Of a DNA stretch of 40,450 nucleotides, positions 1 to 40,450 are shown in pieces. The translations under genes and the position numbers were made by a program. The notes beneath the pieces are model-generated. The model did no database searches. It had not been told where the DNA came from and saw only the letters and a program-made list of their open reading frames with translations. Origin of the DNA: an uncultured Opitutia bacterium (GTDB lineage: Bacteria; Verrucomicrobiota; Verrucomicrobiia; Opitutales; UBA953); the NCBI GenBank assembly GCA_903925205.1, contig CAIYEN010000104.1:1-40450 (forward strand), written 5' to 3'. The first letter of the stretch is position 1; every line of letters begins with the position of its first letter.

Positions 1-41
1 CTGTGACTTCAAGAGCTGGGATGAAGTGATGGGGGGGAAGT

Positions 42-197
42 AGAGTACCGAGTACAGATTACGGAGTACAGATTACTGAAGCGAATTACAGAGTACGGAG
101 TACTGAAAGTTCAGCGCCGTTCCCTAAAAACAGAACTCAGGAGGATTATTCTTCTTCACGCCGTCTCGTCCCTCTGAACTCGGTACTCTGAACTCCA
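42..197. repeat. Degenerate 7-bp-period GAGTACN/GATTACN tract with an inverted copy (arms 42-58 and 173-189, 16/17 matching)
   Basis: Read directly: GAGTACC GAGTACA GATTACG GAGTACA GATTACT from 43; GAGTACG GAGTACT from 91; reverse-complement heptads TCTGAACTCGGTACTCTGAACTCC at 173-196. Confidence 0.75.
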
Positions 198-247
198 ATC
201 TTCATCCTCCTTGCACCTTCGCCCTGCCTTCCCCTATCTAGTGCTTC

Positions 248-1534
248 ATGCAAGGCTTTGTCCTCGGATTTGATGTCGGTACCAGCGGGGTTCGCGCTTT
301 GGCCGTGGATGCGCGTGGGCAAGTCCTCGGGGTAGGTTCCGCGAAACTTCCACCGACATTGATCACGGGCACCCGCCGGGAACAGCATCCCGACGACTGG
401 TGGTACGGGCTACAAGCCGCTTGCCGAGCGCTCAGCAAACAAGTCGACCTATCCCAAGCCAGAGCCGTGGCGCTCGATGCGACTTCTGGCACAATTCTGC
501 CCGTCGATGAGTCTAGCAACCCGCTGGCCGCAGGGCGCATGTATGACGACGCCGATACCGGTGAACTGCCGTCCAAGATTGCCGCACTGGCACCGCAAGA
601 AAGCGCTGCGCACGGGGCCACCTCACCCGCCGCACGTGCCTTGGACTGGCTTGAGCTGTCCAATCTTCACTGCATCTTACACCAAGCCGATTGGCTGAAC
701 CGAAAACTCGGCTCGGCCGATTTTATCACCGACGAAAACAACGCGCTCAAAACCGGCTACGACCCGATCGCACGAGCTTGGCCGGCCTGGCTAGAATCCC
801 TTGGCCTACCGCATGCTCGCCTTCCCAAAGTCGTCCCAGTCGGGACCCCTATCGGCAAGATCGACGCCATCGCCGCAAGTTTTCTCGGCCTCCCCGCGGG
901 GATCACGCTGGCCGCTGGCACGACCGATGGTTGCGCCACCTTCCTCGCCAGTGGTGCCAGCCGCATCGGCGAAGGCGCGACGGCCCTCGGCTCGACCCTC
1001 GTCCTGAAACTGCTCAGCGACCGCCCCATCTTTGCCCCGCAATACGGCATCTACAGCCATCGTATCGGCGACCAATGGCTGGCCGGCGGCGCGTCCAATT
1101 GCGGCGGGAAAACCCTGTCGGCACTATTCTCCGATGAAGAGGTCGTCGCTTTATCCGCCACGCTCGATATCGGTAAGCCTACGGGGCTCGACTACTACCC
1201 CTTACCCAGCAAGGGCGAACGCTTCCCCCTAGCCGATGCCCAACTGGCCCCACGCCTGACCCCACGTCCGACCGACGACGCCGTCTTCCTCCAAGGAATC
1301 CTCGAAGGCTTCGCCACCGTCGAAAAGCTCGGCTACCGCCGACTCACCGAACTCGGCGGGCCAAAGCTGATCGCGGTGCGTCACGCCGGTGGCGGCGCTC
1401 GCAACGCGGCTTGGATGAAACTCCGGGCCCAAGAACTCGCCGTGCCGCAGACTGCCGCTTGGAGCGAAGAAGCCGCCGCCGGCGCTGCCCGCTTGGCCTG
1501 GCGCGCCCTTGGCCACGAACTCAAATTAGCATGA
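248..1534 (+). CDS. FGGY-family carbohydrate kinase
   Basis: N-terminal GFDVGTSGVRALAVD phosphate-binding motif and C-terminal AGGGARNAAWMKLRAQEL typical of FGGY sugar kinases. Confidence 0.88.
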   Translation: MQGFVLGFDVGTSGVRALAVDARGQVLGVGSAKLPPTLITGTRREQHPDDWWYGLQAACRALSKQVDLSQARAVALDATSGTILPVDESSNPLAAGRMYDDADTGELPSKIAALAPQESAAHGATSPAARALDWLELSNLHCILHQADWLNRKLGSADFITDENNALKTGYDPIARAWPAWLESLGLPHARLPKVVPVGTPIGKIDAIAASFLGLPAGITLAAGTTDGCATFLASGASRIGEGATALGSTLVLKLLSDRPIFAPQYGIYSHRIGDQWLAGGASNCGGKTLSALFSDEEVVALSATLDIGKPTGLDYYPLPSKGERFPLADAQLAPRLTPRPTDDAVFLQGILEGFATVEKLGYRRLTELGGPKLIAVRHAGGGARNAAWMKLRAQELAVPQTAAWSEEAAAGAARLAWRALGHELKLA

Positions 1535-2376
1535 CCACTTTGCGTACCATTCAAGGACTGGCCGAAGTTGCCGAACAGTACAGCGTCCTCCTTGTCGACC
1601 AATTCGGGACCCTCCATGACGGGCAGACGCCCTACCCCCACGCCGCGGAGGCGCTCAGCCGTTATCGGGCGACGGGCGGCAAGGTCATCGTTCTTTCAAA
1701 CTCCGCCAAGTCGGGTGACGACAACCGGGAACGCCTGAAAGGCTTCGGCTTCGACGAACGCCATTTCGATTGCGTGGTCACCTCGGGCGATGCCGCCCAA
1801 GCCGCGATGCGCGCTGGTGTCCTGGGACCCGCCTTTCAGCCCGGCGGCAAGGTACATATCTCCGGCAAACCTGGGGCCGACTACGGCTTCGGCTCCTTTG
1901 GCTTCACCATCGCTTGGCCCGACGACGCTGATGGCATCATTTTGGCCGCCTGTCAGGAACCTGACCGCAATTGGCGCCAACAGATTCGGGATCTGCTCGG
2001 CGCCGCCCGCCGTGGCGTGACGGTCGCGGTCTGCAACCCCGACCTAGAAATGCTCACACCCAAAGGCGTTCGTCCGTCCGCGGGTGCCATCGCCTTGGAA
2101 CTCGAACGCGCTGGGGCCGTGCTGCACACCTTTGGTAAGCCGCACATCGACATCTACCGCACCGCCCTAGCGGCCGCCGGCAACCCGCCGCCCTCTGCCG
2201 TCCTCGCCATCGGCGACAGCCCCGAGCACGACCTACAAGGCGCTGCGAACGCGGCCCTCGACGGTGCCCTCGTCCGGACGGGCATCCTGGTCGGACAGGC
2301 CGAGGCCGCCCTGCTCCCGCGACTCCCCAAGCGTGCGGAGCGCCCTTGGCTCAGCCTGTCGGAACTGCGTTGGTAA
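1531..2376 (+). CDS. HAD-superfamily class IIA hydrolase (TIGR01459-like)
   Basis: LLVDQFGTLHDG motif I, VIVLSNSAKS motif II, AIGDSPEHDLQGA motif IV. ATG at 1531 overlaps the kinase stop (ATGA). Confidence 0.85.
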   Translation: MTTLRTIQGLAEVAEQYSVLLVDQFGTLHDGQTPYPHAAEALSRYRATGGKVIVLSNSAKSGDDNRERLKGFGFDERHFDCVVTSGDAAQAAMRAGVLGPAFQPGGKVHISGKPGADYGFGSFGFTIAWPDDADGIILAACQEPDRNWRQQIRDLLGAARRGVTVAVCNPDLEMLTPKGVRPSAGAIALELERAGAVLHTFGKPHIDIYRTALAAAGNPPPSAVLAIGDSPEHDLQGAANAALDGALVRTGILVGQAEAALLPRLPKRAERPWLSLSELRW

Positions 2377-3237
2377 TCAGCAGCCCGACTGGGCCGTATT
2401 GCCGCGTCCCTTCGGCTTGCCGTTGATGCAATAGGGACAGGACTGCTCGTAAACGTAGGCGGGGAGGCGTTGGTCTGCCTTGGTCAGAGGCATCTGACAA
2501 TTAAAGCAGATGACCGACTCGGTTTCGCGCAGATCCGGACCAACCCCGACGCGGCTGTCGAAGACGAAGCATTCGCCGTCATAATGGGCACCGCCGACCT
2601 CCTCGAAATATTTCAAGATACCGCCGTCGAGTTGCAGGATATTCGTGTAGCCTTCCATCTCCATGAAGGGGCCAGCCTTCTCGCAACGGATACCGCCGGT
2701 GCAGAACATCACAACCGGCTGCGACTTGAGGTCGGGCGACAGCTTACGAACCGCCGCCGGGAAATCGCGGAAGTTGTCCACGCCGGCTGGGAGGGCACCT
2801 TTGAAAGTGCCGAGGCGGACTTCATAATCGTTGCGGGTATCCAGCAGGACCAGCGGTCGGCCCTCGTCGAGCCAGGCCTTGAGTTCGCGGGCGGAGATTT
2901 TCGGAGAAGCCTTTCCGACCGGATCGACGCCATCGACCCCGAAGGCGATGATTTCCTTCTTCACCTTCACCAGCATACGCTTGAAAGGCTGATGCGAACT
3001 TGGGCTCTCCTTCGGCTTAATGTCCGCCAAGCCAGGAAAAGTTCGGATGAAATCCACGACCACCGCCAACTGCGCTGGCGTGCCGGCGAGGAAGAAATTG
3101 ATGCCTTCGGCGGCGAGCAAAACCGTACCCTTTAGGCCCTGCTCACGGCAGCGGGCCAAGAGCCCCTCCTTGCGCTCCTCGAGGCGATCGAGGGCGGCGA
3201 ACTTATAGCAGGAAAGATTGATGACCTCCGTGGACAT
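2377..3237 (-). CDS. trhO: Rhodanese-domain tRNA uridine(34) hydroxylase TrhO (YceA family)
   Basis: Rhodanese active-site loop [11 protein letters not shown]-terminal acylphosphatase-like domain, C-terminal Cys-rich CFNC...SCPYC. Confidence 0.9.
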
Positions 3238-3347
3238 GCCCCGACATCAGAAGAACCTTGCGCCACGGACGCAAAGGCGAAAACGCCGCTCGCCCTGTTC
3301 TTGCCTTTCCCCTGCCCATCCCTAGCCCTAGTCCCGTCCGCCCCGTC

Positions 3348-4160
3348 ATGTCGTCCGAAGAACTCACCCTCAGCCCCATCGGCCATATTCGCTGCGGGAA
3401 GACGCTGAAGTTCAACGCCCGTCACCAGCCAAACGAGCAGATTCCCGAGACCAACGTCCTCGAGCTGATTCCTGGCGATAAATACGTCAAGGCACTCAAG
3501 GACCTCGCCGGGTTCGACCGCATCTGGCTGCTCTGGTGGTTCCATCGCAACCAAGACTGGCGCCCCGAAGTCCTCCCCCCGCGCGGCCCCGCGAAGCGTC
3601 GGGGCGTCTTTGCCACGCGCTCCCCGCATCGCCCCAATGCGCTTGGTATTACCCCGGTCCAACTCATCGGTATCCGCAAGAACCTGCTGTTGCTTGGCCC
3701 TTGCGACCTCGTCGACGGCACGCCGGTCTTCGACATCAAGCCCTACATCCCCGCCTACGATTCCTTCCCAGAATCTAAAGCCGGGTGGATCGACGAAGTG
3801 GACGCGGCGATGAGCGCCCCGCCGGCGTTTACGGTCACCTATACACTGGCCGCCAGCGAGCACCTGCGTTGGTTGCGGGAAACCTGGTCGATTGATTTCA
3901 CGGAGCGCATGCTGGAGATCCTAACCCGTGACCCGACGCCTCATCGGACCCGTCGCATCCGCAGCCGCCACGGCGACCTCTTCGATATCGGCTGTGGGGC
4001 TTGGTACGCGGTTTTCAAGGTCGAGGGGACGGCCATCACGGTGCTGCACCTCAAGCCGTCTTTCCCGCTCAAGTTCCTCACGGACCCCTCCCGGCCCGAA
4101 TTGCCCGATAAGGACGCCCAGCTGGCTTTCCGCGCACAGTGGCCTGAGTTCGTGGATTAA
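3348..4160 (+). CDS. trmO: tRNA (N6-threonylcarbamoyladenosine(37)-N6)-methyltransferase TrmO/TsaA family
   Basis: LTLSPIGHIRC, FDRIWLLWWFH, FATRSPHRPNALGITPVQL hallmark motifs. ATG at 3348 (MSSEELTLSP) preferred over 3258. Confidence 0.88.
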   Translation: MSSEELTLSPIGHIRCGKTLKFNARHQPNEQIPETNVLELIPGDKYVKALKDLAGFDRIWLLWWFHRNQDWRPEVLPPRGPAKRRGVFATRSPHRPNALGITPVQLIGIRKNLLLLGPCDLVDGTPVFDIKPYIPAYDSFPESKAGWIDEVDAAMSAPPAFTVTYTLAASEHLRWLRETWSIDFTERMLEILTRDPTPHRTRRIRSRHGDLFDIGCGAWYAVFKVEGTAITVLHLKPSFPLKFLTDPSRPELPDKDAQLAFRAQWPEFVD

Positions 4161-4271
4161 TCGGTTTTTAAGACTGATATTGGCGGGTGTAATATTGGAA
4201 CCCTCCATGGGCATTTTAGTCTTATCTCCGACGGGTTAAGTCCTATACCCGACCCTACCCCACCCCTTCCT

Positions 4272-7200
4272 ATGCGTTCTTCCCTGCGCTCGTTCACCCT
4301 GCTGGCCAGCCTCTTGGCCAGTACCCTCACCGCCTTCGCCGAGGCGAAGCTTACACTCCAAGACGGCGACCGCGTGCTGCTCATCGGCGATGTCCTCATG
4401 GAGCGCGAAAATAACTTCGGCTACCTCGAGACCAAGATGCGCCGCGAGTTCCCTGGGCGCAATTTCGCCGTCCGCAACCTCGGCTACAGCGGCGACAGCC
4501 CGTTGGGCGCTTCGCGCGCCAGCTTTGATCCCGTCGCCAAGGGCGTCGACAGCCTCAAGGAACAGCTCGCCGTCGTGAAGCCGACCGTCGCCATCCTTGG
4601 GTACGGCATGGCCGCTAGTTTGGACGAACTGACGTACCGCACGAACGACCCGGTGCTTAATCCCGACCCAGCACGTTACGGCATCGACCACAGCCCAGCC
4701 AAATTCCGCCGCGAGCTACTGCAGCTCATGGACCTCATCACCGCGGCGAGCCCCGGCGGCAAGGTGCGCTTCGTCTTCGTCGGTCCGATCAAGCATGAAG
4801 ACCTCCGCGCTGCCCGTCCCGGCTTGCCGAATCCCGCCGAACACAACGCCATCTTGGCCGAGTACGAAAAGGTCCTGCGCGAACTCGCGGCGGAAAAGCA
4901 GGCGCCGTTCGTCGCCGCCGAATGGCAACAAACCGCGGGCATCAAACTCTCACAAGGCACCGACAATGGGGTCCACCTGAACGCCCGCGGTTACCGCGCT
5001 TTGGCCACCAGCTTCGCCCAGCAGTTAGGTTGGAAGGCCGACGCCGCCCAGTGGGATACTGAGGACGCCGCCCAAGCTTCCCTCCGCGAAGCGATTCTCC
5101 GCAAGAACGCCCTCTTCTTCCACCGTAGCCGCCCGGCCAACTATACCTACATCTTCGGCTTCCGTCGGGGCGAACAAGGCCGCAACGCCGTCGAAATCCC
5201 GAAGTTCGACCCGCTCGTCGACAAGGCCGAAGCCAATGCCATCGGTATCTCCGCCGGCAAGCCCAGCACGCTGCCGCCCGAACCCAAGTCGGAAACCCAG
5301 CTCAAGCAACTCCCGCCGCTCCCGCGGCCGGACTTCAAACTCGAGCCTGGCCTGGAAATCACCCTCTTCGCCGAAAACCCGCTGCTCGAAAAGCCCGTGC
5401 ATATGAACTGGGACACCCGTGGCCGCCTTTGGGTCGCGACTTCCAATACCTACCCGCAGGTCAACCCGGACGACCTCGGGGCGCAGATGGAAAACAATGC
5501 CGCCAAGTTCGGCCCCTCGACCGGCAACGACAAGATCATCCTCTTGGAAGACACGAACAAGGACGGCGTCGCCGAATCCTCCCGTATCATCGCGGACAAG
5601 CTGCTCATTCCTGCCGGCGTCGCTCCGGATAACCGTGGCGGTTGCTACGTTGGCGCCAGCACCGAACTCTTACACCTGACCAAGCCCGGTGCCGACGGCC
5701 TCCTCAGCGACCGCCGCATCGTGTTCAGCGGCTTCGGCACCGAAGACACCCACCACATCATCCATGCCCTCCATTGGGGCGTCGATGGGCGCATGTACTT
5801 CCACCAGACAATCTATATCCACTCCCACATCGAAACCCCGTGGGGCTTGATCCGCGCGAACTCGGGCGTGGCCTTCGCTTACGACCCTGACCGCGAACGC
5901 CTCGAGGTACACTCGAAGGGCCTCGTCAACGCTTGGGGGCAACAAGAAGACCTCGCGGGCCAAACGTTCCTCACCTCCGGCGCGGACGGCAATGGCATCA
6001 GCTGGGGCTTCCCCGGCGCCGTTCTCCCGCCCTCGGAAGGTGCCCGCCGCACGATCAGCAGCATCAGCCCAGGTTCTTACCCGAAGTTCTGTGGCCTCGA
6101 AATCGTCCAAAGCCCTCTGTTCGGCGCCGAGTGGCAAGGCAACGCCATCACGAACGACTTCCGGGCCCACCGCATCGTTCGCTTCGCGTTCAATGACTTC
6201 ACCGCCGATGCCAAAGCCAAGTCGGGCTACATCACCAAGGCCCAGCCGGACGTCGTCCGCACGAGCGATGCCTCGTTCCGTCCGATTGGCGTCTCCATGG
6301 GGCCGGACGGCGGCCTCTACGTCGCCGACTGGACGAACCCAATTATCAACCACGGCGAAGTCGATTTCCGTGACCCGCGCCGCGACAAGCAGCACGGCCG
6401 CATCTGGCGCATCGCGCCGACGGGCAGCAAGCCGCTCGCTTGGGAACCCCTCGTTGGCCAGAAGCCAGCCGCCCTCCTTGCGAAGCTGACCTCGGCGAAC
6501 CGTTGGGAATTCGAACAAGCCCGTCGCGAACTATTGCTGCTCGATAACGCCGCACTCCAAAAAGCCCTGAACGGCTGGGCCAAGGACGAAGTTAGTCGAC
6601 GCCAGGCCGCGTGGTTGCTCAGCGGACGCACCGACAGCACCACCGAATTGCTAGCCATGCTGAAGAGCCCCGATGCCATCACCGTGCAAGTCGCCTTGCG
6701 CGAACTCGGGAAAGCCCATCGCTTGGTGCAACCCAGCGATGTACCCGCGCTAGCGGCGACGCTCAAGCATGCCAATCCGCGCGTCCAGCTGGAGGCCTAC
6801 CGCGCCTTGGCGCGCGTCGGCACTTTTGCCGCCGCCGATGCGGTCCTCGACCAACTCCCCCAAAACCCCGAAGACAGCTTCCTGGACTTCGCTGCTTGGA
6901 CGAGCGTCAATGAGGTCGCACAGACCTGGCTCAGCAGCGTGGTGGCGACGCCCGCCCTACTGAACGGCCGTGAAGCCAAGCTGGACCAACTCGTGAAAAC
7001 CGCTGACCCCGTGGTGAGTGGCCCGCACATCCAAGCCTTATTCAAGGGCCGTACGATTGATGCGGCGGGCTCAGGCCCCTGGATCGAACTCATTGGCAAG
7101 GCCGGCGGGGAAGCCGAGCTGACCCAACTCTTCGGCCTGCTGACGAAAGCGGATGCCCTGCAACCCGCCGCGCGTGTGCGTGCCGCCGGTGCGCTCGTCG

Positions 7201-8585
7201 ACGCGGCCCTCGCCCGTAACGCCCGGCCGGCCGGCGACCTCGCCGCCCTCGGTGCATTATTCCAATCCGACAACCGTGATTTGCGCCTCGCCGCCCTTCG
7301 CCTCAGCGGATCCTGGAAACTCGTGGCCTCGGTGCCGGAAATCGCCAAGCTCGCCGGTCAGGAAAAGGATGTCGCGGCCCGTGACTTTGCCTTCAAAGCC
7401 TTGCGCGACATTGGTCAAGCAGCCTCCGTCAACGCACTGAAGGCACTCTCCGCTGACACGCAGCCCCTCTCCGTCCGTCGCGGCGCGCTCATCGGCCTGT
7501 CCGTCCATGCCCCCGCAGAAGCCCTCAAGATTCTCCCGAGCGTGTTCGCGCAACTTAAGAAGAACGAGGCGGTGGCGACCTGGCAGGAACTCTTTACCAA
7601 CGCCGCGTTTTCCACTCGTCTGGCCAAGGCCTTCCCGAAGGACCTAACGCCCGAAACCTATGCCGCGGCGCTCCAGGCCGCCAAGGGCTCTGGGCGCACG
7701 GGCAAGGCTTTAGTCGACGTCCTCACCCCGCTCACCGGCGTCAAGGCCGGCACGCGTGACTATGCCGCCGAAGTTAATGGGATGGTCGCCGCCCTCAAGC
7801 GCGGCGCCGACCCGGTGGAAGGTGAAATCGTCTACCGCAAGAACGGCTGCGCCCTCTGTCACGCCATCGGCGGCGCCGGTGGCAAGCTAGGCCCAGACCT
7901 CTCGAGCATCGGTGCCAGCGCCCCCATCGACTACATCGTCGAGAGCGTGCTCAACCCAGCGGCGAAGGTGAAGGAAGGTTATCACGGCTTTGCCTTTACC
8001 ATGAAGGACGGCAGCGTCCTGACTGGTATCCCCGCCCGCGAAACGACGAGCGACATCATCATCCGCCCGGGCCCCGGCGTGGAACTCCCGGTCAGCAAGG
8101 CTAACCTCGTGAAGCGCGAAAACATCGGTAGCCTCATGCCGGCCGGCTTGGTGGATGGCCTCGACTTCGTCCCGAAGCGCAGCCTCTTCGCCTTCCTCGG
8201 AGAAATCGGCAAGCCGGGTCCGTTCGACACCAGCAAGAACAACGTCGCCCGCGCGTGGATCTTCCAGGACCAACCTCCGGGCGCCTTGGCCAAGTCGGGT
8301 GCCCCCGCGACCATCTACGCACTGATTGGCGGGCAACTCCTCAAGGAATTCAACCCTGGCCGACTGTACGCGGAAGCCCGCTTCACCGCCTCAGCCCCGA
8401 CCGCCAAGCCGCTCCTCCTTACCGGCGTGAAGGCCGCTTGGATCGACGGCAAGCCCCTCGAACTCAAGGATGGTAAGGCTGCCGTGGTGGTCGCCGCCGG
8501 CAATCATTCGCTCTTCGTCGAACCCGACCTCAACGCGCCCTACTTCAAGGCGCAGTGGGATGACGTCACCTTCCTCGGCGACTAA
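4272..8585 (+). CDS. SGNH-hydrolase-like domain + PVC-type membrane-bound dehydrogenase/beta-propeller + HEAT-like repeats + c-type cytochrome domain
   Basis: Signal peptide; RNLGYSGD and NGVHLNARGYR SGNH-like blocks; propeller segment with ADWTNPIINHGEVDFRDPRRDKQHGRIWR; helical repeats; CALCH heme motif followed by GPDLSSIG. Confidence 0.87.
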   Translation: MRSSLRSFTLLASLLASTLTAFAEAKLTLQDGDRVLLIGDVLMERENNFGYLETKMRREFPGRNFAVRNLGYSGDSPLGASRASFDPVAKGVDSLKEQLAVVKPTVAILGYGMAASLDELTYRTNDPVLNPDPARYGIDHSPAKFRRELLQLMDLITAASPGGKVRFVFVGPIKHEDLRAARPGLPNPAEHNAILAEYEKVLRELAAEKQAPFVAAEWQQTAGIKLSQGTDNGVHLNARGYRALATSFAQQLGWKADAAQWDTEDAAQASLREAILRKNALFFHRSRPANYTYIFGFRRGEQGRNAVEIPKFDPLVDKAEANAIGISAGKPSTLPPEPKSETQLKQLPPLPRPDFKLEPGLEITLFAENPLLEKPVHMNWDTRGRLWVATSNTYPQVNPDDLGAQMENNAAKFGPSTGNDKIILLEDTNKDGVAESSRIIADKLLIPAGVAPDNRGGCYVGASTELLHLTKPGADGLLSDRRIVFSGFGTEDTHHIIHALHWGVDGRMYFHQTIYIHSHIETPWGLIRANSGVAFAYDPDRERLEVHSKGLVNAWGQQEDLAGQTFLTSGADGNGISWGFPGAVLPPSEGARRTISSISPGSYPKFCGLEIVQSPLFGAEWQGNAITNDFRAHRIVRFAFNDFTADAKAKSGYITKAQPDVVRTSDASFRPIGVSMGPDGGLYVADWTNPIINHGEVDFRDPRRDKQHGRIWRIAPTGSKPLAWEPLVGQKPAALLAKLTSANRWEFEQARRELLLLDNAALQKALNGWAKDEVSRRQAAWLLSGRTDSTTELLAMLKSPDAITVQVALRELGKAHRLVQPSDVPALAATLKHANPRVQLEAYRALARVGTFAAADAVLDQLPQNPEDSFLDFAAWTSVNEVAQTWLSSVVATPALLNGREAKLDQLVKTADPVVSGPHIQALFKGRTIDAAGSGPWIELIGKAGGEAELTQLFGLLTKADALQPAARVRAAGALVDAALARNARPAGDLAALGALFQSDNRDLRLAALRLSGSWKLVASVPEIAKLAGQEKDVAARDFAFKALRDIGQAASVNALKALSADTQPLSVRRGALIGLSVHAPAEALKILPSVFAQLKKNEAVATWQELFTNAAFSTRLAKAFPKDLTPETYAAALQAAKGSGRTGKALVDVLTPLTGVKAGTRDYAAEVNGMVAALKRGADPVEGEIVYRKNGCALCHAIGGAGGKLGPDLSSIGASAPIDYIVESVLNPAAKVKEGYHGFAFTMKDGSVLTGIPARETTSDIIIRPGPGVELPVSKANLVKRENIGSLMPAGLVDGLDFVPKRSLFAFLGEIGKPGPFDTSKNNVARAWIFQDQPPGALAKSGAPATIYALIGGQLLKEFNPGRLYAEARFTASAPTAKPLLLTGVKAAWIDGKPLELKDGKAAVVVAAGNHSLFVEPDLNAPYFKAQWDDVTFLGD

Positions 8586-8611
8586 GCCCGCTCCCCTGTC
8601 CCTTAAAACAA

Positions 8612-8637
8612 GAAGGCCGCCAACGTGGGCGGCCTTC
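8612..8637. terminator. Hairpin terminator, probably bidirectional, between convergent genes
   Basis: GAAGGCCGCC-aacgtg-GGCGGCCTTC, perfect 10-bp arms; T-rich on both exits. Confidence 0.75.
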
Positions 8638-8657
8638 GTCTTTGACACTACAGACGA

Positions 8658-11600
8658 TTAGAAGCGGCAGGTGTAGTTCAGCTTGAGGTCGGAAGCAGAC
8701 TTCACGCCATTACCGGAACGGACTTCATACGAGAAGCCCGCGGAACTGGACTCGCTCAAGCTGACCTTCAGGTTGAGGCCACCACGGAACTGATCCTTAC
8801 CGAAGCCGTAGGTGTTGACCGTGAAGGCGGTGGCCGAAGCGGCATCTGCGAAGCTCGCAGTGATTCCGTTGGTGCCATTGCCAAGGTCGTGCTCGTAGGC
8901 GGCGGAAAGCCCCAGCGCCAACTTATCCGACAACTTGTAGGTGAACTCCGTGCCGACTTCGACGAGGGACAAAGCCTGGGAGAAGGCGGCAACATTCAAG
9001 TTAGCACCCGTCCCCGTCTCCGCGATCGTATCCATCGTGCCCTTATTGCGGCTGAGACCGACGAAGGGCGTGAAGCCCGCCAGAGGTGCCAACGACAGGC
9101 GAGCCATGACGGAAGAGCCACCCAACTTGGCATTACTGAAGGCCTGACCCGAGCGAACGCCCGAGACCTTCTCAACGCCCGAGGTGAAGCCAAGGTCCAA
9201 GCGGGCCGCGCCAAAGTCCGTCCCGAAGCCCAGGCCCAAGGTTTGGCCCGTCATCTTTGAGGCAAACCCGCTAGCGGCCACATTGCCATGGTCCGTAGCG
9301 ACCATGATCGAGACCTTGCTGTTCTGGCCCAGGCCATGCGTCGCGAGCGCGTAGGTCGAATTCACGTCGAATTCCCCATTCAGGCTGGTCGGCGAAGCCT
9401 TGGCCGTGGCCTTGGAGGCATCATAACCCAGCTGGTAGGTCCAGACATCGCCCGCCGGAGCTGCCGCCAGCAAGGAGCGCGCAAGGGAGTGGGCATTGCG
9501 GGCACCCATCTGAGCGACCGTGCCGTAGGACTCAGGCGAGAGCGCATCCAGGGCCGCCCCGACGTCCGCAGACAAGAGCACACCCGCGGCAGCCGCCCCG
9601 ACATCGGTCGCAGCGAGGTAAGCCTTCGCCGTCGAGGTCGTCGAACCAGCGCCATTCTTGATCACCGTACCGTTGGTGACGCCATCAGCCCAGAGAGCCG
9701 CCCCGACCGCGACGCGATTGGCGACCGCGGTGTCATAATCCGCAAAGGTCTGGGTTTCCGTTAGGCCCGTGCCGAAGAGCGTGCCCGTGGAGGCCTGATA
9801 AAGAACCTGCGCCGCCTGGGTATTACGGTCGAGCGTACCGAAAGCACCAGCATAGGTGCCGGCGATGATGGCGCGGAAACTCTGACCACGAGCCGGATCA
9901 AAGCCGTTGAACTTGGTCACTCGCAGCGTGGAAGTCGCATTGGCCGTGAAGGTACCGGAGACATTGAGTTGGTCGAAGCCGGCCGGATTGACGCCGGCGG
10001 CGGTGCCGCCCACTTCGATGTCCAAGACGGCATTTTCCGTGTAGTTGCCGGTGATGGTCAAGATGCCCGGCGAATTGCCCGGAGAGACCGTGCCGAAGTT
10101 GGTAACGTTACCGTTGATACGACCCGAACCCTTGAGGGTACCGCCATTGAAGACGGTCACGCTCGGAGAATTTACCGTACCATTGATGGTCAAGATACCC
10201 GCCGAAACGTTAGTGTTACCGGAGTAGGTATTGATGCCCGTGAGGATGGCTTCGCCCGAACCAACCTTCCAGAGCTGACCATTACCGGAAATCGAACCGG
10301 ACAACGTGGTCGTGCCGGTCGTATCGATGACCCCACCCGTACCACTCAAGGTGATGGCGTTCGAGATAGTCGAAATGCCCGAAGCACTCAGGGTGGCACC
10401 GTCCAAGGTGTAGATCCCGTTCGTCAGAACCGGGACGCTGCTCTTGCTATTGATGGCGATCAGCTGACCCCCTTCAAAGAGGCCGAAGGTGTCGGTACCC
10501 GAAACCAGCGCATGATTCTGCAGGGCGATCAAGAACCACTTGGTGCCATCGTTGATGAGCGTGGAGATATCAATGATACCCGAGGTTTCTTCATCGATGG
10601 TACGGAAGTCGGCACCGCCCGTTAAGAAACGCGTGCGATCCGACTCAAGAATCTGCAGGGCGCTGGCTGCAGGGTTAGCGGCGTTCGGGTCAATGACCCA
10701 GTGCTTCGCGATGTAGGCTACGTTACCCGGGTCTTCCTGGACGTAGATCAGGCCGTCGTTGCCGACGGTCAGGTTGTCGAACGAGCGGGCGACATCGCCA
10801 TCGCGGCCACGCAAGCTGGCGCTATCAACGATGAGCGAGATGGCACCACCCTGGGTGAAGTCGCTCGTATTGCCGAAGACCAACTTGTAGAGACGCGACG
10901 TCTGGGTCACACCAACCGTGCCACCGGTCGGAATAATGGAAGCACCTGTGGTGTTGAAAACGAAGGTCGAGGCGTTGAGCCAAGCGCCGTCTTCCGGACG
11001 GGCGAATTCGGTGACACCCGCGGTCGTCGAGGCGGTCTGGAAAGTCGCCCCAGGAGTCGTGCCCCAATTCGACGTCGAGAAGGTCGGAGCAACCAAGGCG
11101 AACGTGCCGTTAATGGCACCAGCGGATTCGCGGGTGACTGCACCGTTCGCATAGTTCGCACCACCGTTGGTGACCTTGACGCCATAAAGCACGCCGTTGG
11201 TCAAACCCGCCATGTCGATTGCCGTACCGGCGTTGGACTTGTTGCCGACCCAGAGGTACACTTGGCCCGGGGTCGAGTCATCGGTACCCGCCACAATCGT
11301 CTTATTGGCCGCGGTGCCCGTCAGGAAAGGGTTCGCGAGCAAATTCTCGATCGAGTAGCGACCCAAGTGAGGGAGCTCATAAACCTTCCCCATGTCAGTG
11401 CCCGTCGCCACCCAGGCAAACCCCCGACCTTCGTTGCCGGTCTCTTCGCCGTTGAGGAAGATGCGGCCATTGTAGCCCAGACCCGTGGTTGCGTTATAGA
11501 AGGCGCTCACCGGAGCAAGGTCAGCCGAGCAAAGGCGTCCGATCTGCGTTGTGGTGCCTGCGGACCACGTGCTGGTGGTTGCGTTCCAGAGGTAAAGGTT

Positions 11601-11993
11601 ATTGGCCGAGGAAAGGAAATCTGTGCCCGAGAGGACGCGCCAGGTGCTCTTGTCGATGACCCAACTCGAAACGAATGCGCCAGTCGAACCATGGGCACGG
11701 ACGATACCGTTGGTCTGCCCCAGCTCCTGATTGACCAACAAGGTGAACGTGCCGTCGTTATTATCAAAGGCTCCCATACCGTCGGGAACTCCAACCATGC
11801 GATAGCCATTCAAGGCAGCATCGCCGGTCGTCAATACCGAGAGGGCCGACCAATTCGGCGCCATCACAGTGACGTAAGGCGACTGCGAGCTGGACGGGCC
11901 CGTAGAGGTCGTGGGGAGGGCAAAGGCTGCGGTGGAGAACGCCGCAGCAACGAGGAACGATCGGGATAGGTGGTGCATGGAGGAGGTTCGCAT
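8658..11993 (-). CDS. PhoX-like (DUF839) domain fused to an autotransporter: PATR-type beta-strand repeat and C-terminal autotransporter beta-domain
   Basis: Signal peptide; GEETGNEGRGFAW, DDSTPGQVYLWVG, EFARPEDGAWL, LIYVQEDPGN motifs; GSGEAILTGINTYSGNTNVSAGILTINGT passenger repeat; about 280-aa beta-domain ending in Phe (LNYTCRF). Confidence 0.85.
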   Translation of the reverse strand: MRTSSMHHLSRSFLVAAAFSTAAFALPTTSTGPSSSQSPYVTVMAPNWSALSVLTTGDAALNGYRMVGVPDGMGAFDNNDGTFTLLVNQELGQTNGIVRAHGSTGAFVSSWVIDKSTWRVLSGTDFLSSANNLYLWNATTSTWSAGTTTQIGRLCSADLAPVSAFYNATTGLGYNGRIFLNGEETGNEGRGFAWVATGTDMGKVYELPHLGRYSIENLLANPFLTGTAANKTIVAGTDDSTPGQVYLWVGNKSNAGTAIDMAGLTNGVLYGVKVTNGGANYANGAVTRESAGAINGTFALVAPTFSTSNWGTTPGATFQTASTTAGVTEFARPEDGAWLNASTFVFNTTGASIIPTGGTVGVTQTSRLYKLVFGNTSDFTQGGAISLIVDSASLRGRDGDVARSFDNLTVGNDGLIYVQEDPGNVAYIAKHWVIDPNAANPAASALQILESDRTRFLTGGADFRTIDEETSGIIDISTLINDGTKWFLIALQNHALVSGTDTFGLFEGGQLIAINSKSSVPVLTNGIYTLDGATLSASGISTISNAITLSGTGGVIDTTGTTTLSGSISGNGQLWKVGSGEAILTGINTYSGNTNVSAGILTINGTVNSPSVTVFNGGTLKGSGRINGNVTNFGTVSPGNSPGILTITGNYTENAVLDIEVGGTAAGVNPAGFDQLNVSGTFTANATSTLRVTKFNGFDPARGQSFRAIIAGTYAGAFGTLDRNTQAAQVLYQASTGTLFGTGLTETQTFADYDTAVANRVAVGAALWADGVTNGTVIKNGAGSTTSTAKAYLAATDVGAAAAGVLLSADVGAALDALSPESYGTVAQMGARNAHSLARSLLAAAPAGDVWTYQLGYDASKATAKASPTSLNGEFDVNSTYALATHGLGQNSKVSIMVATDHGNVAASGFASKMTGQTLGLGFGTDFGAARLDLGFTSGVEKVSGVRSGQAFSNAKLGGSSVMARLSLAPLAGFTPFVGLSRNKGTMDTIAETGTGANLNVAAFSQALSLVEVGTEFTYKLSDKLALGLSAAYEHDLGNGTNGITASFADAASATAFTVNTYGFGKDQFRGGLNLKVSLSESSSAGFSYEVRSGNGVKSASDLKLNYTCRF

Positions 11994-12018
11994 TATCCCG
12001 CGACTCCTTTAACAATTG

Positions 12019-12036
12019 ATGACAGCACGGTGACAG
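12019..12036 (-). promoter_or_regulatory. Candidate Pho box upstream of the PhoX-like autotransporter
   Basis: Minus strand CTGTCAC-CGTG-CTGTCAT: two 7-mers in 11-bp register, as in PhoB boxes (CTGTCAT N4 CTGTCAT). Confidence 0.5.
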
Positions 12037-12173
12037 ACTGGTCATACACCTAACCTTAACTTTTGTCGCAAATGCCATGAATCTGTCCGCCGGCGTTACA
12101 TTCGTAACATCGCTGTCGTAAACATCTCCATTGCCGACCCGCCGAACCGAGGCCACCCTCTCAGCTTCTCCTT

Positions 12174-12773
12174 ATGTTTCGTGTCGTTTTATTCGCCGGT
12201 GGGCTCACCTTGCTCGTCGCCTGCACTCCCAGCGACCAGTCGCCGGTAGCCACTGTACCCTCCGAGAAAGCCCGTGAAGCCTTACAAATCGCTACGGCCG
12301 CCCGCGCGGCCAGCAGCGCAGGAGATTTTGCCGCCGCCGCCAAGGGGTACGAAGACTATCTGGCCGCGCTGGCCACCAACCCCGACCGCGACCCCGCTGA
12401 TTACGCCAATGGACTCACGCAACTAGCCGGTTGTTATTACCGCTTAAAGTTCTTCGCCCGGGCGGCGTCCTCCTACCGTGAAGCCCTCGCCTGTGAGACG
12501 GTCCGGCTCGGGCCCGACCACGAAGACGTCGCTGGCCTTTGGAGCATCTTAGGGAGTTTGGAACTACGACGGGGCAACGCGGCCGAAGCCGAACGCATCC
12601 AACGCATGCTCTTAGCCGGTGAATACCGAAAGCATGCCCGGGGCCGCCGCGAGGCCGCCACCATCCTGACCAACCTAGCCGAGGCCCTCGAAGCCCAAGG
12701 AAAGGCCGCCGAAGCCGCCCAGGCCCGCCAAGAGGCCAAAGACATCCGGCACAAGCTGTGCGACGAATGCTAG
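12174..12773 (+). CDS. Putative TPR-type lipoprotein
   Basis: Signal peptide with lipobox-like LVAC; TPR-like helices (ALEAQGKAAEAAQARQEA). Confidence 0.7.
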   Translation: MFRVVLFAGGLTLLVACTPSDQSPVATVPSEKAREALQIATAARAASSAGDFAAAAKGYEDYLAALATNPDRDPADYANGLTQLAGCYYRLKFFARAASSYREALACETVRLGPDHEDVAGLWSILGSLELRRGNAAEAERIQRMLLAGEYRKHARGRREAATILTNLAEALEAQGKAAEAAQARQEAKDIRHKLCDEC

Positions 12774-12891
12774 GCTAGGACTTTCCCGCCACCCCTTGAC
12801 AGATTAAGCCCCTTAGGCACCCCTAAGTGGGAACATCCGCGGCGGAATGGGAACTAAATGAGGTTGCCCAGCCCCGCTTGACACGCACCCC

Positions 12892-14757
12892 TTGACAGCC
12901 GTGGCCCGAATATCCCGCAGATCCATCGACGACCTTCGCCAAAGGGCCGACATCGTCGCGTTGGCGGGCGACTACACCCAGATGAAGCAGCGCGGGCGCG
13001 ACTGGTGGGGCCTGAGCCCCTTTAAGTCCGAGAAAAGCCCTTCCTTTAAGGTCAACCCCGACACGGGGCTCTGGTATTGCTTCAGCACGCAACAAGGCGG
13101 CGACGTCTTCAAACTCGTCATGAACCGCGAAGGGCTCGACTTCCCGGAGTCCATCGAACGCGTGGCCATGCGCTTCGGCTTTCAGCTGGAATACGAGAAC
13201 GGTGGTGAAACGAGCTCCGAACGTTCGATGCGCGGACAGCTCCTGGAAATCCACGAGCTGGTCACCGACTACTGGCGCCGGTGCTTCCTTGAAGACGCCG
13301 TCCATGGTGAATGGATTAAGCACTACTGGACGGAGAAGCGCCGCTTCGACCTCGCGGTCGCCGATGACTTCGGCATCGGCTTCGCCCCCGTCGACGACTC
13401 CAAGCTCATCCCCGGGCTCCTCAAGAAAGGCTACAGCAAAGAAGCCTTGGCGCAGACCGGCCTATTCTTCGGCACGGACCGCGTGCCCGACCCTGCCCGC
13501 TGGCGGTGCCGCTTCCGCGGGCGGCTCGTCATCCCCATCCGCGATATCCAGGGCCGCGTCATCGCCTTCACGGCCCGCACGCTTGATATTACGCCCCAGG
13601 ACGACCCCTCGCGCGAGGCCAAGTACGTCAATTCGCCCGAAACAGAACTCTTCAAAAAGTCGCGCACGGTCTTCAACCTCGACCGGGCCCGCACCATCCG
13701 TAAAGGCGAAGAGCCCTTTATCCTTGTCGAAGGCCAACTGGATGCCATCCGCTGCCACTCCGCCGGCATCCCCGGCGTGATCGCCGCCCAAGGCACCGCA
13801 GTCACCGAGGAGCACCTCTCGCAACTCCGTCGGTTCACACAACGCCTCATCGTCTTCCTGGATGCGGATGCCGCCGGCCAAAAGGCGGCGCTTCGACTCC
13901 TGCCAATCGGCTTGCGGGAAGGCCTCGACATTCGGTTTCTTTCACTGCCGGGCGGAAAGGACCCCGACGAATACTTTTCCACGCATTCCGCCGAGGCTTG
14001 GCCGGCGCTGGTCCTCACCGCCCGCAGCGCGATGCAGTTCTGCGTCCAGTCCATCATCCCTGAGGGCTCGAGCAATATGCCGCTCGCGCAACGCCTCGCG
14101 CTGCTCGAAACCCTCTTCCCCATCGTCGAGCAAGCCGGCGCCGAGGAAATCGTCCGGGAGGCCCTCAACGAAGCCGCGCGGCACGCGGGCATCGGCATCC
14201 GCGAGATGCACATGGCCTACGAACGCCACTTAGCCACCGTCGCAGCCCAACGCCCGGCCGCCCAGCTGGGGCGAGCTGAACCCGTCGAGGTCCCGCCTGT
14301 CAAGGGGGGGGGCTTGACAACCCCCGAGGAAGACCTGATATTGCTCCTTCTCCGGCATGAATCGTTCTTCCTTCCAATCGCCCAAGCGTTACCGCTGGAA
14401 TGGATCGAGCAAGCCGGCCGCGGAGGCAGCCTCCTGATGGCCCTTTTGAACGAAGCGGTCCACGGGCACTTCCACGGCGTCCGCGAGGCGATCAATGCCC
14501 TCGACGACGACCTGCGCGACGAAGCCGCGCGCCTCTCGTCGGTTCCCCAGGTGGACACCGATAAGCACGAAGAACTGCTCATCCGCGCCAACAGCATCCT
14601 TAAGGCCTTCCATCAGCGCCAACTTCAAGTCCAAACCCGCCGACTCGATTCACTGATCGCCTCGACCCCCCGGGAAGACATCGCGGCTTTGAATACGCTG
14701 CAGGCCCAGAAAATCGCGCTGCGTAAGGCGCACACGACCCCTCCCTCCCTTTCCTAA
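12892..14757 (+). CDS. dnaG: DNA primase DnaG
   Basis: N-terminal [30 protein letters not shown] (degenerate CHC2 region), [17 protein letters not shown] and [13 protein letters not shown]. Start TTG 12892 or GTG 12901. Confidence 0.92.
14298..14319. repeat. Inverted repeat TGTCAAG/CTTGACA flanking a poly-G tract inside dnaG
   Basis: TGTCAAG (14298-14304), eight further G, CTTGACA (14313-14319); total G run of 9 (14304-14312). Confidence 0.8.
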
Positions 14758-14762
14758 TATCC

Positions 14763-16904
14763 ATGCCCGACAAGAACGCGAAGAAATCCACCAGCAAAGC
14801 CGTCAAGGCCCCCGCGAAAGCGGCCCCCGCCAAGGCCAAAGCCCCCGTGAAGCCGGCCCCTAAGGTCGCCGCTAAGCCGGTGAAGCCCGTGGCCAAGGCC
14901 CCGGTCAAAGCCGTCGTCGCCCCGAAAGCAGCCGTCGCGCCTAAGGCCGCTTCACCGAAAGCCGGGGCTAAGCTCCCGCCCGCGCCCGTCAAAGCCACTC
15001 CCGCCGTGAAGGCCGCCGCCCCGACGCCCAAGGCCGCCGCCCCGGCGCCGAAGCCCTCGACGGTCAAGGTGAGCAAACAGGTCGTCCCACAGAAACCGGC
15101 CCCGGCCCTCAAAGCCCCGACCCCTTCCATCACCAAGGACGTTAACGAAAAGGTCCAGCAGCTCGTCGTCCTCTCAAAGAAGAACGGCTTCGTCACCGTC
15201 CAGAATATCAACGAGGTCATCCCCGACAGCGCCACTGACCCGGAGTTGATTGAGAACATCATGAACATTCTCGACAACCTCGAGATCAAGTTGCTCGACG
15301 AAGACGAAGTCGAAACCTACCAGCGCAAGATTGACGAGTCCGAGGAAGAAGCGGCCCGCGTGGTCCCGGCCGACGCCCCGTACGACCCCTTTAACGTGTA
15401 CCTCAAGCAGATGGGCCACAAGCCCCTGCTCACCCGCGAACAGGAAGTCGAGATCTCCAAGCGCATCGAAGATGCCGAACTGCGCGCCCAGGAATTCCTT
15501 TTCTCCTGCTGGCTCACCCTCCCCTACCAGCTCGACCTCGCCCTCAAGGTCCTGCGGAAGGAAGAACGCTTCGACAAGGTCGTCATCGATAAGAAGGTCG
15601 AATCGCGCGACGCTTATTACAAGATGCTCCCGAAGGCCACCGAGGAGTGCACCAAGCTTCAGGTCCGCCTCGATAAGGGCTGGCAGAAATACCTCGAGGA
15701 AACCGATGAAGCCAAGCGCCCCAAGACCCGGGAGGCTTACCGCAAGCTCGAGCTCGCCAGCAAGGAAGGCTGTAAGGATATCCTCCGTAAATTCTGCTTC
15801 AAAATGAAGCTCTTCGAGGAGTGGTTGGAGCTCCCCGAGCTCAAGGCCGACCTCGAAGACTGCCGCAACCTCATTGAGCCCGCACCGGTCATGCGTGGCA
15901 ACGTCCGCGCCAAGCTCGCGCGCAAACCCGAGATCTCCGCGACCCGGGCCAAGGAAGTGGAACGCCGCTGGCGCCTACTCCCCACCGAGCTGCTGCACCT
16001 CGTCCGTAACGTGCGCAAGCACATGGACGAAGCCCAGAAGGCGAAGACCGAGATGGTCGAGCACAACCTCCGCCTCGTGATCTCCATCGCGAAGAAGTAC
16101 CAGAACCGCGGCCTCCTCTTCACCGACCTCATCCAGGAAGGCAACATGGGCCTCGTGAAGGCCGTCGAGAAGTTTGAATACCGCCGCGGCTATAAGTTCT
16201 CCACGTACGCCACCTGGTGGATCCGCCAAGCCATCACCCGCTCGATTGCCGACCAGGCACGCACCATCCGCATCCCGGTTCACATGATCGAAACGCTGAA
16301 CAAGGTGATGCAGGTCCAGAAGCAGCTCACGCAGGAACTGGGCCATGAACCGACCGCCGAAGAGGTCGCCAACGAGATGAACATGGCCATCGAACGCGTC
16401 CAACAGATCATGAAGATGGCCCAGCAACCCATCTCGCTGCAATCGCCCGTCGGCGACGGCGAAGACACTTCTCTCGGCGACTTCATCGAAGACAAGTCGG
16501 CCGAAAACCCTTCGGACACAGCGTCCACCCGCCTCCTGCGCGAGAAGATTGATTTCGTCCTTCGCTCCCTCGCCGAACGCGAGAAGGAAGTCCTAATCCT
16601 CCGTTTCGGCCTGCTCGACGGGGTCCAACGCACCCTGGAAGAAGTCGGCCGTCACTTCAAGGTGACCCGCGAACGTATCCGCCAGATTGAAGCCAAGGCC
16701 CTCCGCAAGATGCGTCACCCGACGCGCATGCGCCAACTTCAAGGGATGTTCGAAGGCGAACTCGACACCTCCGGTCCAGGTTTTGACCAGTTTATCGATG
16801 CGGAAACGGCGGCGGAAAAGTCCGCCGAACCCTCCCTGCCGAGTGCCACGCTCGAGGCTTTCCGACTCAAGGGGAACGAGCCGCACGACCCGAACCGTCT
16901 GTGA
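14763..16904 (+). CDS. rpoD: RNA polymerase sigma factor RpoD (sigma-70) with Ala/Lys/Pro-rich N-terminal extension
   Basis: [81 protein letters not shown]; directly downstream of dnaG. Confidence 0.95.
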
Positions 16905-17311
16905 GCCGCGTTGCCTGCATCGCCGCCTGCCTACTTCTCGTAGGGTGCGCGGTCGATCAGCCTACCCCGCCACCCAGCGTCGAACCCGGCGGTGAATTCG
17001 CCCGTCCCACCGGTACCAGCCGTAACCTTCGGCTGGGCTTCGTCGGTCACAACCCAACCGCGTCGGGCCCGCAATTAGTGCAACTAGCACGCACCGCGAG
17101 TGAGCTCGCCCTCAAAAAGGATGAGCTGGTGGTGAGTCGCTCCCGTGACCTCAAACCCACGGCCCTCTTACGGATTGTGGAGATTCGTGGCCTAGCGGCC
17201 CTCGCGGTCGTGCTCCGCGGACAGCCGGGTGCCAACGAGGAGATTGTCTTACCTTCCAGTCCGTTGCGCCTGCAGGCCGAAGCCTTGCCAGCGCCCCCTC
17301 CCGGCTCTTGA
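16901..17311 (+). CDS. Putative small lipoprotein, unknown function
   Basis: GTG start overlapping the rpoD stop; signal peptide with lipobox LLVGC. Confidence 0.6.
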
Positions 17312-17345
17312 CCTCCGGGGCAACCCTGCCCACGTTGCACCTTCC

Positions 17346-18455
17346 ATGGCAAAGACCCAGGCAGGCATCGTCGGACTTCCCAACGTCGGCAAGTCCACCC
17401 TTTTCAACGCATTGACCCGCTCCCGCAAGGCTGAGGCGGCCAATTACCCATTCTGCACGATTGAGCCGAATGTCGGCGTGGTGCTCGTCCCCGACGAGCG
17501 CATGCAGAAGCTGCAGGCCATCGCCGGCACCAAGGTCGTCATCCCGGCTACGATCGACATCGTCGACATCGCGGGCCTCGTGGCCGGTGCCTCCAAGGGC
17601 GAAGGCAAGGGTAATGACTTCCTTTCCAATATTCGCGAGTGCGACGCCATCATCCACGTGGTCCGCTGCTTCGACAACGACGACATCGTGCACAGCATGG
17701 GCAAGGTCGACCCCGTCCGCGATATCGGCGTGATCGAAACCGAACTCATCCTGGCCGACATCCAGTCCGCCGAACAGCAACTCGACCGTAACCAAAAGAA
17801 GGTGCGTAGCCAGGACAAGGACGCCATCGCCGCCGTCGAGTTACTCACCCGCCTCGTCAAGCACCTGAATGAAAACGAACCGGCCTCGACGATGGAAGTC
17901 TCGGACGATGAGCGTAACCGCCTAAAGGCCTTTAACCTGCTTTCGTCCAAGAAGGTCCTCTTTGCCTGCAACGTCTCCGAAGCCGACCTCGCCGACCCGT
18001 CGAAGAACAACCACGTTGCCGCTGTTTCCGAACTCATCGGTAAGCGCCATGGTTGCGAGCACGTCGTGATTTGCGCCCAGGTCGAAGCCGAACTCTGCGA
18101 CCTCACCCCCGCCGAAGCTACCGAGTTCCTCCAGTCCCTCGGCGTCACCGACTCGGGCGTATCCTCGCTCATCCGCGGTGCCTACCACCTGCTTGGCTTG
18201 GCCACCTATTTCACGGCCGGCGAAAAGGAAGTCCGGGCTTGGACCTTCCGGCACGGCATGACCGCCCCACAGTGCGCCGGCGTGATTCACACCGATTTTG
18301 AAAAGGGCTTCGTGAAAGCCGAAGTCGTGTCCTATGAAGACCTCGCTAAGTACGGCTCGGTCGCCGCGGCGCGTGACGCCGGCCGGTACCGCCTCGAAGG
18401 CAAGGCCTACCTCTTTAAGGACGGCGATGTGGCCCTGTTCCGGTTTACGGACTAA
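17346..18455 (+). CDS. ychF: Redox-regulated ATPase YchF
   Basis: GIVGLPNVGKSTLFNALT, NYPFCTIEPNVGVV, C-terminal TGS-like domain. ATG at 17346. Confidence 0.95.
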   Translation: MAKTQAGIVGLPNVGKSTLFNALTRSRKAEAANYPFCTIEPNVGVVLVPDERMQKLQAIAGTKVVIPATIDIVDIAGLVAGASKGEGKGNDFLSNIRECDAIIHVVRCFDNDDIVHSMGKVDPVRDIGVIETELILADIQSAEQQLDRNQKKVRSQDKDAIAAVELLTRLVKHLNENEPASTMEVSDDERNRLKAFNLLSSKKVLFACNVSEADLADPSKNNHVAAVSELIGKRHGCEHVVICAQVEAELCDLTPAEATEFLQSLGVTDSGVSSLIRGAYHLLGLATYFTAGEKEVRAWTFRHGMTAPQCAGVIHTDFEKGFVKAEVVSYEDLAKYGSVAAARDAGRYRLEGKAYLFKDGDVALFRFTD

Positions 18456-18489
18456 CGGTCTAATAACCCGAATTACCGCCGCAGATACC

Positions 18490-18518
18490 CGAAAGGACGC
18501 CTTAAAAGCGTCCTTTCG
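18490..18518 (+). terminator. Rho-independent terminator after ychF
   Basis: CGAAAGGACGC-cttaaaa-GCGTCCTTTCG, perfect 11-bp arms. Confidence 0.75.
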
Positions 18519-18574
18519 CTTTGCCATCCCGAAGAGCCCTCGCAACCATGGGTCCGAGTACCTGTCTCACCCCC

Positions 18575-20041
18575 ATGCGCCCCGCCTTCCTGCTCCTGTC
18601 CATTGGCCTAGTGACCCTTGGTTTTGTCCGAGCTGACGCCGCCGACACTCGACCAAACATTGTCTTGGTGATTGGCGAAGATATGGGTCCCGACACGGGT
18701 GCCTATGGCTGTAAGGACGCGATCACCCCGAACATGGACCGCTTGGCCAAAGAAGGCGCGGTGTTCACGCGTGCGTTCACGCACTGTGGGGTCTGTGCGC
18801 CGTCCCGCAGCGGCATGGTGACGGGCATCTACCCGCTGACTTGGGGCGGCCAGAACATGCGTTCCAAAGTAATCAATCCGCCAGGCCTATTCACCGAGAA
18901 ACTTCGCGACGCCGGCTATTACGTGATGTGGCCGGGCAAAACGGACTTCCAAGGCATCCCCGAAAAGAAGTTGGCCGATTCCCGGGAACTCTGGGTCAAC
19001 TACGCCAACAAGCCAGAGCTCAAGACGACCCCGCCCAAGCAACCGTTTTTCGCGTACATCAACGACAGCGTCAGCCACGAAAGCCAAGTCCGTGCCAACG
19101 ATGCCACCCACGCCCGCAACACCAGCGCCCTCAAGCCCACAGATCGCCGCGACCCTGCGAAGATTGAACTCCCCCCTTTTTACCCCGACACCCCAGAGGT
19201 TCGCCGCGAAGTCGCCCATTACCACGAGCTCGTCACGGCGGTGGATTATACGTTGGGGCGGGTCCTTGCGTGGTTAAAGGAGCACAACCTGGAAGAGAAC
19301 ACCATCGTCATCCTCACGGGCGACCATGGTCGGGGCATGCCGCGCTATAAGCGCTCGCCCAAGGACACCGGCACGCGCGTCCCGCTCATCGTGCGCTGGC
19401 CCGGCAAGATCCCCGCCGGCAGCGTCCGCGAAGACTTCGCCAGCTGGATCGACTTCGCCCCAACCGCGCTCACCTTGGCGGGCGTGCCGGTGCCGAAAGA
19501 ATATGACGGCCGCTGCTTCTTGCCAACGGCCGTGAATCCACCGAAGTACGCCTACGCCTTTCGAGATTTCATGGACGAAAGTTTCGACAAGGTTCGGTCG
19601 GTCCGTGACCCGCGCTTCCGCTACCTCCGCAACCAAGCTCCGGGTGTAGATGAAGCGGGCAAAGTCGCCTACCAAGAAGTCGGCCAAACGATGCAAGCCC
19701 TCCGTAAGGCGCAAGCCGCCGGCACCTTGACGCCCCAGCAGGCTCTCTACTTCAACCCCAACCGCGCCCCCGAAGAACTGTACGATACGGTCAGCGACCC
19801 TTGGGAAATAAAGAACATCGCTGGTGATCCGGCCTACGCCGCCAAGCTCGCGGAACTCCGCGCCGAGTGCGACCGCTGGGTCGCCCATTGCGGCCCGCTC
19901 GGAGAAATGCACCCCGACGAGCTCACCAAGAAAGGCATCATCCAGCCGCGAGATGAAAAGTACGTAGAACGCGCCGCGACCGGTAAGCTCGCCGAAGAAG
20001 CCCCCGCCCCGGCCAAGAAGGGCAAAAAGAACGCTAAATAA
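18575..20041 (+). CDS. Sulfatase (formylglycine-dependent, Cys type)
   Basis: CAPSRSG signature (CxPSR), RPNIVLVIGEDMGPDTGAYG N-terminus, signal peptide. ATG at 18575 preferred over 18521. Confidence 0.9.
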   Translation: MRPAFLLLSIGLVTLGFVRADAADTRPNIVLVIGEDMGPDTGAYGCKDAITPNMDRLAKEGAVFTRAFTHCGVCAPSRSGMVTGIYPLTWGGQNMRSKVINPPGLFTEKLRDAGYYVMWPGKTDFQGIPEKKLADSRELWVNYANKPELKTTPPKQPFFAYINDSVSHESQVRANDATHARNTSALKPTDRRDPAKIELPPFYPDTPEVRREVAHYHELVTAVDYTLGRVLAWLKEHNLEENTIVILTGDHGRGMPRYKRSPKDTGTRVPLIVRWPGKIPAGSVREDFASWIDFAPTALTLAGVPVPKEYDGRCFLPTAVNPPKYAYAFRDFMDESFDKVRSVRDPRFRYLRNQAPGVDEAGKVAYQEVGQTMQALRKAQAAGTLTPQQALYFNPNRAPEELYDTVSDPWEIKNIAGDPAYAAKLAELRAECDRWVAHCGPLGEMHPDELTKKGIIQPRDEKYVERAATGKLAEEAPAPAKKGKKNAK

Positions 20042-20053
20042 TTTCACGTCACC

Positions 20054-20698
20054 ATGCATCGCATCCTGCTCCTAGCCGTCGCCACCTTTGCGCTCGGCTG
20101 CAAACCTCAGCCCAAAATCACTTCCTATGAAGTGAAGTCGGACGCCCCCACGACCGCCGGGGCTGAAGCCCCAGCGGCTCCGGCCGTCCCCGTCGCCAAG
20201 GCACCGGAAGCCCCGAAAGTAGCGACCGCCCCCACCCCGATGCCGGCCAATGCCGCTATGCAGGCCGAGGCCGCCTCTTTTGGTCAACCCAAGTGGGCCG
20301 ACCTCCCGAGCGGTTGGTCTGCCGGTGCGCCCAACGCCATGCGGAAGGGGTCGTGGGTGGTCGCTGGTCCCGGCGCCAGCAAAGGCGAAGTCGCCGTCAC
20401 CGTCTTCCCTGGCAACGTCGGTGGCACCACCGCCAACGTTAACCGCTGGCGCGGCCAGCTGGGGCTAGCCCCGGCCACCGACGCCGAAGTGAACGCCGCC
20501 GCCCAACCCGGCAAGGTCGGCGCGGATGCGGGCCAGTATTTCCGCTTCGACTCCACCGACGGCCAAAAGGCCATGGTCGCACTCATGGTTCCCAAGAACG
20601 ATTCGACCTGGTTCTTTAAATTCTCGGGCGACCGTGACGCCGTGAACGCCCAGTCCGCTGCCTTCCTCAAGTTCCTCGCCGCCTCCCAAATCCCGTGA
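20054..20698 (+). CDS. Putative lipoprotein with Ala/Pro-rich linker
   Basis: Signal peptide with lipobox-like ALGC, APAAPAVPVAKAPEAPK linker, C-terminal globular domain of unknown family. Confidence 0.65.
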   Translation: MHRILLLAVATFALGCKPQPKITSYEVKSDAPTTAGAEAPAAPAVPVAKAPEAPKVATAPTPMPANAAMQAEAASFGQPKWADLPSGWSAGAPNAMRKGSWVVAGPGASKGEVAVTVFPGNVGGTTANVNRWRGQLGLAPATDAEVNAAAQPGKVGADAGQYFRFDSTDGQKAMVALMVPKNDSTWFFKFSGDRDAVNAQSAAFLKFLAASQIP

Positions 20699-23600
20699 AC
20701 GAATCCTTCCTTGAAAAAGCGAAATCCGGGGATGCTTGGTTTAACTTCCTGGCTTCGCTAAAGTTAACGGTCTGGTTGTTGGTCGCCTCGATGCTCCTCA
20801 TCGTGCTCGGCACGCTCGAGCAGGTCAACTGGGGCGTCTGGCACGTGCAGAAAGCTTATTTCAGTTCTTGGGGCTGCTTCTTCCCGTTAAACACCGCCGC
20901 CAGTTTCCGTCTGCCGCTCCCCGGCGGGTTCCTCCTCGGCACATTGCTGGTGATCAACCTCGTCTGCGCGCACTTCCGGCACTTCAAGCTCAACCTGCGC
21001 CACGCGGGTATCTCGCTCATCCACGGCGGCCTCGTGCTGCTTTTGATCGGCGGCTTCGTCACCGCGGCCTGCCAAGAAGAAGCGGCGATGGTTATCCCCG
21101 AAGGCGAAACCCGGGCCTACACGGAAGCCTTCCGGGAATTTGAGGTGGCGGTCATCGATCGGACCGACCGAGGGAAGGAAAAGGTCGTCGTTTTGCCGGA
21201 CGCTTTGCTGCGGACGCTGACCGACCCCAAGGCCGACCTCGAACTGGCCGGTTCGCCATTCAAAGCGAAGGTCTTATTCTACTACCCTAACTCGATACTC
21301 CGTGCCAAGTCGCAGATGCCCGAGGGAGCCGACATTGCGGCGACGCAAGGGATCGCCGCACGCTCGCCGCTCGCGCTCAAACGCCTCCCCGAAAGTTTTA
21401 ATGATAACGTCGGCAATGTGCCGAGCACCCTGCTGGAACTCTCCGCTAACGGCCAGTCCCTCGGCACTTGGCTCCTCAATGCCCAACTGACCGAATCCTT
21501 CCCGGCCCAGACGTTCGAACAGGCGGGTCGCCAGTACGAACTCTCCCTCCGGCGCACCCGCACGTACCTACCCTTCGGCGTGCGCCTGGATCGCTTCACC
21601 CACGATAAATATCCCGGAACCGAAATCCCGCGCCGCTTCGCCAGCGATGTCACCATTCAGGACACCGGTACTCCGTTCACGTTCAACATCTCCATGAATC
21701 AACCACTGCGCCATGGCGGGATGACCTTCTATCAATCTAGTTTCGGCAACACGTCCGCCGGCAAGGACATCAGCGTCCTCCAAGTCGTGCGCAACCCGGG
21801 CTGGCTCCTCCCTTATATTTCCGTTTCGCTGATGTCCTTTGGCCTCCTCGTCCACTTCGGCGTTGCGCTCTTCGGGTTCTTACAACGCCGCACCAAGACC
21901 GCCGCCACCGCTGGCCTCGTCGCCCTCTTAGCACTCAACCCCACGGACGCCCGTGCCGCCGAAGCTTGGGATAGCCGCGAAATCGGCACCCTGCCCGTCC
22001 AGAGCGGCGGCCGCATCATCCCGCTGGAAACGTTGGCCACCGGCTCACTCCTGCAGATGCGGGCCCGGCGCGAACTGACCCTGACAGAACTCGAAGCCAC
22101 GGCCTTCGGCCGGAAGCCTTCGACCTGGACCGACGCCGAAAAAGCGGAGATCACCCAACAGTTTCCGGAAATCTCCGACGAGATCAAAAAGCAACTGGAG
22201 AAACGCCCCGTCCGACTCAAGGGCCGCACGTTGACCGCGTATGACTGGCTCATCGAAGTCTGCTTCCGAGCGTCCGTCGCCCGCTTGCTGCCGACCTTCC
22301 GCGTCGACCACCCGGTCGTGCTCAAGATGATGGGCCGCGATCCAGAGAAGACGAAGTTCGTCAGCTGGGATGACATCCTCAAGAACAGTAAGAACCTGAC
22401 CGAGGCCTCGGGTAAATCCCGCCAACGCGCCCAGGCCGATCGCGATGCTGAAGATCGCGCGCTCCTTCAGCTCGAAGGGGCCGCCCGTCAGTATGCCCTG
22501 CTATCGATGACGTTCATGCCGGGCGATCTTCCGGCCGACATTGCCCCCCAGCGCGAATACCAAGCCTGGCTCGGCGCGCTCAACCGCGCGGCCGAAGAGA
22601 TGCAAAAGAACCGGGGTGGTGCGACGACTGCCCCCGCGTTCGACAAAGACCTTCAGGAGACCCTGCGCACGCTGGTCCAGCGCTATCAGGACTTCGCCAA
22701 TGACGGCTCCATCCGCATCGTCCCGCCCAAGGACCCCACGACCACCGTCGGCTGGGACAACCTCGGGACCGCACTGTTAGCCGTCATCAACGATCGGGCC
22801 GCCCACCGCGCCGCCCTCGCCCCCGATGGCGTCCTCACGCGTTACGCCCTCTTCTGCGTGGCGTGGCGCGACGGCGACGATGACACTTGCCGCGACCAAA
22901 TTCGTGCCCTGAACGCCTCGCTCGTCGGCCCGTGGACGCCCAAGGCCAACGCTGAAACGACCTTCAGCCGTTTGCAGCCGTTCTATTGGTTGCTGATCGC
23001 CTACGTCTGCATCGTGCTCCTCGTCCTCTGGGCATGGGCGGCGAGCAGCGAAACCCCACGGAACTGGGCTTACGCGATGCTGCTGAGCGTCTTCCTCCTC
23101 CACACCGTCGCGCTCGGCTACCGCATGTGGCTCCACGAGCGCCCACCGGTGACCAACCTCTATTCCTCGGGTATCTTCGTCGCCTGGGGCGCCGTCCTTC
23201 TCGGCGTCATCTTGGAGCGTCTCTGGAAGAACGGCATTGGCGCCATGGCCGCAGGGCTGAGCGGCTTCCTCTCGCTCATCGTCGCGCACAACCTCGGACT
23301 CTCCGGAGAAGACAACCTGGAAAGCGTCCGTGCGGTGCTCGACTCCAACTTCTGGCTGTCGACGCACGTGACGACGGTGACCATCGGTTATTCCGCGACG
23401 TTCGTGGCTGGCTTGATTGGGGCCATCCACCTCTGGCTCCGTGCCTTTAAGTCCGATTACAAGGACGGCGACGCCCTGGCCCGGGCGGCCTACGGGATTC
23501 TCGCCTTCGCGCTCATCGCCAGCTTCATCGGCACGATGCTTGGCGGCATCTGGGCCGATCAAAGCTGGGGGCGGTTCTGGGGTTGGGATCCGAAGGAAAA

Positions 23601-23880
23601 CGGGGCGGTGCTCATCGTCCTTTGGTGCGCCGTCTGCTTGCACGCGCGTTGGGGCGGGTTGGTCCGGCGCGAAGGGCTGATGCAGTTACTCATCTTCGGC
23701 AATATCGTGACCGCTTGGTCGTGGTTCGGCACCAACCTCCTCGGCGTCGGTCTCCATAGCTATGGCTTTACCGAGTCGGGCTCCTTCTGGCTCTACTACG
23801 TCTTCTGTCCGTCACAGTTGGCGTTGATTGCCCTTGGTTGGTTCCCCGCCCGTCGGACGTCGCAGCCTTCGCAGGCATGA
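20695..23880 (+). CDS. Cytochrome c biogenesis ResB-CcsA fusion protein
   Basis: N-terminal ResB-like membrane domain; C-terminal CcsA heme-handling motif WGRFWGWDPKENGA and several TM helices; GTG overlaps the upstream stop. Confidence 0.9.
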   Translation: MNESFLEKAKSGDAWFNFLASLKLTVWLLVASMLLIVLGTLEQVNWGVWHVQKAYFSSWGCFFPLNTAASFRLPLPGGFLLGTLLVINLVCAHFRHFKLNLRHAGISLIHGGLVLLLIGGFVTAACQEEAAMVIPEGETRAYTEAFREFEVAVIDRTDRGKEKVVVLPDALLRTLTDPKADLELAGSPFKAKVLFYYPNSILRAKSQMPEGADIAATQGIAARSPLALKRLPESFNDNVGNVPSTLLELSANGQSLGTWLLNAQLTESFPAQTFEQAGRQYELSLRRTRTYLPFGVRLDRFTHDKYPGTEIPRRFASDVTIQDTGTPFTFNISMNQPLRHGGMTFYQSSFGNTSAGKDISVLQVVRNPGWLLPYISVSLMSFGLLVHFGVALFGFLQRRTKTAATAGLVALLALNPTDARAAEAWDSREIGTLPVQSGGRIIPLETLATGSLLQMRARRELTLTELEATAFGRKPSTWTDAEKAEITQQFPEISDEIKKQLEKRPVRLKGRTLTAYDWLIEVCFRASVARLLPTFRVDHPVVLKMMGRDPEKTKFVSWDDILKNSKNLTEASGKSRQRAQADRDAEDRALLQLEGAARQYALLSMTFMPGDLPADIAPQREYQAWLGALNRAAEEMQKNRGGATTAPAFDKDLQETLRTLVQRYQDFANDGSIRIVPPKDPTTTVGWDNLGTALLAVINDRAAHRAALAPDGVLTRYALFCVAWRDGDDDTCRDQIRALNASLVGPWTPKANAETTFSRLQPFYWLLIAYVCIVLLVLWAWAASSETPRNWAYAMLLSVFLLHTVALGYRMWLHERPPVTNLYSSGIFVAWGAVLLGVILERLWKNGIGAMAAGLSGFLSLIVAHNLGLSGEDNLESVRAVLDSNFWLSTHVTTVTIGYSATFVAGLIGAIHLWLRAFKSDYKDGDALARAAYGILAFALIASFIGTMLGGIWADQSWGRFWGWDPKENGAVLIVLWCAVCLHARWGGLVRREGLMQLLIFGNIVTAWSWFGTNLLGVGLHSYGFTESGSFWLYYVFCPSQLALIALGWFPARRTSQPSQA

Positions 23881-24404
23881 CCGAACAACCCACCTTCGCC
23901 TGGTTCTGCGTGAAGTCCAAGCCTCGTCAAGAGGCTGTGGCCGTCCGCAACCTCCGGGCGTTGGGTGCGGTTGAACTCGTCTTCCCCCGGCTCCGGCGCA
24001 CTCGCCGCGGACACGACAAGAACCGGGAAGTCGTTGAGCCGCTTTTCCCCGGCTATATCTTTCTGCGCTATGACGCGGCGGAACTGAACGGCTCGGTCCG
24101 CAGCACCCGCGGGGTGCTCCACCTGGTTGCCAAAAACGGACAGCCGGTCGAAGTGGATGTGAAGGTCATCGATGAACTCCGCGCCCTGGGGCCTGACGCC
24201 ATCCTTTCGGCACTCGACGAAGAACTCCAGGTCGGTGCCAAGGTTCGCATTGTGCGCGGGATTTTTGCGGGGTCCGAGGGCGAGGTCCTCCAACTCGCGA
24301 CGCCGCAGAAACGTATCGCCGTCTTGCTCGCGCTGCTCGGCTCCGACCAACCCGTCGAACTATCCTCCGAAGACGTCGAAGGACTTCCCAGCGACGACGC
24401 CTAG
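23877..24404 (+). CDS. NusG/RfaH-family transcription elongation factor
   Basis: WFCVKSKPRQE, EPLFPGYIFLRYD, STRGVLHLV NGN-domain motifs; KOW segment GAKVRIVRGIFAGSEGEV. ATG at 23877 overlaps the ccsA-like stop. Confidence 0.85.
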   Translation: MTEQPTFAWFCVKSKPRQEAVAVRNLRALGAVELVFPRLRRTRRGHDKNREVVEPLFPGYIFLRYDAAELNGSVRSTRGVLHLVAKNGQPVEVDVKVIDELRALGPDAILSALDEELQVGAKVRIVRGIFAGSEGEVLQLATPQKRIAVLLALLGSDQPVELSSEDVEGLPSDDA

Positions 24405-24415
24405 ACGCCTTTCAC

Positions 24416-24871
24416 ATGATTCAAGACCAACTCTTCCAGGCAGACCACTACATCGGCCTGCATCCCAGTTTCCCGAAAGCCTTTGCTTGGCTCAAGACCT
24501 TCGACCCCAAGACGCCCGACGGCAAGTATGAGCTCGATGGCCCGCACCTCACCGCGGGCGTGCAACGCTACACCACCAAGCCGGACCATGAAAAGAAGTG
24601 GGAAGCCCATGAGGTTTTCGGCGATATCCAAGTGGTGTTTGTCGGGGAAGAGTTCTGCGGGCACACGGACGTGCGCACGTTGACGGTGACCGAGACGTAT
24701 CAGCCTGAAAAAGACGTCGCTAAATACGCTCATCCGAGCTTCCCGACGACGCGTCTGCACTTCCGCCCGGGCACCTTCACCATCTTCTACCCTCAGGACG
24801 GCCACCAACCCGGTGTCATGGTCGGTCAGCCTGGCGAAGTCCTCAAAGTCGTGATCAAGTTCAAGGTCTGA
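24416..24871 (+). CDS. YhcH/YjgK/YiaL family protein (DUF386)
   Basis: GKYELDGPHLTAGVQRY, EAHEVFGDIQVVFVGEE, FTIFYPQDGHQPGV motifs. Confidence 0.85.
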   Translation: MIQDQLFQADHYIGLHPSFPKAFAWLKTFDPKTPDGKYELDGPHLTAGVQRYTTKPDHEKKWEAHEVFGDIQVVFVGEEFCGHTDVRTLTVTETYQPEKDVAKYAHPSFPTTRLHFRPGTFTIFYPQDGHQPGVMVGQPGEVLKVVIKFKV

Positions 24872-24934
24872 AGCCTGTGGTTTAACCTCGATAGCGGCTG
24901 GCGGGCTTTCATCGTGCAGTCACCCCACCCCGCC

Positions 24935-25852
24935 ATGCGTTACCTTCTCGCCCTCCTCCTCACGCTCTCCTTGGCCGCTGCGCAGGAGACCACCCGTGTT
25001 CGTGACGTCATTTATCAGAAGCGCGATGGCTTCGCATTAACACTGGATGTCTTTAAGCCAGCCCAGCCGAACGGTGCCGCGATCATCAAGATTATCAGCG
25101 GGGGCTGGAACTCCAATCACAACGGCATCGGTGACGGCGGCTGGACGAAGTCTGGCTACACCACTTTCGTGGTGGTGCATGGTTCGCAGCCCCGTTTCCA
25201 TATCGATGAAATCGTGGCCGACGTACAACGTGCGGTCCGCTTCGTCCGGGCCAACGCCACCCAATACGGCATCGATCCCAATAAAATCGGGGTCACGGGC
25301 AGCAGCGCTGGCGGGCACCTCTCCTTAATGCTCGGCGTCAAGGGTGACGCGGGTAACCCCAAGGCCACGGACCCCATCGACCGCGTGAGCAGTGCGGTGA
25401 ATGCCGTCGCCTGTTACTACCCGCCGACCGACTTCATCAGCTGGATTACCGAGAACGATGGCCTCAACGGTGTCGGTCCACTCGCCACCCGCAAACCTGC
25501 CTTCGGCCCCAAGATCGATACCCCTGAAGGCATGGTGGCGATGGGCAAGGCACTTTCGCCCATCAACTTTATCTCCAAGGCCCAACCGCCGATTTATATC
25601 GTCCAAGGCGATAACGACGTCCTCGTCCACTTCACCCAAGCGCTCCGCTTCCAAAAAAAGTCGGCCGAGGCCGGGGCCACTTGCGAAGTCTTAATCCGCG
25701 AGGGTGCGGGCCATGGTGGTTGGAAGGAAATGGGGGAAGACAACGCCCGCATGGTCGAATGGACTAACCTCCACCTCTTAGGTAAGCAGCCCGCCACGCC
25801 CTTCAATAATTCGGTCTCGAAGCTGCCCAGCACGACCCCAGCGAAGAAGTAA
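24935..25852 (+). CDS. Secreted alpha/beta hydrolase (esterase/lipase-like)
   Basis: Signal peptide; GSSAGGHLSLMLG nucleophile elbow; AGHGG near the C-terminus. Confidence 0.85.
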   Translation: MRYLLALLLTLSLAAAQETTRVRDVIYQKRDGFALTLDVFKPAQPNGAAIIKIISGGWNSNHNGIGDGGWTKSGYTTFVVVHGSQPRFHIDEIVADVQRAVRFVRANATQYGIDPNKIGVTGSSAGGHLSLMLGVKGDAGNPKATDPIDRVSSAVNAVACYYPPTDFISWITENDGLNGVGPLATRKPAFGPKIDTPEGMVAMGKALSPINFISKAQPPIYIVQGDNDVLVHFTQALRFQKKSAEAGATCEVLIREGAGHGGWKEMGEDNARMVEWTNLHLLGKQPATPFNNSVSKLPSTTPAKK

Positions 25853-25862
25853 ACGTCACCAG

Positions 25863-25959
25863 GGGCTGGCCGGTCGGGTGACAAGGGAACGTGGCGGACT
25901 ACCCGGACCGTTCTTACCTACACTGACCCGTCCTGGCACTGGAGAGTCCAGGCCAGCCC
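25863..25959 (+). ncRNA. Candidate structured RNA / pyrF leader, unknown family (three-way junction)
   Basis: Outer helix GGGCTGG/CCAGCCC; hairpin CGGTCGGGT/ACCC(G)GACCG; hairpin CCTGG(C)ACT-GGAG-AGTCCAGG. Confidence 0.35.
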
Positions 25960-26025
25960 ATGCCCTGCCGCCCGCGTTCGTCTCTTTCTCTTGCGACCGA
26001 ACCACGGACTTCCTAAACCTACCCC

Positions 26026-26730
26026 ATGTCTTCTGGTTGCCGCCTCATCTTAGCCCTCGACGTCGAAACGAAGGAAGAAGCCTTAGCGTTGGCGCGTCCC
26101 TTGGCCGGCAACTTGGTCTGGGTGAAACTTGGCCTACAGCTCTTCACGCGCCATGGACCGAGTATCGTCGACGAGTTCCATGCGCTCGGGTTCAAAGTCT
26201 TCCTAGACCTCAAGCTCCACGACATCCCCAACACGGTCGCTTCGGCCATCAAGAGCCTGAAAGGTCGCCCTTGCTCGCTACTGACGCTGCATGCCTCCGG
26301 TGGCCCCGAAATGATTGCCCGCGCCCGGGAAGCGGCCGATATCGCCTTACCAGGCTGCCAGTTGCTTTCCGTGACGGTCCTGACCTCCATGGACCAAACG
26401 CAGCTGTCCGCGGTTGGCGTCCAACGAACGCCCGAAGAGCAGGTCCGCCTCCTTGGCCGCATGGCCATCCAAGCGGGTTCACACGGCCTCGTCTGTTCGC
26501 CGCTCGAGCTGCCGATGCTGCGCCGCGAACTCGGTGCCAGCCCGACGCTCGTCACCCCGGGCATCCGTTACCCCGATGCCGCGGGCGACGACCAGAACCG
26601 CGTGATGACGCCCGCGCAAGCGGCCGCCGCTGGTTCCAGCTTCATCGTCGTGGGTCGTCCCATCCTCAAGGACAAGGACCCAGCCGCCAAGACTCTGCAG
26701 ATTCGCCGTGAAATCGGCGAGGCCTCGTGA
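26026..26730 (+). CDS. pyrF: Orotidine-5'-phosphate decarboxylase
   Basis: LILALDVETKEEAL, VFLDLKLHDIPNTV, VTPGIRYPDAAGDDQNRVMTPAQA. Confidence 0.95.
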   Translation: MSSGCRLILALDVETKEEALALARPLAGNLVWVKLGLQLFTRHGPSIVDEFHALGFKVFLDLKLHDIPNTVASAIKSLKGRPCSLLTLHASGGPEMIARAREAADIALPGCQLLSVTVLTSMDQTQLSAVGVQRTPEEQVRLLGRMAIQAGSHGLVCSPLELPMLRRELGASPTLVTPGIRYPDAAGDDQNRVMTPAQAAAAGSSFIVVGRPILKDKDPAAKTLQIRREIGEAS

Positions 26731-27431
26731 GCACCCCCGACGACATCCTGATTCTTCTCGCGGCGGGCTCTGCCCAACGCATGCAGGCCGTCGTCGACGA
26801 CAAGATCACTGCGCCGCTCGCCGGCCTGCCGGTCTTCCTCCATTCGCTTAAGACTTTCCAAACCACCGGCCTCATCGGCCGAGTGATTATCACTTACCGC
26901 AACGAAGAGCAAAAGGCACGGATGCAGGCGCTACTGGCAGCGCAACCTAGCGGCGACCTTCGCATTGAATTCGTCCCTGGCGGCGACTCCCGGCAGGAAT
27001 CGGTGCTCGCAGCACTCACGGCTTGCGAAGGCCACGCGGGCCTCGTCCATATCCATGATGGCGCCCGTCCGCTGGTGACGGCCGATGCCATCCGCAAGGT
27101 CCGCGAGAAAGCCCGCGAGATGGGCGGAGCCATCCTCGCTGGTCGCGCCGCCGATACCGTCAAAATCGCAAAGGAACACTCCAACTCGGTTGGAAGCTCC
27201 CCCGACCGTGCACTGGTTTGGACCGCCGAAACGCCGCAGGTCTTTCGCACGGCCACCGTGCTAAAGGCTTACCGTAAAGTCGCCGAACTCGGACGAAAAG
27301 TCACGGATGACAGTTCCGCGGTCGAGTTTGTCGGACAAGACGTGGCCTTAGTCGAAAACCCTGCGGTTAACTTAAAACTGACTCGCCCATCCGACTTCCT
27401 GCTGGCTGAAGCGATTTTAAAGACGCGCTAA
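26727..27431 (+). CDS. ispD: 2-C-methyl-D-erythritol 4-phosphate cytidylyltransferase
   Basis: LLAAGSAQRM, VHIHDGARPLV, TAETPQVF. GTG start overlaps the pyrF stop. Confidence 0.88.
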   Translation: MSTPDDILILLAAGSAQRMQAVVDDKITAPLAGLPVFLHSLKTFQTTGLIGRVIITYRNEEQKARMQALLAAQPSGDLRIEFVPGGDSRQESVLAALTACEGHAGLVHIHDGARPLVTADAIRKVREKAREMGGAILAGRAADTVKIAKEHSNSVGSSPDRALVWTAETPQVFRTATVLKAYRKVAELGRKVTDDSSAVEFVGQDVALVENPAVNLKLTRPSDFLLAEAILKTR

Positions 27432-27435
27432 GCAC

Positions 27436-27930
27436 TCAGTAGCCGGCCTGGCGCAGGACGAGGTCGAGCTTCGTCTGGAAGTCGACGATGTCTGGCTGCG
27501 TTGGACGATAGCCAGGGACCTGCGGAACCACGCCGGGGCGACCTTCCATGTCGAGATACCAGTCGGCCAACTGACCGTCAGAGAAAGTCACCGTGCCACT
27601 GACCATGGTGCCGGGGCGAGCCAAGGGGTCGATTTCGACCTTCACATTGGCCGCCGTCGCGGGCGTGGGTTCACCGGGCACCGCAGCCTGTGCAGGGTCC
27701 CCGCCCGAGGTGTCGGTCGGAGCGACTTCGGCCGCGACCGGCTCCTCCTTCTTGGGCTCTTCCTTCTCCTGCAATGTCAGGTTAAGGTCGTCCACGAGGA
27801 AGCGGACATCCAAGAAAGTCATCGAAATCCCGAGCTCGGAAGAAAGCCTGCCTTGGATGACCGAAAGGGTCGAACCCTCGGCCACCCACTGGGAGACCTT
27901 GGAGATTTGTGCGGGGGTTAATTTAGCCAT
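27436..27930 (-). CDS. Conserved-looking hypothetical protein
   Basis: Helical N-terminus, acidic/Pro-Ala linker, C-terminal domain [23 protein letters not shown]. Confidence 0.65.
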
Positions 27931-28018
27931 ACCCCAACCTGTGAGGTTAAAACGCGTTTTTCAAGCGTCCCGTCGGTTATTCATTGGAAAAAGCCGCGAA
28001 GGTCGCCAACTTGCACCC

Positions 28019-28864
28019 ATGCAGCCCGAGATTCGCTGGCAGAGAAGCGGGGAGTTCTCCGACATCGTCTATGAAAAGGCCGAGGGTATCGCCCGCGTGA
28101 CCATTAACCGTCCGTCCCGACGCAACGCTTTCACGCCCGACACCATCGCAGAGATGCTCAAGGCCTTCTCCGACGCCCGCGATGACAGCTCGATCGGGGT
28201 CGTCCTCCTTCGCGGGGCCAACCCCCAGCACGACGGCAAGTTCGCCTTCTGCGCCGGCGGTGACCAGAAAATCCGCGGCGACAAGAAAGGCGGCTACGTC
28301 GGCAAGGACGGCGTCCCGCGCCTCAACGTCCTCGACCTCCAACGCCTCATTCGCTCGATGCCCAAGGTCGTCATCGCCTTGGTCGCTGGCTTCGCCATCG
28401 GCGGCGGCCATGTCCTCCACGTCATTTGCGACCTCACCATCGCGGCGGACAACGCCGTCTTTGGACAGACCGGCCCACGCGTTGGCAGTTTTGACGGTGG
28501 CTTTGGCGCTTCCTACCTGGCCCGCATCGTTGGCCAAAAAAAGGCCCGCGAAATCTGGTACCTCTGTCGGCAATATGACGCTAAACAGGCCCTCGAGATG
28601 GGCTTAGTCAATGCGGTTGTACCCTACGAGCAACTCGACGCCGAAGGCGTGCAATGGGCCCGCGAGGTCATGACAAAGAGCCCGCTGGCGATTCGCTGCC
28701 TCAAATCTGCTTTCAACGCCGAACTCGATGGCCAAGCCGGCATCCAGGAACTCTCCGGCAACGCCACCCTCCTTTACTACCTAACCGAAGAAGGCGACGA
28801 AGGCCGCTCGGCTTGGAATGAAAAACGTCCGCCGAACTTCGGCAAATTCCCTTGGCTCCCATAA
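28019..28864 (+). CDS. menB: 1,4-dihydroxy-2-naphthoyl-CoA synthase
   Basis: Crotonase fold; [17 protein letters not shown] and [37 protein letters not shown] are MenB hallmarks. ATG at 28019. Confidence 0.93.
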
Positions 28865-29430
28865 ATCCGATCCGCGTCACCGAACGCGCTCAGTCGCTCG
28901 CCGCGGCTGTGCTCATGGCTGGCGACATTGCGATCGATGGGACGGCCGGAAAAGGCCGTGATACGGCCTTCCTCGCCCAAGCCGTGGGCCCGACGGGCCA
29001 CGTCCATAGTTTCGACATCCAACCCGAGGCCATCGCCTCCACGGGCAACCTGTGCGAGCTGGCGGGCCTGTCCGCGCGCGTGTCGTTGCATCATCGGAGC
29101 CATGCCGACATCGCGACCGCCCTTCCGGCCGGCCATCTCGGGAAAGTCGGGGTCGCCATCTTCAACTTGGGCTACTTACCAGGCGGCAACCCGAGCATCA
29201 TCACCCAACCGCAATCGACTGCCACTGCACTGCGGGCCGCCTTCACGGCGTTACGCTCCGGCGGACGGCTCATCTGCGTTGCCTACACGGGCCACCCGGG
29301 CGGCATGGAAGAATCCGATGTGGTCTTGGCCTTCGCGGCTGAACGCACCATCGCCGGCGACGTCGTCGAGAAAATCGGGCAGGTCCCCAACCCCGGTAAA
29401 CCTTGGGTGCTGTCGGTGACGAAGCGTTGA
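28852..29430 (+). CDS. Class I SAM methyltransferase, MnmM (YtqB)-like
   Basis: [14 protein letters not shown] and [24 protein letters not shown] match the YtqB/MnmM family; overlaps the menB 3' end. Confidence 0.8.
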
Positions 29431-29471
29431 GGCGGTTGGACTTCTCAGCGGATTCTGCTAACCAGTAAAGC

Positions 29472-30374
29472 ATGTCCGCCCGACCTCGCATCGTCCTAAC
29501 TGGAGCCACTGGGCTGATTGGCAAGGCGTTGACCCAGGCCCTCACGCAAGACGGGTACGAGGTGGCGTCATTAAGATCACGCACCCTGGGCGCGGGCGGC
29601 ATGGACGTCGCCAGTGGCTGGATTGATACCGCCTTCCTCGAAGGAGCGCACGCCGTTATCCATCTTGCCGGCGAACCGATTGCACAACGCTGGACGGACG
29701 CCGCCAAAACACGGATTTTATCCAGTCGCGTCGCAGGGACTAAGCTCTTGGCGAACGGCTTGGCGCAACTGCAGCGGCCCCCGAAAACGTTTGTCTCGAT
29801 GTCGGGCGTGAACCGCTACGGGGTCTGGCGTCCAGGTGAGGTGGTCACCGAAACCGCGACCGTCTCCAACCGCGGCTTCTTGGCCGAAATCTCCGAACAA
29901 TGGGAAACGGCCACGGACGCGGCCGTGGCACGGGGTATCCGGACTGTTTGGCTGCGCACCGGCATGGTCTTGGCCGGCTCGGGTGGTGCCCTTCAGAAAA
30001 TGCGCCTGCCCTTCTCGCTCGGACTGGGCGGCCCAGTCGGCAGCGGCAACCAACACCTCAGCTGGATCCGACTGGGCGACCTCGTCCGGCTCATTCAGTG
30101 GACCCTAGCCCACGCCGAAATCAGTGGCGGGTTGAACGCGGTGGCCCCGCAGCCAGTGACCCAGCGCGACTTCGCCCAGTGCCTCGGCCAAGCCCTACAC
30201 CGGCCCGCCTTCCTCCCCCTACCGGCATTCATGGTTAGCCTGCTCTTTGGACAGATGGGGCGCGAGACGCTCCTCGGCGACCTCGCCGCTACGCCCGCCA
30301 AAGCCTTGGACGGTGGTTTCGTCTTCGAGACGCCCGACCTCGCCGCTGCCCTGCGCGCCGCGCTCTGCGAATGA
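29472..30374 (+). CDS. TIGR01777-family NAD-dependent epimerase (YfcH-like)
   Basis: VLTGATGLIGKALTQAL, HLAGEPIAQRWTDAAKTRILSSRV, RTGMVLAGSGGALQKM. Confidence 0.9.
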   Translation: MSARPRIVLTGATGLIGKALTQALTQDGYEVASLRSRTLGAGGMDVASGWIDTAFLEGAHAVIHLAGEPIAQRWTDAAKTRILSSRVAGTKLLANGLAQLQRPPKTFVSMSGVNRYGVWRPGEVVTETATVSNRGFLAEISEQWETATDAAVARGIRTVWLRTGMVLAGSGGALQKMRLPFSLGLGGPVGSGNQHLSWIRLGDLVRLIQWTLAHAEISGGLNAVAPQPVTQRDFAQCLGQALHRPAFLPLPAFMVSLLFGQMGRETLLGDLAATPAKALDGGFVFETPDLAAALRAALCE

Positions 30375-30416
30375 TTTTAGGTTGAACGGACCCGCCCGGA
30401 AAGGGATTGTGCACCC

Positions 30417-31184
30417 ATGGAACGTTTCCGTTCAGTCTTTACCTTTTTCAGTTTGGCGGGCCTCCTCGCCCTCGTCGGTTGCGACGGGGATACCGCCTCC
30501 GCCATTCGCACGCCCGAACTCGAGGATAGTGAATTCCGGCAAGGCATGACCTACGAGAAACAGCATGAATCTCGCAAGGCCCTCGAATCCTTCTTAAAGG
30601 TCATCGACTCGCGCAAAGGCGCTTCCGAATCGCACCTCGAAGCTGGCCGCATGTACCTCGACCTGCAGGACCCGCTGCCGGCCATCTACCACTTTAACCA
30701 GTACCTCCGCCTCAAGCCGACTTCCGAACAGAGCGCGATTGTTCGCCAGATGGTCAAAACCGCGGAGAAGATGTTCATCCAACAGCTCCCCGGCCGTCCG
30801 CTCGAACCCAGCGCCGCTGGCAGCGTCGACCAGTCTACCCAAATCCGCAAACTCCAGAACGAAAACGCCAAGCTTATGCTGGAAGTCGCGGAGTTGTCCC
30901 GGGGCGTCCGCAACCCAGAGCCGAAGAACGACCCACGCACCCCTGGCATCGCCGCCATCCCTGATAAAGGCACGCCCGCCGTCCCCGGCGTCCCGCCCGC
31001 CAATGGGCGCAAAGCTCCGGCCTTCACCACTTACGTGATCGTCGCTGGCGACACGCTTTCCAAAATCTCCACCAAGGCCTACGGAACCGCGGCCCGGGCG
31101 AACGATATCTATAATGCCAATCGGGATAAAGTGACCTCACCGGCCAACCTGAAGCCCGGCACGACGTTGACGATCCCTCAGTAA
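30417..31184 (+). CDS. TPR-like lipoprotein with C-terminal LysM domain
   Basis: Lipobox-like LVGC; LysM YVIVAGDTLSKISTKAYGTAARANDIYNANRDKVTSPANLKPGTTLTIP. Confidence 0.85.
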   Translation: MERFRSVFTFFSLAGLLALVGCDGDTASAIRTPELEDSEFRQGMTYEKQHESRKALESFLKVIDSRKGASESHLEAGRMYLDLQDPLPAIYHFNQYLRLKPTSEQSAIVRQMVKTAEKMFIQQLPGRPLEPSAAGSVDQSTQIRKLQNENAKLMLEVAELSRGVRNPEPKNDPRTPGIAAIPDKGTPAVPGVPPANGRKAPAFTTYVIVAGDTLSKISTKAYGTAARANDIYNANRDKVTSPANLKPGTTLTIPQ

Positions 31185-31187
31185 CCC

Positions 31188-32246
31188 ATGCGCGTCACCC
31201 GCATCCGCGCGGCTGACTTCCGCAACCTGCCATTTGCCGACGTCGACACCGACGCTCAGCGCGTCTTTCTGCTCGGCGAAAACGGCCAAGGTAAGACCAA
31301 CCTTCTGGAGGCCGCCGCTTTAGTCTCCGCCTTCCGCTCGTTCCGCACGACGGAGATCTCGCCCCTAATCCGGATGGGCTGCACCGAGGCGCGCCTGCGT
31401 CTCGATGTCCGAACGGGCACCGAAACCACCGCCGTCGAACTGCGCCTCGCCAAGGGGTCGCGCAAGGCACTCGTCGACGGCAACCCCGTGACGTCCGTCG
31501 CCGACCATCTCGGTCGCTTCCCCACCATCGTCTTCTGCTCCGACGACCTCCGCCTCGTCCGCGGCTCGCCCGCCAACCGCCGGCGTTGGCTCGATGCCGC
31601 GATTGGGGGCACCGACGCGGCGTACCTCACCGCCGTTCGCGACTACACGCGGGCACTCGAAGGACGTAATGCTTTACTCAAGACGGAGCGCCCGCAGGAG
31701 GAAGCCATCCGGGCCTTTGAAAAGGCCATGCTCGCACCGGCCATGCTTATCGTGGAGAGTCGGGCGAAGGTGCTGCCCGAACTGGCAGCGACTCTACGTG
31801 CGGCGTGCGCCCGCGCAGGCTTTCCAGATAAAGGCGCCGACCTCACCTACCAACCCGACACCCCTGCCGAGCAATTGGCGGAGACTTGGGCGAGGCTGCG
31901 GGGCGTCGACCAGGCCACCGGCTCAACCTTGAAGGGCCCCCAACGTGACGACTTCGGTATCCTCTTTGGCGGGCAAGACGCCGCCGACTATGCCTCCGAG
32001 GGGCAGCAACGGCTACTCGTCCTTGCCCTCTGCCTGGGCCGGCTCAGCCGGGACGCCAGCCGGGCCCCCACCCCACCCGTCATCCTAGCCGACGACGTCC
32101 TCGGGGAGCTGGACGACACCCGGAGGCGGGCTTTCTGGCAAGAAGTTGGGGAAAGCCACCAAGTCATCGCCACCGGGACGGTTCCGCCCCCCTCGGGCGA
32201 CTGGTTGACCTACCGGGTGAGCCAAGGGGTCTACGTCCGGGGCTGA
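31188..32246 (+). CDS. recF: DNA replication and repair protein RecF
   Basis: RAADFRNL, GENGQGKTNLLEAAAL Walker A, DYASEGQQRLLVLAL signature, VILADDVLGELD Walker B. Confidence 0.93.
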   Translation: MRVTRIRAADFRNLPFADVDTDAQRVFLLGENGQGKTNLLEAAALVSAFRSFRTTEISPLIRMGCTEARLRLDVRTGTETTAVELRLAKGSRKALVDGNPVTSVADHLGRFPTIVFCSDDLRLVRGSPANRRRWLDAAIGGTDAAYLTAVRDYTRALEGRNALLKTERPQEEAIRAFEKAMLAPAMLIVESRAKVLPELAATLRAACARAGFPDKGADLTYQPDTPAEQLAETWARLRGVDQATGSTLKGPQRDDFGILFGGQDAADYASEGQQRLLVLALCLGRLSRDASRAPTPPVILADDVLGELDDTRRRAFWQEVGESHQVIATGTVPPPSGDWLTYRVSQGVYVRG

Positions 32247-32289
32247 TTTTGGCGTTGTTTTATCATTTTCGGAGCCCTTGGATAAGGGG

Positions 32290-32724
32290 ATGAAGGATTT
32301 CCTCCTGTACGCCTCGGTTGTCGTTCTCTTCCTGGTCTGCCTCTTGGTGGTCTTGATCATCCTGATGCAGCGTCCGTCGGCCAACGCTGGCATGGGTTCC
32401 GCCCTCGGTGGTGGTGCCGCTGAGTCTGTCTTCGGCGGTGAATCGGCGAACGTCCTGTCCAAGATGACGACCACCCTCACGGTCATCCTTTTCATCCTCA
32501 GCTTTGGCCTCTACTTGGGCTTCGTCGCTCGCGAAAAGAAAGCCGCCACCGCCATCGCCCCTGCCGCCGTGACGGCCACTAAGCCCGCGACCCCTGAAGC
32601 CCCCGCTGCAACCACTCCAGCAGCGACCAGCGCGACGACTCCCGCCGCGCCGACGCCCGCTGCTCCGGCCGCCAAGGCTCCCGAAGCCCCCAAGGCTCCG
32701 GCCGTTCCTGCTGCTGCCAAGTAA
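32290..32724 (+). CDS. secG: Preprotein translocase subunit SecG with Ala/Pro-rich C-terminal extension
   Basis: Two TM helices, IILMQRPSANAGMGSALGGGAAESVFGGESANVLSKMT. Confidence 0.9.
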   Translation: MKDFLLYASVVVLFLVCLLVVLIILMQRPSANAGMGSALGGGAAESVFGGESANVLSKMTTTLTVILFILSFGLYLGFVAREKKAATAIAPAAVTATKPATPEAPAATTPAATSATTPAAPTPAAPAAKAPEAPKAPAVPAAAK

Positions 32725-32730
32725 TCGAGG

Positions 32731-33573
32731 ATGTACGCTTCCCTGCTCAGCCTGACATTCCGCTGGGCGGTGTTGCTACTGGCTGGGACCCTCTGTGCCC
32801 AAATCAGTTCGAGCGATGATCGCTATGCGCGTCTGACTCCCGCCGAAGCGCCGGCAGTCTTGGCTCAATTCCGCGCTTCCCGCCTGCCGGCTGACACCTG
32901 CCTCAAGGTCACGATCACACATAAGCCACGCCGCGGCGACGACCATGCGCCCGTACCGGGCTTACTCTGGATCAGTTGGGCCGAGGGCGGCCCGCGCGTG
33001 CGCTTTGAAGCCCGCGATGCCCAAGGCCGGGTGACGTACGCCTTCCTCGCTAAGAAGAATACCCAAGCCACTGAACTCTGGGTTGCGCAGAACGGCCTGC
33101 CAGCCCAAGCGGTAAAGGAACTGGGCGTGGGCACCCCACTGGCGCCTGGCCTACTCCTAACGCCCTTTGACCTGCACCTACCGTTCACCCACTGGCCGCA
33201 GGCCGAGTACCTTTCGACAGATCGGGTGATCGGCCGTCCTGCCCACGTCTATCTGACAAAGAATCCGCAGAGCGGTTCACCGGCGCAGGTGCGGTTCGCC
33301 CTCGACCGCGCCTACGGTGCCATGCTGAGTGCGATTTCCGAAGATGCCCAAGGCAAAGCCGTACGCTCCCTACAGGTCGAGGAATTCGGCAAGGCGGGTG
33401 ACCAATGGCTCTTCGCCGCCATCAGCGTCCGCGATGAAGCCTCGCGCGATGTCGACCTGCTTCAGGTCACGCACGCCGCGCTCAACTTGCGCATCGATGA
33501 TAGCTTCTTTGACCCGCGCACGCTGAACCACCCTGCGAACCCGCCGAGCGACGACCAATTCAAGCCCCTCTGA
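32731..33573 (+). CDS. Secreted LolA-like outer-membrane lipoprotein-sorting protein
   Basis: Signal peptide; VIGRPAHVYLTKN...ALDRAYGAMLSA and beta-rich pattern resemble LolA-type proteins. Confidence 0.6.
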   Translation: MYASLLSLTFRWAVLLLAGTLCAQISSSDDRYARLTPAEAPAVLAQFRASRLPADTCLKVTITHKPRRGDDHAPVPGLLWISWAEGGPRVRFEARDAQGRVTYAFLAKKNTQATELWVAQNGLPAQAVKELGVGTPLAPGLLLTPFDLHLPFTHWPQAEYLSTDRVIGRPAHVYLTKNPQSGSPAQVRFALDRAYGAMLSAISEDAQGKAVRSLQVEEFGKAGDQWLFAAISVRDEASRDVDLLQVTHAALNLRIDDSFFDPRTLNHPANPPSDDQFKPL

Positions 33574-33575
33574 CC

Positions 33576-34331
33576 ATGCCTGCCGACGCCAAGAAAATCG
33601 CCCAGTTCTGCGACCTGATGACCAACAACAAGGCCATCAAAGATTTCCCCGGGGCCGAAAACGGCCTGCAACACAAGGGCCGCGCCCAAGTCCGCAAGGT
33701 CGGCTGCGCGGTCGACGCGGGCGCCAAAGTCTTCGAAATGGCGGCCAAGCGCGGCATCGATTTCCTCATCGTCCACCACGGGATGCGCTGGCCGACGGTC
33801 TCGCCGCTCCGCGAAGTCCGTAAGCTGCGCGTCGATACGCTGAAGCGCACGCGACTCTCGCTCTACTCGAGCCACCTGCCGCTCGACGCCCATCCGGTCA
33901 TCGGAAATAACGCCCTCATCGCCGCCGACCTCGGACTCCGCGTCGTGGACTGGTTCGTCGACTTCGAAGGCCTGCCCATCGCCTGCATCTGCCAAGGCAT
34001 CCCGCGGGCGACGCTGACCCGCCGCCTGAAGCAGAGCTATCCTGCGACCTATCAAGCCATCGAGTTCGGCTCGGCTCGGCCCAAGAAGATCGCCATCCTC
34101 AGCGGCAGCGGCCGCAGTGCCCTCGACCACCTTCGGGCCCAAGGTTGCGACACCCTGATCACCGGCGAACTCCGCGAAGAACACTTCAACGAAGCCCACG
34201 AACAAGGCTGGAACCTCTACCCCTGCGGTCATTACGCGACGGAAACCTGGGGCGTGAAAGCCTTGGCAGCAGCGGTCTCGGCGGAGTTCGGCGTCCCCTG
34301 GGAATTCGTCGCGACCGGCAACCCACTCTGA
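33576..34331 (+). CDS. Nif3-like dinuclear metal centre hexameric protein
   Basis: ENGLQ, DFLIVHHGMRW, YSSHLPLDAHPVIGNN, ATETWGVKAL. Confidence 0.92.
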   Translation: MPADAKKIAQFCDLMTNNKAIKDFPGAENGLQHKGRAQVRKVGCAVDAGAKVFEMAAKRGIDFLIVHHGMRWPTVSPLREVRKLRVDTLKRTRLSLYSSHLPLDAHPVIGNNALIAADLGLRVVDWFVDFEGLPIACICQGIPRATLTRRLKQSYPATYQAIEFGSARPKKIAILSGSGRSALDHLRAQGCDTLITGELREEHFNEAHEQGWNLYPCGHYATETWGVKALAAAVSAEFGVPWEFVATGNPL

Positions 34332-34351
34332 GCCTCCGGGGTTCGTCCATC

Positions 34352-35200
34352 ATGTACCGCGGCCGACTCGCCCCGACGCCCACAGGCTACCTCCACCTCG
34401 GTCACGCCCGCACGTTTGCGTTGGCGGCCGCACGCGCCCAAGCCGCCCAAGGCCAACTCATCTACCGCACCGAGGACCTGGATACCGAACGTTGCCGACC
34501 GGAGTTCGCCCTCGCGGCGCTCGAGGACCTGCGTTGGCTCGGCTTGCTGTGGAATGAAGGCCCTGATGTCCCCGGCCCCCATGCGCCGTACATCCAGTCG
34601 CAACGGCAAGGCTATTTCCTGAAGGTCTGGCAACTGCTCCATGCTTCCGGGGGCCTCTACCCTTGCGATAAATCCCGCCAGGACGTGGCCCGCGCCTTGT
34701 CCGCGCCCCACGCCGAGCACGACGCCGAACCCATCTTCCCACCCGCCTTGCGTCCCCCCGTCGGCGCGGGCCGCGAAGCCACGCGCCCCGACGGTAGCAA
34801 CTGGCGCTTCCGGGTGCCGGACGGCGAGACCATCCGCTTTGATGATCGCTTGCAAGGCCCGCAGGCCTTCGTCGCCGGCAAAGACTTCGGCGACTTCCTC
34901 GTCTGGCGCAAAGATGGCTTCCCAGCGTACGAACTGGCCGTCGTCGCCGATGACCACGCCATGGGCATCACCGAAGTCGTTCGCGGAGCGGACCTCCTGC
35001 TCTCGACGGCCCGCCAGATTCTGCTCTACCGCGCCCTTGGCTGGCCGGAGCCGCATTGGGCGCATGCCCCTCTCGTGGTGGACGCGCAAGGACGCCGCTT
35101 AGCCAAGCGCACCGCGGGCCTATCCATCCGCGAACTCCGCGCGCAGGGACGGTCCCCGCAGGAAATCCTGCAGGCGCCGGTCGCTAGCCTGCTCGGCTAA
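34352..35200 (+). CDS. gluQ: Glutamyl-Q tRNA(Asp) synthetase
   Basis: RGRLAPTPTGYLHLGHARTF class I signature, YRTEDLDTERC, RRLAKRTAGLSIRELRAQG. ATG at 34352; lacks an anticodon-binding domain. Confidence 0.9.
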   Translation: MYRGRLAPTPTGYLHLGHARTFALAAARAQAAQGQLIYRTEDLDTERCRPEFALAALEDLRWLGLLWNEGPDVPGPHAPYIQSQRQGYFLKVWQLLHASGGLYPCDKSRQDVARALSAPHAEHDAEPIFPPALRPPVGAGREATRPDGSNWRFRVPDGETIRFDDRLQGPQAFVAGKDFGDFLVWRKDGFPAYELAVVADDHAMGITEVVRGADLLLSTARQILLYRALGWPEPHWAHAPLVVDAQGRRLAKRTAGLSIRELRAQGRSPQEILQAPVASLLG

Positions 35201-35223
35201 CGTCGCCGCCTCCCGCAACAAAA

Positions 35224-35247
35224 ACGCCGGAGGCAAGCCTCCGGCGT
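35224..35247. terminator. Bidirectional hairpin terminator between gluQ and the thioredoxin-like gene
   Basis: ACGCCGGAGGC-aa-GCCTCCGGCGT, perfect 11-bp arms; TTTTTGTTG exit on the minus strand. Confidence 0.8.
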
Positions 35248-35268
35248 CTTGGTCACTCCGGACGGTAA

Positions 35269-36099
35269 TTAGGCACCCTTGTCGGTCTTCTTCGCTTCTG
35301 CGGCAGGCTTGGCGGCCGGAGCCGTGGCCGCACCCGTGGCGATACGCTCGCGCATGGCCTTCAGGGCGGCGGCGTTCGCACCACCGTCGACCGCAATGGC
35401 TTCATCCATGTACTTCAACGCACGCTCTTTATTCGCTGGGTCGATCTTCTGCGAAGCACTCGCTTTGTTGATGGCGGCCATCAGTTTGCTACCACCCGAA
35501 ACTTCGTCGATGGCCTTACAGGCGCCCTCAAAGTCCTTAGCGTCGACGGCGGCCTTGATCTTGGCGTTGGCGGCGGCACGAGCGGCGCCAGCCTTGGCAC
35601 GGGCTTCATCGGCCTTCTTCTCTTCGTCGACTAGGGCAGCCTTACCTTCGGGCGTATTCTTGTAGGCCGCGAGCTTGTCGAGGTACTGACGAGCGGTCCA
35701 ACCACCAAAACCAACCGAGCGACCGAAGACATCGCCGGTCTTGGCGTCGATGAGCAAGACCGTGGGGTAGCCAGTGATGGCATACATCTTCTGGAGCTCA
35801 GCGTTCTGAGCCTTCAACTCAGGGGCGAGCTGCTTGGTGCGCGGGAAGTCGAGTTCGACGAGCACATACTTACTAGCGGCTTCCTTGGCGAATTCTTCAG
35901 TGTCAAAGACGTTCTTATGCAGAGCCTTGCAAGGGGGGCACCAATCGCTGCCGGTGAAGTCGAGCAACAGCGGCTTACCTTCTTTGAGCGCGACCTTCTT
36001 GGCTTCTTCGAAGTTCGTGAGCCAAGTGGCCTCGGCAAAGGCGGTGGAAAGCGCCCCCAGCAAGACAAGGCTGGAAGCAAGGAGGGACTTGAGGGTCAT
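35269..36099 (-). CDS. Secreted thioredoxin-fold protein, paralogue 1 (WCPPC)
   Basis: Signal peptide; LDFTGSDWCPPCKALHKNVF; cis-Pro GYPTVLLIDAKTG. Confidence 0.9.
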   Translation of the reverse strand: MTLKSLLASSLVLLGALSTAFAEATWLTNFEEAKKVALKEGKPLLLDFTGSDWCPPCKALHKNVFDTEEFAKEAASKYVLVELDFPRTKQLAPELKAQNAELQKMYAITGYPTVLLIDAKTGDVFGRSVGFGGWTARQYLDKLAAYKNTPEGKAALVDEEKKADEARAKAGAARAAANAKIKAAVDAKDFEGACKAIDEVSGGSKLMAAINKASASQKIDPANKERALKYMDEAIAVDGGANAAALKAMRERIATGAATAPAAKPAAEAKKTDKGA

Positions 36100-36135
36100 G
36101 GGGTTTGGGTGTACCCCAAACTACCCATAAACAAA

Positions 36136-36166
36136 AAGACGCCGCAAGCCTAGGCCGCGACGTCTT
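36136..36166 (-). terminator. Rho-independent terminator for thioredoxin-like paralogue 2
   Basis: Minus strand AAGACGTCGC/GCGGCGTCTT (one mismatch) followed by TTTGTTT. Confidence 0.65.
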
Positions 36167-36190
36167 CAAGAAAACGCTCTAAAAAGCGAC

Positions 36191-37024
36191 TTAGGCGCCC
36201 TTCTTAGCCTCAGCGGCGGGCTTGACCGGGACGGGCTGGCTCAGGTTGGTGCCAGCGGCCATGCGGTCGCGCATCTGCTTGATGCTCGCCAGCATCTTTT
36301 CGTCGCCCGCACATTCTGCGATGGCTTGGTCGGCCCACTTGAGGGCGCGCTCCTTGTTGGCTGGGTCGATGCGCTGGGACATCAAAGCCTTATTGATCGA
36401 AGCCACGGCCTTGCGCGAACCCTGCGCATCCGCGAAGTCTTCGTCGAGCAGCTTGCAGACGGCATCGAAATCCTTGGCTTCGATGGCGGCACGAATCTTG
36501 ACCCCCTGGGCGCTTCGCTTGGCGCTGGCTTCGGCCGCCTTCTTGGTGTCGGCGACGAGCGCGGCCCGGCCTTCGGCGCTATTCTTGAAGGTGGAGAGTT
36601 TGTCGAGGTAAGCCTTCGGGCCCGTGCCCGGACCGTAGCCACTCTGGCGGCCATAAGCCTCGCCGGACTTCGCGTCGATGAGCAGGACCGTGGGGAAACC
36701 GGAAACGGCGAACTTCGCCTGCGTCGCCTTATTCTTGGCCTTCTCTTCGGCGGACTGGGGCTTCTTGTTCGGGAAGTCGAGTTCCACGAGGACGTAGTTC
36801 TTGGCGAACTCTTCGAACTCCGGCTTATCGAAGACTTCGGCGTGGAGCTTGATGCAGAAGCCACACCAGTCGCTACCGGTGAAGTCCACGAAGACGGCTT
36901 TATTTTCCTTCACGGCGACGGCCTTGGCTTCGTCAAGGTCGGTGTACCACTTAGGGGCCGCCAGGGCCGGGAGAGCGGCGATCATCAGGGCGACGAACGC
37001 TGCGAGGGTGTGCTTGGTTTTCAT
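36191..37024 (-). CDS. Secreted thioredoxin-fold protein, paralogue 2 (WCGFC)
   Basis: Signal peptide; VDFTGSDWCGFCIKLHAEVF; GFPTVLLIDAKSG. Confidence 0.9.
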   Translation of the reverse strand: MKTKHTLAAFVALMIAALPALAAPKWYTDLDEAKAVAVKENKAVFVDFTGSDWCGFCIKLHAEVFDKPEFEEFAKNYVLVELDFPNKKPQSAEEKAKNKATQAKFAVSGFPTVLLIDAKSGEAYGRQSGYGPGTGPKAYLDKLSTFKNSAEGRAALVADTKKAAEASAKRSAQGVKIRAAIEAKDFDAVCKLLDEDFADAQGSRKAVASINKALMSQRIDPANKERALKWADQAIAECAGDEKMLASIKQMRDRMAAGTNLSQPVPVKPAAEAKKGA

Positions 37025-37045
37025 GGGATTATTGATGGAAAGGGG

Positions 37046-37888
37046 TTACTTCTTAGCGCCGGCCTGTTGGTCGCGGGCATTGACCACGCGCTCCCGGAGC
37101 CCTTTAAGCTCGCCGGCGAAATCGGACTTCGCGTCGGTCGCTAAGGTCGCATCGATGAGTTTAAGCACCGCCTCATGGTCACCGGGCTTGGTCGCCATGG
37201 TGATGCCCATGCGGGCGTTGAAGTTCATGCGCGTCGCAGCTTCACCGGTAACGCCCTTGTCCTTGATGAATTGGGCGAGGGCCTTTTCGGCGCCCGCGAC
37301 GTCCTTTTTCTCGATGAACGGCCCGATGACCCCATCGAGGGCTTCATTGAGTTCGGCCTGCTTGGCTTCGGCCGCCGCCGAGTCCGCGTACTTCTTGACC
37401 CCGGCGTCATTGTTATCTTTCAGGAACTTCGCGAGGGACTTAAGATAGTTAGCCGGGCCGCCTTCTTCGTAACCGGTCGCGGCAAACACCTGTCCCTTCG
37501 CATTCATCAAAAGGATGGTGGGGAAGCCTTGGATATTAAACTGCTTAGCCAGGGCGTCGTTCTTGGCCTTGACCGCGGCATCCAACTTCTTGCCGCGCGG
37601 GAAATCCAGTTCGACGAAGACAAAGTCCTTGGTGGCGACCTCGAAGGCCTTCTGGTCGAAGACCTCCTTCTTCAGCCGGATGCACCAGCCGCACCAATCG
37701 CTACCCGTGAAGTCAACAAGGATGGCCTTCTTCTCCTTCGCAGCAACGGCCTTGGCTTGATCGAGGTCGGTGAGCCAGGTGATTTCGGCGTGGGCCGAAG
37801 CAGCGGCAACCAAAGCGACGACGGGGAGCAGGAAGCGGGGCAGATTCATGGGGAGGGAATTAACTCCGAAGCTTACCCCTGACGGCAA
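37046..37888 (-). CDS. Secreted thioredoxin-fold protein, paralogue 3 (WCGWC)
   Basis: Signal peptide; VDFTGSDWCGWCIRLKKEVF; GFPTILLMNAKG. Likely start within MNLPRFLLPVVALVAAASAHA. Confidence 0.9.
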   Translation of the reverse strand: MPSGVSFGVNSLPMNLPRFLLPVVALVAAASAHAEITWLTDLDQAKAVAAKEKKAILVDFTGSDWCGWCIRLKKEVFDQKAFEVATKDFVFVELDFPRGKKLDAAVKAKNDALAKQFNIQGFPTILLMNAKGQVFAATGYEEGGPANYLKSLAKFLKDNNDAGVKKYADSAAAEAKQAELNEALDGVIGPFIEKKDVAGAEKALAQFIKDKGVTGEAATRMNFNARMGITMATKPGDHEAVLKLIDATLATDAKSDFAGELKGLRERVVNARDQQAGAKK

Positions 37889-37948
37889 ACCACAAATAGC
37901 CTAGACCTGCGTTGCCAAAGCCCTCCCAACCCCCCATACGTACGTGCC

Positions 37949-38917
37949 ATGGCGGCAACCCGCATCCTGCTGGTAGACAATGGCTCCCTGCAACCGGCGG
38001 CCACCCTGCAGCTGCGCCTGCTTTCGAAGGAAGTCGGTCGTTTACTGGGAGAAACCGTACATCCCGTCTCTGTTCTGCACTCGCACAAGATCGCCCCCGC
38101 CCTGCTCGAAGGACAGCCCGCAGTCATCTTCGAAAAAGCCATCCAGCAAGCGAAGGCCGACGGCATCAACGAACTGATTGTGTTGCCTCTGTTCATCGGG
38201 CCGAGCCTCGCCATCACAGAATACCTCCCCAAGGTTTTCGCGGAAGCGAACGCGGGGAAGATGAAGCTGAGCATCCGCGAGCCACTCTTCGGCCCCGAGC
38301 TGATTAGCATGCTGATCGATAACTTGAAGTCGACCGGATGGAGTAAAGGCAGTGGAACGGTCTACCTTTGTGACCACGGCTCCCCCATCCGCGAGGTGAC
38401 GCGCTGCCGCGATTTCTTCGCCTTCTCTCTTCGTAATCAACTCGGCCTGAACGAGGACGAATTGATCGCCTGCTCGATGGAGCGACGAGACGGCGCGGAG
38501 TATGACTTCAACGAACCCTTACTCGAGGATGCGTTACAACAGGCCAAGGGGGACGCCGTCATTCTGATGCTTTTCCTACTGCCCGGCCGTCATGCCGGAT
38601 CTGACGGCGACGTCGCGACCATCGCCAAGGAACACGCCCCCGACGGCTTGGGCTGGAAACTCAGCCCGTTGCTTGGCACACACCCCGCGCTACCGGCGCT
38701 GCTCGTCCGACGACACCTTCACTCTCCCAATTTCAAGACCACCAAGATTGCGGCCATCACCGCGCTGCTCGCCACGGGATTGCTGCCCGTCTTAGGCAGC
38801 ATACCCGCCCCGAAAGACCAAGGAACAGGAGCGAGCCTCATGATCTGGCTCGGAGCATTTGCCGTGATCTTCACCGCGCTCTTCTTCTTACGGGCTAAGG
38901 TCTGGAAGAAAACCTGA
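37949..38917 (+). CDS. Sirohydrochlorin chelatase CbiX/SirB-like, duplicated domain, C-terminal TM segment
   Basis: Half 1: LLVDNGSLQPAAT...LIVLPLFIGPSLAITEYLP. Half 2: YLCDHGSPIREVTRCRDF...LMLFLLPGRHAGSDGD. Hydrophobic SLMIWLGAFAVIFTALFFL near the C-terminus. Confidence 0.82.
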   Translation: MAATRILLVDNGSLQPAATLQLRLLSKEVGRLLGETVHPVSVLHSHKIAPALLEGQPAVIFEKAIQQAKADGINELIVLPLFIGPSLAITEYLPKVFAEANAGKMKLSIREPLFGPELISMLIDNLKSTGWSKGSGTVYLCDHGSPIREVTRCRDFFAFSLRNQLGLNEDELIACSMERRDGAEYDFNEPLLEDALQQAKGDAVILMLFLLPGRHAGSDGDVATIAKEHAPDGLGWKLSPLLGTHPALPALLVRRHLHSPNFKTTKIAAITALLATGLLPVLGSIPAPKDQGTGASLMIWLGAFAVIFTALFFLRAKVWKKT

Positions 38918-38919
38918 AC

Positions 38920-39687
38920 TCAGGCGAACGCCGCAATGCGGCCCATCAGGCCGGCATGACGAGGCGGAGCGACGACGGCACCGACGACCGCGATGAGGGG
39001 CGTCGGCAGTACCGAGACGTCGACTTTGCCTGAAGCGAGGTCGGTCAATGTCGTGAGCACGTCTGAGGCGCCGTCTTGCGAGACCTTTGAAAGTAGCCGA
39101 ATCGGGAGATCCGCTTGAGCGCCGGCAGCGATGAGCTTCACGGCCACCGAAGGCAAAGCCTTGGCACCCATGTAAAGGCAGAGCGTCGCGCCGGTCTCCA
39201 CATGCGCTTTCCAATTCTGGTCGCTACCATCGGCGCAGTGCCCCGTAAGGAAAGTCACCGAAGCAGCTATGCCGCGATGCGTTAATGGAAACGCCGCATC
39301 GGCACCCGCCGCGGTCGCGGCGGTAACGCCAGGCACGACTTCAAAATTAATGCCATGCGCGGCGAGATGATCCATCTCTTCGCCGAGCCGACCAAAGACG
39401 CCAGGATCGCCGCCCTTGAGGCGGACAATCAGGCCACCCTGACGGACCTCGCGAACGAGCACCGTGTTAATCTCATCCTGGGTCATCGAGTGAACCCCGC
39501 AGCGCTTACCGACCGGGACAATCTTCGTGGTCGCGGGAATCTCTTCCAACAAGGCATCCCCTGGCAGGGCGTCATGGATGACGACATCCGCCTGCTTGAG
39601 CAGACGCAGGCCCCGCACGGTGATCAAATCGGGGGCCCCCGGTCCGGCACCGACGAAGACCACCCGGCCTATGTCGCAATTTACCAT
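38920..39687 (-). CDS. cobA: Uroporphyrinogen-III C-methyltransferase (SUMT)
   Basis: VGAGPGAPDLITVRGLRLLKQADVVIHDAL, RLKGGDPGVFGRLGEE, VVPGVTAATAAGA. Confidence 0.93.
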   Translation of the reverse strand: MVNCDIGRVVFVGAGPGAPDLITVRGLRLLKQADVVIHDALPGDALLEEIPATTKIVPVGKRCGVHSMTQDEINTVLVREVRQGGLIVRLKGGDPGVFGRLGEEMDHLAAHGINFEVVPGVTAATAAGADAAFPLTHRGIAASVTFLTGHCADGSDQNWKAHVETGATLCLYMGAKALPSVAVKLIAAGAQADLPIRLLSKVSQDGASDVLTTLTDLASGKVDVSVLPTPLIAVVGAVVAPPRHAGLMGRIAAFA

Positions 39688-39711
39688 TTATTTAAACTTG
39701 ACCGCTTTTAT

Positions 39712-39729
39712 GTAATCTTGGGTAATCTT
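39712..39729. promoter_or_regulatory. Direct repeat GTAATCTT x2 at 10-bp spacing in the cobA/cysI divergent intergenic region
   Basis: GTAATCTT at 39712-39719 and 39722-39729, in an AT-rich spacer. Confidence 0.4.
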
Positions 39730-39760
39730 ATCAAGTATTAATTTACCCGAACCTTTACCT

Positions 39761-40450
39761 ATGGAAAAGCCCACCGAGAAGCCCCTGACCAAGAATGAAG
39801 TGATGAAGGCCGAAAAGCCTGACCTCTCCGGCACAATCCGCGAGACCCTGGCCAACCCGGAGGCGGACCGCTTCAGCGGCGACGACGAACAGTTCATCAA
39901 GTTCCACGGCATCTACCAGCAGGACGACCGCGATAAGCGCAAGACGGGCAAGGAATACTCCGTCATGGTGCGCACGCGCCAAACCGGTGGCATCGTCCCG
40001 GCCGCCCAGTACCTCGTGTACGACGAGCTCTCCGGCCGCTTTGCCAACGGCACCCTGCGCATCACCTCGCGCCAGACTTTCCAATTCCACGGCGTCGCCC
40101 AGCGCGGCATCGGCAGCCTGATCAAGGGTATCAACGATGCACTCTCCTCGACCCTCGCCACCTGCGGGGACGTGAATCGCAACGTCACGGCTCCGTCCAA
40201 CCCTCCGATCGACGCAATCACGCAGGCCGTCGAAGACGACGCGTTCACGCTAACCCGGGCGTTGCTCCCCAAGACCACCTCGTACCACTCCATCTGGGTG
40301 GACGGCGTGCAGGTCGACCTCGGCCTCGGCGAGAAGATCGCCAAGGCTCGCGCTTCCGTCGATCAGACCAACCCTTACCTCCCACCGCCCGCCGACCACG
40401 ACGACAGCGGTGCGCCCGTGGATAAGCTCTACGGCAAGACCTACCTGCCC
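39761..40450 (+). CDS. cysI: Sulfite reductase hemoprotein subunit (CysI-like), truncated by the window edge
   Basis: Open frame of 230 codons from ATG 39761: FIKFHGIYQQDDRDKRKTGKEYSVMVRTRQTGGIVPAAQYL, NGTLRITSRQTFQFHGV, CGDVNRNV. Confidence 0.92.
   Translation, partial: MEKPTEKPLTKNEVMKAEKPDLSGTIRETLANPEADRFSGDDEQFIKFHGIYQQDDRDKRKTGKEYSVMVRTRQTGGIVPAAQYLVYDELSGRFANGTLRITSRQTFQFHGVAQRGIGSLIKGINDALSSTLATCGDVNRNVTAPSNPPIDAITQAVEDDAFTLTRALLPKTTSYHSIWVDGVQVDLGLGEKIAKARASVDQTNPYLPPPADHDDSGAPVDKLYGKTYLP

What the first reader, a model, noticed from the sequence alone, without database searches (positions are those of the whole stretch)
42..197. Heptamer-period GAGTACN intergenic repeat with inverted arms
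The spacer before the FGGY kinase holds degenerate 7-bp units (GAGTACC GAGTACA GATTACG GAGTACA GATTACT ... GAGTACG GAGTACT). The same units recur in reverse complement about 130 bp away (TCTGAACTCGGTACTCT pairs with AGAGTACCGAGTACAGA at 16/17). Coding constraint or a simple terminator does not explain this. It looks like a mobile intergenic repeat (REP/MITE-like) or a multi-site protein-binding array.
Basis: seen in the sequence. Interest (0 to 1): 0.7.

Follow-up and report, generated by a model that had tools for sequence, protein, structure and literature searches.

The report
Solo copy of heptad-flanked S23 element
The odd 7-letter repeats are a gene-less copy of a DNA element found across many bacterial phyla, in which a small ring-forming protein of unknown function (S23/IVP) sits between inverted runs of about five 7-letter repeats that appear to be its recognition sites.

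Summary
Window 43-77 holds five GAKTACN heptads, with more at 84-104 and a reverse-complement arm at 173-195 (16/17 paired). Heptad pairs: 9 found, 1.3 expected.

The array is dispersed, not unique: 14 of 55 genomes of this Opitutae genus carry it; reversed control, zero.

The key is elsewhere in the genome: all five PF05635 genes (23S-rRNA intervening-sequence protein, IVP/S23, related to DGR Avd) sit between inverted arrays of short tandem repeats, each with its own unit. One has GAGTAC arms. Inverted arms flank 85% of 87 IVP genes (mismatched flanks 4%, ordinary genes about 1%) and 62% of 77 from many phyla (1.4%). In the latter, arms are mostly period 7, about 30 nt long, with five in-phase RG motifs. 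Arm sequence follows IVP clade. Gene-less hairpins with the same arms are scattered; one syntenic site is empty, solo or IVP-filled in different genomes.

The window feature is thus most likely a solo, MITE-like copy. The arms are probably IVP binding arrays: each arm keeps its consensus without base-pair covariation. Movement is inferred; neither RT nor Y1 transposase tracks the arrays. Closest known: 23S rRNA IVS (Coxiella's carries tandem GACAGAT heptamers). New variant of a known kind.

The parts
1..42 (+). 3' end of the upstream gene, stop TAG at 40-42; the array begins at the stop codon (flank, not part of the element)
   Evidence: Contig C147 overlaps the start of this contig by 141 bp and carries the rest of the gene. 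Relatives have the same gene upstream.
43..77 (+). Left arm: five GAKTACN heptads
   Evidence: the same units form the arms of the GAGTAC-type IVP element in this genome (C233).
84..104 (+). Second same-strand block of three degenerate heptads
105..172 (.). Interior of the solo element (no IVP gene); part of it is conserved in G009, G017 and G032
173..195 (-). Right arm: reverse-complement heptads GAGTTCA GAGTACC GAGTTCA
   Evidence: outer stem in the fold
248..1534 (+). Downstream FGGY-family carbohydrate kinase; flank, not part of the element
   Evidence: Pfam FGGY_N and FGGY_C; used to find the syntenic spacer in relatives

Best explanation
Window 42-197 is a solo (gene-less) member of a class of dispersed elements. 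Its full-length members (median about 630 bp) are: left array of G-rich 7-8-mers, then a gene for an IVP/S23/TIGR02436 four-helix-bundle protein, then the same array in reverse complement. SHOWN here: this architecture, its specificity for IVP genes, its spread over many phyla, the correspondence between arm unit and IVP clade, the purifying selection on the protein, and empty/solo/IVP-filled alleles at one syntenic site. INFERRED: the IVP oligomer (the solved relative has five chains in its crystal entry) binds the arms directly, reading the RG dinucleotide that recurs every 7-8 nt. Arms carry about five such motifs, so one pentameric ring per arm is the natural model, comparable in principle to TRAP reading tandem NAG triplets. 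IVP-bound ends mark the element for copying or insertion, and solo copies keep the ends and are moved in trans by a matching IVP, as MITEs are by a transposase. The enzyme that cuts or copies is not encoded in the element and is presumably a host function. The solo in the window is probably a passive passenger placed behind a stop codon where it does no harm.
For: Dispersed GAKTACN arrays with zero reversed-pattern controls. All 5 IVP genes of this genome lie between inverted short-repeat arrays, one of them GAGTAC. 87 IVP loci, mostly this genus: flank inverted-repeat score >=34 in 85%, against 3.9% for flanks of different loci and 0% for shuffled flanks; other genes of 90-220 aa 3/185, one of which is itself an IVP gene. 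77 loci from many phyla: score >=30 in 62% against 1.4%. Five in-phase motifs in 54/101 arms there against 15/199 for other tandem arrays; the in-phase dinucleotide is RG. Left arm G-rich in 117 of 122 elements. Arms co-diverge with the protein: non-syntenic IVP pairs with >=80% identity share arms 7/7, below 50% about 0-3%; Mantel over 26 synteny groups rho 0.30, 10/5000 permutations reach it. Seven of seven genomes with the CTGCTGGCATGGTGAAC-type IVP have 5 or more copies of that 17-mer, and no genome with 2 or fewer copies has that IVP. nth/thioesterase junction: empty, solo (two arm families), and IVP-filled (GAGTAC arms in both orientations, or TCGAGGGTAGA arms). IVP dN/dS median 0.09. 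Arm changes are mostly one-sided: 38 paired double changes against 333 that alter pairing. IVP matches PDB 2gsc, five chains.
Against: No binding experiment exists. Several genomes rich in GAGTAC arrays (G009, G014, G020, G021) have no detected GAGTAC-type IVP, so solos outlive it or move without it. No target-site duplication or cut-and-paste signature was established. Within this genus the motif count is less sharp (3-5) than across phyla. 15% of genus loci and 38% of many-phyla loci fall below the arm threshold, though many of the latter still show one array. Shared ancestry inflates the co-occurrence counts. The conserved outer pairing also fits an RNA stem.
Confidence: 0.7

Rival explanations
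1. RNA-stem element: the arms matter because the transcript folds into a long hairpin that is processed by RNase III or terminates transcription, as in 23S rRNA IVS.
For: The region folds with z -2.6/-2.9 and the arms form the outer stem. 23S rRNA IVS with an S23 ORF have terminal stems cut by RNase III (PMC4990558).
Against: Arms of orthologous elements change mostly on one side and pairing is not kept better within an element than between genomes. Unit period, five-motif length and G-rich polarity are not needed for a stem. No run of T follows the right arm as in an intrinsic terminator.
Confidence: 0.2
2. Passive short tandem repeats that grow by slipped-strand mispairing, later inverted by chance; IVP genes merely tolerate them.
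For: Units are degenerate and copy number varies; heptameric repeats are over-represented in bacteria generally (PMC4692102).
Against: Slippage does not make inverted pairs around one gene family at 62-85% against about 1-4%, a length mode at five motifs, fixed polarity, or clade-specific units shared by non-syntenic copies.
Confidence: 0.04
3. REP/REPIN-like repeat mobilised by a Y1 (TnpA_REP) transposase.
For: Small, intergenic, dispersed inverted repeats; Y1 domains occur in 34 of 55 genomes.
Against: G057, G058, G026 and G023 have 13-55 array matches and no Y1 match. Arms are tandem heptads, not short palindromes with GTAG/CGTC tags.
Confidence: 0.03
4. A local regulatory site (operator or RNA leader) of the FGGY kinase gene, bound by a protein that reads heptads.
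For: It sits in the 205-bp spacer directly upstream of the kinase; several arm families occupy the same spacer in relatives.
Against: Related genomes lack any array there (G023, G002, G065, G029, G001). The same arrays lie beside unrelated genes, including between convergent genes. Different units replace each other at the same spot.
Confidence: 0.05

Closest known systems
23S rRNA intervening sequences (IVS) with S23/IVP ORF (Coxiella, Leptospira)
   Same: Same protein family between inverted termini; the Coxiella IVS has tandem GACAGAT heptamers upstream of S23p, 2-3 by strain (PMC4990558).
   Different: Here the elements are intergenic, arms are heptad/octad arrays on both sides, and gene-less copies are dispersed in the genome.
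Xanthomonas GGGAATC and Nostoc GGGGA(T/C)T heptameric repeats
   Same: Intergenic G-rich heptads, four units most common, 70-75 convergent inverted pairs per Xanthomonas genome (PMC4692102); the solved IVP relative XCC0516 is a Xanthomonas protein (S23p of X. campestris, PMC4990558; that XCC is X. campestris is general knowledge).
   Different: Those were read as G-quadruplex repeats, with no link to IVP made in the passages read; unit here is GAKTACN.
Beggiatoaceae/cyanobacterial TAACTGA direct repeats
   Same: Abundant intergenic heptamer sets of 2-6 copies (PMC4679880).
   Different: Described as direct repeats with only one inverted case; no IVP link.
REPIN/RAYT and MITE systems
   Same: Solo inverted-arm copies alongside rarer full-length copies that encode a protein.
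   Different: No transposase in the full-length element; no target duplication shown.
DGR Avd protein
   Same: Weak homology (NCBIfam Avd model 25 bits; PMC10053308).
   Different: No reverse transcriptase in 54 of 55 genomes; no variable target.

Membership tests
23S rRNA IVS | Encodes or derives from an element with an S23/IVP (PF05635) ORF | tested here: inconclusive
   Window copy has no IVP gene; same-arm copy in this genome has one
23S rRNA IVS | Inverted terminal arms | tested here: met
23S rRNA IVS | Inserted in a 23S rRNA helix | tested here: not met
   Lies between two protein genes; no Rfam match in the window
23S rRNA IVS | Excised from RNA by RNase III | not testable with these tools
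   Needs RNA
REP/REPIN | Linked to a Y1/RAYT transposase | tested here: not met
   Array-rich genomes without any Y1 match
MITE | Terminal inverted repeats, short, non-coding, multicopy | tested here: met
MITE | Parent element encodes a transposase | tested here: not met
   Full-length copies are about 630 bp and hold the IVP/S23 gene; no transposase fits or was seen
MITE | Target-site duplication | tested here: inconclusive
   Empty sites exist but flanks are too diverged to call one
Short tandemly repeated repetitive (STRR) heptamers | Tandem intergenic heptamers in many copies | tested here: met
DGR | Reverse transcriptase with template/variable repeats | tested here: not met
   No RVT_1 match in this genome

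The most novel reading that the evidence does not exclude
IVP/S23 proteins are pentameric rings that each read five RG motifs spaced one heptad apart. With a pair of inverted arrays they form a mobile element type that carries no nuclease, transposase or reverse transcriptase and hijacks host replication or repair. Many scattered reports of intergenic heptamer repeats in bacteria would then be solo ends of this one class, and 23S rRNA IVS a subset of it.
Probability: 0.35. Interest if true: 0.95.

Novelty: new variant of a known kind. Interest (0 to 1): 0.82.

Why it matters
PF05635/TIGR02436 is a common bacterial protein family with no known function, and intergenic heptamer repeats have been reported piecemeal without an explanation. 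Linking them gives the protein a testable ligand (an array whose sequence is written beside each gene), gives the repeats a likely owner, and puts the puzzling 23S rRNA intervening sequences in a wider class. Because unit and protein diverge together, specificity can be tested by swapping arrays between clades in vitro.

Tried and rejected
Rfam found nothing in the window. Reverse transcriptase as mover: 1 of 55 genomes. Y1 transposase as mover: absent from array-rich genomes. Phage carriage: only 21 IVP relatives in 2.9 million viral contigs; GAKTAC matches in viral contigs are often spaced 21 nt and were not pursued. Hairpin covariation was tested and not found. Of four 23S motifs scanned in the 80 many-phyla loci, only the short helix-45 motif matched, twice and far from the IVP gene, so heptads in rRNA IVS rest on the Coxiella paper alone. 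Literature searches with PF05635/TIGR02436 and heptamer terms found no paper describing the link, but only open-licence PMC papers are searchable.

Full report
WHAT IS THERE. The window is contig C104 (40,450 bases) of a 2.47 Mb draft genome. Its first 141 bases equal the end of contig C147, so the two contigs are neighbours and the upstream gene continues in C147. That gene ends with TAG at 40-42. Directly after it come five heptads (43-77), a second block of three (84-104), about 70 nt without heptads, and a reverse-complement arm ending at 195; an FGGY kinase starts at 248. The inverted arms are 16/17 complementary. Heptad pairs are 9 against 1.28 expected, none of 100 shuffles reaching 9.

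NOT UNIQUE. Three-heptad arrays GAKTACNGAKTACNGAKTAC occur at several other places in this genome, both strands, while the same pattern read backwards never occurs. In 55 genomes of the genus, 14 have matches (up to 82 per genome), 41 have none, and the reversed control is zero in all. Two relatives can be identified from contig lengths: G016 is Opitutae bacterium BS6 and G057 is Opitutae bacterium BS10, so the genus is a lineage of Opitutae (Verrucomicrobiota).

THE LINK TO IVP. On contig C233 a GAGTAC array and its reverse complement flank a PF05635 gene (23S rRNA intervening sequence protein, IVP; TIGR02436 four helix bundle). The other four PF05635 genes of the genome are each flanked by inverted arrays of other short repeats, based on GTGACAAG, GTTGACAA, GAGTCGGGA and GTGCAAAG. 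In 87 IVP loci, mostly of this genus, the best alignment of 350 bp upstream with the reverse complement of 350 bp downstream has median score 52; flanks taken from different loci give 18, and so do shuffled flanks. Scores of 34 or more: 85%, 3.9% and 0%. Other genes of similar size in two relatives: 3 of 185, one of which is an IVP gene. In 77 IVP loci from many phyla: 62% reach 30, against 1.4% of mismatched flanks. So this is a property of IVP genes at large.

ANATOMY OF THE ARMS. Across phyla the period is 7 in 34 of 48 left and 38 of 48 right arms, next 8. Period-7 arrays peak sharply at 30-32 nt. Counted as in-phase motifs, 54 of 101 arms have exactly five; other tandem arrays in random genomic windows peak at three (15 of 199 have five). 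The dinucleotide most often kept in phase is AG or GG. The left arm is the G-rich one in 117 of 122 elements. A hairpin reads the same from both strands, so this is a fixed polarity of the element. The window copy follows it: five G-starting heptads in the left arm.

UNIT FOLLOWS PROTEIN. Non-syntenic IVP pairs with at least 80% amino-acid identity share arms in 7 of 7 cases; at 60-70% 31%, at 40-50% 3%, below 40% none. With one representative per syntenic group (26 groups) the Mantel correlation is 0.30, reached by 10 of 5000 permutations. By genome, 7 of 7 genomes with the CTGCTGGCATGGTGAAC-type IVP carry five or more copies of this 17-mer, and none of the 26 genomes with two or fewer copies has that IVP (hand Fisher about 1e-5, relatedness ignored). 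GAGTAC-type IVP was found in G000, G017, G023, G026, G032, G057 and G058, all rich in GAGTAC arrays, but G009, G014, G020 and G021 have arrays without a detected matching IVP. IVP genes are under strong purifying selection (median dN/dS 0.09 over 91 orthologous pairs).

ALLELES AT FIXED SITES. The FGGY spacer has GAGTAC arms in five genomes, GCGGTTA arms in most others, other or mixed units in a few, and no array in G023, G002, G065, G029 and G001. The junction of nth and a thioesterase gene has an empty form (G072, G021, G004), short stubs, solo hairpins with GATGACNG or GAGGACTG arms, and IVP-filled forms with GAGTAC arms in either orientation or with TCGAGGGTAGA arms. BS6 has a solo and an IVP-filled copy with the same arms 2 kb apart. 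This is what a mobile class with full-length and solo copies looks like; movement itself was not observed.

HOW IT PROBABLY WORKS. If pairing of the arms were the point, changes should be compensated. In five orthologous groups I count 38 double changes that keep a pair and 333 changes that alter pairing, and the two arms of one element are no more alike than arms of different genomes. Each arm is held to its family consensus on its own, as expected for a protein recognition array. The obvious reader is the IVP between the arms. Its solved relative 2gsc has five chains of one sequence and its family is related to Avd (PMC10053308), which from general knowledge is a pentamer. Five motifs per arm and a five-fold ring suggest one ring per arm; this is a hypothesis. 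No reverse transcriptase is present in 54 of 55 genomes, and Y1 transposase is missing from several array-rich genomes, so the catalytic step must come from the host or from something not recognised here.

COMPARISON. The nearest described thing is the 23S rRNA IVS: an S23 ORF between inverted ends, called a selfish element; that of Coxiella has tandem GACAGAT heptamers whose number differs between strains (PMC4990558). The Xanthomonas GGGAATC repeats (mostly four units, 70-75 convergent inverted pairs per genome, PMC4692102) look like solo copies; the prediction is that XCC0516 lies between such arrays. I could not test that here.

VERDICT. Observation confirmed; first interpretation partly supported. 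The window feature itself is a minor, probably passive copy. The class it belongs to is unexplained, widespread and testable.

Noticed in passing
window 1-141: First 141 bases equal the last 141 bases of contig C147, an assembly-graph overlap; the contigs are adjacent and the break lies inside the repeat.
   Followed up: yes
L222 and L224 (nth locus, G000 and G023): The IVP segment lies in opposite orientation between the same flanks in different genomes, as if flipped between its inverted arms or inserted twice.
   Followed up: partly
L028, L018, L014; G016 C1 several places: A separate dispersed palindromic repeat family (GGTAGGGGCGCGACTGCGTCGCGTC and variants) shares intergenic islands with the heptad arrays.
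   Followed up: no
L307 (Grimontia): One IVP gene has a near-perfect 268-nt tandem heptamer array (TGGGTCC) downstream, far longer than the usual 30 nt.
   Followed up: no
L363, L366, L388 and others (viral contigs): GAKTACN matches in viral contigs often spaced 21 nt, several per contig; unclear whether related.
   Followed up: no
window 8658-11993 and 4272-8585: PATR autotransporter-type passenger protein, and a DUF7133/HEAT/GDSL protein with a borderline cytochrome c match.
   Followed up: no
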